A stretch of 44,598 nt of DNA from Patescibacteria group bacterium (GTDB lineage Bacteria > Patescibacteriota > Kazan-3B-28 > UBA10110): positions 1-44,598 of the forward strand of contig JAFGPN010000006.1 in the NCBI GenBank assembly GCA_016936175.1, written 5' to 3'. The notes beneath the pieces are model-generated. The model was not told the DNA's origin. It saw only the letters and a program-made list of their open reading frames with translations, and made no database searches. Numbering within the stretch: the first letter of the stretch is position 1; the number at the start of each line of letters is the position of its first letter. This document shows positions 1 through 44,598 of the stretch, piece after piece. Position numbers and translations under genes: made by a program.

Positions 1-47
1 ATCCCAAAAGCTTGACTGGAAGCTGATTTTTGGGTACTCTGCGGTGT

Positions 48-1637
48 ATGTTCAACGAAGCCAAATCAGGTAATTTCAATACCTCTGAAGAGAGTCTGTA
101 TTCTGATACCACCGAAAAAAATCCAGTAGCACTAGAAGCAGAATTGTTAGCGAATGTTTCTGATGCAAGAAGGACAGAAATTGAAAGATATGGCAGAGCC
201 GAAACCTTTTCCCAAATAGCTGAATATTTAGAGGGTGACAGGAGAATTGCATTTGCGTTGGTTAATTACGCACCTGCCGTTCTTGATGACGATATCGACG
301 CAAGTGGGAATAAACAACGGCTGTTAGCTGCTCGAACAATTTTACGCGATAGCTTTCAGGGTGATTATTGTAGTGAATCGACTCCAGAGCTTTGGGAAAA
401 ACAAATCGCTGAATTGGGAGGAGTTTTAGCTAGGTTGCATCAAGATGGATTTGATGGAGCCGAAAAAGTTCTGGGTGAAGTTAACAATTTTTGGATTATT
501 GAGGGGTACAACCTAGATCGACGGGAGAAGGTGTTAGATGCCGAAGAACTTGATGAATTGAATATGAATATCGGTAAGTCTGTCGGATTGCAGTTCTTGC
601 ATCTGTTAGCACCTGAATTGGACGAAGAATCCAAAATAGCCATTGCCGAGTCTTATGGTCTGGCAATCAAATTGGCCGATAATCTCTCGGATTTGAATGA
701 AGATTTGGAGGCGGGTTTCGTTAATATATCACGGGAAGATTTAGAAAAATATAACCTAGACGCCACAGAGTTAAGCGAGCAGAATTTGCGACCCTATCTG
801 AAAACAGAGCTTGAAAAGATTAATAAACATTATGATGCAAGCGATGAATGTTTGGACAAGACAATAAAGCAATGTCCAGATGCTACCCAAGCGTTGATGT
901 TATTTAAACAGATTGCTCATTCATGGTTAACCCAAGTCAGAGAAAAATACGAGCAGTTTGAAGATGACCAGCCCGAAACCCCCAAGTACGATTATTACGC
1001 GTTTTATTTACACTTAATTGAACATCCGCTACCACGAATGGCGGAATATTTTGAAGAAAACTACAAATATCTAACTAAATTAGTCGGGTTCGAAAGCACC
1101 TCTATTGATGTCGGTTGCGGTAGCGGCCATGTAACGCAACAGGTGGCTCCAAGTGTCCGCAGAGCCATCGCTATAGATCATGACCCGAGAATGATTCAGC
1201 TAGCAAAGGAAAGGTTAAGGGACCAACGAAATACCGAAATAGTCAGAGGTGAGTTTCTGGAAATGGACCTGCCCAAGATGTCTGATTTGACTTTCGCCTC
1301 CTTTAATATTGTTGGCTCTCCTGACGTTGCTTCAGAGGATAGGACAAAGTTCCTTCAGAAGATGATTGATTGTACAAAGTCGGGCGGACATGTGGTCGCC
1401 GATTTTTGGAGCGATAGTGGCATTGAGTTTGCCAGAGAATTCTACATCCAAAGTGGCTCAGAAAGGGTTGAGATAGTTGGCAATGATGTTATAGCTACCG
1501 ATGCGAACGGCATTGCTCGTCATGTCCCGCGTTGGAGTCGGGAAGAAATAGAACAACTCGCAAGTCAGGTCTCAGACAATTTTCAGATTGTAGATCTAGG
1601 CGGCATATTCTACGCCCTAGATATTACTGTAGAATAA
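48..1637 (+). CDS. Squalene/phytoene synthase-like domain fused to a SAM methyltransferase
   Basis: This looks like a two-domain protein of about 529 residues. Numbering below is from the TTG at 30, and the ATG at 48 is residue 7. Residues about 40-300 resemble the all-helical head-to-head prenyl synthases (squalene/phytoene synthase family). There is an aspartate-rich DDDID at 86-90 where the first substrate-binding motif belongs, and DNLSDLNED at 217-225 followed by a GFVNISREDLEKY stretch, matching the family's second motif. From about 320 to the end there is a class I methyltransferase, with glycine-rich motif IDVGCGSGH at 359-367 and an acidic AIDHD at 381-385. A stop at 24-26 in frame excludes an upstream start. 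The family normally condenses two prenyl diphosphates; both aspartate motifs are present, so activity is plausible. Product and methyl acceptor are unknown. The fusion is clear as one open frame; the first-domain assignment is good but made by eye. Confidence 0.72.
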   Translation: MFNEAKSGNFNTSEESLYSDTTEKNPVALEAELLANVSDARRTEIERYGRAETFSQIAEYLEGDRRIAFALVNYAPAVLDDDIDASGNKQRLLAARTILRDSFQGDYCSESTPELWEKQIAELGGVLARLHQDGFDGAEKVLGEVNNFWIIEGYNLDRREKVLDAEELDELNMNIGKSVGLQFLHLLAPELDEESKIAIAESYGLAIKLADNLSDLNEDLEAGFVNISREDLEKYNLDATELSEQNLRPYLKTELEKINKHYDASDECLDKTIKQCPDATQALMLFKQIAHSWLTQVREKYEQFEDDQPETPKYDYYAFYLHLIEHPLPRMAEYFEENYKYLTKLVGFESTSIDVGCGSGHVTQQVAPSVRRAIAIDHDPRMIQLAKERLRDQRNTEIVRGEFLEMDLPKMSDLTFASFNIVGSPDVASEDRTKFLQKMIDCTKSGGHVVADFWSDSGIEFAREFYIQSGSERVEIVGNDVIATDANGIARHVPRWSREEIEQLASQVSDNFQIVDLGGIFYALDITVE

Positions 1638-1655
1638 ATGTGGAGTTGGTTTCTA

Positions 1656-1681
1656 ACTTCCTCCACCACGGTCTGCCAGCA
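1656..1681 (+). repeat. Short intergenic repeat, copy 1
   Basis: The 113-base gap before the YibE/F gene contains AACTTCCTCCACCACG followed by GTCTGCCA. The same two blocks recur at 6825-6884, there separated by an extra hairpin-forming segment. Nothing else in this gap is recognisable except weak AT-rich promoter-like sequence near 1735. Confidence 0.35.
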
Positions 1682-1750
1682 AGTGCGGGTAGTTATTTCG
1701 GCCCGTCCCCTTATGCTACACTCAGAGAGGTTCAATTATATTAGAAGTAT

Positions 1751-2914
1751 ATGAATAAATTATCTAATCACCCCCCGAAGTTATTTGGCCAATATGCGAT
1801 ATTGGCTGTCGCAGTTATTGTTTTAGTGGGGATCTTTGTGTACGGCAGGCATCTTAGTGCGGTGCCATCTGATACAAGCTCAGGAGATTTTGGTCCTACT
1901 CTGTATCACCAGGCAATTATTCAAAGCATTGTCAGCCAGGGAATTAATTCAGAGGTGTATCCTCCCGAAATGTATCCAGCTGGCGTTGAGCTACGGGAAA
2001 TAGTTGTAAAAATCGTCTCGACCCAAGAAATAGTAGAGATTGGGGTGCAGGAAGCTGAAGCCGCCCTAGATATCCAGGAGGGGGATAAAGTTATTGTCTC
2101 TGCTACGCCTAGAGTAGATGGCAGCACCCTCTATGGTTTGGTAGATAAATATCGCATAACCTCCCTATTGGTTATATTTGCAGTGCTGGTGTTGTTGTTG
2201 ATTTTGTTTGCTGGAATTAACGGCATCACCTCGTTGGCGGGTTTAATATTCAGCATTTTAGTCTTGGGTTGGTTTGTTGTTCCGCAGATACTGGCTGGTC
2301 ATAATCCGTTATTAATTAGTGTCGTTGGCTCATTTATTATCGCTCTGTTATCAATATACCTATCGCACGGATTCAGCCGCCGTACTAGCATAGCGGTGGC
2401 AGGCACAATGATAACCATTCTCCTTGCCGTCGGCTTGGCCTATCTATTTGTAGCTATGGCTAGTTTGACTGGTAACGGCAGCGAAGCGGCTTTTTATCTC
2501 ACGCTGGGTTCAGAGGGGGGGATGAACTTACGAGGGTTGTTACTAGGAGGGATTATTATAGGAACTTTGGGGGTTTTGGACGATATCACCACTACGCAGT
2601 CGGCAGTAGTTGATGAACTTCATAGTGCCAATCCCAAGCTGTCCGTATTTGAGCTATATCACAGGGGCTTCTCAGTGGGCAAGGAACATATTATATCCTT
2701 AGTGAACACGTTAGCATTAGCTTATATTGGAGCAGCTTTGCCCTTGATGCTATTATTTGTTACTAGTTCTCGGCCGGCCTGGATAATTATTAACAGCCAA
2801 CTAGTATCAGAAGAGATCGTCCGCACATTAGTCGGTAGTATCGCCCTGGTCTTAGCCGTGCCGATTACCACGTATTTGGCAGCGAGGATATTAAGCGGAG
2901 TCAAGAGACGTTAA
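1751..2914 (+). CDS. YibE/F family membrane protein
   Basis: A 387-residue polytopic membrane protein. One N-terminal transmembrane segment (about 15-32) is followed by an extracytoplasmic stretch of about 100 residues, then at least seven hydrophobic segments from about 135 to the end. The pattern YRITSLLVIFAVLVLLLIL, then GGIIIGTLGVLDDITTTQ, is typical of the YibE/F family (Pfam YibE_F). Family members are multi-pass proteins whose transported substrate is not settled. The gene stands alone on the plus strand, with a terminator-like hairpin after it and a convergent operon downstream. The start is the ATG at 1751; no strong Shine-Dalgarno is visible. Confidence 0.85.
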   Translation: MNKLSNHPPKLFGQYAILAVAVIVLVGIFVYGRHLSAVPSDTSSGDFGPTLYHQAIIQSIVSQGINSEVYPPEMYPAGVELREIVVKIVSTQEIVEIGVQEAEAALDIQEGDKVIVSATPRVDGSTLYGLVDKYRITSLLVIFAVLVLLLILFAGINGITSLAGLIFSILVLGWFVVPQILAGHNPLLISVVGSFIIALLSIYLSHGFSRRTSIAVAGTMITILLAVGLAYLFVAMASLTGNGSEAAFYLTLGSEGGMNLRGLLLGGIIIGTLGVLDDITTTQSAVVDELHSANPKLSVFELYHRGFSVGKEHIISLVNTLALAYIGAALPLMLLFVTSSRPAWIIINSQLVSEEIVRTLVGSIALVLAVPITTYLAARILSGVKRR

Positions 2915-2951
2915 ACCCAGTGGAGAGAGGCACAAACTCTTCACATAACCC

Positions 2952-2980
2952 ATAGAAGCTGCAGAACAACTTCTATTTTA
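2952..2980 (+). terminator. Terminator between convergent genes
   Basis: ATAGAAG at 2952-2958 pairs with CTTCTAT at 2970-2976, followed by TTTATT. It lies 38 bases after the YibE/F stop and touches the 3' end of the opposite-strand NifX-like gene, so it probably serves the plus strand. Confidence 0.55.
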
Positions 2981-3289
2981 TTGAGCAGCAATCTTTAGTG
3001 CCGCTTCTTTAGCGTCTCCGCTGGCCTCGGAATGCTTTAGCCCCCGTTCCTCTAAAGCCCCAACCATATTGGGCCCAAAGTCGCCGGCGATTACTACATC
3101 CACCTCTTTGTTCGCCAGCATTTTAGCCACGGCGAAACCGGCTCCTCCTCCCCCTACTGCAAAGGGATTAGGAAGAGCTTCTGAAAGCTCTCCTTTTTCA
3201 TTGAAGAGCAGATAAAAGGGCGCTCGGGCTCCCATCGGGCTGACCTCTGCAGCTCCGCTTTTGTTGCTTGCGGCTACTGCAATTTTCAT
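2978..3289 (-). CDS. NifX/NifB-type dinitrogenase iron-molybdenum cofactor domain protein
   Basis: A 103-residue single-domain protein of the Nitro_FeMo-Co family. It opens MKIAVAASNKSG and carries the glycine-rich GGGGAGFAVAKML and the VDVVIAGDFGPNMVGAL motif typical of the fold. In nitrogen fixers such domains bind iron-molybdenum cofactor precursors. Stand-alone relatives in non-fixers have no firm role, and nothing here suggests nitrogenase. Its start overlaps the stop of the upstream permease by four bases (ATGA), so it is translated as the last gene of a three-gene operon. This suggests a function tied to the permease, possibly metal or metal-cluster handling (inference). Confidence 0.82.
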   Translation of the reverse strand: MKIAVAASNKSGAAEVSPMGARAPFYLLFNEKGELSEALPNPFAVGGGGAGFAVAKMLANKEVDVVIAGDFGPNMVGALEERGLKHSEASGDAKEAALKIAAQ

Positions 3290-3804
3290 TTTTCCTCCCT
3301 TGATAAATCAACTAATTTATCTACTGCCCAGCCATTAATTACCGAAAAGATAATCATATAGATGGTCATAATAATGGTGAATGCCCAGCCAAAATAGTAA
3401 ATAAGAAATGGCAGGAGCTGGGGTTTAATGGCTCGGTTATAAAGAAAAGTGGCAATTAAACTATTATCCATTCCTTTTGCTTTTAGGTCGGATAAAAGTG
3501 GGTACCACATATAGATCGCGCCCATCGAGATAATGCCACCGCCAATAGCCAAAAGCCATCCTTTGATGCCGGATTGTTTGCTGAGGTACTTAACCACCGC
3601 CTCGGGTTTAAGCCAGAGGTTGAAGAGAAAGATTAGGATAAAAACAAAAATGAGGATAGGGACAACTTTCTCCAGCAGTTGCCCAAGGGCGATCAAAGTG
3701 GGTAGGGTCAGAGCCGGATTGATAATGGCTGATGCAGTGCAGATTAAAAAAGCAATAATGAAGAAGACCCAACCACCGCCGATTTTTTTAACGATATTTG
3801 TCAT
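3286..3804 (-). CDS. Permease, second half-size subunit (UPF0718/ArsP-like)
   Basis: A 172-residue membrane protein with about five hydrophobic segments. It carries AIGGGIISMGAIYMWYPLLSDLKAKGM, then SLIATFLYNRAIKPQLLPFLIYYFG, a pattern I associate with the permease family that includes ArsP and UPF0718. Full-length members have about 300-350 residues with two homologous halves; this protein corresponds to one half, and the gene before it encodes the other. It overlaps the upstream gene by four bases and the downstream NifX-like gene by four bases, so all three are probably made together. The substrate is unknown. Confidence 0.68.
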   Translation of the reverse strand: MTNIVKKIGGGWVFFIIAFLICTASAIINPALTLPTLIALGQLLEKVVPILIFVFILIFLFNLWLKPEAVVKYLSKQSGIKGWLLAIGGGIISMGAIYMWYPLLSDLKAKGMDNSLIATFLYNRAIKPQLLPFLIYYFGWAFTIIMTIYMIIFSVINGWAVDKLVDLSREEK

Positions 3805-4229
3805 TGAATTAATTTGAGGGTTAGAACGGTTAAAACAGCGACAACTATTGCCAGAATAAAGCTGACTAAATTGCGTGTGATGGCAAATCGCTTACCCAGC
3901 ATCAAACTTTCTGCCGGGAGTTGGATAATTCCAACTGTTACCCAACCCAACAAAAAGGCGGTTACGGCGACTAAGCTAACGCCTTGGTTGAGCATCTCTC
4001 CGCCGACGATGTAGCTGGTCAGTGGGTTGCCGACCGAGATACTGCCCACTGCCGCGCCGACAAAAGAATCAAGCCAGAGATTGCCGGTAAATAACTTGGC
4101 GTAAAAACTTTTAGGAATGGCTGTATTCATCAGACTCAACAGGAGAAAGATACCTAAGATGACAGGCATAACCATAGAAAAATTACGCCAAGTTTTAAAA
4201 GCAGCTTTTTTTATCGCTTCTTTATCCAC
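3801..4229 (-). CDS. Permease, first half-size subunit (UPF0718/ArsP-like)
   Basis: A 142-residue membrane protein with about four transmembrane segments. It contains LWLDSFVGAAVGSISVGNPLTSYIVGGEML and LGWVTVGIIQLPAESLMLGKRFA. The small-residue GSISVGNPLTSY loop resembles the conserved core loop of ArsP/UPF0718-type permeases. It is the first gene of a minus-strand operon with a second half-permease and a NifX-like protein, linked by ATGA overlaps. The two halves sit in different frames, and each has its own start and membrane topology, so this looks like a genuine two-subunit transporter and not a recent frameshift. Confidence 0.66.
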   Translation of the reverse strand: MDKEAIKKAAFKTWRNFSMVMPVILGIFLLLSLMNTAIPKSFYAKLFTGNLWLDSFVGAAVGSISVGNPLTSYIVGGEMLNQGVSLVAVTAFLLGWVTVGIIQLPAESLMLGKRFAITRNLVSFILAIVVAVLTVLTLKLIQ

Positions 4230-4331
4230 TTTCTTATTCTAACAAATGTTGGCAGCAAACTGGGTCGGTATTGATCGAATTTCTCCTTTGGGTTCTGGAC
4301 CGCAGTACCAGAACAAGTTCGGTACACGGCA

Positions 4332-4372
4332 GGCTAAACCATGCCCCCTAAGCTACTATCGAAGAGGTCTAG
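4332..4372 (+). repeat. Direct repeat copy A, possible recombination site remnant
   Basis: The block CTAAACCATG-CCCCTAAGCTACT and its continuation to AAGAGGTC recurs at 5061-5095 in the same orientation, with three mismatches over about 34 bases and weaker similarity beyond. The second copy abuts the 3' end of the serine recombinase pseudogene. The sequence before this copy (4276-4330) also resembles the 3' end of such a gene. The 4230-4441 gap otherwise holds no convincing gene. Confidence 0.5.
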
Positions 4373-4441
4373 ATTACCTACTTGGAGCAATTTGGAACAC
4401 CGTTTCTGCCCCATCTCTACTAGATGAGGTATGATTAAATT

Positions 4442-4942
4442 ATGAATAAGAAAATGTCACAAAATAATTTTGCTTACATAGATGGCGCTAATCTTCATAA
4501 AGGAGTTCTCGATTTAGGTTGGGAGCTAGATTACGCCAAATTTCGAGTTTGGCTCAAGGAAAAATATGGTGTAAGAACCGCCTATCTGTTTATTGGTTTG
4601 ATACCCAAAAACAAAGCTCTCTATCAATCTCTTCAGGAAGCTGGGTTTACCCTGGTATTCAAGGAAGTGGTTTACGATGGCGACGGTAAGCCGAAAGGGA
4701 ACTGTGATGCTGATCTGGTACTGAAAGCCACCAGAGACGCTTTTGAAAATAAATGTGACAGTGCTGTGGTCGTGGCGAGTGATGGGGATTATGCTAGTTT
4801 AGTGGGATTCCTGCAGGAAAAGCACAAAATATTAGTTGTATTATCGCCGAGCACACAGAAAAAATGCTCTATTCTACTAAAAAGAACTGGAGTAAAAATC
4901 GCTTATATTAACGACCAGCGATCTAATTTAGAGTTAAAATGA
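4442..4942 (+). CDS. NYN-domain (PIN-like) putative ribonuclease
   Basis: A 166-residue protein of the NYN family (LabA/DUF88-like, PIN fold). It begins with AYIDGANLHKG at about 11-21, whose aspartate and asparagine are typical metal ligands. It continues with CDADLVLKATRDA (about 88-100) and VVVASDGDYASLVGFL (about 109-124), carrying the other acidic residues of the site. Family members are thought to cut RNA; the target here is unknown. A TATGAT box ends six bases before the ATG, so the mRNA may be leaderless. The gene lies between the two direct repeats at 4332 and 5059 beside a broken recombinase, so it may be cargo of a former mobile element. Confidence 0.82.
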   Translation: MNKKMSQNNFAYIDGANLHKGVLDLGWELDYAKFRVWLKEKYGVRTAYLFIGLIPKNKALYQSLQEAGFTLVFKEVVYDGDGKPKGNCDADLVLKATRDAFENKCDSAVVVASDGDYASLVGFLQEKHKILVVLSPSTQKKCSILLKRTGVKIAYINDQRSNLELK

Positions 4943-4985
4943 AAAAGCCCCCGGTGAGGACGAAACCTCGCAAGGGTCTTTCTCG
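4943..4985. terminator. Bulged hairpin terminator after the NYN gene
   Basis: Immediately after the stop, AAAAGCCC pairs with GGGTCTTT (one bulge), enclosing a GTGAGG/CCTCGC inner stem with loop ACGAAA. A T-rich tail follows on the plus strand, and an A-rich start would act on the minus strand. It can therefore work in both directions, toward the NYN gene and toward the recombinase remnant. Confidence 0.5.
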
Positions 4986-5058
4986 TAGTGATGTCTAGAG
5001 TATATCAAGTTTACATGTAAAGTCAAGTAGTATTTATATGTAAATCTACCAAGTTCTA

Positions 5059-5094
5059 GACTAAACCATGTCCCCTAAGCTACTCTCAAAGAGG
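5059..5094 (+). repeat. Direct repeat copy B, next to recombinase 3' end
   Basis: Second copy of the about 34-base block described at 4332. It ends exactly where the stop codon of the minus-strand recombinase pseudogene begins (5095-5097), a place where attachment sites of large serine recombinases are often found. Confidence 0.5.
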
Positions 5095-6498
5095 TCAAAT
5101 TTTCCTCCTTTGGGGGTGGTACTGAACCACTATGGCCTGCCATCCTTCACAGACGCCGCGCTCCGCGAGGAGCGCGTAAGGCGAATTCCAGTCCCAGAGC
5201 ACTTTCCGCGAATTCAAACTCAGGTTCGAGCCAACCTCCGCGACAAAGTCGCGTAGTTTCAAGAGATCACCCCCCGCAGCCGGGAGACTACGCTCCCTGA
5301 CTGCGTTTATCAAGTCCCGCAAAGGTTCGAGCCAAGCAAAAGGCCCCTCATGCGAAACCAGCTTCAAGCGCGCTTCGAGCGCGATCTTTTCATTCACCAG
5401 CTGCCGCTTGCGGGCGGAGTACTCCGCCCGATCTAATTCACCATCAAGATGCAAGTCAGTAAGCCTGCGCAGCTTCGCTGCGATCTTTTCAACCTCAAGA
5501 CGCAGGTCTACAACCTGCGAAGCTTCATTGGCCGCTTCTTCAACTTCCCAGCGCTGGACTTGCTCAAGCATTTTATCCGCCCAGTCTTCGGGGATGGCAA
5601 GCTGGCGAATACCAGACACAAGCTCCTCGGTCAGCTCCGCTTCGCGGATGTACGGCTGATGGCAGATCATCTCGCCGCTCTTCTTAGTGCAGCGGTAGTA
5701 GCGCCAGGATTGCGAGTTGCCGTTCTTATAACGCTTGGTATGAGTCTCGGCAGTGATGGCTCCGCCGCATTCGGCACAGCGCAGCAGTCCCAGGAACGGG
5801 AACTCGTACTTGAATTTAGCCTGTGCGCGACCGCGCGACTTGTAGACACGCTGAACCTTGTTCCACAACTCACGGCTAACGGCGGGCTGGTGTACGCCCT
5901 CGTACAACTCGCCAGCTCAGATGAAAGCTCCGTAGTAAATCGGGTCGGTCAGCAGGCGCGCGATTTGGGACTTCGCCAGCTTTTTGCCGGACTCGTTCTT
6001 CAAGCCAAGCTCAAAGGTCAGGTCTGACATATCGGCCAGTCCCCAGCGGTTCGAGGCGTAAAGCTCAAACGCCTTCTTGATTAACGGGAACATCTCTGGA
6101 TCAGGGACAATCTCATGTGTACGCGGGTGGTTGAGGTAGCCGATCTTTGCTCGGCCTGGGAAGATTCCCTTATTCGCCTTGCTCCGCATACCACGGATGA
6201 CGACCTCGCTTAAGTTGTCCACGTAATGCTTGCTCTGCGCGAAGAAGAAGGCCAGCATAAACTTGTCCGTACTGGTGTTGCGGAAGGCGCTGGTCGCAGT
6301 CACGATCAGGCGCAGCTTGCCGCTGTCCAACAGGTCAATGATTCTCGCTCCTTCGAGCGCATTGCGCGCCAAGCGTGATGCGTCGTAAGCAATGAGGGCA
6401 TTTGCCTTGCCTGCGTCGATGGCTTCAATAACCTGCTGGAACACAGGGCGTCCTGGCGTGCGTGCGCTTCGGCTTTCTTCAAAGTGCAGCGGTTGGTT
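5095..6498 (-). pseudogene. Large serine recombinase, truncated and interrupted by TGA
   Basis: One continuous frame from 6498 down to 5095 except for a TGA at 5917-5919. It encodes most of a large serine recombinase. The distal catalytic domain has FEESRSARTPGRPVFQQ, then ALIAYDASRLARN. The recombinase domain runs PGRAKIGYLNHPRTHEI to LLTDPIYYGAFI. After the stop follow AGELYEGVHQPAVS, a zinc-ribbon (LRCAECGG ... YRCTKKSGEMICHQP) and a coiled coil. In relatives the position of the TGA usually holds an aromatic residue in a GxFxWxGxLYxGxHxP pattern, so a Trp codon mutated to TGA is likely. The N-terminal segment with the catalytic serine is absent: a TAA at 6499-6501 precedes the homologous part. 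Base composition is clearly GC-richer than the neighbours, indicating transfer. It cannot make an active recombinase. Confidence 0.85.
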
Positions 6499-6782
6499 TT
6501 AGCGGAGATATTTCTGTAGAAAAGATTTTATACGTAAAGATTAAGCGTACAAACACATCTGCGCAGTACACATATGATACAAGTGCGCAGCTTCTTAGAC
6601 TGCGCGGAGCAGAAGGGCTACTTTCTCCCTCAACAATGAAAAGTGCTGGGACTCAGATCGATCCTAACTCCACAAACTATGCATATCTGGGCTACCCCAT
6701 CAGGATGCCCCAGCCATCATACGAATTAGTTATCTTCAACTCAGCAGGGGCAGAGAGGGAAAGCATCAAAATAACCCCCTAA
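6499..6782 (+). pseudogene. 3' gene fragment abutting the recombinase
   Basis: An open plus-strand frame without a credible start continues from the recombinase junction to a TAA at 6780-6782. The C-terminal part (ISVEKILYVKIKRTNTSAQYTYD ... YELVIFNSAGAERESIKITP) alternates hydrophobic and polar residues like the beta-rich tail of type IV pilin-like or GspH-like proteins, but I cannot name it. The 5' part of the reading frame runs into recombinase sequence. The best reading is that an ancestral gene was cut when the recombinase element, or a rearrangement, arrived here. Confidence 0.4.
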
Positions 6783-6824
6783 ATGTTGAGATGCCAGGAT
6801 GGTAAAGGCGGACAGAACAGTCCC

Positions 6825-6884
6825 AACTTCCTCCCTCCGGGCTGGAGCCTCTGGGCAGGAAGCCACCACGATAGTCTGCCAATT
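6825..6884. repeat. Short intergenic repeat, copy 2, with hairpin insert
   Basis: AACTTCCTCC and, after an inserted hairpin-forming segment, ACCACGATAGTCTGCCA match the copy at 1656-1681. The insert contains GGCTGGAGCC, and CTTCC pairs with GGAAG at its edges. It lies between the gene fragment and the 3' end of the patatin-like gene. Confidence 0.35.
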
Positions 6885-7803
6885 ATTTAATAAATCTCAG
6901 TATTTTTTGGGCTACCTTTTTCCCCAACTGGTAGTATTTTTTTAGATGTTTTTGATTAGTCGATAACAAAAAAGCTTGCTTGTCGTCCGGTGTATTAATA
7001 AGCAATACGCGTTTGGTTTTTAAGGCTAAGGCAAACTCCTGACGAATAACACTCTCACGTTTACTCAAACACGCAAGAATTGGGCCTTTGCACATCGGTT
7101 GAGCAAACACTCCTTCTAACCAACTCTGCACATGATAGACCCATCGCCGGGTCAACGGTACATTCATCGCCACGACTATCTTGTCTTTGGGATATTTTTT
7201 TAACAGATATTTTAAGTTGATTGGCGTTACGATATAGCCATCGGCATAGTTTTTGCCGTGAATGTTTTGGGTATGCGAGTAGTAAGGGATTACGCTGACC
7301 GAGGCCTTAAGAGTTTCCGATACCGCTCGCTTGCTCCCTAGATGGTCCACTCGTACATACCCAGTTTCGCAAGTATCGGTGTTAAGTAGTTGAGTATAGA
7401 AAGGAACAGGGCTATGTCGGAGTGCTGCCATATCCAAATACTTTCTTTTGCCTTCCAGCACTCGCCATAGGTAATCTATGTCCACCACGTTTGCGAGATG
7501 GGAGCGATCGGCTGACCCGAGGTGACGACCCCACTGATGCCTTGCGAAGCTCCGCCACACATTATATGGTCGGATAAATCTGCCAGCGGTTAAATCTTCC
7601 CAGTAGATTGTAGAACCCGATTTGGTGTTTTTGGTCAAAAAATACGCGGCATTCAAGACCCCGGCCGATGCCGCATACACCGCCTTGATCCTTTTGTATA
7701 CATCTGCCTTTTCCAGGGCAGTCACGATGCCAGCGCCAAACACGCCAGCCATGGCTCCGCCCCCTAAATATAAGATGAATTTTTGTTTTTTGTCTTTATC
7801 CAT
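6883..7803 (-). CDS. Patatin-like phospholipase family protein
   Basis: A 306-residue protein of the patatin family (serine lipid acyl hydrolases). The oxyanion-hole loop is LGGGAMAGVFGAGIVTALE at about 13-31. The nucleophile elbow is AASAG with Ser46, where the usual first glycine of GxSxG is alanine. The catalytic aspartate is in YADGYIVTP (Asp188). The Ser-Asp dyad is therefore complete and activity is plausible; the lipid substrate is unknown. There is no signal peptide, so it is probably cytoplasmic or peripheral at the membrane. A near-perfect promoter lies directly upstream, with the -10 box only six bases before the ATG. Confidence 0.8.
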   Translation of the reverse strand: MDKDKKQKFILYLGGGAMAGVFGAGIVTALEKADVYKRIKAVYAASAGVLNAAYFLTKNTKSGSTIYWEDLTAGRFIRPYNVWRSFARHQWGRHLGSADRSHLANVVDIDYLWRVLEGKRKYLDMAALRHSPVPFYTQLLNTDTCETGYVRVDHLGSKRAVSETLKASVSVIPYYSHTQNIHGKNYADGYIVTPINLKYLLKKYPKDKIVVAMNVPLTRRWVYHVQSWLEGVFAQPMCKGPILACLSKRESVIRQEFALALKTKRVLLINTPDDKQAFLLSTNQKHLKKYYQLGKKVAQKILRFIK

Positions 7804-7809
7804 CCCCTA

Positions 7810-7838
7810 ATTATACCACAATACAAGCCATATGTCAA
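7810..7838 (-). promoter_or_regulatory. Consensus promoter of the patatin-like gene
   Basis: On the minus strand TTGACA (7833-7838) is followed after exactly 17 bases by TATAAT (7810-7815). The start codon begins six bases after the -10 box, so transcription should start at or within a base or two of the ATG, giving a leaderless mRNA. Confidence 0.8.
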
Positions 7839-7885
7839 TACAGTTATGCTTGGAATAGGTTTTTTAATCCCCTCTATCGATGAAT

Positions 7886-8602
7886 CTACGGTACGGGGAT
7901 CTCTGCGGGTTTTTCGAAGCTAAATTTATTGATGTGCTCTATCGAACAGGTGCAGGGGATGTTGTGACAAGCCAGACAATTTTTATAAAATAATTCTGCT
8001 GAGCCGTCCGCCACATCAATTCCAGCAGAGTTTGCCACGCCAAAAATACAGGACACAAAGTCAGCCACCTCGTCAGCAATGCTCTGTAGCTGGTCCGGCC
8101 GATGTTCCTGGATATAGGCGTGGATGGCTTCGCTCATCTCACCAGTCTCCTCTGCCCAATGAATGCCGGCATCAGCCAGTGTTCGACCGTTGGTCGGATA
8201 GATATCACTAAACATTTTTTGAAAATCTTTTAAAGTAGCGGGACGCTTAGACTCGTCTATCAATAATTTTGGTCGCCGATCCGGTTTTTGGGTCTGACAA
8301 GTACAAGGACAGGCGGCGCAGTAGGAACACTGATAGGGAAAGCGACACCAAATAACATCTTCGATATTAAAATGGAGTCGATTAACCACTGTCATCGACC
8401 ATGAAAAAGCGTCGAGTAGGTTTAATCTTAACTGTTGCATGTCGCCCTTTCGAATACCTTTTAAAGCTCGCATGGTAAACCGCTGTTGCTGAGCCAAGAT
8501 ATCCGACATCGAAAAATTGCGATCACCGGGCAAATCATAGATATCGCGCATCAGTTGTTGGTAATCCGCAATCGACCCATCTTTGGGGAAACTTCTATCC
8601 AT
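7886..8602 (-). CDS. MazG-like nucleotide pyrophosphohydrolase-type protein with cysteine clusters
   Basis: A 238-residue protein. The start at 8602 is chosen because GGAGGTGA stands directly before this ATG; an upstream in-frame start at 8638 lacks one. Residues 140-200 fit the all-alpha NTP pyrophosphatase (MazG/dUTPase-2-like) pattern, with metal ligands EETGE at 151-155 and DEVAD at 177-181. Two cysteine clusters flank this domain: CSYCAACPCTC at 92-102 and CLACHNIPCTC at 209-219. They look like metal or iron-sulfur sites and are not usual in MazG. The N-terminal 90 residues are helical and unassigned. Family enzymes hydrolyse non-canonical nucleoside triphosphates; the substrate here is unknown. 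It stands alone, divergent from glmS. Confidence 0.65.
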   Translation of the reverse strand: MDRSFPKDGSIADYQQLMRDIYDLPGDRNFSMSDILAQQQRFTMRALKGIRKGDMQQLRLNLLDAFSWSMTVVNRLHFNIEDVIWCRFPYQCSYCAACPCTCQTQKPDRRPKLLIDESKRPATLKDFQKMFSDIYPTNGRTLADAGIHWAEETGEMSEAIHAYIQEHRPDQLQSIADEVADFVSCIFGVANSAGIDVADGSAELFYKNCLACHNIPCTCSIEHINKFSFEKPAEIPVP

Positions 8603-8666
8603 TCTCACCTCCAGATTTAACCCTCCTGGGCTTAGCATAGGAGCTGAGCGGGCTCACTGTCAAACG

Positions 8667-8676
8667 ATGTTATAAT
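8667..8676 (+). promoter_or_regulatory. Extended -10 promoter of glmS
   Basis: TGTTATAAT, an extended -10 form with TATAAT at 8671-8676, lies ten bases before the glmS ATG. No good -35 box is seen. The expected start site leaves a leader of only a few bases. Confidence 0.6.
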
Positions 8677-8686
8677 CAGAAGGCGT

Positions 8687-10495
8687 ATGTGTGGCATCGT
8701 GGGGGCCATTAGTACAAAGGGCAGTGTCACCCCGTTTTTATTAGACGGGCTGAAACGATTAGAATACCGGGGCTACGATAGTGCCGGTTTTTGTGTTGTG
8801 GGAGAGTCTGGTCGCCCCCAAGTATTTAAGCAGACCGGCAAGATATCCGAATTAGCCCACTACCCAGGGGTGTCATCTGTGATGGGAGAGATCGGCATCG
8901 CCCATACTCGATGGGCCACTCACGGGGCGCCTACCGCCATTAATGCCCATCCGCATTTTGATTGCAGTGGTCAGATCGCTATTGTCCATAACGGGATTAT
9001 TGAAAACTACCAAGCCTTAAAACAGTTGCTAACTAACGAGGGGCATAGAATCGTTTCGAATACAGATTCCGAGATAGTGGCCCATCTGATCGAAAAATTT
9101 TATCAGCCTGGCCAGTTAGAGCGGGCGGTATCGACAGCATTAAAGTTGGTGGAGGGTACCTACGGATTAGCGATTATGCATGCCGGGGAGCGAAAGATAG
9201 TGGCCGCTCGCAACGGCTCGCCATTAATTTTAGGGGTGGCCGAAGATGCCATGTTAGTTGCCTCGGACGTTTCGGCGCTAATTAGCAAGACCAATAAAGT
9301 CATCTATCTTAATGACGGCGAAGTGGCTACCTTAACCGAATCTACCTGTGATGTCAGAAACCTGGATGGCGAAAAGGTAAACGGAGTAATCGAAGAGGTG
9401 CGTTGGAGCATCGAACAGATCGCGAAGGGCAATTTTAAACATTTTATGCTCAAAGAGATATTTGAACAGCCGGTGGCTGTGGCTAACACTCTGAGAGGTC
9501 GATTAAAAGAGGGCCGAATCCAGCTAACCATCAATTTAGACATTCAGTCGCTTAATCGAATTATTATCGTAGCTTGCGGCACCAGTTGGCACGCTGGACT
9601 AATTGGCAAATATTTAATAGAAAAATTGGTGAATATCCCAGTGGAAGTGGATTACGCTTCCGAATTTCGCTATCGTGACCCCATTATCGGCAAAAACGAC
9701 TTAATGATAGTTATCTCTCAGTCCGGAGAGACGGCCGATACTTTAGCCGCTTTAAGATTAGCTAAATCTAAACAGGCTACCGTAATTGGTCTGATCAATG
9801 TGGTTGGCTCCACTATTGCCAGGGAAGTTAACTCCGGCATCTATCTTCACGCTGGGCCAGAGATTGGGGTAGCCAGCACTAAAGCCTTTACCTGCCAAGT
9901 TACCGCCCTGACACTCTTAGCCCTTTACTTTAAACAACTAAGAGGGGAGACATTAGACACAGAGCTACTTACCCAGCTTGAACAGTTGCCTAAATCTATA
10001 TCCGATACTCTAGCGCTATCCCCTAAAGTACAGTTGGTGGCGCGCAAATTTGCGGGGGTTAGGGATGCGCTTTATTTGGGGCGCGGATTTAACTTTCCAG
10101 TTAGTTTGGAGGGCGCGCTTAAACTAAAAGAGATCTCTTATATCCATGCCGAAGGTTATCCCTCCGCGGAGATGAAACACGGACCGATTGCACTAATCGA
10201 TAATCAAGTCGCCGCGATATTTGTGGCCCCACACGACGAACTTTACGAAAAGAACGTTAGTAACATCCAAGAGATATTAGCTCGGCAGGGGAGGGTGATG
10301 GTAATCACCGATGAAGCGGATGATAAACTCTCAGATATGGTAGAGCAGACCATTGTGGTGTCGCGTCTGCGCGAAGAGCTGATGCCGATTATTAATGTTA
10401 TCCCGCTACAGCTCCTGGCTTACTACGTGGCCGACGCCAAGGGGCTTGACGTTGATAAACCCCGCAATCTGGCCAAATCGGTTACGGTTGAGTAG
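8687..10495 (+). CDS. glmS: Glutamine-fructose-6-phosphate aminotransferase (isomerizing)
   Basis: A full-length 602-residue GlmS, which makes glucosamine-6-phosphate from fructose-6-phosphate and glutamine, the entry step to UDP-GlcNAc and peptidoglycan. The N-terminal glutaminase domain starts MCGIVGAI with the catalytic Cys directly after Met1, followed by RLEYRGYDSAG, AHTRWATHG and HNGIIENY. Two SIS sugar-isomerase domains follow (ACGTSWHAG; SQSGETADT; ASTKAFTCQ; EISYIHAEGYPSAEMKHGPIALI). The C-terminus DKPRNLAKSVTVE is canonical. There is no room for a glmS ribozyme upstream: the likely mRNA leader is nearly absent. It precedes three small secreted or anchored proteins that may or may not share its transcript. 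Confidence 0.98.
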   Translation: MCGIVGAISTKGSVTPFLLDGLKRLEYRGYDSAGFCVVGESGRPQVFKQTGKISELAHYPGVSSVMGEIGIAHTRWATHGAPTAINAHPHFDCSGQIAIVHNGIIENYQALKQLLTNEGHRIVSNTDSEIVAHLIEKFYQPGQLERAVSTALKLVEGTYGLAIMHAGERKIVAARNGSPLILGVAEDAMLVASDVSALISKTNKVIYLNDGEVATLTESTCDVRNLDGEKVNGVIEEVRWSIEQIAKGNFKHFMLKEIFEQPVAVANTLRGRLKEGRIQLTINLDIQSLNRIIIVACGTSWHAGLIGKYLIEKLVNIPVEVDYASEFRYRDPIIGKNDLMIVISQSGETADTLAALRLAKSKQATVIGLINVVGSTIAREVNSGIYLHAGPEIGVASTKAFTCQVTALTLLALYFKQLRGETLDTELLTQLEQLPKSISDTLALSPKVQLVARKFAGVRDALYLGRGFNFPVSLEGALKLKEISYIHAEGYPSAEMKHGPIALIDNQVAAIFVAPHDELYEKNVSNIQEILARQGRVMVITDEADDKLSDMVEQTIVVSRLREELMPIINVIPLQLLAYYVADAKGLDVDKPRNLAKSVTVE

Positions 10496-10538
10496 TTATT
10501 TGATACGATGTAGTTGTTGTATATTCTAAAGTAACCAT

Positions 10539-10841
10539 ATGATGGCAACCAAAAAATCATCCGGGTTGAGCGCTCCTGCTAAGTTAATCATTTGGATAGT
10601 GGCGCTGGTGGTGGTCGGATACGTGGGTATCAGTTTTATCAGAGGGTACATGGCAGTTGGGGCCGCTTCTTTGATTTTGCCCACCGGTTATAATAGTATC
10701 GTAAAAAATAGTAGCCCTACCGATACTGTCTGTTCAACCTGTGCCGAAACCGGGTGGTTAGCTCCTAAATGTGCGGGTAGTTGCCCAGCGGGGCAGGACT
10801 GTAAGCTGGTGATTGATACCGGCACATGCACCTGCGTATAA
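10539..10841 (+). CDS. Small membrane-anchored cysteine-rich protein
   Basis: A 100-residue protein with one hydrophobic segment at about 16-36 and an outside tail with seven cysteines in CSTCAETGW, CAGSC, QDCKLV and CTCV. The C-terminal cysteine spacing suggests a small disulfide-bonded or metal-binding module. I do not recognise a family. Two ATG codons overlap here (10539 and 10542). A TATATT box at about 10519 may serve as promoter. It is followed by a lipoprotein and another anchored protein. Confidence 0.6.
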   Translation: MMATKKSSGLSAPAKLIIWIVALVVVGYVGISFIRGYMAVGAASLILPTGYNSIVKNSSPTDTVCSTCAETGWLAPKCAGSCPAGQDCKLVIDTGTCTCV

Positions 10842-10881
10842 TTTTTGCTCAGCTAATTTATTGGTCTAACGTAACACCTTA

Positions 10882-11238
10882 ATGAAAAGATATCTGTTGC
10901 CTCTAGCGATGGTCGCCACCTGCTTAATAATTGCGGGTTGCGGCAGTAAAAGTACCACCGTCACTACTGGTGATGGTTCCGTAACGGTTAATAGCTCTGG
11001 CAGTACCAGTTGGTGCCAGGTTGGAAGCGATTGGAACTACCAGGGTACGGATGGCACAGCTGGGGAGTGGAAGATTCAGGAGTTAATGAGTGGCGGTCAG
11101 TACGATGGGCTCTGTCACGTAGTCTATAGTGGCCAGGGCGTCTCCTCCGATTATTATTTTGATGAGAGTGGTGAAAATGGCTTTGTGGAGATGACTCTGC
11201 CTAACGGACAGAAGTTCTCGCAATCCTGGAGCAAGTAA
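10882..11238 (+). CDS. Small lipoprotein of unknown function
   Basis: A 118-residue protein with a short lipoprotein signal MKRYLLPLAMVATCLIIAGC (lipobox IAGC, modified Cys20). A Thr/Ser/Gly-rich linker is followed by a compact domain with two cysteines (WCQVGSDWNYQG ... DGLCHVVYSG) that may form a disulfide. The pattern is a small beta-rich exported domain; no family is recognised. It lies 10-14 bases before the next gene, so the two are probably co-transcribed. Confidence 0.65.
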   Translation: MKRYLLPLAMVATCLIIAGCGSKSTTVTTGDGSVTVNSSGSTSWCQVGSDWNYQGTDGTAGEWKIQELMSGGQYDGLCHVVYSGQGVSSDYYFDESGENGFVEMTLPNGQKFSQSWSK

Positions 11239-11251
11239 TCATTTAAGTTTG

Positions 11252-11974
11252 ATGAAAATCGTCTATTGGATTTTAGGGCTGATTCTGGTTGGGGGTGTTG
11301 GCTATCTTGGATATCGCATGGTCACCCAGAGCCCTCCTTCTAATATCGATAACACCACCAATGACGATAATACGGATCGTCAACCCAGTAACGATAATAC
11401 AGATCGTCAACCCGATATCGTTGCCTTAAAGCCAGTTATCTACCTCTATCCAGAGAGTGCTATCAACGTATCGGTGAATGTTAAGCCGACTACCGGGTTG
11501 TCTTATACCGAACCCACTATAGGAGTTAACGGGTGGAACGTTACCGCTACTCCCGATGGCACGATTTGGTCTCTGGATGGAAAGACCTGGCCTTATCTGT
11601 TTTGGGAAGGAAATCCATGGAGTATTCCTATCCCCAAAGAGGGGTTTGTTGTCGCCCAAACCAACCTTGATGGTTTCTTCGACGAGAAACTATCCCTGCT
11701 AGGATTAGCCACCAAAGAGATCAGCGATTTTAAGGAATACTGGCTCCCCATAATGCAAGATAAGCCATATTATTTCATCACTTTCATCTCGCAATCGGTT
11801 TTTGATGCGTATGCTCCACTGACGGTTAACCCTGCACCCGATACCGTCATCCGCGTATTTTTTCACCATCAAGGGTTAGATCGGTTGGTTCCAGTCACCG
11901 AGCAAGTATTAACCCCGGCTCCGGAGCGGATTGGGTTTACGCTAGTAGAGTGGGGCGGTAACGGATACCTTTAG
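11252..11974 (+). CDS. Membrane-anchored conserved protein with KPVIYLYPE domain
   Basis: A 240-residue protein with an N-terminal transmembrane anchor (about 4-22) and a low-complexity linker in which NDNTDRQPS is repeated. A globular outer domain begins KPVIYLYPESAINVSVNV and continues through GWNVTATPDGTIW, YLFWEGNPW, GFVVAQTNLDGFFDEKLSLLGL, EYWLPIMQDKPYYFITF and PDTVIRVFF. I recall this domain as a widespread conserved protein of unknown function in bacterial genomes, but cannot name it. The ATG at 11252 is preferred over a TTG one codon earlier. It appears to be the last of three exported proteins after glmS. Confidence 0.65.
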   Translation: MKIVYWILGLILVGGVGYLGYRMVTQSPPSNIDNTTNDDNTDRQPSNDNTDRQPDIVALKPVIYLYPESAINVSVNVKPTTGLSYTEPTIGVNGWNVTATPDGTIWSLDGKTWPYLFWEGNPWSIPIPKEGFVVAQTNLDGFFDEKLSLLGLATKEISDFKEYWLPIMQDKPYYFITFISQSVFDAYAPLTVNPAPDTVIRVFFHHQGLDRLVPVTEQVLTPAPERIGFTLVEWGGNGYL

Positions 11975-12017
11975 GGCTAGCCATTATCATTCGGATTTAC
12001 TTTTACGGGTTATTTTG

Positions 12018-12080
12018 TATAATTAATTTGAGGTAGGCAATCGTTGTGAGCGGCCAGTCCGTTATCGGACGGGCTTTTTC
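12018..12080 (+). promoter_or_regulatory. Promoter followed at once by a terminator
   Basis: TATAAT at 12018-12023 is followed about 35 bases later by GTCCG/CGGAC (12058-12071) with a GGGCTTTTTCTTTT tail, a rho-independent terminator. A transcript from this box would be only about 50 bases unless it reads through toward the small membrane protein at 12245. This is either a short RNA or an attenuated leader. Confidence 0.45.
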
Positions 12081-12091
12081 TTTTGTTTACT

Positions 12092-12201
12092 CCATTAGAA
12101 ATCGCTGATGAGATTTGACTAATGGGGTCAGCGGCAAGTGGAACGACAGTCGGCCCACTGTAGTCCGGATTATCCCCAGGGCTTCTCCGGATTTCTAATG
12201 G
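12092..12201 (+). ncRNA. Structured leader with two mutually exclusive folds
   Basis: CCATTAGAAAT (12092-12102) is perfectly complementary to ATTTCTAATGG (12191-12201), closing a multi-branch fold with three arms: CGCTGA/TCAGCG (12103-12108/12128-12133), AGTGG/CCACT (about 12137-12141/12155-12159) and CCGGA/TCCGG (about 12165-12169/12186-12190). The same 5' strand can instead pair with a nearer CTAATGG (12119-12125), with AAATC/GATTT continuing the stem. The two folds exclude each other, as in riboswitches. It lies 43 bases before the start of a small membrane protein with a strong ribosome site. I could not match it to a known class. Confidence 0.4.
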
Positions 12202-12244
12202 GGTTTATCAAGTTATATTTATTAATGTCCAAGGAGGACAGGAC

Positions 12245-12526
12245 ATGAAAGATAGAGTTAACGCTCACAAGCTTGGTTTGATCGTAGGTTTGTTCGCCGC
12301 CATTGTTCATATTATCTGGTCGCTGATGGTAGTTGGGGGCATGGCCCAAAACTACATGGACTGGCTATTCGGGTTGCATATGCTTAACAACCCATTTATG
12401 GTCGGTGTTTTTAGTTGGGGGACCGCTATCTACCTCTGGATAGCTGCATTTGTTATCGGCTATATCCTGGGTTGGATCTTGGCTTGGGTTCACAACACCG
12501 TTCACGGCAGTAAAAAAAGGAAATAA
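12245..12526 (+). CDS. Small two-transmembrane protein
   Basis: A 93-residue membrane protein with hydrophobic segments at about 8-30 and 60-82 and a lysine-rich C-terminus. AGGAGG stands eight bases before the ATG. I recall similar short two-span proteins of unknown function in Patescibacteria but cannot name a family. It has an unusual long upstream leader with a structured element (12092-12201), suggesting regulated expression. Confidence 0.7.
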   Translation: MKDRVNAHKLGLIVGLFAAIVHIIWSLMVVGGMAQNYMDWLFGLHMLNNPFMVGVFSWGTAIYLWIAAFVIGYILGWILAWVHNTVHGSKKRK

Positions 12527-12550
12527 TCTCTAGTTTATTATCTTGTGTGC

Positions 12551-12583
12551 GTAAAACACTCTCTTTAAGGGGGTGTTTTACTA
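12551..12583 (+). terminator. Terminator-like hairpin after the small membrane protein
   Basis: GTAAAACAC (12551-12559) pairs perfectly with GTGTTTTAC (12573-12581). The T-run lies inside the 3' arm. It ends only about a dozen bases before the next gene's start codon. Confidence 0.5.
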
Positions 12584-12595
12584 TAGAATATAGAT

Positions 12596-13138
12596 ATGCA
12601 GCACTCAGTCCTCCTGATCATCTTGATTCTGCTGGTGATTGGTCTCGTGCTCGAGGTGTTCTGGTTTGTCTCCGTCCTCCAGTCGATTGCTGGCGGAGCC
12701 CCCTTTATCTCTCTCAGCCGAAAACGGGCGAGAGAGGCCTGGGCCGCGGTCGGTCTACAGCCAGGGGAGGTTATCTACGAATTGGGTTGCGGCGATGCCC
12801 GACACCTGGTTTACGCTTGCCGGCAATACCTGGTGGCCGGTGTAGGCATCGACATCTCTTGGTGGCCGTTGATGTGGGCCTGGCTGCGAATTGGTCTTAG
12901 TGGCATGCGCCGGCGGGTACGACTAATCTGGCGAAACATTCATAAGGTTAATCTATCTAATGCGGACGTAGTGTACCTGTACTTGGGCCAAAAATTATCC
13001 GATTCTCTCAGGGAAAAGTTTCGACAAGAGCTAAAACCGGGTTCGCGAATCATCTCCGTCCAGTTTCCTTTAACCGATTGGCAGCCAACCAACGTAATCG
13101 GTGATGCTCAACACCCCACCTACATCTATCGGATTTAA
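12596..13138 (+). CDS. Membrane-anchored SAM methyltransferase, FAM173-like
   Basis: A 180-residue protein with one N-terminal transmembrane segment (about 4-30) followed by a compact class I methyltransferase. Motif I is VIYELGCGDARHL at about 59-71; GVGIDISWWPL supplies the acidic residue. A late motif KPGSRIISVQFPLTDWQPT resembles the FAM173/ATP-synthase-c lysine methyltransferase group, in which a membrane anchor and small size are also usual. The substrate is not shown; a membrane protein is a reasonable guess. The TATAGA box eight bases before the ATG suggests a very short leader. Confidence 0.7.
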   Translation: MQHSVLLIILILLVIGLVLEVFWFVSVLQSIAGGAPFISLSRKRAREAWAAVGLQPGEVIYELGCGDARHLVYACRQYLVAGVGIDISWWPLMWAWLRIGLSGMRRRVRLIWRNIHKVNLSNADVVYLYLGQKLSDSLREKFRQELKPGSRIISVQFPLTDWQPTNVIGDAQHPTYIYRI

Positions 13139-13165
13139 AGTATAATAACTTAGTAAATAAATTTT

Positions 13166-13999
13166 ATGTCTTCGGAAGCTATCCAAGGATATTTTGTTGA
13201 CGGCTATGGTTTGTTGTTAGAGCACGCCCAGCTTTCGATAGCTAATCTGGCATCGGTTTTTAATCTGGTTACGATTCTGGACATCTTGTTGGTTTTGGGC
13301 ATAGTCAGTTGGCTGTGGCTTAAGATTCGCCACACCGCTTTAGCTCGAGGGCTCCCCAATTTTATTGTCCTGTTACTTTTATTTGTAATTAGCAAGATGC
13401 TGGGTCTAGTGGCTATCTCGATATTATCATTGGCATTGATGGTAGTTTTGTTGGTGGCAGCCATCTTGATCTATAGTTCTGATCTACAAAAAATTGTTGA
13501 AGGGGCATTTATCAGCCAGCGAGCTGTTGGTCGCATAAAAACCTTAAGTGATGCCGATGCCAACGAGTTTATTCGTGAGCTATCGGATACGGTGGGGGCT
13601 TTGGCTAAGCTTCAGATTCCCTCGTTGTTGGTGGTGCGGGTGACTAAACCGGTCAGCCGCTTGATTGAACAAGGGATGCCCTTGCAGGCACCGTTTAATC
13701 GGGATTTTGTGATCGACACTTTTTCGCATCGCTCTAAGTTGTCTGCTGGGGCGATGATAGTTGATCGGGGGTTAATTGTGGCGGCAGGTTCCACACTAAC
13801 GGTTACCTCACCCAAGCGGTTTCCCTTTAGCTTAGACAACCCTGCCATTCGCCAAACGGCTACCCATTGGGAGGCATTGGTAATTATTACCAGTAAGGGC
13901 ACGGATACTGTCTCGCTTCTTCACAAAAATAATACCTACGCCAAACTGGCAACTGGGAGTTTAGAGCGTGTGCTCAAAAGTGTCTTGCTGGCCAAGTAA
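13166..13999 (+). CDS. CdaA-like membrane protein with degenerate diadenylate cyclase domain
   Basis: A 277-residue protein with CdaA architecture: three N-terminal hydrophobic segments (about 36-55, 62-80, 82-105) and then a DAC-type domain (about 110-260). CdaA makes c-di-AMP and is usually followed by YbbR/CdaR, as it is here after an inserted GIY-YIG gene. The catalytic motifs are not intact. The DGA motif reads SAGA at 193-196, with Ala194 in place of the essential Asp. The region that should hold RHR reads IRQTATHW (228-235) and seems shortened. The alignable neighbours (AMIVDRGLIVAAGSTL; ALVIITSKGTDTVSLL) make the assignment firm. Probably an inactive or altered-function relative, perhaps a structural or sensing subunit. 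Confidence 0.75.
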   Translation: MSSEAIQGYFVDGYGLLLEHAQLSIANLASVFNLVTILDILLVLGIVSWLWLKIRHTALARGLPNFIVLLLLFVISKMLGLVAISILSLALMVVLLVAAILIYSSDLQKIVEGAFISQRAVGRIKTLSDADANEFIRELSDTVGALAKLQIPSLLVVRVTKPVSRLIEQGMPLQAPFNRDFVIDTFSHRSKLSAGAMIVDRGLIVAAGSTLTVTSPKRFPFSLDNPAIRQTATHWEALVIITSKGTDTVSLLHKNNTYAKLATGSLERVLKSVLLAK

Positions 14000-14014
14000 C
14001 ATTGAAGAGGGTTT

Positions 14015-14294
14015 ACCCCGTTAGAGTTGTTGGGAATGATATATACATATGTTATCCGAAGCGCCAAAGATGGCAGACTATATACTGGCTCAACCAATAA
14101 CCTACGGGAACGACTGAGCCAACATAAGTCTGGGCTTGTAAGCTTAACTAAAAATCGCGGCCCGCTTACTTTGATTTACTATGAAGCCTGTACAAACGAC
14201 CATGATGCACGAATTAGGGAGAAATATCTTAAAACTGGCATGGGTAAACGTTATATCCGAAATCGGCTCAGTCGTTTCCTAACTCTAACGGGGT
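14015..14294 (+). mobile_element. Inverted-repeat-bounded GIY-YIG unit 1
   Basis: ACCCCGTTAGAGTT at 14015-14028 is matched by its exact reverse complement AACTCTAACGGGGT at 14281-14294. Between them lies one gene, a GIY-YIG nuclease. The unit of 280 bases fills the gap between the cdaA-like gene and ybbR, normally adjacent genes. The right repeat encodes the last residues of the nuclease and contains the GTG start of ybbR. No target duplication is evident. Confidence 0.55.
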
Positions 14295-14296
14295 GA
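14036..14296 (+). CDS. Solitary GIY-YIG endonuclease-domain protein (unit 1)
   Basis: An 86-residue single-domain protein starting MIYTYVIRSAKDGRLYTGSTNNLRERLSQHKSG. The two tyrosines with the intervening strand, the Arg of LRERL and the Glu of REKYLKTGMGKRYIRNRL match the catalytic pattern of the stand-alone GIY-YIG family (COG2827/UPF0213, related to the UvrC nuclease domain). TTG codons at 14027 and 14030 are in frame, but the ATG at 14036 gives the canonical start. Its stop overlaps the ybbR start (GTGA). It is bounded by perfect 14-base inverted repeats. It may be the gene that mobilises the unit, but that is inference. Confidence 0.85.
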   Translation: MIYTYVIRSAKDGRLYTGSTNNLRERLSQHKSGLVSLTKNRGPLTLIYYEACTNDHDARIREKYLKTGMGKRYIRNRLSRFLTLTG

Positions 14297-15489
14297 AACT
14301 AAGTTGGCAGAAACAATTCGGCTATCTGATCTTTGTGGCTATCCTATTGTGGTTAGCGGCTTTTGGCATTAGCTATCAATCTTTTAATATAGAACTTCAA
14401 CCTACGGTAACCAATCTGGTTAGTGGGCTGGCTTTGGCGGACAATCCCGAGCCTATTACGGCAGTCATCAGGGCTCGTGTCGGTGTGGCTTATCGTTTAA
14501 AGTCTAGCGGAGCCGTAACCGCCGAATTTGATCTAAGCACCGCTTCAATCGAGGGGAACTATCAGGTAACGCCAGATATAGTCGTAAACCTTAAAGACGC
14601 CTGGCTAATTAGTGCCCAGCCAGAGAAGGTTGAGGTTAAATTAGTGCCGGCGGTAACTCGGACCATTAGTTTGGTGGCCGAACCAGTTGGTTTTCCGGCA
14701 ACCGGTTTTTCTTTAGGAGAGCTCACCGTTACTCCCTCCACTGTCGATATTACAGGGCCGGCCAGCGTGGTTGATGTTATTAGCGAAGCCAGGGTGCCGG
14801 TAAATGTTAAACGAAGAAACAGCAATTTTACCGCTTTTGGCCGGCCACAAGTCAGTGATGTAGATGGTCATCCGGTTGTTAATGTTACTTTTTCTCCCAA
14901 CCAAGTTAGTGTGGCGGTTAACATCAAAATTGGTGATAGTTTTAAAACTATTGGTTTAGTGCCAACCTTCACTGGTGAATTAGCGCCGGGTTACTGGGTG
15001 TCTTACGTCGAATTTGAGCCCCCTACTTTAACCTTGAGGGGTAGTGCCGAAAAGTTATCTGCTATCGATAGCCTTCCAACCACGGCAATCAAGTTGGCGA
15101 ATAGATCGGCTAATTTTACCGATAAGGTGTCTGCCGAACTACCAGCTGGGGTAGTGCTGGTCTCTCCCAATTTAGTTAACGTTAAAATTAAAGTGGCAAT
15201 GTTAGCTAACAATCGCACCCTGGTTTTAATCCCTAGCTATGCCAATATCACCGAAGGATTAAGTGTCACCTCGGTTACTCCGCCGACCGTTCTGGTGGTT
15301 CTTTCGGGCGCGGCCGATAGACTTTCGGGGCTTTCGCGGGCTAACGTCTCTTTGGCGCTGGACTTGCGTGGTCGCCTAAGTGGTTCTAATATGGTTGATC
15401 TGACCCAAGAGATGTTTGAAGTGCCTGCGGATGTTGAGGTAATCAGCTTTGAACCTGCTACTCTCGAGGTTAGTCTAACCAAATCTTAG
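14293..15489 (+). CDS. YbbR/CdaR-like extracytoplasmic repeat protein
   Basis: A 398-residue protein with one N-terminal transmembrane anchor (about 9-28) and a long extracytoplasmic part of four YbbR-type beta repeats. The recurring cues are VEVKLVPAVTRTISLVAEPVG ... LTVTPSTVDITGPASVVDVI, then similar units near 225-260 and 305-340 (PPTLTLRGSAEKLSAI; PPTVLVVLSGAADRLSGL). In other bacteria YbbR (CdaR) binds and modulates CdaA. Its place after the CdaA-like gene supports pairing with it. It begins with GTG at 14293, overlapping the stop of the inserted GIY-YIG gene. The usual third gene, glmM, is not next. Confidence 0.88.
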   Translation: MKLSWQKQFGYLIFVAILLWLAAFGISYQSFNIELQPTVTNLVSGLALADNPEPITAVIRARVGVAYRLKSSGAVTAEFDLSTASIEGNYQVTPDIVVNLKDAWLISAQPEKVEVKLVPAVTRTISLVAEPVGFPATGFSLGELTVTPSTVDITGPASVVDVISEARVPVNVKRRNSNFTAFGRPQVSDVDGHPVVNVTFSPNQVSVAVNIKIGDSFKTIGLVPTFTGELAPGYWVSYVEFEPPTLTLRGSAEKLSAIDSLPTTAIKLANRSANFTDKVSAELPAGVVLVSPNLVNVKIKVAMLANNRTLVLIPSYANITEGLSVTSVTPPTVLVVLSGAADRLSGLSRANVSLALDLRGRLSGSNMVDLTQEMFEVPADVEVISFEPATLEVSLTKS

Positions 15490-15498
15490 CTCCCACCC

Positions 15499-15572
15499 GT
15501 CATTCCGGACCGGCTCGCCGCAGGTGAAGTCAGAATCCGGAATCTAGGATCCTGAACTAAATTCAGGATGAC
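15499..15572. repeat. Intergenic double-hairpin repeat (GTCAT...ATGAC)
   Basis: Begins GTCATTCCGGA and ends TTCAGGATGAC, with internal pairs TTCCGGA/TCCGGAA and ATCCTGAA/TTCAGGAT. It belongs to the same loose family as the repeats at 21401, 26378, 36321 and 41391, all sharing GTCAT/ATGAC ends and hairpin arms. Confidence 0.7.
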
Positions 15573-15587
15573 AAAGGAAAACCCTCT

Positions 15588-17933
15588 ATGAAAGAATTAA
15601 TTGTTTTAGATATCGAAACCACCGGGGTGGATTTTGTTCGGGATGATATTATCGAGATTTCGGCAGTTAAATTACGCGGAGGCGAGGTGGTGGATAAATT
15701 TACCACCTTGGTTAAACCCACATTAGCCAAGCTGGGGCCAACAGTAGCTACTTTAACCGGTATTCAGCCGGTTAATTTGGATACCGCCCCTATGCTTTCC
15801 CAGGTCCAGAGTGGCCTGTTAGATTTTTGTAGCGACCTACCAATCGTTGGTCACAACATCAGCTTTGATGTTGATTTTTTAAAAGAGAAGGGCGTTAACT
15901 TGCCAGGGCCACGATTAGACACTCTCGAATTAGCCTACACCCTACTCCCCAAGTTGCCATTTTACAGCATGGAGTTTTTGGCTTATCACTACCAATTTAA
16001 AAACCAACCCTCTCACCGGGCGATGAACGATGTATTGGCAACCGTAGAGCTCTACGATCTCTTGCTGTCGCAGGTCAACCAGATCTCGGATACTCAACGT
16101 AAACAGGTAGATGCGCTAATCGCCAAAACCAGTTGGGACTGGTCTTTTATCTTTACCGATAATATTTTAGCCACCAACACCTACCAACCACGAGTACTGC
16201 CGACCACAATCTTACCAGATTTAACAGGGCAAGATCTGATTAACCCGGCTAATCTCAATGGCGGATTTAATATTTTCGAACTACTGCCGAACACCAATCA
16301 GCTTAATTTTAACTTGGGGTTGAGCAAACAATTGCCAAAATCGTTATTGGTGGTGAGTTCCAATGTTTTTGCCAAAACCAACTGGACAGCCCAGGGGCTT
16401 GCTACGTATTTTTCTTTAACTCACCAACTTGATGCGGAGCGGTTTCAATTTTTGTTAAACAAGCCGAACTTGGATGCCAAAGAGTGCAAACTACTGATCA
16501 AAATCTTGCTCCACGGTTTTAGTGACGGCGAATTTGTGCCCGGAAAAATTTATCTTACTCGTCGAGACGAGTTTTATTTGTTTGAGCAGAAACTGGCTCC
16601 ACTAACTTATCGCCCACAAACCTTAGCTGATCATTTGGTAACGGATTTTGCAGGCTGGTTAGAGCTATCTGAAGCCGGGCTAATCGAACCTGATCGAACC
16701 GTACTTATTCCACAATGGATCGATCTGGACGAGTGGTACATCGAGCGATCTGCCAAATGGATGACCATTGCGTATTTTAACGCAGTGGTGAGCAGCCGGA
16801 GAGATTTCATCCACGATTTTATCAGTGACCACAAGGTGGCCGACCCTTTGTTCAAAGATCTAAACGAACTAAGCTCTCACCTAACCATGACCGCTGGGCT
16901 TTTGGGGATGCTCTGGCAGGAGCATAGCAAAAACGGGGAAGTAGTCGAGTGGGAAGCCAGGTTTTTAACCAGCAAAAACGGGGTCGCCCTAAAAGACAAT
17001 ATCCTCGGTGTAGTTGGGGCGTTATCGAACTACCAAACAGTTCTTCAGAGCATTACGGTTAGTTTTCCGGAAGTGTTGGAACGACAGATCAATCGCACCG
17101 TCGAGCTAATCGAGTACTTCAACTGTATTATCAAGCCGGAGCAGGCCCACAAACTTTATGTGGATGGTCGGGCGGGAGGGTTCTCGCTTAGAATCATCAA
17201 ACAAGCGCCGGAGAATATCTGGCAGACTAAGCTAAGTGACCACCGAGTAATAATTGCCAGTAACGGCGTAACGGTATCTGGTAATTCTGGCTTTATCTCT
17301 CGTATCTTAGGCGCCACTGAATTACTGGAGGCAAAAACGCTATCAAAACCCAACGGGGAGAATCGAGACATGGTTTGGGTGAGCGATCTGCCGAATCCCA
17401 AGGCCGTCAACTATCAAAGACTGCTCTTTCCCTATCTCCGGCATCAGATTGAAGGGGAGCCGGGTCGTAATGTTTTAGTGCTGTCGACCAATCGGATGGT
17501 AGAGGATTTCTTTAACGAATCTCAGCCAATCGTTAAGGTGGCACACTTCCTTAGCTTTGATATTGCCGGCAACGAGGTAGTTTTAGGCGAAAAACTGGCT
17601 GTCTGGGATCAGTTTGCATTAGTGGTCAATCAATACAGGGCACCCTACCTCTTAGGGGTAGCGCCAGTTTTAGATCGGGTAATCTATGCCAAATTGGCCT
17701 TTGACCCCCCAAGTAAAACCCCCCAGTTACTGGCTAATGAGCGGTTTTCTAACAGCTTCACAGACTATGGGTTGCCTAGGGCCATAGTTGCTTTTAAGGA
17801 GGAATTGGCCACGCTTTATCCCAAGGTGAAGGAGGTCTGGATGCTGGATAGTCGGTTGATTACACAGGACTGGGGGCAACCCGTTAGGCGGTCTATCGGA
17901 GGCTTCCGTCACGTAGATATCGGAGCCGAATAA
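15588..17933 (+). CDS. DnaQ-type 3'-5' exonuclease fused to a degenerate DinG-like region
   Basis: A 781-residue protein. Residues 1-165 are a DEDDh exonuclease with all catalytic residues: Asp8 and Glu10 (LDIETTG), Asp94 (GHNISFDVDFL), His143 and Asp148 (HRAMNDVL). The rest follows the DinG/YoaA layout seen in DnaQ-DinG fusions. There is a VIIASNGVTVSGNSGFISRILGAT segment near 555 and NVLVLSTNRMVEDFF near 635. Near the end GLPRAIVAFKEEL and LDSRLITQDWGQ sit where DinG has its last helicase motifs. No Walker A GxGKS, no DEAH box and no arginine-rich GRLIR motif are present, so ATP-driven unwinding is unlikely. It is probably an exonuclease with a structural or DNA-binding remnant. Only two DnaA-box-like sites and a promoter follow. 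Confidence 0.78.
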   Translation: MKELIVLDIETTGVDFVRDDIIEISAVKLRGGEVVDKFTTLVKPTLAKLGPTVATLTGIQPVNLDTAPMLSQVQSGLLDFCSDLPIVGHNISFDVDFLKEKGVNLPGPRLDTLELAYTLLPKLPFYSMEFLAYHYQFKNQPSHRAMNDVLATVELYDLLLSQVNQISDTQRKQVDALIAKTSWDWSFIFTDNILATNTYQPRVLPTTILPDLTGQDLINPANLNGGFNIFELLPNTNQLNFNLGLSKQLPKSLLVVSSNVFAKTNWTAQGLATYFSLTHQLDAERFQFLLNKPNLDAKECKLLIKILLHGFSDGEFVPGKIYLTRRDEFYLFEQKLAPLTYRPQTLADHLVTDFAGWLELSEAGLIEPDRTVLIPQWIDLDEWYIERSAKWMTIAYFNAVVSSRRDFIHDFISDHKVADPLFKDLNELSSHLTMTAGLLGMLWQEHSKNGEVVEWEARFLTSKNGVALKDNILGVVGALSNYQTVLQSITVSFPEVLERQINRTVELIEYFNCIIKPEQAHKLYVDGRAGGFSLRIIKQAPENIWQTKLSDHRVIIASNGVTVSGNSGFISRILGATELLEAKTLSKPNGENRDMVWVSDLPNPKAVNYQRLLFPYLRHQIEGEPGRNVLVLSTNRMVEDFFNESQPIVKVAHFLSFDIAGNEVVLGEKLAVWDQFALVVNQYRAPYLLGVAPVLDRVIYAKLAFDPPSKTPQLLANERFSNSFTDYGLPRAIVAFKEELATLYPKVKEVWMLDSRLITQDWGQPVRRSIGGFRHVDIGAE

Positions 17934-17960
17934 CCCCCTCGCAATGACAGTGGTCAAGTA

Positions 17961-17980
17961 TGTGGATAACCTGTGGATAA
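17961..17980 (-). promoter_or_regulatory. Two tandem DnaA-box-like sites
   Basis: TGTGGATAA at 17961-17969 and 17972-17980 each equal the reverse complement of the TTATCCACA DnaA consensus. They repeat at an 11-base step, about one helical turn. No dnaA or dnaN gene is in the window and I see no further boxes close by, so a functional origin is not established. Confidence 0.4.
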
Positions 17981-18059
17981 CCTGGGGGTAAGCCCCATTG
18001 TCCGGGTGGCAAACTATTCGCTCCAGTAGCTGAATTCGTCTATATTCACCCAAATAGTC

Positions 18060-18088
18060 TTGACAGGGTGATTGTTTTTAAGTATGAT
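18060..18088 (+). promoter_or_regulatory. Strong promoter without a following ORF
   Basis: TTGACA (18060-18065) and TATGAT (18083-18088) are separated by exactly 17 bases. No credible protein gene follows for about 600 bases; the next downstream strong element is a terminator at 18428-18477. Confidence 0.7.
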
Positions 18089-18094
18089 AATGTA

Positions 18095-18480
18095 ATTTGG
18101 TCTGTCCGCCTGTGAAGGATGAACATTAAAAATTAGACTCCGGTTACGGTAGGGGTAAGTGGCACAGCATTTGGGCCACTTACAGAGAATCAAAATGGTG
18201 AATCACTTTCCCTTACTGTTCGATCGGGTGCCGATCACACCCTCGTTAAAACAAAAACAAAAATATTTTGCACCTTTGACCATAGTTAACATTAGGATCT
18301 TCCCGGTTCACCGGGAAACCATAAGGACGGTTAGGGAAAAGCAACTTGTGATCGGAAGGTGGCTGTATCTTTAGCAGGTTATCTCTTATTGCTTCTAAGC
18401 GATATTTGAGGCCAGCTAAGGGTTTAAAGGCTGGCAGCGTCAAATTTTTTAAATTGTGGACGGTTTGCCAGCCTTTTTCT
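18095..18480 (+). ncRNA. Candidate structured RNA of about 385 bases
   Basis: This stretch runs from a near-consensus promoter to a strong terminator and contains no convincing coding frame. Visible pairings are TAAGTGGC/GCCACTTA near 18155-18180, GATCGG/CCGATC near 18223-18238, TTCCCGG/CCGGGAA near 18301-18318, and two long-range matches (CCGATCAC with GTGATCGG; TTTCCCT with AGGGAAA). The GATCGG hairpin and the long-range CCGATCAC pairing compete. I looked for RNase P RNA, tmRNA, SRP RNA and T-box signatures and did not find them. It may be an independent RNA, or the former leader of the membrane protein/pheS genes before a module inserted between them. Confidence 0.42.
18428..18477 (+). terminator. 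Terminator with competing antiterminator pairing
   Basis: AAGGCTGGCA (18427-18436) pairs with TGCCAGCC (about 18466-18473) followed by TTTTTCTT, with a nested AATTT/AAATT hairpin in the loop. The GCTGGC arm can instead pair with an upstream GCCAGC (about 18412-18417), which would break the terminator. Confidence 0.6.
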
Positions 18481-18484
18481 TATG
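18442..18484 (+). repeat. Direct repeat bounding the 379-residue gene module, left copy
   Basis: About 42 bases, from AAATTTTTT through ATTGTGGACGG and TTTGCCAGCC to CTTATG, recur almost unchanged at 19925-19968. The repeat is the 3' part of the terminator above; the 5' arm is not repeated on the right. Confidence 0.75.
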
Positions 18485-18526
18485 CTCGTATATAGAAGAA
18501 AACTGGCTCTGGGAGAGGGAAAAGTC

Positions 18527-18555
18527 TTGACTTTTACATAAAATAGAAGTAAGAT
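18527..18555 (+). promoter_or_regulatory. Promoter of the 379-residue gene
   Basis: TTGACT (18527-18532) and TAAGAT (18550-18555) are 17 bases apart, and no other gene intervenes before the ATG at 18712. Confidence 0.55.
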
Positions 18556-18614
18556 CAAAGAGTAATTAATGGCACTTTGCCAATTAGCAAAACAAACCCT
18601 CCAACAGCTTTGGG

Positions 18615-18711
18615 GGCGGTATTTTGTGTGTCAGCGAGCCTGACACACAGTATTCCGCGCCTAAGGCGGCTCTGACCGACTCCATTCCAAACGGTCAGAG
18701 AGGAGACTATC
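18615..18711 (+). promoter_or_regulatory. Leader with three hairpins and a Shine-Dalgarno site
   Basis: Stems TGTGTCAG/CTGACACA (around 18625-18650), CGCC/GGCG (around 18657-18667) and CTCTGACCG/CGGTCAGAG (about 18670-18700) follow one another. GAGGAG then precedes the ATG at 18712. The ribosome site abuts the last stem, so folding could affect access. Confidence 0.5.
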
Positions 18712-19851
18712 ATGTCTATCGTAAACATCGTTGCTGCAACCGTAGCCGTAGCTAGGGAGTCTATGGTCCTTCGGGGTCGTCCGGCCGTGTGGTCGGAGAA
18801 GGACGAAACTCCCCACGAAGGGGAGACGGCCGTGTCGTTTTTGGCTCGGCTGGCCTTTGCGGCCTTTGCGGCCGCACTGGAAAACGATCTCGACGGGGGG
18901 GGATTCTGTGCTTGTAGCCGTCCGATATTCGTTTCGGACGGTACGTCCGCCCGGCTCGACCTGTCTCCCAACTCAAGGAGGATCGAGTTGGTCTTGCAGG
19001 CGGAGCCCAGTCGAGGTCCCAAGAGCGGTTTCTTGGGCTGGGCAGCAGTGCCTAGTCCCATGTATGTGGATGATGGCTGGTCTTTACAGATCAACCAGCA
19101 GGCGCTGTCCCTGCTGATTAGCGCCTGCTGGCAGGGTCGGGTGATCCTGCCACAGGACCACGAACGCCAGATGGCATTCATCGCTGGACTCACGCAAACC
19201 AGCGACTATGCTGGCTTACGCCAGCTACTGGTCGCCGACAACAGCTACATGGTCGCTGACACTGACAGCTTCAACTTCGAAGTCGCACTCGGTCGTCTGG
19301 TGGCCGAGTATGATGGCGCCGATCATGGCGCCGATGGCATTGCCTATCTTGCGGGCATGCCGGCACCAGCCGGCATCGCCGACCAAACGCCGGAGCGGCT
19401 TCTGCCGTTCCTTCCCGAGGCGGTCGAGGCTGCTGTTCTCGATGGGACGCTCTCGACCGCCACCGTCGATGAGCACATCGCTCGTCGGCGACAGGCCGAT
19501 CTCCAGCGTGAGCTGGAGGCGATCTACTCCGACCACCACCACACCTCTGCCTACCTGCAGAGGACCTTCCTCGGCCGACTGGCCGATGCGATTCGGGGTT
19601 ACGACCCCGACCTCCGGATCGTAGCTGGGGGCGAGCCCAGCTACGCAGACGGGAAATGGATCCTCGATCTGAAGGTCGAAGATACCTCGGGGGCTAACCC
19701 TCCGGAGCCACTATCCGAGTGGCTGCTGTTCGGTGGGAATGTCCACCCGCCGCTATCGGCTCTATCTGCCGAGTGGTGGGCCGGCCACCAGGTTGCTTAT
19801 GACCTGGACAACACTTGGCGTGTTCTCGCTAAGGCCAGCAAGGAGGCCTGA
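18712..19851 (+). CDS. Unrecognised GC-rich 379-residue protein
   Basis: I do not recognise this protein. It has no signal peptide or membrane segment. It is rich in Ala, Leu, Asp and Glu, with a helical middle (TPERLLPFLPEAVEAAVLDGTL ... ARRRQADLQRELEAIYSD at about 225-280) and a beta-like C-terminal part (GKWILDLKVEDTSG at about 325-338). Codon use is strikingly GC-rich compared with flanking genes, and a long opposite-strand frame overlaps it as a by-product. It has its own promoter, three-hairpin leader, Shine-Dalgarno and terminator, and lies between near-identical 42-base direct repeats. Together these mark it as a self-contained acquired module placed upstream of the pheS region. Confidence 0.7.
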   Translation: MSIVNIVAATVAVARESMVLRGRPAVWSEKDETPHEGETAVSFLARLAFAAFAAALENDLDGGGFCACSRPIFVSDGTSARLDLSPNSRRIELVLQAEPSRGPKSGFLGWAAVPSPMYVDDGWSLQINQQALSLLISACWQGRVILPQDHERQMAFIAGLTQTSDYAGLRQLLVADNSYMVADTDSFNFEVALGRLVAEYDGADHGADGIAYLAGMPAPAGIADQTPERLLPFLPEAVEAAVLDGTLSTATVDEHIARRRQADLQRELEAIYSDHHHTSAYLQRTFLGRLADAIRGYDPDLRIVAGGEPSYADGKWILDLKVEDTSGANPPEPLSEWLLFGGNVHPPLSALSAEWWAGHQVAYDLDNTWRVLAKASKEA

Positions 19852-19889
19852 GGAGGCCTATAGTCTTTTTTATGTCACGCGCACAACAG

Positions 19890-19916
19890 GCCCACCACAC
19901 GGTGGGCTCTTTACTT
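19890..19916 (+). terminator. Terminator of the 379-residue gene
   Basis: GCCCACC (19890-19896) pairs with GGTGGGC (19901-19907) around loop ACAC, followed by TCTTTACTT. Confidence 0.65.
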
Positions 19917-19924
19917 GTCCAAAT

Positions 19925-19968
19925 AAATTTTTTGAAATTGTGGACGGTTTGCCAGCCTTTTCTTTATG
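19925..19968 (+). repeat. Direct repeat bounding the 379-residue gene module, right copy
   Basis: Near-identical to 18442-18484, with one extra G after the T-run and a one-base shift in the final T-rich tract. It contains only the 3' arm of the terminator, so it should not terminate by itself. Confidence 0.75.
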
Positions 19969-20000
19969 TCCAAAAGAAAGCTAACGGCTATAATTGACAT

Positions 20001-20366
20001 ATGAGGGATATGCCAAGAATCTTTTGGGTATTAATTAGCGCGGCAGTTATCGCCGTAATTGCCGTAGGCGTGATTGTCTATAAGTTTGATCCGTATAAAT
20101 CCAGCAGCTTGGTCTTTGCCTTATTGTTTGTCAGTTGTTTTATTTTCCTCTCCGGACTAACTATTCCGGGGGCTTATTTTTATGAGCTAAAGAGGGGAGT
20201 GCTCGAGCTAAATCACCTGTTTTGGGCCAGCATTAAACGAGGGCTGATTCTAAGCTCAACTCCGACAGTTATTTTATTGCTACAAACGTTACACGTGCTT
20301 ACCTGGTGGAACGGTTTGTTGGTGCTACTGATTGCTGTTATTGTAGATATGTATTTTAGAAAATAA
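20001..20366 (+). CDS. Small membrane protein upstream of pheS
   Basis: A 121-residue protein with four hydrophobic segments (about 8-28, 37-58, 75-95, 98-117) and no recognised domain. It starts at an ATG only six bases after a TATAAT box (19989-19994), so its mRNA is probably leaderless. The stop is 29 bases before the pheS start and the two genes point the same way, so co-transcription is likely. Its role is unknown. Confidence 0.7.
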   Translation: MRDMPRIFWVLISAAVIAVIAVGVIVYKFDPYKSSSLVFALLFVSCFIFLSGLTIPGAYFYELKRGVLELNHLFWASIKRGLILSSTPTVILLLQTLHVLTWWNGLLVLLIAVIVDMYFRK

Positions 20367-20395
20367 TGTAGTCCCAAAGGGAGACTTTAAGCCGC

Positions 20396-21385
20396 GTGGA
20401 AGCGGAAATCAAAAAAATAATTGAAGAGGCGAGGCTGGCCATCGAAAAGAGTGACCAGCAATCGCTGATAACTACCGCGGCCAAATTTATTGGTCGCAAG
20501 GGGAGTTTAACCGAAATCTTAAAATCTCTCGGTAGTTTATCTATCGAAGAAAGAAAGCCGGTGGGGGAGTTGGCTAATCGGGCCAAGGTTAAGATCGAGC
20601 AGATGGTGCGTGAGCGCGAAGCCGCTTTGGGTGCGGCACAACACCAACGTCTGATGCAGCGCGATACTACCCTGCCGGGTATCCTGCCGGTCGTAGGGCA
20701 CTTTAGTCCCATTACCCGGATAATTCGTGAGCTGATCGGCGCTTTGTCTGAGTTGGGGTTTGAAGTAGCCGAAAGTCCCGAGGTGGAGTTAGAGCTTTAC
20801 AATTTTGATCTGTTAAATATTCCCCCAAATCATCCCGCTCGCGATCAGTGGGATACCTTCTGGGTCAAAAAGGGCAAGGATAGCAAGAATAGCGCGCTAC
20901 TACGTACCCATACTACCCCGATACAGATTCGCTATATGTTAGAACATAAGCCGCCAATGCGTGTCATGAATCTTGGACGAGCTTTTCGCTATGAGGCAGA
21001 AGACGTTACTCACGCTTCGGTCTTTAGTCAACTCGATGGATTTATGGTAGATCGAGGCATCAGCGTCGCGCATATGAAAAGTGTGATTAACCACTTCGTT
21101 AAAAAGATATTGGGTGAGGAGTGCCGTGCCAGATTTCGCCCCAGTTTCTTTCCGTTTACCGAACCGAGCTTTGAGGTTGATGTTTGGTTCAACGGTAAGT
21201 GGCTTGAGTTGATGGGTTGCGGCATGGTCCACCCGCAGGTTCTGCGCAACGTTAATATCGACCCCAACGAATACAGCGGATTTGCGTTTGGCGCCGGCAT
21301 TGAGCGATTAGCAATGCTGAAATACGACATTAATGATATTCGCTTATTCTTAAGCGGCGACCCCCGCTTTGTCGAACAATTTTAG
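20396..21385 (+). CDS. pheS: Phenylalanine-tRNA ligase alpha subunit
   Basis: A 329-residue alpha subunit of the tetrameric enzyme that charges tRNA-Phe. The N-terminal coiled coil (about 1-85) includes FIGRKGSLTEILKSLGSLSIEERKPVGELAN. The class II core has LRTHTTPIQIRYM (motif 2 region), FRYEAEDVTHASVFSQLDGFMVDR, FFPFTEPSFEVDVWF and motif 3 GFAFGAGIERLAMLKYDINDIRLF. The start is the GTG at 20396; a small hairpin (AGTCcc/ggGACT-like, 20372-20388) sits just before it. pheT follows after a GIY-YIG unit that fills the gap between them. Confidence 0.97.
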   Translation: MEAEIKKIIEEARLAIEKSDQQSLITTAAKFIGRKGSLTEILKSLGSLSIEERKPVGELANRAKVKIEQMVREREAALGAAQHQRLMQRDTTLPGILPVVGHFSPITRIIRELIGALSELGFEVAESPEVELELYNFDLLNIPPNHPARDQWDTFWVKKGKDSKNSALLRTHTTPIQIRYMLEHKPPMRVMNLGRAFRYEAEDVTHASVFSQLDGFMVDRGISVAHMKSVINHFVKKILGEECRARFRPSFFPFTEPSFEVDVWFNGKWLELMGCGMVHPQVLRNVNIDPNEYSGFAFGAGIERLAMLKYDINDIRLFLSGDPRFVEQF

Positions 21386-21400
21386 GTATTTTACCTTTTT

Positions 21401-21752
21401 CGTCATTCCCGCGCAGGCGGGAATCCAGAAAAAATGAGTTCCTACGTTTATATTTTGGCCAGTGCTAAAAACGGCACCTTATATACCGGGGTAACCGCTG
21501 ACCTAATTAAAAGGATGTATGAACACAAAAACAAATTTGTTCCTGGGTTTGCCCAAAAATACTCGGTAGGTAAGTTGGTCTATTACGAAACATTTAACAA
21601 TATTAAAAACGCCATTGTGAGAGAGAAACATATTAAAAAGTGGAATCGAGAGTGGAAGATAAAACTTATTGAACAAAATAATCCTCAATGGAAAGACTTA
21701 TATCAAGAAATTTTAGTTTAATGTCTGGATTCCCGCCTGCGCGGGAATGACG
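21401..21752 (+). mobile_element. Inverted-repeat-bounded GIY-YIG unit 2
   Basis: A 29-base sequence at 21401-21429 (CGTCATTCCCGC to ATCCAGA) is repeated as its perfect reverse complement at 21724-21752. Each arm is itself a hairpin (ATTCCCGC/GCGGGAAT). The single gene between starts four bases after the left arm and ends two bases before the right arm. The unit lies 15 bases after pheS and ends four bases before pheT. A related element without the gene is at 36321-36402. This is strong structural evidence of a compact mobile unit. Confidence 0.65.
21434..21721 (+). CDS. Solitary GIY-YIG endonuclease-domain protein (unit 2)
   Basis: A 95-residue single-domain protein: MSSYVYILASAKNGTLYTGVTADLIKRMYEHKNK, then KLVYYETFNNIKNAIVREKHIKKWNREWKIKLIEQNNPQWKDLY. 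It belongs to the COG2827-type GIY-YIG family with all expected residues (the tyrosine pair, Arg of IKRM, Glu of REKHIKKW). It differs clearly from unit 1 in the REKHIKKWNREWK segment, so the two are separate lineages and not recent duplicates. No transposase is nearby. Confidence 0.9.
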   Translation: MSSYVYILASAKNGTLYTGVTADLIKRMYEHKNKFVPGFAQKYSVGKLVYYETFNNIKNAIVREKHIKKWNREWKIKLIEQNNPQWKDLYQEILV

Positions 21753-21756
21753 CCTC

Positions 21757-24108
21757 ATGAAATTTTCTTATAGTTGGTTAAAGGAATTAGCTAAGTTTAA
21801 ACAAGGTCCACAGGAGCTTGCGAATTTGATTGAACTGCATATTACCGAAATCGAATCGATGAGCAGTGGTCTTTATAACTATAGCGGGGTTGTGGTTGCT
21901 GAGATCTTAGATATCGCCGCGCATCCTAATGCAGACAAGCTTCATTTAGTTACTTTAGATGTTGGTTTAGGCAAACGAGCCACGGTTGTCTGTGGCGCCC
22001 AAAATATTGAAGTCGGACAAAAAGTTCCCCTGGCCTTGGTGGGAGCGATTCTGCCAGGGGGAGAGTTAAAGCCCGCCACCATCAGGGGGGTAGAATCTCG
22101 AGGAATGATCTGTAGCGGGCAGGAGTTAGGCATAGAAGAGAAGTCGGAAGGGATTTTGGTGCTCCCCAAAACGGCTTCGGTAGGGCGGCCGGTCAACGAG
22201 GCGCTCGACGTTAGCGGAGACCCTATTCTGGATCTCAAAATCTTATCGAACCGTCCGGACTATCTCTCTTATGTTGGGATGGCGCGGGAGGTTGCCGCGG
22301 TAGCCGGAATTAAATGGTCGATGCCACTAGATCTCAACTATAAAGAGACCGGTGATGCCAGCAGTAAACATATTAGTGTAGAGATAAAGGACGAAAAACT
22401 CTGTCCTCATTATCGGGCTCACTTTATCAGCAACGTGGAGGTTAAAGAATCACCACAATGGCTGAAAGACAAATTACTCAGTAGTGGCATCAGGCCAATT
22501 AGTAATCTGGTTGATATCTCCAATTTGGTAATGTTAGAAACCGGTCAACCGGTTCATATATTTGATTACGCCAAGGTGGGAGGTAAAAAAATTGTTGTTC
22601 GCTCTGCCAAATCCGGCGAAAAGATTCTTGCCTTAGATGGCGTAGAACGCGAGCTAACCTCCAGTATCTTGTTAATCGCTGACGCCAAGGACCCCATCGC
22701 CTTAGCCGGAATTATGGGTGGAGAGTTAAGTGCGGTCACGGATTTAACCCACGAGATAGTGGTTGAGGTCGCTAACTTTAATCAGGTAACAATTCGGCGG
22801 GGGAGTAAGGCCTTGGGAGTGTCGACGGATGCATCGTTACGGTTCGAACGAGGGCTTACTGCATACTTAGCAGAGCTGGGCATGCGGCGGACACTTAATC
22901 TAATCCAGCAAGTTTTGCCGAAGGCCGTAATATCGAAAGGTGATGTATCAGTGGGCAAGAGCGGATTGGCCGTGCCCACTATCGAATGCTCCACTCAAGG
23001 CATTAATGAGCTATTGGGGACAAAATTAACCGCTTCTCAGATTACGAGTCTGTTAGAGCGCTTAGAGTTCGATGTTAAATCTAGCGGCGGCAAGCTAATT
23101 ATTACTCCGCCGCCATTTAGAGGCGATATCAAAGAGATGCCCGATGTGGCCGAAGAAGTACTGAGGCTCTACGGAATCGATAAAGTCGCCGAAGAGATGC
23201 CAGTGGTGGCGATGCTGGCACCGATAGCTAATCGAGAGGTAGCTTTGGCCGACCAGCTCAAAGACCATTTGGTTAGAAGTGGGTTTACCGAAACTCCCGG
23301 ACATTGTTTTATTGGCGAAGAGTGGGCAAATAAACTGGGGTTAAAAGTGAATGACGAGCTTAAGCTGTTCAATCCGTTGAACAGTAGTTGGACTCACTTG
23401 ATATCAAATCTTTGGCCTAATTTAATTAGATTTGCGCCTAAATTCAGCGAGCCGGTTAAGATTTTTGAGATCAATTCGGTTTTTAATCCGAGCGGGGAAG
23501 TGTTGCCTCTCGAAGAAAGATCATTGTCACTGTTTATTAGTGGGAAAAATATCGACGCTTATCGACAACTGCGTGGCGTGGTCGAAGATTTGTTGTCCCA
23601 AGTTACGGGATTAAAGTTTGTAGCTGTGCCGGGATCGGCGGAGGATCGTTACATCAATGTCTCTCGAATCTTGGCCCAGGACATAGCCTTAGGGAGTATC
23701 GAAGAGCTAAGTCCGCGATTAGCCACCGAGTTGGATCTGCCCAATGGGGGAGTGTGGGCGGAGATAAATCTTAGTTTATTAAGTGGCCTATCGCTTGATC
23801 AGCAGAAGTTTAAACCGTTCAGTCGGTTTCCGGCCTCATCGTTTGATCTATCGGTTACCTTGCCCCTATCTGTTTCTGCTGGATTACTAGTGGGGGATAT
23901 TAAATCTAGTTCGCCGTTAGTGCAGGAGGTTATAGTATTTGATGTCTACCAATTGGCGAGAGACAAGCGGAGTTTAGGAATTAGGGTTGTGGTCCAGTCT
24001 AACGAAAGAACTTTAACCGAAAACGAGATCCGAGCATTAGAAAGTAAATTGATCAATCTGATTACTACCCAACACAGAGGAGTAATTCGTGGCTCTGGGA
24101 GCGAATAA
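21757..24108 (+). CDS. pheT: Phenylalanine-tRNA ligase beta subunit
   Basis: A full-length 783-residue beta subunit. An N-terminal EMAP/tRNA-binding domain (VVAEILDIAAHPNADKLHLVTLDVG, about 47-71) is followed by B3/B4 editing-type domains (NRPDYLSYVGMAREVAAVAG; SNLVDISNLVMLETGQPVHIFDY). Then come B5 (ITPPPFRGDIKEMPDVAEEVLRLYGID), the catalytic-like core and a C-terminal anticodon-binding FDX-ACB domain (FSRFPASSFDLSVTLP ... GIRVVVQSNERTLTENEI). The ATG at 21757 is four bases after the right arm of the GIY-YIG unit. It makes the working tetramer with PheS. Confidence 0.97.
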   Translation: MKFSYSWLKELAKFKQGPQELANLIELHITEIESMSSGLYNYSGVVVAEILDIAAHPNADKLHLVTLDVGLGKRATVVCGAQNIEVGQKVPLALVGAILPGGELKPATIRGVESRGMICSGQELGIEEKSEGILVLPKTASVGRPVNEALDVSGDPILDLKILSNRPDYLSYVGMAREVAAVAGIKWSMPLDLNYKETGDASSKHISVEIKDEKLCPHYRAHFISNVEVKESPQWLKDKLLSSGIRPISNLVDISNLVMLETGQPVHIFDYAKVGGKKIVVRSAKSGEKILALDGVERELTSSILLIADAKDPIALAGIMGGELSAVTDLTHEIVVEVANFNQVTIRRGSKALGVSTDASLRFERGLTAYLAELGMRRTLNLIQQVLPKAVISKGDVSVGKSGLAVPTIECSTQGINELLGTKLTASQITSLLERLEFDVKSSGGKLIITPPPFRGDIKEMPDVAEEVLRLYGIDKVAEEMPVVAMLAPIANREVALADQLKDHLVRSGFTETPGHCFIGEEWANKLGLKVNDELKLFNPLNSSWTHLISNLWPNLIRFAPKFSEPVKIFEINSVFNPSGEVLPLEERSLSLFISGKNIDAYRQLRGVVEDLLSQVTGLKFVAVPGSAEDRYINVSRILAQDIALGSIEELSPRLATELDLPNGGVWAEINLSLLSGLSLDQQKFKPFSRFPASSFDLSVTLPLSVSAGLLVGDIKSSSPLVQEVIVFDVYQLARDKRSLGIRVVVQSNERTLTENEIRALESKLINLITTQHRGVIRGSGSE

Positions 24109-24164
24109 TTTGAGCATACCACCTATTGTTCGGAAGGTTAAAATACGGTAAAATTAACTCATAG

Positions 24165-26369
<2,205 letters not shown>

Positions 26370-26377
26370 TCCCGATT

Positions 26378-26430
26378 GTCATCCTGAACTGGTTTCAGGA
26401 TCTAAGATGCTGAACTAAATTCAGCATGAC
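26378..26430. repeat. Intergenic double-hairpin repeat (GTCAT...ATGAC)
   Basis: Two adjacent hairpins, ATCCTGAA/TTCAGGAT and ATGCTGAA/TTCAGCAT, bounded by GTCAT and ATGAC. It lies in the gyrB-alr gap. It shares its second-hairpin layout with the repeat at 15499. Confidence 0.75.
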
Positions 26431-26494
26431 GCAGCAGAGTTGGTCGGTTGGGTGATCGATCAATGATAGAAGATATCACTTAGGAGGTGAAAAG

Positions 26495-27652
26495 TTGAAG
26501 GCCCCATTTTCTTGGATCAATGTTGATCTGCGTTCGATTGATTATAACATCAGGCAGATTAAGCGACTCCAGCGGCCCGATACCAAAATTATCACCATCG
26601 TTAAATCAAATGCTTACGGGCACGGAATTTTCCCGGTGGCGTTGCAGGCGATTAAGAGCGGCGCAGATATGCTGGGAGTGGTATCTGCTACCGAAGCCAT
26701 TCATCTACGTAAAAAAGGCATCATCAGGCCAATCGTGGTGATGGGGGCGGTGGCTAAAGAAGAGATGGTAAACCTGGCTCGCAATAAGGTGAGTTTCTTG
26801 GTGCATAATCGCCGTTCGTTGTTGGATGCTATTGCGGTAGCTAATATCGTCCGTCAACGCATTAATCTACATGTAAAGTTAGAGACTGGAATCAATCGGT
26901 TAGGCTTCTCAATCGAAGAGGCGCTTAACGCGATTCGCAATATCGGCAAACACCGGCATCTGTTTTTAGAGGGCGTCTGGACTCACTTGGCTAGCGTGGA
27001 AGAGTTAAATAAAAGCTATACTAAATCACAGTTATTCCAGTTCGAAAAATTACTGCTAAAACTACAAAAAGCGGGCGTCAAAGTGGAGAAGATTCCTTAT
27101 ATCTCCACTGCCACCTCCGCCGCCGCTGTTTTAGTGCCGGAGTCGCGCTTTAATACGATTAGACTGGGAATTAGCATGTATGGTCTGTGGCCCTCTCGCG
27201 GTGTCCAAGCTTGGGCTAAAAAGGAGTCTTACACTAAAAAAATTCACCTTAGGCCAGTTTTACGTTATCGCACTCGACTGATATCGGTTCGCCGAATCCC
27301 GGCTGGTAGTTATGTTGGTTACGGTTGTAGCTTCCAATCTCCCAGAGCCATGACATTAGGAGTGGTCCCGGTCGGTTATGCCGAGGGTCTGCCGCGTTCC
27401 CTGTCTAATATGGGCTTTATGCTACTCAAGGGGGCGGTAGTACCGGTAGTTGGTCGGATATGTATGAACATGACCATATTAGATATCAGTAAACGGCCCA
27501 AATCTAAACCGGGTGATGAGGTGGTAATTATTGGAAAAAGTAAATCCAAAGAGATTACCGCCACCGATATCGCCGATTGGGCGGGGACTATTAACTACGA
27601 GATAGTAACTCGTTTGCCGGAACATATCGAAAGGATTTACACTAATCAGTAA
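26495..27652 (+). CDS. alr: Alanine racemase
   Basis: A 385-residue PLP enzyme that converts L-alanine to D-alanine for peptidoglycan. The PLP lysine is in IITIVKSNAYGHG (about 33-45). The second catalytic tyrosine region is GSYVGYGCSFQSPRAMTLGVVPVGYAEGLPRS. Further cues are LHVKLETGINRLGF and VPVVGRICMNMTILDI. It begins with TTG at 26495, fixed by a perfect AGGAGGTG site. Its stop shares one base with the pyrG start (TAATG), so the two are translationally coupled. Confidence 0.96.
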   Translation: MKAPFSWINVDLRSIDYNIRQIKRLQRPDTKIITIVKSNAYGHGIFPVALQAIKSGADMLGVVSATEAIHLRKKGIIRPIVVMGAVAKEEMVNLARNKVSFLVHNRRSLLDAIAVANIVRQRINLHVKLETGINRLGFSIEEALNAIRNIGKHRHLFLEGVWTHLASVEELNKSYTKSQLFQFEKLLLKLQKAGVKVEKIPYISTATSAAAVLVPESRFNTIRLGISMYGLWPSRGVQAWAKKESYTKKIHLRPVLRYRTRLISVRRIPAGSYVGYGCSFQSPRAMTLGVVPVGYAEGLPRSLSNMGFMLLKGAVVPVVGRICMNMTILDISKRPKSKPGDEVVIIGKSKSKEITATDIADWAGTINYEIVTRLPEHIERIYTNQ

Positions 27653-29277
27653 TGGTCGAACAAAATCGTAAATACATCTTTGTAACCGGTGGTGTGCTGT
27701 CTGGTTTAGGCAAGGGCATCACCGCCGCTTCTATCGGCAATATTCTAAAAGCTCGTGGGTATAAAGTTTTTCTGCAGAAACTAGACCCGTATCTCAACTA
27801 TGATGCGGGCACTTTAAACCCGGGTGAACACGGCGAGGTGTTTGTAACAGATGATGGGGCCGAAACTGATCTCGATCTAGGTCACTACGAGAGATTTACA
27901 GACGAGAACTTTTCGCAGGCTAGTTCAATTATGACTGGCCGAGTTTATAGCGAAGTAATCGCCAAAGAACGTCGTGGGGATTTTTTGGGCAAAACTGTGC
28001 AGATTATCCCGCACGTTACTAATCAGGTTAAAGAGATGCTAAGAGCTGGGGGCGATCAAGCCGATGCCGACGTGGTAATTACCGAAGTAGGTGGCACAGT
28101 TGGGGATTACGAAGCCATGCACTTTCTGGAAGCCATTCGGCAGATAAAAACAGACATGGGTTACAACAATGTCATGTATGTTCACGTGGTGTTTCTGCCA
28201 TGGCTGGATGTTACTAAGGAGTTAAAAACTCGTCCCGCCCAATATAGTGTGCGTGATCTGCAGGGCACCGGTATTCAGCCAGATGCGATTATGTGTCGGA
28301 GCGATCATCCCATACCGCGTGGAGGTATCGAAAAAATCGCTCTGGCTGCTAACTTATCTCCATCCGCGGTGGTTCCATTAGAAACTTCCGAAACTGTTTA
28401 CGACGTACCGCTTACCTTAGAAAACTACGGTTTTGGTGATTTGGCCACCGAACGATTAAAACTAACCAATAAAAAAGCAGATCTATCCGATTGGCGTAGC
28501 TTGGTAATGAAGATCTTATCCGACAAACCAAAGGTTACTATCGGTTTGATCGCCAAGTACACTACCATGGAAGACACGTATTTAAGCGTATTCGAAGCTT
28601 TAAAAGCGGCTGGTTGGTATCACAACGTCGATGTAAATATCAAATGGATTGATGCGGAGAACCTAGAGTCTAAGGAGTCCCCACTTAACGAACTAATGGC
28701 CGGTTGTGATGGGATTGTTATACCCGGCGGTTTTGGTGCTCGTGGCATCGAAGGCAAAATCAAAGCGGCCCAATATGCGCGCGAACAGCAGTTGCCCTAT
28801 TTAGGGCTGTGCTTAGGGATGCAGATTGCCACCATCGAATTTGCTCGTAATGTTTTAGGATGGGGTGATGCTAACAGCACCGAATTTAGCGAAAATTCCA
28901 AACACCCGGTAATTCATATTATGGAGTATCAAAAAAAGATTACTCAAAAGGGCGGCACTATGCGCCTGGGCGCCTACCCGTGTTTGTTGATGCGTGGCAC
29001 CAAGGCTTACGAAGCCTATAAAAAACCAGATATCTCCGAGCGCCATCGACATCGTTTCGAATTTAATAATGACTATCGTAAAGACTTCGAAAAGCAGGGG
29101 ATGATTCTCTCTGGCATCTCCCCAGACCGCGAACTGGTGGAGATTGTGGAGCTAAAAAATCATCCTTGGTTTGTGGCCTCGCAGTTTCATCCCGAGTTTA
29201 AATCTCGCCCCGATCGGCCACATCCCTTGTTTCGTGATTTTATTGAGGCGGTTATCAAAAACTCATCCCTTATCTAA
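27652..29277 (+). CDS. pyrG: CTP synthase
   Basis: A full-length 541-residue CTP synthase, which aminates UTP to CTP using glutamine and ATP. The N-terminal amidoligase domain has FVTGGVLSGLGKGITAASIGNILKARG and QKLDPYLNYDAGTLNPGEHGEVFVTDDGAETDLDLGHYERF. The C-terminal class I glutaminase has GIVIPGGFGARGIEGKI and LGLCLGMQIATIEFARNVLG (nucleophile Cys). Its catalytic His and Glu are in ASQFHPEFKSRPDRPHPLF. It overlaps alr by one base, an unusual pairing of pyrimidine and cell-wall enzymes in one message. Confidence 0.98.
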   Translation: MVEQNRKYIFVTGGVLSGLGKGITAASIGNILKARGYKVFLQKLDPYLNYDAGTLNPGEHGEVFVTDDGAETDLDLGHYERFTDENFSQASSIMTGRVYSEVIAKERRGDFLGKTVQIIPHVTNQVKEMLRAGGDQADADVVITEVGGTVGDYEAMHFLEAIRQIKTDMGYNNVMYVHVVFLPWLDVTKELKTRPAQYSVRDLQGTGIQPDAIMCRSDHPIPRGGIEKIALAANLSPSAVVPLETSETVYDVPLTLENYGFGDLATERLKLTNKKADLSDWRSLVMKILSDKPKVTIGLIAKYTTMEDTYLSVFEALKAAGWYHNVDVNIKWIDAENLESKESPLNELMAGCDGIVIPGGFGARGIEGKIKAAQYAREQQLPYLGLCLGMQIATIEFARNVLGWGDANSTEFSENSKHPVIHIMEYQKKITQKGGTMRLGAYPCLLMRGTKAYEAYKKPDISERHRHRFEFNNDYRKDFEKQGMILSGISPDRELVEIVELKNHPWFVASQFHPEFKSRPDRPHPLFRDFIEAVIKNSSLI

Positions 29278-29285
29278 CTTTATTA

Positions 29286-29435
29286 CCGCCATCGGAGGAG
29301 GAGCGTGGTGAAATGAGTAAAATCGCTGCCGTGAAGCCCGTTGTCTGTTAGGGCGAGAACGGAAAGGCGATTCTTGCCATTGAACAGCTCCGACGACTGG
29401 CGGGGAATTTTGGTTACTTTTCTTGGAAAAGTAAC
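29286..29435 (+). repeat. Structured dispersed repeat, copy 1
   Basis: Begins CCGCCATCGGAGGAGGA and ends with a 10-base-pair hairpin, GTTACTTTTC TTG GAAAAGTAAC. CCGCCA pairs with TGGCGG and TCGGAG with CTCCGA, enclosing AATG..AATCGC / GCGATT..CATT and a GCCC/GGGC inner stem. The copy at 41472-41641 (opposite strand) keeps these stems with different bases. It fills most of the 277-base gap before the next gene. Confidence 0.65.
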
Positions 29436-29456
29436 AGAAACTATATTAGAGTTCTA

Positions 29457-29486
29457 TTGACTGGTGCAGGGTAATCCTGCTACAGT
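29457..29486 (+). promoter_or_regulatory. Promoter of the 235-residue membrane protein
   Basis: TTGACT (29457-29462) and TACAGT (29481-29486) are 18 bases apart. A hairpin (CGTTCC/GGAACG, about 29495-29533) lies in the leader. Confidence 0.45.
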
Positions 29487-29554
29487 ACAGTCTCCGTTCC
29501 TTAACAATTAGAGGAATTCTTTTGTGTGGAACGAGACTTGTTGCGAGGTCTGCC

Positions 29555-30259
29555 ATGTCGACAAAGCGTTTCTGGATCTCCACCCTTTGGCTAGCCATTG
29601 GGGGGGCAGTCGGTGCAATTCTGTTGTGGGGTCCCAACCCACTGCAGATATCATCGTGGTGGTGGCTAGCAATCTTGCTAATTGTGGCCATCGCTTTTAA
29701 TCGGGTGCCCAATTGGTGGGCATCGACATCCGGCTTCTTCTACTTCGTAGGCACGTGGGCGGTCGGAGGGCTTATTACCTGGGGTTGGGCAAGCATCCAA
29801 GAACCAGTCTGCGCCTGGTGGTCTGCTTACTACTCAGTTATCCCGTTGTGGTTTGTGCCTGTGGTCTTACTGACAATCGTTGGTCTATTGCTCTCGTCCT
29901 GTTATTTGCCGATGGAGTTTTATTTTAATCAGGACGAGTTTCAGGATGAAGTAGTCGCTCACCCCGGACAACTTTGGCGGGCCGCCCCGCCCCAGAATAT
30001 ATTGGTATTTATCATGTCCGTTATTACCCTGGGAGGGTGGTTTCTACTTTTACTACCATCGGGCTACCTGGACACGCGAACCATCGACCGGGCCATCTAC
30101 GCTCTGCTGTTTGCTTGGATTATGGTGTGGCTGGGGAAACTCGAGGCCACCCTCAAGGCCAGGGCTAATCCGGAAATCCTGCACCCGCGCTATAAACAAG
30201 CACTGCTCGCAGGCGAATATTGGGCCGATGTGCGGCACAAACGCAATACATTGTGGTAG
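29555..30259 (+). CDS. Polytopic membrane protein of unknown function
   Basis: A 234-residue protein from the ATG at 29555 (GCGAGG eight bases earlier). The frame is open from 29522 but earlier starts lack a ribosome site. It has about six hydrophobic segments, very rich in tryptophan (SSWWWLAILLIVAIAF; WWASTSGFFYFVGTWAVGGLITWGW; CAWWSAYYSVIPLWFVPVVLL), then a cytoplasmic loop and two last spans before a basic tail. No family is recognised. Codon use is GC-rich compared with pyrG. It has its own promoter, leader hairpin and an elaborate terminator. Confidence 0.7.
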   Translation: MSTKRFWISTLWLAIGGAVGAILLWGPNPLQISSWWWLAILLIVAIAFNRVPNWWASTSGFFYFVGTWAVGGLITWGWASIQEPVCAWWSAYYSVIPLWFVPVVLLTIVGLLLSSCYLPMEFYFNQDEFQDEVVAHPGQLWRAAPPQNILVFIMSVITLGGWFLLLLPSGYLDTRTIDRAIYALLFAWIMVWLGKLEATLKARANPEILHPRYKQALLAGEYWADVRHKRNTLW

Positions 30260-30293
30260 GTATGTCCACTCACCGGTATTCGCACACTTGTCT

Positions 30294-30362
30294 AAACCGC
30301 TCGGGATAGGAACGTTATAACGTTCCTAAGAGGTTTTGCCTCTTCTCCCGTGGCGGTTTTTT
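30294..30362 (+). terminator. Three-way-junction terminator
   Basis: The outer stem AAACCGC..CGGGA / TCCCG..GCGGTTT encloses two perfect hairpins, AGGAACGTTATAACGTTCCT and AAGAGG/CCTCTT, and is followed by a T-run. This is unusually elaborate for a rho-independent terminator. Confidence 0.65.
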
Positions 30363-30397
30363 CTTCCCCACCTCGGTAATCTAGTGATGAGGGTACA

Positions 30398-30421
30398 GTA
30401 CTACGGTGTACACCGTAGTAC
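30398..30421. promoter_or_regulatory. Perfect 24-base palindrome
   Basis: A perfect palindrome centred at 30409/30410, with half-site GTACTACGGTGT. It stands between convergent genes, just beyond the rpmA terminator. The CAGTACTACGGTG block that overlaps its left half recurs inside the 3' part of rpmA at 30540-30552. It could be a protein-binding site or a cruciform; there is no T-run to make it a terminator. Confidence 0.45.
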
Positions 30422-30445
30422 CATTTAGTCGCAGGGATTTTGATA

Positions 30446-30476
30446 ACAAAAACTGCTCGTGAGGGGCAGTTTTTGT
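30446..30476 (-). terminator. Terminator of rpmA (bidirectional)
   Basis: ACAAAAACTGC pairs perfectly with GCAGTTTTTGT over 11 bases; A-rich and T-rich ends on both sides allow action in both directions. It lies 20 bases after the rpmA stop. Confidence 0.75.
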
Positions 30477-30496
30477 ACTTGATTTGGGCTATACGC

Positions 30497-30772
30497 CTAG
30501 ATTACATGAACAATCGTGACCGTTTTTAATTTAGTGCGGGCAGTACTACGGTGCTGTTTTTTGGCAAACTTTACCTTACCATCCTTCTTGGCAAACAGAG
30601 TGTGGTCACGGCCCATCCCCACGTTATCGCCTGGACGATATTTTTGGCCGCGTTGCCTTACGATAATCTGACCGGTCTTGGCCTTTTGATCACCATAGAT
30701 CTTGACTCCGAGCATCTTTGGCTTAGAGTCTTTTAGGTTCTTGGATGTACCAGCCGCTTTTACGTGTGCCAT
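30497..30772 (-). CDS. rpmA: 50S ribosomal protein L27
   Basis: A 91-residue L27, which reaches toward the peptidyl transferase centre of the large subunit. It reads [65 protein letters not shown], both typical. In most bacteria rpmA follows rplU (L21); here rplU is not adjacent and rpmA has its own promoter and terminator. The N-terminus starts MAHVKAAG without the extra leader peptide that some Firmicutes cleave. Confidence 0.95.
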
Positions 30773-30804
30773 ATTGTCCCAATCCTTTCGCTAATTACTT
30801 GGAT

Positions 30805-30833
30805 AGATTAGCTTATCTGGGAAAAACCGTCAA
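30805..30833 (-). promoter_or_regulatory. Promoter of rpmA
   Basis: On the minus strand TTGACG (30828-30833) and TAATCT (30805-30810) are 17 bases apart, leaving a leader of about 25 bases before the rpmA ATG, with AAAGGA upstream of the start. Confidence 0.65.
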
Positions 30834-30839
30834 GTGAGG

Positions 30840-30867
30840 AAAAAAATCCCCCGGTCTGTGACCGGGG
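30840..30867 (-). terminator. Terminator of the orphan anchored protein
   Basis: On the minus strand CCCCCGGTC/GACCGGGGG forms a nine-base-pair stem with a three-base loop, followed by a T-run. It ends the gene at 30904-31455 just upstream of the rpmA promoter. Confidence 0.8.
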
Positions 30868-30903
30868 GCGTGCTGGTTATCCGGGGCGATTGTCTTGGAT
30901 CGG

Positions 30904-31455
30904 TTATGGCTGTCTTGCCTTCCAGGCTTGGAAGTTTCTGTCAGAAACTTCCGGATGAGACATATGGTACTCAGATAGCGCAATCTCATCCCATAGGCCG
31001 ACGACACTCAGGCCGCTTACCCATCTTTTGAAGTCCATTCGAGTGCCTAACCGAATGCGCGATAAACTGAAACAAGTTTTGCCCGATCTGTCGAATAGGG
31101 CCAGTTCGGCCATCCCTGCCGGCTCGTCTATGCACATAGTGACCAAAAACCGAGCGGGGTCATCCTGGATCCTGGCGACTGCCTGGCTCCGGTTAAAGGC
31201 CGTGTAGCTACTAACTGGCACGAACTTTCCCCAATCCAGTTGGGTCATGGCTACCAGTAGTTTTTCGGTCCAGTCATGCTCCCGGTGGGAGCGAGGACGT
31301 GAATCCATTACCACCAAGGCGGTGCCGCCGAGCTGTACGAATGGATGTATTTCTCTGGTGGCGCGCAAATCGCGGATTAACGCTCGCACTATAAGGTAAA
31401 GAAGCGGAATACAGACCAAAACAGTCGCCATACCTCCCCACTGTGTGGGCGTCAT
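30904..31455 (-). CDS. Unrecognised protein with N-terminal membrane anchor
   Basis: A 183-residue protein. The start at 31455 is chosen because GAGGAGGT lies seven bases before this ATG; the frame is open farther up but without a ribosome site. One transmembrane segment (about 8-28, MATVLVCIPLLYLIVRALI) is followed by a soluble alpha/beta-looking part (TALVVMDSRPR; FLVTMCIDEPAGMAELALFDRSGKTCFSL). I cannot assign a family. Composition is GC-rich relative to neighbours. It lies 48 bases after the TRM11-like gene and ends in a strong terminator. Confidence 0.65.
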   Translation of the reverse strand: MTPTQWGGMATVLVCIPLLYLIVRALIRDLRATREIHPFVQLGGTALVVMDSRPRSHREHDWTEKLLVAMTQLDWGKFVPVSSYTAFNRSQAVARIQDDPARFLVTMCIDEPAGMAELALFDRSGKTCFSLSRIRLGTRMDFKRWVSGLSVVGLWDEIALSEYHMSHPEVSDRNFQAWKARQP

Positions 31456-31502
31456 ATCAAATACCTCCTCTGGTTTGCTCTGTGAGTTGTCAGTTGTCAA
31501 AT

Positions 31503-32750
31503 CTACTTTCTCTCGAAAACGAAGATCTCTCGCAACACTAGTTGGTCTGGGCGAGAGTAGAGGAACCCGCCTCTAGGGCTAACTCCAGCATCCTTCTTCG
31601 TTACCTCAGGGGGCAAAATTACTTTCCGAGTGTAACCTGTAGCCGCCACTTCGTCAAGGATATTCAGATACTTCAGGCCATCCCGACTGCGGATGACCGG
31701 AAAGACCATTCCTACTTTTTGGACATGAGGGAAGTTACGTTTCAGATTCTTAAAAAATCCGAGATAGAGCTGAGATAGCTCTTTGAGAATAGTTTGGGCT
31801 TGGGGCGCAAACGGCGTCATCCTTAGCGGGGGCCCCAGGTAGGGTTCGGCCACGATTACCGTGGCGGAGGTATCTAATATCTTCCAATCGTTCTTGGTGG
31901 CGTCGGCCTCTTTTATCCGGAGATTAATCTTGCCAGCCGATATCTTTTTCAACTTAGATAGCCACTCCAAATTATTAATCGTATTTTCAACTGCTTCGGA
32001 GGAGATATCCGAGCCATATATTTTTAGCCCCAGCATCATTGCCTCCTGTAACACAATCCCACTGCCACAGAACGGGTCATAAACTGCCTTAGTTTTTTTA
32101 TCTCTGGTCAGGTTAATCATCATCTGAGCCAATTTGGGCGGTAGCATACCGGATTTAGCGTCGGGTGATGGCTTATCCCAATCACGCTGCGAGTACGATC
32201 TATAATCCTGAACGGTTAGAGTCTTGCCCAGATAAAAATCGGGGCCGTTGCGAATTAGGGCAATCTCGGCCCCGGTATCGATTAAACGATTACGCTCCAC
32301 CTGCACACTACTCAGATGCCAACCTCGATCTTCGACATAGCGGATGCTGTATTCGTCTTTTAGTTTTTTCTTAATACCGTGTGCAAAATTGGTTAACCAA
32401 TTAAGTTCGGCATAGGTAGGATCGGGGTCGGAGTAGACACTAATGCCAAAATTAATTTTCTTGCTCTTTTGAACAAAAAAGTCCTTCAATAAAATCTCGG
32501 GGGTTAGAATCTTTTCTATTTCAAATATCTTGCCGGAGAACTGATTGGTAATAGCGAAGATTTTAATAATGCCGCCGAGTTCGTTTTGCAATTTGGCGAT
32601 CTCTTCCGGTACTTTTTTAATGTCGATAATAGCGATTGAATCGAATAAAACCAGCTTACCGTGGGCTATTTTTTGGTTATCCAAAAAGCTCATCAGCTCG
32701 GCCAGGCTCAGGATGGGATGGGTGCCAAGTAAAAAGGCGTAAGTTTGCAT
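31503..32750 (-). CDS. TRM11-like RNA methyltransferase
   Basis: A 415-residue protein resembling the TRM11/Trm-G10 group of tRNA guanosine methyltransferases. After an N-terminal domain (about 1-150) that could hold a divergent THUMP-like fold, there is RDWDKPSPDAKSGMLPPKLAQMMINLT (about 195-220), then motif I VYDPFCGSGIVLQEAMMLG and the acidic GSDISSEAVENTINNLEWL. The catalytic (D/N)PPY loop is changed to AEPYLGPP. A C-terminal MVFPVIRSRDG stretch follows. Family membership is good. Target base and position are inferred from relatives only. It is divergent from tsaC across 40 bases. Confidence 0.72.
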   Translation of the reverse strand: MQTYAFLLGTHPILSLAELMSFLDNQKIAHGKLVLFDSIAIIDIKKVPEEIAKLQNELGGIIKIFAITNQFSGKIFEIEKILTPEILLKDFFVQKSKKINFGISVYSDPDPTYAELNWLTNFAHGIKKKLKDEYSIRYVEDRGWHLSSVQVERNRLIDTGAEIALIRNGPDFYLGKTLTVQDYRSYSQRDWDKPSPDAKSGMLPPKLAQMMINLTRDKKTKAVYDPFCGSGIVLQEAMMLGLKIYGSDISSEAVENTINNLEWLSKLKKISAGKINLRIKEADATKNDWKILDTSATVIVAEPYLGPPLRMTPFAPQAQTILKELSQLYLGFFKNLKRNFPHVQKVGMVFPVIRSRDGLKYLNILDEVAATGYTRKVILPPEVTKKDAGVSPRGGFLYSRPDQLVLREIFVFERK

Positions 32751-32776
32751 AAAAACAGGCTTATGGGCAGCTACAG

Positions 32777-32782
32777 TATAAT
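32777..32782 (+). promoter_or_regulatory. -10 box of tsaC
   Basis: TATAAT ends eight bases before the tsaC ATG, consistent with a leaderless message. Confidence 0.55.
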
Positions 32783-32790
32783 GTTTTCAG

Positions 32791-33348
32791 ATGGAGATTA
32801 TCAAGCTGAATCCAGTTTCACCCGAGCCGGAGCTGATTGAAAAAGTTCGGGCTATTCTGCTTAGGGGCGGGGTAATCGCTTACCCAACCGACACAGTTTA
32901 CGGATTAGGCGCATTAGTAAGCAACTTAGCGGCCGTGAAAAAGATTAACGACATAAAGGAACGAACAGCCGACAAACCCCTTTCCATCATGGTTAAAGAC
33001 CTTGAGATGGCCGATTATTATGGCAAGATTAAATCGGGCATCGAGCGGTATCTGCCAGGTCGATTTACTATTTTAGTTAACAAGAAAGATACCGTACCAA
33101 CATGGATTACACCCAATGAATTTGTTGGTATTCGGATTCCCGACTACCCGTTTACTAAAATGCTAATGGCTGGGATGTTTGAAGCGGTAGTAACCACTTC
33201 TGCCAACATCAGCCGCCAGGTACCCGTTCATTCAATTGCCGACCTGCTCGCTCAAGTTGGCAAGCGAGCTGATATGATTGATTTGATAGTCGATGCAGGA
33301 GAGCTGGCGTTTAACCCGCCATCCACATTAATTAATATGTCGGCATAA
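32791..33348 (+). CDS. tsaC: Threonylcarbamoyl-AMP synthase (Sua5/YciO/YrdC family)
   Basis: A 185-residue enzyme that makes threonylcarbamoyl-AMP from threonine, bicarbonate and ATP, for the t6A37 modification of tRNAs reading ANN codons. It carries GGVIAYPTDTVYGLGAL (about 27-43), KERTADKPLSIMV, YLPGRFTILVNKK, and VGIRIPDYPFTKML plus VVTTSANISRQ. This is the short TsaC form without the Sua5 C-terminal domain. It stands before glyA with an AT-rich 137-base gap in which I see no gene. Confidence 0.93.
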   Translation: MEIIKLNPVSPEPELIEKVRAILLRGGVIAYPTDTVYGLGALVSNLAAVKKINDIKERTADKPLSIMVKDLEMADYYGKIKSGIERYLPGRFTILVNKKDTVPTWITPNEFVGIRIPDYPFTKMLMAGMFEAVVTTSANISRQVPVHSIADLLAQVGKRADMIDLIVDAGELAFNPPSTLINMSA

Positions 33349-33485
33349 AATACGAGCCCCGTTACAAACTCGCAGTAAAAATAATTTAGTAAATTATTTT
33401 TTACAACTCACTGATTAGCTAATAGTAATATGTGCAATTTTGTACCGCTAAAGTATCAAATGTTATTTCTTAAGTTTGTAATAGG

Positions 33486-34697
33486 GTGAGCATTAAAGAG
33501 CTGATAAAAAAAGAAGAAAAACGTCAGCAGGAGAACCTAAGCCTGATTGCTTCCGAGAACTACACCTCCAAGGCAGTACGCGAAGCAGTTGGCTCCATGT
33601 TAATGAATAAATACGCCGAAGGTTATCCTGGCAAACGTTACTACGGCGGCAACCAGATTATTGATCAAGTTGAATCAGAAGCGATCGGCGCCGCAAAAAA
33701 ACTATTTAAGGCCGAGCATGCCAACGTTCAGCCGTATTCAGGTACGCCAGCTAATTTGGCGGTCTATACAGCTCTGCTTTCGTTAGGGGATACGGTGATG
33801 GGTATGGATTTGGCTCATGGTGGGCATCTTTCGCACGGTCACAAGGTTAGTCTATCCGGCAAAGCCTACAAATTTGTGCAGTACGGGGTTAACCCAGAAA
33901 CCGGCCTGTTAGATTATGAGGAGATTCATCGGATGGCTCGCATCTTTAAGCCTAAGCTAATAGTCTGTGGCGCTACCGCCTATCCGAGAGCAATAGATTT
34001 TAAGCAATTTGCAGAGATCGCTCACGAAGTTGGTGCTTACTGTCTAGCCGATATCTCCCATATCGCAGGGCTGGTGGCCGGCGGTGTGCATCAAAGTCCG
34101 GTGCCTTATTGCGATGTGGTAATGACCACAACGCACAAGACCCTAAGGGGGCCTCGCGGAGCTATTATTCTGTGCAAAAAAGAGCTGGCCGATAAAATAG
34201 ACAAAGCCGTCTTCCCCGGCATTCAGGGTGGGCCACATGAGAATGTAATCGCCGGCAAAGCCATCTGTTTTGAGGAGGCGGCCAAGCCAGCCTTTCGGGC
34301 CTACGCTAAACAGATAGTTAAAAATGCCGGGCGCTTGGCTGATACGCTTCAACAGTTAGGAATTAAAATCTGCTCGGGTGGCACTGATACTCATTTGGTA
34401 TTGGTCGATCTCTCGCCGATCGGCGTAACCGGTAAGGAAGCCGAAACAGCGTTAGAAAAGGTTGGGATTGTGGTCAACAAAAATATGATTCCGGGTGACA
34501 CCAGAAGTCCGTTTGATCCCTCTGGTATTCGATTAGGAGTGCCGGCGGTGACCACTCGTGGGATGAAGGAGCTGGAGATGTTTAAGCTCGCTGGGTTAAT
34601 TAATCGAGTTGTCCGGGAGCCAGGGAGTAGAGTAGTATTAGAAAGTGCCAGAAAAGAAGTGGCAGCACTCTGTCGCAAATTCCCAATTAAAATCTAG
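33486..34697 (+). CDS. glyA: Serine hydroxymethyltransferase
   Basis: A 403-residue PLP enzyme interconverting serine and glycine with tetrahydrofolate, the main source of one-carbon units. It carries [59 protein letters not shown], and the PLP-lysine motif [19 protein letters not shown]. It also has [16 protein letters not shown] and [14 protein letters not shown]. It begins with GTG at 33486 after AATAGG. tRNA-Leu follows 34 bases after its stop. Confidence 0.97.
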
Positions 34698-34731
34698 GAG
34701 AGGGGTAAATTAACCCTGTATGATTTTCTTA

Positions 34732-34818
34732 GGCTCGGTGGCGGAATTGGTATACGCGCACGACTCAAAATCGTGTATCCGCAAGGATGTGTGGGTTCGA
34801 CCCCCACCCGAGCCACCA
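34732..34818 (+). tRNA. tRNA-Leu (anticodon CAA)
   Basis: A complete class II tRNA. Acceptor GGCTCGG (34732-34738) pairs with CCGAGCC (34808-34814); the discriminator A is followed by an encoded CCA (34816-34818). Anticodon stem CACGA/TCGTG encloses loop CTCAAAA, giving anticodon CAA (34766-34768), which reads UUG. A long variable arm (ATCCGCAAGGAT) and a T arm GTGGG TTCGACC CCCAC complete it. Confidence 0.96.
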
Positions 34819-34831
34819 AAATTCATTCGGG

Positions 34832-34924
34832 GCGCGCTAGATTTCCTCCTACGCTAAAGCTTTGGCGGACAGGCGCCATCTAGTGGGAATAATCCCGTTG
34901 AGGTTCGATTCTTCCCTGCCCGCC
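34832..34924 (+). pseudogene. tRNA-Leu-like remnant with an insert in the anticodon loop
   Basis: CGCGCTAGA and, 37 bases later, TCTAG form the anticodon stem of a leucine-type tRNA. A long variable arm (GGGAATAATCCC), a T arm with loop TTCGATT and a 3' strand CCTGCCCG follow. The seven-base anticodon loop is replaced by 37 bases containing CGCTAAAG/CTTTGGCG, and the 5' acceptor and D arm are missing. It is almost certainly non-functional. Confidence 0.5.
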
Positions 34925-35048
34925 CGCCTGCCCGCGGACGCGCCTGCCCGTTGCCACGGTACGCGGCCAGGGGGACGCGGCCAGGGTAGTTCCGGTTTAC
35001 CGGAGCGAAGGAGGGTCTCGCTAACCAAGACACTAAATAAGTTAGATC
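34925..35048 (+). repeat. GC-rich repetitive spacer
   Basis: Recurring CGCCTGCCCG and ACGCGGCCAGGG blocks, plus a CCGG-type hairpin (TCCGG/CCGGA), fill this gap between the tRNA remnant and the next gene. No coding sequence is evident. Confidence 0.5.
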
Positions 35049-35495
35049 GTGAGTAAAATATTTAAATTTGTCCCGCTGTTATTGTTTATAGGTTTGGCCC
35101 TGGCTGGCTGTACTGCGCCTAAACCACCAGCTAATAACACCACCATTTCGACTGGCGGTTTTCCGGTTGAGAAAATTGAGGATTTAGCTAAAGCCTTAAC
35201 TGCCGCGGGCGCGCGGGTATATGGATCAGAGTTTTGTTCGGCTTGCCAATACCAAAAACAGATGTTTGGTGAAGCCTGGAGATTTGTTACTTACATCAAA
35301 TGCGATATTAGCGCCACTAGCGGTGCGCAGAACTCTGCTTGTCGAGCCGCCGAAATCACCCTCTATCCCACGTGGGAGTTTGCCCAGGCTAATCAATTGC
35401 AGATCTTCCCCTCGTCCGGGGCCGCTACTGGCGATAGATTGCAAGGTGTCCAATCATTAGAGACCCTAGCGAGCAAGATAGGCTTCTTGTCCTAA
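35049..35495 (+). CDS. Thioredoxin-like lipoprotein
   Basis: A 148-residue exported protein with lipoprotein signal and lipobox LAGC (modified Cys21). A short linker is followed by a small thioredoxin-like domain with redox pair CSAC (Cys63-Cys66) in GARVYGSEFCSACQYQKQMFG, and a cis-Pro-like ITLYPTWEF. Two more cysteines (YIKCD; NSACRAAE) complete a pattern I know from thioredoxin domains linked to VKOR-type disulfide systems. It probably makes or reshuffles disulfides in exported proteins, such as the cysteine-rich proteins near 10.5-11.2 kb (inference). It begins with GTG at 35049. Confidence 0.82.
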   Translation: MSKIFKFVPLLLFIGLALAGCTAPKPPANNTTISTGGFPVEKIEDLAKALTAAGARVYGSEFCSACQYQKQMFGEAWRFVTYIKCDISATSGAQNSACRAAEITLYPTWEFAQANQLQIFPSSGAATGDRLQGVQSLETLASKIGFLS

Positions 35496-35545
35496 TTCTC
35501 CGCTCTCCCTCAAGAAAAATCGTTCAGCATGATACAATAAGACCA

Positions 35546-36313
35546 ATGGAACACTCAGGTTACAGCGTGCAGGCAGAGCGACCCAAGGGTAAAACCCGCG
35601 GTTTTTTTGTCGAGATACTTAAATTTTTAGGCATCTTTTTAATCTTCTTTGCTATCTCTGCCGCTTTTATTATGTGGCCCAATATCTATACTACCGTTCA
35701 CTACTGGGTCAATTCCGCTGGTTGGCAAAAGGCCGGCACCAATTTGGGCCTGCCTATCTCATCCCCAGATTACGCCTCGATTGCCCCGGTTATTGGTGAA
35801 CGTCAGCGAGCTATCCCGCAAGATACCAGATTGGTTATCCCTAAAATTAATGTTGACGCTCCGATCGTGATGGTGGAGAGCACCAATAATAAAGATATTT
35901 TGGAGTCACTTAGTAGCGGTGTGGCCCATTATGCGGGCACTGCTTTGCCTGGCCAAGTAGGCAATATGTTTATTACCGGGCACAGTTCTTACTACTGGTG
36001 GCGAGGGGGCGACTACAACCACGTGTTTGCGTTACTCGAACAAGTCAAGGCCAACGACCTAATCTATGTCTACTACAAGGGCGGCGAATATGTTTATCGA
36101 AGTAGTGGTAGTAAGGTTGTCACTCCAAAAGAGACTAGCGTGCTAAAACAAACCCCCACCCCCACCTTGTCGATAATGACCTGCGTCCCTGTGGGCACAA
36201 ATCTACGTCGCCTCATCGTTACCGCCGACCTTATCTCCACTCCACCAGTCAACGTTGATCAGCTAAATAGATTTGCCGATATTCCCAAGATCCCAATCAT
36301 TCTACCGCTCTAA
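35546..36313 (+). CDS. Sortase
   Basis: A 255-residue sortase, a membrane transpeptidase that attaches exported proteins to the cell surface. After a basic N-terminus, one transmembrane segment (about 24-45) is followed by the catalytic domain (about 90-230). His146 is in GNMFITGHSSYY, Cys213 is in LSIMTCVPVGTNLRRLIVTA and Arg221 or 222 completes the triad. TRLVIPKINVDAPIV marks the beta-barrel start. The TCxPxGxxxxR form suggests class D/E rather than A. No sorting-signal substrate was evident among the neighbours. Confidence 0.92.
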   Translation: MEHSGYSVQAERPKGKTRGFFVEILKFLGIFLIFFAISAAFIMWPNIYTTVHYWVNSAGWQKAGTNLGLPISSPDYASIAPVIGERQRAIPQDTRLVIPKINVDAPIVMVESTNNKDILESLSSGVAHYAGTALPGQVGNMFITGHSSYYWWRGGDYNHVFALLEQVKANDLIYVYYKGGEYVYRSSGSKVVTPKETSVLKQTPTPTLSIMTCVPVGTNLRRLIVTADLISTPPVNVDQLNRFADIPKIPIILPL

Positions 36314-36320
36314 TTTTCCT

Positions 36321-36402
36321 GTCATCCCCGTGGAAACGGGGATCCAGAAAAAATAAGCGATGCTTTCGTTTACGTCTAGATTCCCGCCTTTGGGGGAATG
36401 AC
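36321..36402. mobile_element. Gene-less relative of the GIY-YIG unit (MITE-like)
   Basis: Begins GTCATCCCCGTGGAAACGGG followed by GATCCAGAAAAAATAAG. It ends TCTAGATTCCCGCC followed by TTTGGGGGAATGAC. Both ends match the arms of the unit at 21401-21752, including the A-run directly before the nuclease start, but only about 25 bases lie between the arms. It could be a deletion derivative that relied on a nuclease in trans. Confidence 0.55.
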
Positions 36403-36434
36403 GGGTGGAATGGTTTTGCAATGACGAACAGAAA

Positions 36435-37835
36435 TTAACCGACAGAGTTGAACCGACTTAGGTTAAGCAGACCGGTAGTCTCCTCCCGGAGTCTTACCGT
36501 GTAGAGTTTCTTGTCTCTGCCAACGTAAAGTAGCTGGCTAAGTTGTGGAGCAATCGGCTCAATTTGGTTCGCGGAGGAGAGGTCTAATAACTGATATTGG
36601 TTTTTACCGGTAATGTCCAGGCTGTTTAGTTTGCCATTTTCTGCGAACAACAGCGTATCAAAACTAAAATATAATGTCTGCCAACTACCAGCCGTAGCCA
36701 CCTTTAAAGCTTCGTTTATCTCTTTTTTAATATCCGCTACCATCACATCTTTGCCTGTTATATACATGAGGTAGTTGCTATCCCACCAAACTTTTGAGGT
36801 AACATTACTGGCAAATTTGTTCCACTTTAGTTTCCCGGCATTTCTTTCGCTAACCCAAATGTTACTGGGGCCACCGCTGTTGGTAATTAATATCCAACTA
36901 CTATCCACTTTGGCAGCCTGGTAAGTTTTAGCTATGGGCAGATTGTCTGCCTCGGTCTTACTGCTACCGTCTACCCCAACCTTTAGCAAAAAATGTTTGC
37001 CAAATTCATCGTCAGTTACCCCATAGATGGTCCCATCAACGATTGAGTAATCAATTAATTTATCCTTAATAATTTTTGGAGCTTTATCGCCCACCTGGTA
37101 AAGATATAAGATTCCGGCTTGAGCAAAGGTCAGCTGATTGCTGTTTAACCACTCGCTTCTCATCAGCCCGCCTTTAGCCACTAATACCATCTGGCCGTTA
37201 TCGGTATTGAGCGATAGATGGTATGTATCGCGCCTGCCGATAGCGCTAATCCACAACATTCTACTGTCAGGGCCAAAAACCATGGCGGTAATTTTGGCGG
37301 TTGATAAATCCTTGCCGTCCGTGCCCTTAATCTGTTGTAAAATCAAAGTCGGCGCCAAGATATTGGAGGTGGTTTTGGTTGCGATGTTCATTAATAGCAT
37401 TTCATTACCCACCACCAATGCCGCTCTGTTGCGGTCTGGGGTGATAGCCAATAGCTCTACCGGCTTATCAAACATTAGTTCGGGTGCCAGCTCTTTAAGG
37501 GTTAGTAGGGTATTACGCTTTTCGGTAACTAAGCCCGACTCTACACTTAAGGTGCCAATCCAACTGCGATAGTCGGTTTTGTCTATTTCTAATAAATAAT
37601 CACCTGGCAGTAATCGCTTAATTGTAATCGGGGTGGTGCCACCCTTTTTGCCGGCAATCTTTAAATTAGCATTTTTGGGATAGGTCTCCACTAACAAAAA
37701 CCCCGTCTTTTTGAGGGTCTTGGTAGTCCAATCGAATTTATAACCGATGGCAAACAGAATAACATAGGTGGCTACTACAAAAAAGACCAGAACGGCCACT
37801 GCATAACCAGTTAATACCCACCAATTTTGTCTCAT
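36435..37835 (-). CDS. PEGA-domain protein with propeller-like repeats
   Basis: A 466-residue protein with an N-terminal transmembrane anchor (about 8-30). A PEGA domain (GFLLVETYPKNANLKIAGKKGGTTPITIKRLLPGDYLLEIDKTDY, about 46-90) and a long C-terminal part (about 130-460) follow. The latter is built of repeated beta-rich units of the WD40/propeller kind (TAMVFGPDSRMLWISAIG; TLYFSFDTLLFAENGKL). PEGA modules occur in surface proteins and are thought to bind envelope components or proteins; no enzyme motif is present. It is divergent from murA, 54 bases apart. Confidence 0.82.
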   Translation of the reverse strand: MRQNWWVLTGYAVAVLVFFVVATYVILFAIGYKFDWTTKTLKKTGFLLVETYPKNANLKIAGKKGGTTPITIKRLLPGDYLLEIDKTDYRSWIGTLSVESGLVTEKRNTLLTLKELAPELMFDKPVELLAITPDRNRAALVVGNEMLLMNIATKTTSNILAPTLILQQIKGTDGKDLSTAKITAMVFGPDSRMLWISAIGRRDTYHLSLNTDNGQMVLVAKGGLMRSEWLNSNQLTFAQAGILYLYQVGDKAPKIIKDKLIDYSIVDGTIYGVTDDEFGKHFLLKVGVDGSSKTEADNLPIAKTYQAAKVDSSWILITNSGGPSNIWVSERNAGKLKWNKFASNVTSKVWWDSNYLMYITGKDVMVADIKKEINEALKVATAGSWQTLYFSFDTLLFAENGKLNSLDITGKNQYQLLDLSSANQIEPIAPQLSQLLYVGRDKKLYTVRLREETTGLLNLSRFNSVG

Positions 37836-37889
37836 TTGTATATAGACCGATTATTGGTAAAATGTTGTCAGGGAAAGGAGAAAATTACT

Positions 37890-39170
37890 ATGAGTAAACT
37901 CTTAATCGAGGGGGGGCACTCCCTGGCCGGTGAGGTAGTGGTCAGCGGCTCCAAAAATGCCGCCTTGCCGATTGTGGCAGCCACCTTGCTCACCTCTGAG
38001 CCATGTGTGGTGAACAACGTACCCGATATCCAAGATATCCATACATTGTCACGAATCTTGGAGAGCCTTGGTTCAACCGCCAACTTCTCTAATAATAGGT
38101 TAACCGTCGATGGCAGTAAAGTTGATGGTCGTGACCCAGATTTTATTTTAGTACGTAAGATTCGCGCCTCGGTATTAATCTTAGGCCCCTTGTTGGCTCG
38201 ATTTAAAAAAATCAAGGTTACCCATCCAGGTGGTTGTCATATCGGCGCTCGACCAATTGAGGTGCACCTTAAAGCCTTTCAGGCACTGGGGGCTACCATT
38301 CGTTCGGACGAGCAGTTCTACTATATCGAAGCGCCAGAGCTAGTAGGCACAAAAATAGTCTTAGGCGAAATGAGTGTAACCGGTACCGAAAATATTATTA
38401 TGGCGGCGGTATTGGCTCGGGGCACTACGGAGATTCGTTTAGCAGCGGCCGAGCCGGAGGTTAACAACTTGGTAGAATGTCTAAATAAAATGGGCGCCAA
38501 GATTAGTGGTATCGGCACCCATACCTTAGTAATCGAAGGGGTAGAAAGATTGCACGGAGCCGAATTAACCGTCATCCCGGATCGGTTAGAGGCTGGTACC
38601 TTCGCAGTAGCCGCCGCGGTGGCCCACGGTGATGTGCTAATAAAAGGCTACGTTCACGACCATCTCGATATCTTTACAGAAAAACTGCGAGACGCCAACG
38701 TTCAGTTCGATTTAATCGGTACCGATCAGATTCATATTCATCGCACCACCCAAATCAAGCCAGTCGATATCCGAACTGATATCTTTCCCGGCTTCCCCAC
38801 CGATCTGCAGGCGCCGTTCGGCATTCTGTTAACTCAAGCAGTGGGTACCAGCAAAATCTACGAAACAATGTATGACGGCCGATTAAACTACTTCGTAGAG
38901 TTGGCTAAAATGGGGGCTACGGCTAACGTTCTCGACCCACACCGAGCCATCGTTTCTGGCCCCACCCCCCTGCACGGCAAAGAGATCGAGAGCTTGGATA
39001 TCCGAGCTGGTGCCACCTTGGTGCTGGCCGCCCTAATCGCTGATGGCAAGAGCACTATTAGCCGGGCCGAGCTGATCAATCGCGGCTACGAGCGGATTGC
39101 TGATAAGCTTAGGGCCTTAGGAGCCAAGATCGAGCAGATAGAAGAGGTCGAGGAGGGTTCGGCGCTATGA
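37890..39170 (+). CDS. murA: UDP-N-acetylglucosamine 1-carboxyvinyltransferase
   Basis: A 426-residue MurA that transfers enolpyruvate to UDP-GlcNAc, the first committed step of peptidoglycan synthesis. The start is the ATG at 37890 with GGAAAGGAG upstream; the longer frame from 37827 would extend into the PEGA gene region. It carries SKNAALPIVAATLL (Lys22), VPDIQDIHTL, and the catalytic loop THPGGCHIGARPIEVH with Cys116 (the fosfomycin-sensitive form). It also has PDRLEAGTFAVAAA, FPGFPTDLQAPF and RAGATLVLAALIA. It overlaps the next glycosyltransferase by four bases. Confidence 0.96.
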   Translation: MSKLLIEGGHSLAGEVVVSGSKNAALPIVAATLLTSEPCVVNNVPDIQDIHTLSRILESLGSTANFSNNRLTVDGSKVDGRDPDFILVRKIRASVLILGPLLARFKKIKVTHPGGCHIGARPIEVHLKAFQALGATIRSDEQFYYIEAPELVGTKIVLGEMSVTGTENIIMAAVLARGTTEIRLAAAEPEVNNLVECLNKMGAKISGIGTHTLVIEGVERLHGAELTVIPDRLEAGTFAVAAAVAHGDVLIKGYVHDHLDIFTEKLRDANVQFDLIGTDQIHIHRTTQIKPVDIRTDIFPGFPTDLQAPFGILLTQAVGTSKIYETMYDGRLNYFVELAKMGATANVLDPHRAIVSGPTPLHGKEIESLDIRAGATLVLAALIADGKSTISRAELINRGYERIADKLRALGAKIEQIEEVEEGSAL

Positions 39171-40282
39171 TAATTGGCATCGACGCGTCCAAGCTATTGG
39201 TTGCCGCCCAAACGGGGGTAGAGGTCTCCGCCACCGAATTGATTCGGGCGTTATTAAAATTAGATACCGAGAATACCTACTGGTTGTATTCGCCACTACC
39301 AATTGCGGGAATCGAATTTAATGAGCGGGTAAAAAACATTGTAGTTCCCGGAAAAAGATTCTGGACCATCAGAGCTCTCAGCCGAGAACTTAAACAACGT
39401 AAACCAGATATTTTTTGGTCACCCTCTAATTTTTTACCTAACAATCTGCCAGCCAAAGCAGTTGCTACTATCCACGACCTGGCGTTTTATCTGTACCCCC
39501 AAAGCTACTCTCTAAAAAATCGGCTACTTTCGCTTTACACATTAAAAAGGGCAATTAAGGCTTCGGCTAAATTAATTGCAGTTAGTCAGCAAACTAAAAA
39601 AGATCTTAAAAGATATTTTAATGTTCCGGGCGAGAATATCGAAGTAATCTATCACGCTCTCCGAACGGATTTTAATCAGGCCAAAGCCAATCCAAACGAT
39701 TCGGCCAAGGCGCCCGAGATCGATTTAACTACCGCTTATCCGGCCCTAACCAAATATTTTATCTATATCGGTCGGTTAGAACTGCGCAAGAATCTGCTTA
39801 ATGTTATTCGAGCGTTTGTCGAGTTTCAGCGGCAGGTGGGCGAACCGATTCAACTACTGTTGGGCGGAGGCCGTGGTTATGGTTATGGTCAGATCATCAA
39901 ACTGATTAAACAACTAAAAGCCGAACATTTAGTTATCGTTACGGATTATCTACCGTCCGAGCATCTTCCTACGTTGTATGAAAAATCTCTGGGGCTTATC
40001 TTCGCCTCACAGTACGAGGGGTTCGGCCTAAATATATTAGAAGGGTTTGCGGCGGGGGTGCCGGTGCTAACCTCCGACCTGGGAGCGATGGCTGAGGTGG
40101 CCAACGGGGCCGCCTTGCTGGTCGATCCCGACGATATCGATGCGCTGTCGGGTGGGATGCTAAAACTACTACAGGACCAGAACTTACGTCAGGCTTTGAT
40201 CGAAAAGGGGAAACATAGATTACTAGAATTTAGTTGGGATAGATCAGCCGAAAAGCTAATGGCGTTATGGAAAAATCTCTAA
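39167..40282 (+). CDS. GT4-type glycosyltransferase
   Basis: A 371-residue GT-B fold glycosyltransferase. The N-terminal Rossmann domain opens MIIGIDASKLLVAAQTGVEVS and has ATIHDLAFYLYPQSYS and KLIAVSQQTKKDL. The C-terminal domain (Glycos_transf_1) has YFIYIGRLELRKNLLNVIRAF, VIVTDYLPSEHLPTLYEKS and the donor-binding SQYEGFGLNILEGFAAGVPVLTSDLGAMAEV. The substrate is unknown. Tight overlaps with murA (ATGA) and the following transferase suggest a shared envelope glycan pathway. Confidence 0.9.
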   Translation: MIIGIDASKLLVAAQTGVEVSATELIRALLKLDTENTYWLYSPLPIAGIEFNERVKNIVVPGKRFWTIRALSRELKQRKPDIFWSPSNFLPNNLPAKAVATIHDLAFYLYPQSYSLKNRLLSLYTLKRAIKASAKLIAVSQQTKKDLKRYFNVPGENIEVIYHALRTDFNQAKANPNDSAKAPEIDLTTAYPALTKYFIYIGRLELRKNLLNVIRAFVEFQRQVGEPIQLLLGGGRGYGYGQIIKLIKQLKAEHLVIVTDYLPSEHLPTLYEKSLGLIFASQYEGFGLNILEGFAAGVPVLTSDLGAMAEVANGAALLVDPDDIDALSGGMLKLLQDQNLRQALIEKGKHRLLEFSWDRSAEKLMALWKNL

Positions 40283-41409
40283 TTTCTAACGGGATAAAAG
40301 TAGCCATTGTTGCTGATTTTTTAGTTAACTTTGGTGGTGCCGAAAAGGTGGTGCAGGTTTTAGCGGAGATATTTCCGGATGCTCCGATTTACACCTTGTT
40401 ATATCATCCCAGGTTAGATAAATTCTTTCCCGGCAAAAAGATTATTGTCTCGCCTTTGCAACGATGGTTCAGAGCTTTTAATATTCCAACTAAGTTTTTA
40501 TTTCCCTGGATGGCGGGAGCCGTCGAGAGCTTTAATTTTAGCGGATACGATTTAGTTATTTCCAGCAACAATTCGTTTGCTGGCGGAATTATTACCGAAC
40601 CGGAGACAGTGCATATCTCTTATTGTCATTCGCCCACTCGTTATTTGTGGGATACCTACCATAACTACATCGCCGAACAGCGCTTGCCAGAGTTCGGTAA
40701 AACCATAGTCAAGAACATACTGCACAATTTGCGAATTTGGGATAAATTATCAGCCGGGCGAGTTAATGTTTATATCGCCAACTCCGCTCACGTTCAAAAA
40801 AGAATTCGCAAATACTATCGGCGCGACTCCACTATTATCTATCCACCGGTTGACACCAACAAAATTACGCCGAAAAAAAGCAATGCCGGGTATTTTCTAA
40901 TGTTGTCCCGCCTCTCCAGCTATAAACGAGTCGATTTGGCTATCCAAGCTTGCAATACCCTAAAGCTTCCGTTAGTGATTATTGGCGAGGGCGAAGCGCG
41001 CAGAAACCTCGAGCGATTAGCCGGTCCTACTGTGGAATTTTTGGGCTGGCAGGAAGAAAAAAATAAACTGGAGTATCTCAAAAACGCCCGAGCGTTACTT
41101 TTTCCTGGAGAAGATGATTTTGGCATCGTACCGGTTGAGGCGATGGCGGCCGGCAAGCCGGTAATCGCTTACGGCAAAGGTGGAGCGTTGGAGAGCATCG
41201 TGGCGGGCAAGACTGGGTTATTTTTTGACGAGCTAACAGCCGAATCTTTAACGGTGGCGATTCGCAGATTTTTAACCATGGAAAAGAAATTTGATTGGCG
41301 AGCCATCAGCCAACACGCTCAAAAGTTTTCCGTTGAGAAATTTAAGAACGATATAATGGTCCTGGTTGATAAATACGCTCGTCATCCCGAGCGAAGTCGA
41401 GGGACCTAG
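40267..41409 (+). CDS. GT4-type glycosyltransferase with repeat-derived tail
   Basis: A 380-residue GT-B glycosyltransferase. The N-terminal part has VAIVADFLVNFGGAEKVVQVLAEIFPDAPIYTLLY and SYCHSPTRYLWDTYHNY. The C-terminal part has YFLMLSRLSSYKRVDLAIQAC, VIIGEGEARRNLERLAG and FPGEDDFGIVPVEAMAAGKPVIAYGKGGALESIV, typical of mannosyl- or rhamnosyl-type GT4 enzymes. It overlaps the previous gene by 16 bases. The last residues (ARHPERSRGT) are encoded by an intergenic repeat that the frame runs into, so the original C-terminus was probably a little different. Confidence 0.9.
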   Translation: MEKSLISNGIKVAIVADFLVNFGGAEKVVQVLAEIFPDAPIYTLLYHPRLDKFFPGKKIIVSPLQRWFRAFNIPTKFLFPWMAGAVESFNFSGYDLVISSNNSFAGGIITEPETVHISYCHSPTRYLWDTYHNYIAEQRLPEFGKTIVKNILHNLRIWDKLSAGRVNVYIANSAHVQKRIRKYYRRDSTIIYPPVDTNKITPKKSNAGYFLMLSRLSSYKRVDLAIQACNTLKLPLVIIGEGEARRNLERLAGPTVEFLGWQEEKNKLEYLKNARALLFPGEDDFGIVPVEAMAAGKPVIAYGKGGALESIVAGKTGLFFDELTAESLTVAIRRFLTMEKKFDWRAISQHAQKFSVEKFKNDIMVLVDKYARHPERSRGT

Positions 41410-41450
41410 CCCAATTTACTTCGTCATTCTGGCTTGTCCAGAATCTTACA
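41391..41450. repeat. Intergenic GTCAT-type repeat fused to a gene end
   Basis: CGTCATCCCGAGCGAAG followed by TCGAGGGACCT, then CGTCATTCTGG with CCAGAAT, are two hairpin-type units of the common bacterial GTCATCCC repeat kind. The first encodes the C-terminal tail of the glycosyltransferase. Confidence 0.7.
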
Positions 41451-41471
41451 ATATTCCTACTTAACTTAATT

Positions 41472-41641
41472 GTTACTTTTCCGAGAAAAGTAACCAAAAT
41501 CCTCCGCCAGTCGTCGGAACTATCAATTGGCTAAATCCCTGGGCGCTCTCGCTGAACTCGTCGGGCTAAAGCCCTCCTCAAACAACAGCTCCGCCCAACT
41601 AGGATTTAGCTCAATTGAAGACATTCCTCCTCCAATGGCGG
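41472..41641 (-). repeat. Structured dispersed repeat, copy 2 (minus strand)
   Basis: Read on the minus strand, it starts CCGCCATTGGAGGAGGA and ends with the GTTACTTTTC TCG GAAAAGTAAC hairpin, as in 29286-29435. Between them, CAATTG..TAAATCC / GGATTTA..CAATTG and TGGGC/GCCCA stems replace the stems of copy 1 with different bases while keeping the layout. It lies immediately upstream of the TagA-type gene. Confidence 0.65.
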
Positions 41642-41649
41642 GGAAAAGA

Positions 41650-41655
41650 TATAAT
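41650..41655 (+). promoter_or_regulatory. -10 box of the TagA-type gene
   Basis: TATAAT ends seven bases before the ATG at 41663, so a leaderless or near-leaderless transcript is expected. It abuts the structured repeat. Confidence 0.55.
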
Positions 41656-41662
41656 TACATCT

Positions 41663-42532
41663 ATGAATAGAAATCGGATAGACATACTAGGAGTTCAGAT
41701 CGATGCGCTAACTATGTCGCAGGCGCTTAAGAAAGCGGAAGAATTAGCTCGTGATCGCAAAGCTCATTATATTGTTACGCCCAATCCAGAGTTTGTGATG
41801 CAGTCGTTGAAAGACGGCCACTTTCGCGAAGTGGTTAATGGGGCAGATCTTGCATTGGCCGACGGTATCGGCATTCTCTGGGCGGCCAAATTTTTATCTA
41901 TTCCGCTTAGCCGGGTCGCCTGGTGGGCTCGGGTTCAGGCCTGGATGCAGTTATTTATTATTGGTGTTGGGGTGGTGATTTACCCCAAATGGCTAACCAG
42001 TGTTGTCCCAGAACGGATAACCGGGGTAGATATGTTGTGGGAGATTAGTAAGCTAGCCTCAGAGAAAAATCTAAGCATCTTTTTGTTGGGTGCCGCTCCC
42101 GGGGTAGCTTATGAGGTTTCGCGAAAATTACAGATGCTATATCCCAGATTGCAGATTGCAGAAGTGATGGCCGGCCCACCTTACGAGCCAGAAGCGGAGG
42201 TTCTGGATAGAATTAAACAGGTTAAACCCCATTTTATCTTTTTAGCTTTTCCGGCCACCGAACAGCTTCGGTGGATGCGTCAGTATACCCATCAACTAAA
42301 TCGTGGGGTGCTGATGGGGATAGGTGGCGCCTTTGATTTTATTGTTGGCGCCACTTCTATTAACGACCCTACTAAAGGGGCTAAAGCTGTTCGGGCGCCT
42401 CAGTTTTTACAACGCCGAGGGCTGGAGTGGGTCTGGCGTTACCTAACCCAACCTTGGCGGAAAGACCGGATTAAAACCGCCACCATCGAATTTATGCGCA
42501 CTGTCCTCGAATATAAGCTCGCCAGGCATTGA
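41663..42532 (+). CDS. WecG/TagA/CpsF family glycosyltransferase (GT26)
   Basis: A 289-residue GT26 enzyme from the ATG at 41663; an in-frame start at 41615 lies inside the upstream repeat. Motifs are IDILGVQIDALTMSQALKKAEE, YIVTPNPEFVMQSLKD, GADLALADGIGILWAAKFL (catalytic Asp region), GVDMLWEISKLASEKNLSIFLLGAAPGVA, HFIFLAFPATEQLRWM and GIGGAFDFIVGAT. Family members add N-acetylmannosamine or its uronic acid to lipid-linked GlcNAc in wall teichoic acid or common antigen synthesis. A longer than usual hydrophobic insert (MQLFIIGVGVVIYPKWL) may add membrane contact. With murA and two GT4 enzymes it fits an envelope glycan cluster. Confidence 0.93.
   Translation: MNRNRIDILGVQIDALTMSQALKKAEELARDRKAHYIVTPNPEFVMQSLKDGHFREVVNGADLALADGIGILWAAKFLSIPLSRVAWWARVQAWMQLFIIGVGVVIYPKWLTSVVPERITGVDMLWEISKLASEKNLSIFLLGAAPGVAYEVSRKLQMLYPRLQIAEVMAGPPYEPEAEVLDRIKQVKPHFIFLAFPATEQLRWMRQYTHQLNRGVLMGIGGAFDFIVGATSINDPTKGAKAVRAPQFLQRRGLEWVWRYLTQPWRKDRIKTATIEFMRTVLEYKLARH
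42423..42453 (+). repeat. Direct repeat bounding the GH17 gene, left copy
   Basis: 31 bases near the 3' end of the TagA-type gene (TGGAGTGGGTCTGGCG to CCCAACC, encoding LEWVWRYLTQP) recur exactly as the last 31 bases of the window. Confidence 0.8.
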
Positions 42533-42535
42533 ATG

Positions 42536-42667
42536 GATTGACAGAGCGCTCGTTGCTGGACTAGAGTGGGGGCGCGATCGGACTTTGACAACCCACCTTG
42601 TGGCGGTGAAGGCAGCCCCGAGTGTTTTTTGTTGTTCGGGGCTGACTAATCGTCGCAAGGAGTTGAG
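42536..42667 (+). promoter_or_regulatory. Promoter and hairpin leader of the GH17-like gene
   Basis: TTGACA (about 42538-42543) and TAGAGT (about 42562-42567) are 18 bases apart. A hairpin AGCCCCGA/TCGGGGCT (about 42614-42643) and AAGGAG precede the ATG at 42668. The layout (promoter, hairpin, Shine-Dalgarno) parallels that of the 379-residue gene. Confidence 0.5.
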
Positions 42668-44497
42668 ATGAAACGTAATGTCTGGCTTATGGCCATCTGT
42701 CTGATCTGCCTCGGCGGCTGGGCAACGAGTTGCGGCGGAGGTCGCAATCTGGTTGAGCCAGCTTCATCGCCGATTGGCGTAAACCTGCCTTGGCTGGATG
42801 ACCAGGGGCAGTCACCGACGCCGTGCATAATCAGCGCATACAACCATAGAATCGATGTTATCCTTGCTGGCGATGCTTTCTGTAACAAGTCGAGCAACGC
42901 ACTGGTGAATACACCCAACCTGTTCCTGTATGCGGGGCCAAACGAGGTTAGCTGGGCAATCTACGCCTTCCCGGATGTAGTTGCAGTTGCCGCGCCTTTC
43001 CGGATTAGTGTTGAGCTTGGCAATGCGCCAACCCAGTACTATCTCGGCATCGCTGATTACGGACAGCAGACCTGGCGGCGGACCTTAATTGATACACCAA
43101 CCGGCTACTACGACATTCCGTCGGAGTATCAACCGGTCAGTCCGACCGGTAAACTCTACATTGCCATCGTCGCGTGGGACGGCCATTATCCAATACTGGC
43201 CAGCGTAACGCTGAACCGAAGTGTAGTCCCCATGTATGGCATATGTTTCGGACCGTATCTCAAAGGGCTCAACCCAAACCGCAAGGATGTTATCCCCAGG
43301 GAACAGATAGTCAGCCTGCTGGAAATAGTGTCGCCCTATTGCGAATGGGTTCGGACACACGGCTCAACTCACGGTCTGGAGCATGTCCCGGCAATCGCTA
43401 ATTCGATGGGTATCTCCGTGGCAGCTGCCTGCTGGTTGGGTAACTACCCAACCGATCCTGGAGCTAACGAGAGCGAGATCCAAAGTGTCATTGAATTGGG
43501 TCTGTCTGGTGACGTTAAATTCATTATCGCTGGGACAGAAGTGTTGCTGCGAAATGATCTTCCCCCCGATGAGCTCATCGCCATCATGCGGCGGATACGG
43601 GACGCCACCGGCTTGCCGGTAACCACTAACGACACTTGGTACGAGCTAATGAGGAACCCTGAAGTAATGGCGGAATGCGATATCATTGTCGCTAACTTCT
43701 ATCCGTTTTGGGAGCCGTACTGGCACGACGGCGATGGAGGTGTATCAGTCGATAAGGCTATGCAGGCGCTCCACTACAACTACCAAAACCTTTGCAGTGC
43801 TGCTGGAGGCAAGGATGTTATTATCGGAGAGGTTGGCTGGCCTTCGGATGGTGATTCAAACGGGGCAGCTGTCCCGTCACCAGAGAACGCTGCTTTATTC
43901 TGGTTCAACTTTGCTAGCTGGGCGAGAGCCAATGACGTAAAGTACTTTTACTTCGAGGGCTTTGATGAGGCTTGGAAGGAACCCTACGAACCGTGCGGGG
44001 TGGGCGACCACTGGGGCCTCTGGACCGAAAACGGAGAGCTCAAGCCAGGAATGATGCCAGTGTTTAACGGCGAAACCATGGCCGACAACTGGTCTTACAT
44101 TCCCGATGGTGATCCAATCATCGAGTTCAACTACCCCCTACCTCCGTATGGTGTTGACGAGGAAGCCTTGCTCGAGGGCACAACATCTGGGGTTAATCCA
44201 CTGGACTACAATGTTGTAGTTTACGTCTACGTACCGTATAACACGGAATATCCAGGCGCCTTTGGTTGGTGGGTAAAGCCACACTGGTCTCCGGCCTGCC
44301 TTACGCCGATCAGGTGGGATAGCACTTGGGAATGCCGGATTAATACCGGTGGATATGATGAGTACGCTACCAAGATCGCTGCGTACATATTCTCAGATAG
44401 CTATATCCCATCTTCAGACTACGATCACATTGATTCAGATGAACTTCCACAGGAGCTGACGGACAACTCAGTTGCCCATATCCAAGTTCCCCGGTAG
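42668..44497 (+). CDS. Lipoprotein with GH17-like glycoside hydrolase domain
   Basis: A 609-residue exported protein. The signal MKRNVWLMAICLICLGGWATSC has an imperfect lipobox (ATSC, Cys22). Residues about 40-185 form a beta-type N-terminal domain I do not recognise. Residues about 190-470 match GH17 (beta-1,3-glucanase/glucanosyltransferase) with GICFGPYLKGLNPN and the acid/base region KFIIAGTEVLLRNDLPPDEL. There Glu291 is kept, but the usual Asn before it is Thr. The nucleophile region is VIIGEVGWPSDGD (Glu388), followed by YFEGFDEAWKEPYE ... GDHWGLWTENGELKPGM. A C-terminal region (about 485-609) is also unassigned. GC-rich codon use, its own promoter and terminator, and bounding direct repeats suggest acquisition. 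Role: cleaving or remodelling a beta-glucan outside the cell (inference). Confidence 0.82.
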   Translation: MKRNVWLMAICLICLGGWATSCGGGRNLVEPASSPIGVNLPWLDDQGQSPTPCIISAYNHRIDVILAGDAFCNKSSNALVNTPNLFLYAGPNEVSWAIYAFPDVVAVAAPFRISVELGNAPTQYYLGIADYGQQTWRRTLIDTPTGYYDIPSEYQPVSPTGKLYIAIVAWDGHYPILASVTLNRSVVPMYGICFGPYLKGLNPNRKDVIPREQIVSLLEIVSPYCEWVRTHGSTHGLEHVPAIANSMGISVAAACWLGNYPTDPGANESEIQSVIELGLSGDVKFIIAGTEVLLRNDLPPDELIAIMRRIRDATGLPVTTNDTWYELMRNPEVMAECDIIVANFYPFWEPYWHDGDGGVSVDKAMQALHYNYQNLCSAAGGKDVIIGEVGWPSDGDSNGAAVPSPENAALFWFNFASWARANDVKYFYFEGFDEAWKEPYEPCGVGDHWGLWTENGELKPGMMPVFNGETMADNWSYIPDGDPIIEFNYPLPPYGVDEEALLEGTTSGVNPLDYNVVVYVYVPYNTEYPGAFGWWVKPHWSPACLTPIRWDSTWECRINTGGYDEYATKIAAYIFSDSYIPSSDYDHIDSDELPQELTDNSVAHIQVPR

Positions 44498-44517
44498 CCG
44501 TAACAGTTTGTAACCCC

Positions 44518-44548
44518 ACCCGCGAAGCATGCGCCTAGCGGGTTTTTT
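44518..44548 (+). terminator. Terminator of the GH17-like gene
   Basis: ACCCGC (44518-44523) pairs with GCGGGT (44538-44543) followed by a T-run; it lies 20 bases after the stop. Confidence 0.75.
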
Positions 44549-44567
44549 ATTTGACTTGGAACGAGGT

Positions 44568-44598
44568 TGGAGTGGGTCTGGCGTTACCTAACCCAACC
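44568..44598 (+). repeat. Direct repeat bounding the GH17 gene, right copy at window end
   Basis: Exact copy of 42423-42453 and in the same orientation, running to the last base given. Immediately to its left the similarity fades (ACGAGGT versus CGAGGGC). Because the sequence stops here, the true length of the copy is unknown. Confidence 0.8.

Follow-up and report, generated by a model that had tools for sequence, protein, structure and literature searches.

A gene at the start of the analysed DNA (the window, 44,598 nucleotides) encodes a protein in which a squalene/phytoene-synthase-like (SQS-like) domain is joined, in one reading frame, to a SAM-dependent methyltransferase. The SQS-like domain retains the metal ligands of head-to-head prenyl synthases and has lost the remaining conserved active-site residues, a pattern that, judged from the sequence, points to metal-dependent diphosphate binding with changed chemistry. 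The reading we favour, with a probability of roughly 0.42, is a two-domain enzyme that would carry out Mg-dependent prenyl-diphosphate chemistry other than head-to-head coupling and methylate the product or substrate within the same chain.

Gene and domain architecture

The host, a Kazan-division bacterium of the candidate phyla radiation, is represented by a metagenome-assembled genome of 670,276 bases in 18 contigs, approximately 90% complete. The contig begins 47 bases before the ATG of the fusion gene, and the gene is nevertheless complete, because an in-frame TGA at 24–26 precedes the open frame. A TTG at 30, six codons before the ATG at 48, is an alternative start. The features of the gene are as follows, with residues numbered from the ATG.

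48–1637, + strand: complete fusion gene, 529 amino acids, open reading frame from the ATG at 48
201–986, + strand: SQS_PSY-like domain, residues 52–313 (Pfam PF00494, E 9.1e-13)
276–278, + strand: Ala77, at the position of the catalytic Arg45 of CrtM (alignment)
285–299, + strand: first Asp motif, DDDID, residues 80–84 (alignment)
678–704, + strand: second Asp motif, DNLSDLNED, residues 211–219 (alignment)
717–740, + strand: G-F-V-N-I-S-R-E, residues 223–230, in place of the canonical G-R-I-Y-x-P (alignment)
960–995, + strand: linker, approximately residues 305–316 (alignment; the stand-alone homologue P0002 stops where the linker starts)
996–1634, + strand: class I SAM-dependent methyltransferase domain, approximately residues 317–529 (Pfam; relative G018)
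1107–1127, + strand: methyltransferase motif I, DVGCGSG, residues 354–360 (aligned with solved methyltransferases)

At 48.9 bits (cut-off 26), the PF00494 match places the protein in the SQS_PSY superfamily, and it is the sole SQS_PSY gene detected in this genome by a genome-wide profile search (E 8.6e-14). None of the NCBIfam synthase equivalog models comes near its cut-off (HpnD, the best, 41.3 against 278.6 bits; PhytoSynCyanob, 18.2 against 550). The C-terminal half combines a Methyltransf_25 match above cut-off (E 1.6e-12, residues 354–447) with the glycine-rich motif I, and is an ordinary class I methyltransferase. Its relative in G018 matches at 24% over residues 319–520, and an IEHPxP segment at its N-terminus recurs in a methyltransferase that stands free in another patescibacterium (L004). 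A match to the MADS defence methyltransferase (PADLOC mad2, E 1e-15) was rejected, as it covers only profile positions 231–400 of 492, the generic methyltransferase part. The preliminary description had proposed a fusion of these two domains with both Asp motifs and a complete motif I, and all of these are borne out; the residues it gave for the Asp motifs, 86–90 and 217–225, denote the same motifs, because their numbering started at the TTG at 30 and so runs six residues ahead.

Active site of the SQS-like domain

The domain was compared with CrtM, with 21 canonical patescibacterial SQS_PSY proteins and with its homologue in a sister species, which together with the fusion protein makes up the pair referred to here as the Kazan proteins. 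Four metal-type aspartates (D80, D84, D215 and D219) do not vary between the two Kazan proteins or across the 21 canonical sequences, which preserves the four-Asp, two-motif arrangement of functional head-to-head synthases. The conserved Tyr, Arg, Gln, Asn and Arg and the GRxY signature that such synthases also carry are absent: relative to CrtM, Tyr41 is replaced by N73, Arg45 by A77, Gln165 by K208, Asn168 by D211 and Arg171 by S214, and within GRxYxP the Arg, Tyr and Pro are replaced by F224, N226 and S228. At each of these eight positions, 20 or 21 of the 21 canonical sequences have the canonical residue. The CrtM alignment runs without gaps around the first motif, so that the assignment of A77 to the Arg45 position is independent of any doubtful gap. 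Inhibitor docking in CrtM lists Arg45, Asp48, Asp52, Gln165, Asn168 and Asp172 among the contacts (PMC8944557).

The sister protein carries identical replacements at all eight positions, except for Tyr in place of Phe224, and the local identity of the two Kazan proteins is 65–75% around the Asp motifs compared with approximately 52–53% overall. With CrtM/CrtB and HpnC/HpnD (PF00494) the Kazan domain has in common the fold and both DxxxD metal-binding motifs, and differs from them in the replacement of Arg45, Gln165, Asn168, Arg171 and GRxYxP, in the canonical C-terminal signature, which is not recognisable, and in the fused methyltransferase.

Predicted fold and structural neighbours

A full-length AlphaFold2 model built from the two-sequence alignment was too poor for use (pLDDT 44). 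The SQS-like domain alone, modelled from the same two sequences, is all-helical, with a pLDDT of 62.6 (near 50 at the second Asp motif) and a pTM of 0.58. The best 42 Foldseek matches of this model comprise only carbazole prenyltransferases and synthases of squalene or dehydrosqualene, with probabilities of approximately 1.0, TM scores of approximately 0.5 and E values of 2e-3 to 3e-2. On realignment with VIA-align, the top places go to CrtM-type structures at a Z of 12.4 across 244 residues, a value that does not amount to strong support because helical proteins reach middling Z by chance; the first 38 matches are SQS-like chains, followed by terpene synthases near Z 9. With moderate confidence, the model thus indicates an all-α isoprenoid-synthase fold. 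Failure to adopt this fold had been named beforehand as an observation that would overturn the assignment, and the model, whose best structural neighbours are squalene and dehydrosqualene synthases, gives no such result.

Among the matches are the carbazole prenyltransferase structures 7vws (Z 11.2) and 7vwt (Z 10.9). The phytoene-synthase-like enzymes NzsG, CqsB4 and LvqB4 have an SQS-like fold and both Asp motifs, as does the Kazan domain, and illustrate that this fold is able to prenylate other acceptors (PMC7466098). Carbazole prenyltransferases also appear among the profile matches of the divergent SQS-like proteins described below; the two-sequence Kazan profile has no direct sequence match to CqsB4 or LvqB4, and there is no carbazole cluster at the Kazan fusion gene. 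The profile weakly matches YisP (E 0.008), an SQS-like farnesyl diphosphate phosphatase of Bacillus subtilis that sets a precedent for changed chemistry in such a protein (PMC10148934) and that, unlike the Kazan fusion, stands alone without a methyltransferase.

Distribution and divergent relatives

The sister species, candidate division Kazan bacterium RIFCSPLOWO2_01_FULL_48_13 (G001), belongs to the same genus as the fusion host and encodes the SQS-like domain alone (319 amino acids, 52% identity over residues 28–299), with no counterpart of the fused methyltransferase detected in its genome; the fusion thus differs within one genus. The other methyltransferase-like match in the Kazan genomes was considered as a split partner and rejected, being an RsmA homologue in both. 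A radical-SAM gene (HemN/HemW-like) lies approximately 560 bp upstream in the sister species, and no counterpart is visible in the window because it starts at the contig end. The sister genome also encodes a second, divergent trans-prenyl synthase (L060, 1240–2316; PF00348, E 2e-23) that the fusion host genome does not show.

Within the class, the fusion host and its sister are the two of 9 genomes that have the SQS-like domain, and the two-sequence profile identified no further close relatives among 379 genomes of the phylum. Across approximately 750 sampled phylum genomes (these 379 and a second, partly overlapping sample of 373, for which the profile was broader), no further SQS–methyltransferase fusion turned up, the strong matches being of stand-alone length. 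The search for the same domain order that had been proposed thus returned this one case, and the fusion is apparently confined to one genome so far. Narrow peptide patterns, of a kind that would miss distant relatives, recovered only the Kazan sister from the genome collection; no relatives of the fusion were found in viral contigs, and tblastn against plasmids gave generic methyltransferase matches, none reaching 80% of the query. Head-to-head synthases had been described as unexpected in a reduced genome; PF00494 is present in 27 of the 379 sampled genomes, which makes such proteins uncommon, not exceptional.

Beyond the Kazan pair, a set of divergent patescibacterial SQS-like proteins gives weak Pfam matches, yet its members are related to each other. 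Seven are stand-alone proteins (G267, G644, G177, G392, G632, G143 and G399), one has the domain behind a patatin domain (G078, locus L055) and one has it followed by a second prenyl-synthase-like half (G250, locus L047). Most carry G-x-[IV]-N-[IVM]-[SP]-x-E at the site of the canonical GRxYxP, so that the N-I-S/P-x-E of the fusion protein is common to most of the set, and the G392 protein also has a D-N-L-S-D second motif, as in the fusion. The set retains the Arg before the first motif, which the Kazan proteins lack. Maximum-likelihood analysis places the 21 canonical sequences on a branch of their own (support 96/98), and the Kazan pair falls outside it on a very long branch, within or beside the divergent set (84/38, at a point where long branches meet). 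In G399 (L071, 1399–3539), a divergent SQS-like gene without GRxY shares 4 bases with the gene for a CrtI-like FAD enzyme (PF01593, E 1e-25), which suggests that GRxY loss alone does not end prenyl-synthase function.

Several of these patescibacterial frames have composite architectures of their own. At L055 133–1815, a patatin-like phospholipase domain (Pfam E 4e-12) and the divergent SQS-like domain share one 560-residue frame. The second half of the frame at L047 1288–2937 bears a QIADDVMDLEED motif and has no match in Pfam or NCBIfam; its similarity to the Kazan domain is limited to the motif stretch, and the frame perhaps encodes a tandem prenyl-synthase-like protein. At L028 1432–3147 (G047), a canonical phytoene-synthase-type domain is followed in a 571-residue frame by a UbiA-like membrane prenyltransferase, the latter part assigned by eye.

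Metabolic setting and gene neighbourhood

The fusion host encodes a trans-prenyl diphosphate synthase beside UppS, in the order frr-uppS-IPPS-rseP (frr and rseP named by eye), and with both enzymes in one operon prenyl diphosphates should be available. The GHMP kinase family is needed by both the mevalonate and the MEP routes. No GHMP kinase was detected in four Kazan-family genomes (G000–G003; 14 of 14 controls positive), so that neither the mevalonate nor the MEP pathway is complete in them, and the cells probably obtain isopentenyl diphosphate from external sources. Three of the four have UppS and trans-prenyl synthase genes despite this. An amine-oxidase-type desaturase (PF01593: CrtI, CrtN, HpnE) was likewise not detected in the four genomes, again with all 14 controls positive; at a completeness of 88–98%, its absence from the fusion host is not proof. 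With neither GHMP kinase nor desaturase detected, these genomes are unlikely to support conventional carotenoid or hopanoid synthesis.

The fusion gene is not surrounded by a biosynthetic gene cluster. A free-standing patatin-like protein (6883–7803, − strand; Pfam E 5.9e-14) is encoded approximately 5 kb away, possibly by coincidence, though one other patescibacterium (G078) has a patatin fused to its SQS-like domain. Elsewhere in the window, a serine-recombinase-like gene (5095–6444, − strand; identified by eye) is split over two frames of 175 and 270 residues and is apparently broken, and a 379-residue frame (18712–19851, + strand), with long overlapping frames on both strands, falls in the 2-kb stretch of the window with the highest G+C content (54%, compared with approximately 47%).

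Proposed function and alternative explanations

In the proposed enzyme, the N-terminal half, with its squalene/phytoene-synthase fold and two retained Asp clusters, would bind an allylic prenyl diphosphate supplied by the cell's own trans-prenyl synthase via Mg2+ and ionise it. With the positions that hold the diphosphate and steer head-to-head coupling replaced, the carbocation may be used differently, whether passed on to a different acceptor (the course taken by the carbazole prenyltransferases), set free as a prenol (the course taken by YisP) or rearranged. The C-terminal domain would methylate the product or the substrate, with the fusion providing channelling. The SQS-like half would be able to act on its own, the state found in the sister species, and methylation may thus be a lineage-specific add-on. 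Consistent with this proposal are the junction of two complete domains at a domain boundary, the invariance of the four metal-type Asp residues, the nearest structures, all SQS, CrtM or carbazole prenyltransferases with terpene synthases at lower Z, the operon encoding trans-prenyl synthase and UppS, and the G399 protein, which lacks GRxY and sits in a prenyl-synthase-type operon with a CrtI-like gene. There are precedents both for SQS-like enzymes with chemistry other than head-to-head (PMC7466098, PMC10148934) and for SAM methylation in prenyl-diphosphate metabolism, namely the FPP C-methyltransferase of the pre-sodorifen pathway (PMC7862628), an enzyme in its own right with no SQS-like domain attached. 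Against the proposal, the replaced residues could equally mean that catalysis is lost, the fusion gene has no biosynthetic cluster around it and no GHMP kinase was found that would serve precursor supply. The methyltransferase is missing from the sister species and its closest matches are generic, so that its substrate cannot be read from homology.

Loss of catalysis is the core of one alternative, in which the SQS-like domain has been re-purposed to bind metal, a lipid or a partner, and a macromolecule or some other small molecule is the substrate of the methyltransferase. It is a possible reading, though a doubtful one. Eight near-invariant positions are replaced, including both Arg residues that precede the Asp motifs, and the same replacements occur in both species except at the one Phe/Tyr position. 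NDUFAF6, an SQS_PSY-family protein whose active site, too, is changed, acts in complex I assembly alongside the methyltransferases/hydroxylase NDUFAF5 and NDUFAF7, and thus exemplifies an SQS-like fold recruited into a process of methyltransferase-fold proteins (PMC12470011, PMC4938201, PMC3829151). NDUFAF6, however, is non-catalytic and loses its DxxxD motifs (PMC12470011), the opposite of the Kazan fusion, which keeps all four Asp and has an extra Asp (211) at a position occupied by a metal-side Asn in canonical enzymes; if there were no metal-dependent chemistry, the survival of precisely the metal ligands would be difficult to account for. A working head-to-head synthase of squalene, dehydrosqualene or phytoene type, with its C30/C40 product methylated by the fused domain, is improbable. 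Such an enzyme would agree with the significant SQS_PSY match across the whole domain, the fold match and the two Asp motifs, and squalene itself would require no desaturase; but the Kazan domain has lost the Arg, Tyr, Gln, Asn and GRxY positions that every or almost every canonical patescibacterial synthase retains, the equivalog models fall short, and PF01593 is missing from the four Kazan-family genomes when the controls all have it. Standard C30/C40 synthesis is therefore unlikely, and the methylated C30/C40 lipid of the preliminary description is not supported, given the replaced CrtM-type positions, the failure to find a desaturase or GHMP kinase, and a sister protein without methyltransferase; its other suggestion, re-purposing, fits the data better.

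Joining of unrelated genes by deletion or assembly error, leaving domains without a common function, would accord with the occurrence of the fusion in one genome only, the SQS-like domain alone in the sister species, the location at a contig end and the G+C content of the SQS part (41%, below that of the neighbouring genes and of its homologue, 49%). It is nonetheless quite unlikely. One frame stays open across both complete domains and the linker, the codon usage of each part fits the genome's genes best in this frame compared with the other two, and an assembly error would have had to strike in frame at the domain boundary. The fusion gene has a single full-length match in its own genome and, as far as sequence can tell, is a real gene.

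Implications

We found no described case in the literature of an SQS-fold domain and a SAM-methyltransferase in a single chain. Tentatively, the Kazan proteins and those with N-[IVM]-[SP]-x-E may belong to a group, or several groups, of class I isoprenoid synthases that have so far gone unrecognised, whose chemistry is not head-to-head, in bacteria that import isopentenyl diphosphate instead of producing it. Depending on the lineage, these proteins would be joined to various partners that modify lipids or terpenes (SAM-methyltransferase, patatin or a second prenyl-synthase-like half). That two species share almost all of the active-site replacements and both keep the metal site defines a compact set of residues. 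If active, the fusion protein would add a third case, after the carbazole prenyltransferases and YisP, in which the squalene-synthase fold has left head-to-head coupling, and one that sits in a cell where no route to isopentenyl diphosphate was detected; it would point to some CPR bacteria scavenging precursors and turning them into modified prenyl lipids.

Follow-up and report, generated by a model that had tools for sequence, protein, structure and literature searches.

A GIY-YIG unit between cdaA and ybbR

The window, that is, the whole 44,598-nucleotide stretch of DNA analysed here, comes from a Patescibacteria group bacterium and carries a 278-bp insert between cdaA and ybbR. The insert is bounded by terminal inverted repeats (TIRs), and its sole ORF encodes an 86-aa protein with a GIY-YIG nuclease domain (Pfam, E 4e-17). 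The features are listed below, together with a GIY-YIG unit of another lineage that served as a comparison.

13166..13999, + strand: cdaA, diadenylate cyclase (DAC domain; Pfam DAC, E 1e-9), the upstream flanking gene
14012..14015, no strand: left flanking tetranucleotide TTTA, at the duplication position and unequal to the right side (flank comparison)
14016..14293, + strand: whole element, 278 bp, CCCC...GGGG (140+ related copies compared; 4-bp duplications lie outside the ends)
14016..14028, + strand: left TIR, CCCCGTTAGAGTT (repeat comparison, shuffles)
14036..14296, + strand: GIY-YIG nuclease, lineage A, 86 aa, ATG start (Pfam GIY-YIG, 62.7 bits)
14281..14293, - strand: right TIR, reading AACTCTAACGGGG on the + strand; holds the nuclease C-terminal ..LTG and the first base of the ybbR start codon
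14293..15489, + strand: ybbR, GTG start formed at the element/flank junction (Pfam YbbR, E 1.5e-27)
14294..14297, no strand: right flanking tetranucleotide TGAA, remnant of the A/TGAA start codon of ybbR (slash, insertion point)
21401..21752, + strand: comparison unit, GIY-YIG lineage B (ORF from 21434) between perfect 29-bp arms CGTCATTCCCGCGCAGGCGGGAATCCAGA

An earlier note on this DNA had described a GIY-YIG nuclease between perfect 14-base arms, and this description was borne out. The arms ACCCCGTTAGAGTT (14015-14028) and AACTCTAACGGGGT (14281-14294) matched perfectly over 14 bp, and 16/17 positions matched when they were extended to 14012-14028/14281-14297. When the window was shuffled 100 times with dinucleotides preserved, inverted pairs of 14 bp at a spacing of 150-350 bp occurred at a mean of 0.04; in the real window there were only these arms and the 29-bp arms of the comparison unit (21401-21752). 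Since related copies end in CCCC...GGGG, the outer A and T of the 14-bp arms belong to the flank. The nuclease start was placed at the ATG at 14036, which is conserved among relatives and gives 86 aa. The right arm encodes the nuclease C-terminus, as the note had stated. The last residues are LTG, and the stop codon TGA (14294-14296) comes from the right flank and overlaps the ybbR GTG. The note had also placed this GTG on the right arm, which holds for the last element base, G14293, but not for the TG, which is flank-derived, so that the start codon straddles the element end. The GTG start of ybbR was identical in the sister species G001, and the overlap may couple translation of the nuclease and ybbR.

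Relatives, non-coding copies and target duplications

A profile built from six lineage-A nucleases was searched against named genomes, and the best 80 loci were taken. Paired matching arms surrounded the nuclease in 77 of these 80, in hosts that included many Patescibacteria groups, Planctomycetota, Omnitrophota, Desulfobacterota (Desulfobacteraceae), Elusimicrobiota (Endomicrobia), WOR-3 and one archaeon (a Woesearchaeon). Some of these host labels come from short contigs and could reflect binning errors, but one Phycisphaerales contig extends over 278 kb. The similar arms around 77/80 relatives' nucleases exclude the possibility that the 14-bp match is ordinary ybbR 5' sequence paired by chance. 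Together with the separate lineage B, which has palindromes of its own, they uphold the earlier argument for a general element type and not a single accident.

The arms also varied together with the protein. Agreement between the two arms was 95% within one copy compared with 85% between different copies, the terminal (first/last) base was concordant in 73/75 copies, and arm distance correlated with protein distance (Mantel r 0.40, reached in 0/5000 permutations). The co-occurrence of each nuclease subfamily with its own arms, proposed earlier as a check, was thus found both here and in lineage B. By codon comparison the lineage-A nuclease is under purifying selection, with a median dN/dS of 0.11, and residues Y5, Y16, G18, R26, H30 and E62 were almost invariant in 104 relatives. 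Kazan bacterium RIFCSPLOWO2_01_FULL_48_13 and the sister genome G001 encode identical nucleases, and the window is therefore probably from a Kazan-group bacterium. The window's own genome (G000, 670 kb) has twelve stand-alone GIY-YIG genes and one within a uvrC-like ORF; a lineage-A pseudogene is also present (L012 1463-1700; G000 C12:34341), its frame interrupted by a TAA and its left arm decayed (TCCCATTAGA).

Dozens of non-coding copies of 30-130 bp were bounded by the same TIRs. Being short, non-coding, dispersed and framed by TIRs and target site duplications, they correspond to miniature elements of the MITE type. The own genome (670 kb, 18 contigs) contained 34 CCCCGTTAGA sites versus 2 for reversed controls, and nearly all were unit ends, mostly in convergent pairs 106-119 bp apart with arms of 13-14 bp, some units having one decayed end. 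Among 380 genomes of the phylum, 18 had arms ~110 bp apart, one of them with as many as 32 copies, and 6 had arms ~278 bp apart; reversed controls gave no hit in either class. A strong lineage-A nuclease was present in 10/18 MITE-bearing genomes versus 30/362 others (Fisher 1.3e-6, from a hand count that ignores kinship); the MITE-bearing genome G014, which is 87% complete, gave no match to the lineage-A nuclease profile. MITE interiors were very diverse, with no plain derivation from the nuclease copy. One MITE lies inside an apparent tRNA gene, where GGGTAGCTCAGTGGTAGAGCAGATGGATTCA is directly followed by the element (L201 1011-1124).

MITEs with their arms folded better than shuffles, and paired arms can fold, as would be expected if the arms were a hairpin with a regulatory role for the host, such as a terminator or attenuator, preserved next to a GIY-YIG gene of housekeeping function. 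However, interiors without arms folded no better than shuffles, which also disposes of a structured RNA inside the MITEs, and no Rfam RNA family overlapped the elements except the tRNA genes inside arms. Given in addition the exact 4-bp duplications and empty sites described below and the unrelated gene contexts, we find the hairpin explanation hardly credible. A hammerhead ribozyme, considered for some MITEs with CTGATGAG...GAAACGAC, was rejected, as an Rfam search at E<=1 over 20 loci returned only tRNAs and weak unrelated matches.

We next scored direct duplications on the bases outside CCCC...GGGG. Exact 4-bp duplications flanked 31/80 nuclease-bearing copies (9.8 expected), 29/48 MITEs of 80-150 bp (3.1 expected) and 8/11 palindromes of 18-79 bp (1.8 expected); none of 20,000 permutations gave counts as high, and there were almost no duplications of 5 or 6 bp. 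The form TNNA accounted for 58/72 duplications, where the background frequency is 7.8%. Flanks were unequal, often TTYA/TRAA, in about 60% of the copies with a nuclease, and the window copy is one of these, since TTTA/TGAA is no clean target duplication. A longer TIR or a shifted duplication behind the TTYA/TRAA flanks was sought at offsets 1-5, and nothing was found. Judged from sequence, it is close to certain that a family of elements with TIRs and 4-bp duplications exists, and the 278-bp insert is apparently a member of a widespread and so far undescribed family of very small transposon-like elements.

Empty cdaA-ybbR sites, which the earlier note had advised looking for, were present in relatives. 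In G003 (same family, other genus) the two genes overlap as ATGA with no insert, and the junction was likewise tight in G002 (another genus of the same family) and in five genomes of the order. The history of the insertion is nevertheless not clean, because the sister species G001 holds a decayed MITE of ~120 bp with the same ends at this site. We also compared the flanks of seven other insertions between the own genome and G001, and two insertions (L018, L039) were common to both. Upstream of alaS, TCAG and TGGA were duplicated around G001 inserts, and the own genome has each of them as a single-copy, empty site. The insertion at TGGA interrupts the ATG of alaS, and a G contributed by the element restores a start codon as GTG, as with ybbR. 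This G001 locus (L236) holds four insertions with at least two TIR types within ~600 bp, and the one with ends CCCCGTAGTAGAAACTGGC has the TCAG duplication.

At three places, namely L030/L244, L025/L234 and cdaA-ybbR in the own genome and G001, different elements occupy the same insertion site in the two sister species, and the different units that some sites carry inside the same duplication suggest replacement or hot spots. Such sites speak for a homing-type invasion, in which MITEs came first and the nuclease would cut MITE or empty sites and spread by gene conversion into positions already marked. The many nuclease copies that lack a matching duplication, and the GIY-YIG fold, a classic among homing enzymes, point the same way. 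On the other hand, 31/80 nuclease copies have their own 4-bp duplication, at unrelated sites and in unrelated phyla, and the targets of homing enzymes are uninterrupted sites, not the mobile DNA itself (PMC1564403). We judge homing-type invasion to be improbable.

Insertions often fell on A/TGAA starts or ATGA stop/start junctions, where the last element base rebuilds the start codon. In T-type copies, which end in A, the junction read ATG in 32/38, and this ATG opened an ORF of >=60 aa in 26/38, compared with 28% of random ATGs. In several copies the stop codon of the upstream gene was supplied by the left TGAA, and the nuclease ORF itself ends in an ATGA overlap. The duplication thereby tends to preserve both neighbouring genes.

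GIY-YIG lineages with and without arms

In a tree of the GIY-YIG proteins, lineage B (window ORF from 21434) stood apart from lineage A with 100/98 support. Its 29-bp arms begin with CGTCATTCCCGCG, and GTCAT-type palindromes were present on both sides in 12/17 members of the lineage B clade sampled here. A third GIY-YIG set in the tree had no arms, and several of its members adjoin tRNA genes. The arms are therefore a property of certain GIY-YIG lineages and not of all. The arm-less GIY-YIG genes L003, L267, L268 and L276 end directly at tRNA genes, and in L003 a piece resembling the 5' half of a tRNA is repeated upstream of the GIY-YIG gene, which suggests tRNA-targeted insertion.

The sister species G001 has a second nuclease subfamily, which forms a sister clade (L255, L256) and has imperfect arms, GTAGAGAA on the left and GTAGAAGA on the right (in fuller form, CCCCGTAGAGAA and CCCCGTAGAAGA). 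Three G001 MITEs of 65-70 bp have exactly this left/right difference, and an exact-pattern search returned 0 in the other 144 genomes. The shared asymmetry is the strongest hint in the sequences that the nuclease units and the MITEs moved as one kind of element.

This recurrence bears on whether the GIY-YIG gene is only a passenger, that is, cargo trapped between the TIRs of a TIR/MITE family moved by an unlinked transposase. Whole tRNA genes do occur between the same TIRs (L027 1501-1630, L073 1501-1618, L087 1501-1606), and TIRs with a 4-bp duplication are typical of conventional insertion sequences. However, the nuclease was the only recurrent ORF: of nine loci in the phylum with a size of 260-285 bp, six contained it and the remaining three each consisted of two adjacent MITEs. 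At the loci examined we found no other recurrent gene or transposase between these arms, and arms spaced 346-1500 bp apart enclosed no further conserved element. Moreover, both arms were kept in 77/80 relatives, the arms diverge together with the nuclease, and the arm asymmetry of the second subfamily recurs in the MITEs of its own genome. With these points set against it, the passenger explanation keeps a small though appreciable probability. A larger element with a classical transposase was rejected: the sole wide convergent arm pair in the own genome (G000 C15:62249-66362) encloses housekeeping genes, and among ~140 only one pair of arms within 1500 bp of each other departed from the standard spacings. 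Phage vectors were also considered and dismissed; IMG/VR gave three pattern matches, which are probably due to chance because none contains a GIY-YIG ORF.

The nuclease as a candidate mobilising enzyme

The GIY-YIG nuclease is, in our assessment, probably the mobilising enzyme of the element; this reading, the passenger and the homing invader overlap, and the likelihoods given to the three should be read accordingly. The unit would consist of two TIRs, (C/T/G)CCCGTTAGA plus a few bases, around one gene for the 86-aa SLX1/UPF0213-like nuclease. The enzyme may recognise the TIR ends of its own copy in cis and those of non-coding MITE copies in trans, free the element or make a copy of it, and cut TNNA targets with a stagger of 4 bases, after which host repair would leave the 4-bp duplication. 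Copies would persist best at A/TGAA starts and ATGA overlaps, since there the upstream stop codon survives in the duplicated TGAA and the last element base (A/G) plus TG restores ATG or GTG; the nuclease ORF itself may keep the operon translated. Known GIY-YIG enzymes cut DNA, and we know of none that joins DNA, so that help from the host or an unseen partner would be needed. The unequal flanks of the window copy and of ~60% of nuclease copies count against the model, as simple transposition with a 4-bp duplication leaves them unexplained.

The element resembles insertion sequences and MITEs in its matching TIRs, fixed-length target duplication (4 bp at family level, absent in the window copy), dispersed copies at unrelated sites, non-coding derivatives with the same ends, and empty sites. 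It differs in its total size of 278 bp and in its sole protein, an 86-aa GIY-YIG nuclease; a DDE, HUH, serine or tyrosine transposase was sought in the element, and the only ORF is GIY-YIG. The element is shorter than any insertion sequence known to us, and the GIY-YIG fold is not known to drive TIR transposons in prokaryotes. The kind of element (TIR, duplication, MITEs) is thus already known, and what is new is the enzyme and the size. Penelope-like retroelements are also mobile elements with a GIY-YIG nuclease, but they are eukaryotic and have a reverse transcriptase, which is lacking here. SLX1 acts in cellular repair, and UPF0213 proteins, which are likewise cellular, are uncharacterised; we know of bounding TIRs in neither. 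These are the closest solved relatives by profile (PDB 1zg2, E 4.6e-9; 1ywl, 1.9e-4; SLX1 7wme, 0.0066; in round figures 5e-9 to 0.007) and have the same small single GIY-YIG domain, a kinship that would fit recognition of branched or hairpin DNA made by the TIRs.

REPIN/RAYT systems are similar in having a small nuclease-type gene within inverted repeats and paired non-coding units of ~110 bp elsewhere in the genome. However, RAYTs are HUH tyrosine transposases and their REPs are GTAG-tagged (PMC3116915, PMC2817692, PMC3733652), whereas Pfam found only GIY-YIG and no HUH domain in our element, the consensus end CCCCGTTAGA has no GTAG tag, and there is a 4-bp duplication. Free-standing and intron GIY-YIG homing endonucleases (I-TevI type, PMC1564403) are likewise selfish genes with this catalytic domain, whose key residues are conserved here. 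They differ from the element in that it has no intron or added DNA-binding domain in its 86 aa, has TIRs and target duplications, and occupies many unrelated sites, with no restriction to homologous alleles. Our searches of the openly accessible journal literature brought up no publication that connects GIY-YIG with bacterial MITEs, REPs or TIR elements.

On balance, we lean slightly towards a broader reading, in which GIY-YIG nucleases form a further class of transposase. In Patescibacteria and several further phyla, the 86-aa enzyme would on its own mobilise TIR elements of 278 bp and would act in trans on MITEs of 30-130 bp, leaving TNNA duplications of 4 bp. Separate lineages would have their own arms, one being paired with CGTC/GTCAT palindromes that have no known dedicated transposase. 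CGTC REPs "apparently lack a dedicated transposase" (PMC3733652), and the lineage B nuclease is a candidate partner for them. Should the nuclease indeed move the element, it would represent a transposase of a new kind, and the element would rank among the smallest mobile elements known. Its TGAA duplication at ATGA junctions, by keeping the upstream stop and the downstream start, would let a selfish element enter operons almost silently. Movement by the nuclease would also explain one class of repeats dispersed in the genome-reduced Patescibacteria, and the question of how palindromic repeats such as CGTC REPs are mobilised would have a concrete answer.

Follow-up and report, generated by a model that had tools for sequence, protein, structure and literature searches.

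A GIY-YIG nuclease gene framed by inverted CGTC-type REPs in the pheS-pheT gap of a Patescibacteria genome: a candidate mobile unit

In the REPtron, a single enzyme gene lies between inverted REPs, and matching REPs are dispersed in the genome. The enzyme, RAYT (TnpA-REP), is an HuH/Y1 tyrosine transposase, and its repeats carry a GTAG tag. A second system is the Ssn family of GIY-YIG nucleases, which, as reported by Chenal and others in Nat Commun in 2025, cut single-stranded DNA site-specifically, have a repeated, dRS3-like target in Neisseria, and play a role in natural transformation there. The CGTC REPs are defined by a CGTC head, a stem of 8 to 9 bp that starts with AT, a loop of 4 to 5 nt and a CCA tail (Di Nocera and others 2013, PMC3733652). 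Family 1 of these repeats (CGTC-1), with an 8-bp stem and a 4-nt loop, includes Neisseria dRS3 and also RPE-6; CGTC REPs occur in many bacterial phyla, and the 2013 survey found no enzyme for them, a dedicated transposase included (PMC3733652).

Here, we describe a unit in the window, by which we mean the whole 44,598-nt stretch of Patescibacteria DNA that was analyzed. The unit resembles a REPtron in that a single enzyme gene lies between inverted REPs whose matches are scattered through the genome, but it has a GIY-YIG gene and a CGTC tag where the REPtron has an HuH/Y1 transposase and a GTAG tag. Its arms are like the CGTC-1 REPs of the 2013 survey (PMC3733652) in head, stem, loop, tail, and dispersed intergenic copies and pairs; whereas those REPs were described without a dedicated transposase, the copies in the window frame a nuclease gene. 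The features are listed in the table.

Table. Features of the REP-framed unit, its neighbors and a related REP pair in the window
Feature	Position	Strand	Remarks
pheS, left neighbor	20396..21385	+	named from sequence and from position before pheT
Left arm, CGTC-1-type REP	21401..21429	+	CGTC ATTCCCGC GCAG GCGGGAAT CCAGA
GIY-YIG nuclease gene, 95 aa, Ssn-type clade	21434..21721	+	C-terminal NPxWxDLY motif
Right arm, inverted copy of the left-arm REP	21724..21752	-	CGTC heads outward
pheT, right neighbor	21757..24108	+	abuts pheS without the unit in several relatives
Gene-less inverted CGTC REP pair, 84 bp	36320..36403		inner edges like the unit's own, ATCCAGAAAAAAT

The two arms, 29 nt each and 100% complementary, stand 294 nt apart and close a unit of 352 bp, in which the nuclease open reading frame, running from ATG to TAA, starts 4 nt past the left arm and stops 2 nt ahead of the right arm. 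This anatomy agrees to the base with the preliminary description of the locus, which had also called the arms REP-type hairpins, and rightly so. Folded by itself, each arm forms a stem of 8 bp closed by a 4-nt loop (-8.9 kcal/mol, z -3.9), and with its CGTC head, AT-starting stem, CCA tail and multiple intergenic copies, it has every feature of a CGTC-1 REP. Palindromes of this kind number 6 in the window, against 0.11 expected (both strands, 3 mismatches). Pattern searches of the 670-kb genome counted about 16, where the reversed control gave about 1, and CGTC-1 REPs number about 14 to 16 there in all. The window and genome counts, together with the offset controls given below, rule out a chance inverted repeat. 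Judging by its inner edges, the gene-less pair in the table is a candidate non-autonomous derivative of the unit.

The protein was assigned to the GIY-YIG family by Pfam (PF01541, 53.8 bits with a cutoff of 22.6); this was its sole Pfam match, and there was none to an HuH/Y1 tyrosine transposase. Its active-site residues are intact, with Y6, Y17, G19, R27, H31, E64, and N83 invariant across 33 homologues. The nearest solved structures to an AlphaFold model of the nuclease (pLDDT 91.8) are BH0048 and Slx1. The UPF0213 proteins BH0048 (1zg2) and EF2693 (1ywl) and the structure-specific nuclease Slx1 have the fold and the GIY-YIG active site in common with the window nuclease, and the sequence similarity of BH0048 and EF2693 to it is distant (E 0.0013 and 0.54). 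The genome holds 13 GIY-YIG matches, uvrC among them, and these are of two sorts. Five genes encode an NP.W.DLY C terminus and are framed by REP-like inverted repeats, no two with the same arm type; the remaining genes are mostly without such framing. In a tree of 93 proteins, built on few columns and with many unresolved forks, 86 rows (the first sort, homologues from multiple phyla, and a gonococcal protein) fell on one side of a branch with an SH-aLRT value of 97.8. The mixture of phyla in this clade suggests horizontal spread, though supported branches do not force that reading. Inverted-repeat scores were higher in this clade than around other GIY-YIG genes (p 7e-4). The idea that every GIY-YIG gene is framed alike was therefore rejected; one member of the lower-scoring clade has a different terminal repeat.

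The gonococcal homologue, which is 51% identical to the window protein, is embedded in a dense dRS3 cluster, and the first 25 nt of the dRS3 repeats equal the window arm. Given these dRS3 surroundings, we take this protein to be probably Ssn, and the clade of the window nuclease would then be the Ssn family. The likeness to Ssn lies in a small solitary GIY-YIG protein, a clade shared with the gonococcal homologue, and a repeated genomic target; the cognate repeat of the window nuclease stands beside its gene and is repeated in the genome. The locus differs from Ssn in that two perfect arms enclose the gene closely in one short unit, here in a bacterium with a small genome, and in that comparisons with relatives point to movement. 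The preliminary description knew of no described GIY-YIG equivalent of the REPtron, a statement that is not supported in this form, since the Ssn family and its repeated Neisseria target were reportedly published in 2025. A phage or defense gene was also considered and was dropped after PHROG and PADLOC gave zero matches to the nuclease and phage records gave one weak match.

The pairing of gene and arms extends across the family. Searching GTDB genomes with the protein alone yielded 80 homologous loci from many phyla. Inverted repeats scoring at least 15 within 150 nt framed 45 of the 80 (the other 35 scored below 15), whereas 278 control positions, offset on those contigs, scored 14 at most, so that arms are not equally common at random positions. 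Of the 42 cases that could be classified, 36 have their REP heads facing outward (p 3e-6).

Gene and repeat also occur together. Across 287 genomes from the phylum, CGTC-1 REPs (one or more) were present in 63 of the 82 genomes with the gene and in 21 of the 205 without it (odds ratio, 29; p 4e-28 by a Fisher test, which ignores kinship), and permutation within families gave a P value of 0.001. Because some REP-rich genomes are without the gene (G037 has 31 REPs; G149 also has REPs), relics or other movers exist. The arm in genome G120 is of a different type, CATTCCAGA-N16-TCTGGAATC, with 28 and 30 matches on the two strands at about 30 sites in that genome and zero sites in the 9 other genomes searched; CGTC-1 REPs are absent from G120. 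The arms in G155 and G157 tend in the same way to be specific to their own genomes. Thus, genomes with other arm types carry dispersed REPs of the matching type. In the roughly 30 REPs of G120, the outer stem (ATTCCAGA/TCTGGAAT) is constant and the inner part varies, often staying self-complementary, which suggests that the outer stem is recognized and that the tip need only form a hairpin.

We compared occupied and empty sites. The pheS-pheT gap of a same-genus relative contains only a degenerate hairpin pair, the REP is absent from this gap in G003, of the same family, and pheS and pheT practically abut in G006, G008, and G029. In G004, the gap holds an unrelated GIY-YIG gene (40% identity) with different arms. 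These comparisons support insertion of the unit, as had been proposed, and the relatives compared at pheS-pheT do not share the gene at this site; vertical inheritance of the unit there is ruled out by their empty or differently filled gaps. Neither of the two patterns that the preliminary description had named as refutations was observed. In Azospirillum lipoferum, the gene lies between sufB and sufC with REP pairs on either side, and A. oryzae, A. ramasamyi, and strain B510, which are about 95% identical around the site, lack both the gene and the REPs. A different unit occupies the sufB-sufC gap of Shinella sp. PSBB067; the REP-framed units of Azospirillum lipoferum and Shinella sp. in this gap (L185 2355-2972 and L193 900-1500) are unrelated. 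On Sphingobium plasmids, arm, gene, and arm stand between fnrL and a response regulator gene, where relatives have at most a single hairpin. Preferred sites seem to be gaps within conserved operons (sufB-sufC, and pheS-pheT in two genera of the window's order).

Duplicated units were found as well. The draft assembly G172 has two 414-bp units, 99.5% identical and 4.4 kb apart, whose identity ends at the outer arm edges and whose flanks are unrelated. In one metagenome-assembled genome, two units (L045 and L057) share near-identical arms, although their genes are clearly diverged and their flanks unrelated. Unlike classical DNA transposons and insertion sequences, which have a target-site duplication, the G172 duplicates showed none at their borders, and none was apparent at the sufB-sufC site. 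The site comparisons and duplicates show that units are gained, lost, and duplicated as blocks that run from arm to arm. The earlier proposal of a mobile REP nuclease unit stands in large part, as the G172 duplication and the empty sites support behavior as a unit; the novelty it attached to the pairing of nuclease and repeat is lost to Ssn.

With this anatomy and clade, the family-wide pairing of gene and arms, and the genome-wide match of arm type to REP type, we read the unit as an Ssn-type GIY-YIG nuclease gene flanked by two copies of its own recognition repeat, which the enzyme would nick and by which the unit would spread (probability of about 70%). Counting against it are the 35 homologues below a score of 15, the REP-rich genomes that lack the gene, the two syntenic units and the Bradyrhizobium arms described below, the absence of target-site duplications at the G172 duplicates and the sufB-sufC site, and the draft state of the G172 assembly. 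GIY-YIG enzymes hydrolyze DNA, and we know of none that joins strands; insertion would therefore have to use host repair. We propose that the enzyme attaches to the arm hairpin and makes its nick there while the DNA is single stranded, either on the lagging strand at replication or in incoming transforming DNA. With both outward-facing arms nicked, the unit would be freed or exposed in single-stranded form, or else a lone REP or a pair of REPs would be. In what is the least certain step, host repair or recombination would then insert the released DNA elsewhere, usually between genes, by a route other than RAYT strand transfer, such as repair of nicked or single-stranded intermediates. Dispersed REPs would be non-autonomous passengers, by analogy with GTAG REPs and RAYT transposases.

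Some observations fit a resident gene with a role in regulation or genome dynamics, whose nuclease cleaves single-stranded DNA that bears REPs, as might happen in natural transformation, and whose arms are its own control or target sites in a unit that does not move. The role in transformation reported for Ssn in 2025 speaks for this view. Two of the genome's five units are syntenic with the sister species (G001), which means that movement is not frequent, and in one of them, about 66 nt of left arm and start region are wholly identical between the species (G000 and G001) beside a gene that is 77% identical, so that arms can be under constraint. We nevertheless consider a resident gene unlikely, given the arm-to-arm duplication with unrelated flanks in G172, the empty sites in close relatives, and the unrelated units that share a gap (pheS-pheT in G000 and G004; sufB-sufC in Azospirillum and Shinella).

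The REPs may instead be moved or recombined by other means, with a nuclease gene that sits between two REPs carried along by homologous recombination among dispersed copies. The REPs without the gene in G037 and G149 and the gene-less REP pairs in this genome and window fit such carriage. So does Bradyrhizobium (L039, L041, and L107), in which the orthologous gene stays put and both arms have switched REP type together, so that arms are swappable in concert. Carriage of this kind leaves unexplained why this GIY-YIG clade is framed and other GIY-YIG genes are not, why arm type matches the REP type of the genome, and why gene and REP co-occur within families, and we hold it to be quite improbable. 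A free-standing homing endonuclease, which would cut the unoccupied allele and be copied in by break repair, is very improbable, for although such enzymes occur among GIY-YIG proteins and the sites lie between conserved adjacent genes, different nucleases fill the same gap and the empty pheS-pheT (G003, G006, and G008) and sufB-sufC (A. oryzae and A. ramasamyi) sites have no arm-like target, with the reservation that the recognition site could be something else.

Beyond a REP-flanked nuclease gene with its own recognition repeats, a broader claim, to which we give even odds, is that, throughout bacteria, Ssn-type nucleases are the missing dedicated mobilizers of REPs with a CGTC tag, among them dRS3 and the Rickettsia RPEs, with the REP-framed nuclease as the autonomous element and solitary REPs and pairs as its passengers. 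If that is true, a hydrolytic nuclease without strand-transfer chemistry drives the spread of a repeat family. The comparative data point to one small nuclease family, the question is directly testable, and the nuclease link would explain the spread of CGTC REPs, including that of dRS3 in Neisseria genomes. The pairing of nuclease and repeated target is already known from Ssn. What may be new is the nuclease as the missing partner of CGTC REPs. Several results go further than anything we can confirm as published, namely that the arms are CGTC REPs, that gene and repeat co-occur across the phylum, that the pairing is specific to the arm type, and that comparisons point to mobility of the unit; our literature search found no paper that joins GIY-YIG with REPs, which is weak evidence, as most subscription papers lay outside its coverage.

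Other elements were seen in this genome and elsewhere. A second, different GIY-YIG gene (14036-14296, 86 aa) lies in window positions 14012-14297 between the terminal inverted repeats TTTACCCCGTTAGA and TCTAACGGGGTGAA. With 2 mismatches, a 14-mer of this terminal repeat has about 55 matches in this genome, against 5 for the reversed control, and 72 in the sister species; most of them form opposed pairs 105 to 125 nt apart. These pairs look like a MITE family, of which the gene at 14036-14296 is a possible autonomous member. Of the inverted-repeat pairs of TTxACCCCGTTAGA, two (L271 and L275; G000 C12:16650-16781 and C18:50206-50327) enclose complete tRNA genes, tRNA-Val cac and tRNA-Met cat, and others have short unknown inserts of several subfamilies, which had no Rfam matches. 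At L164 (G000 C2 10150-10431, minus strand), the nuclease open reading frame continues through the right-hand REP and ends in ...SLDPRVKPEDD...; such REP-encoded tails probably create spurious protein ends in annotations. On a 71-kb plasmid of Planktothrix agardhii (L183), an Ssn-like gene lies between genes for a type IIL restriction enzyme and a DISARM helicase.
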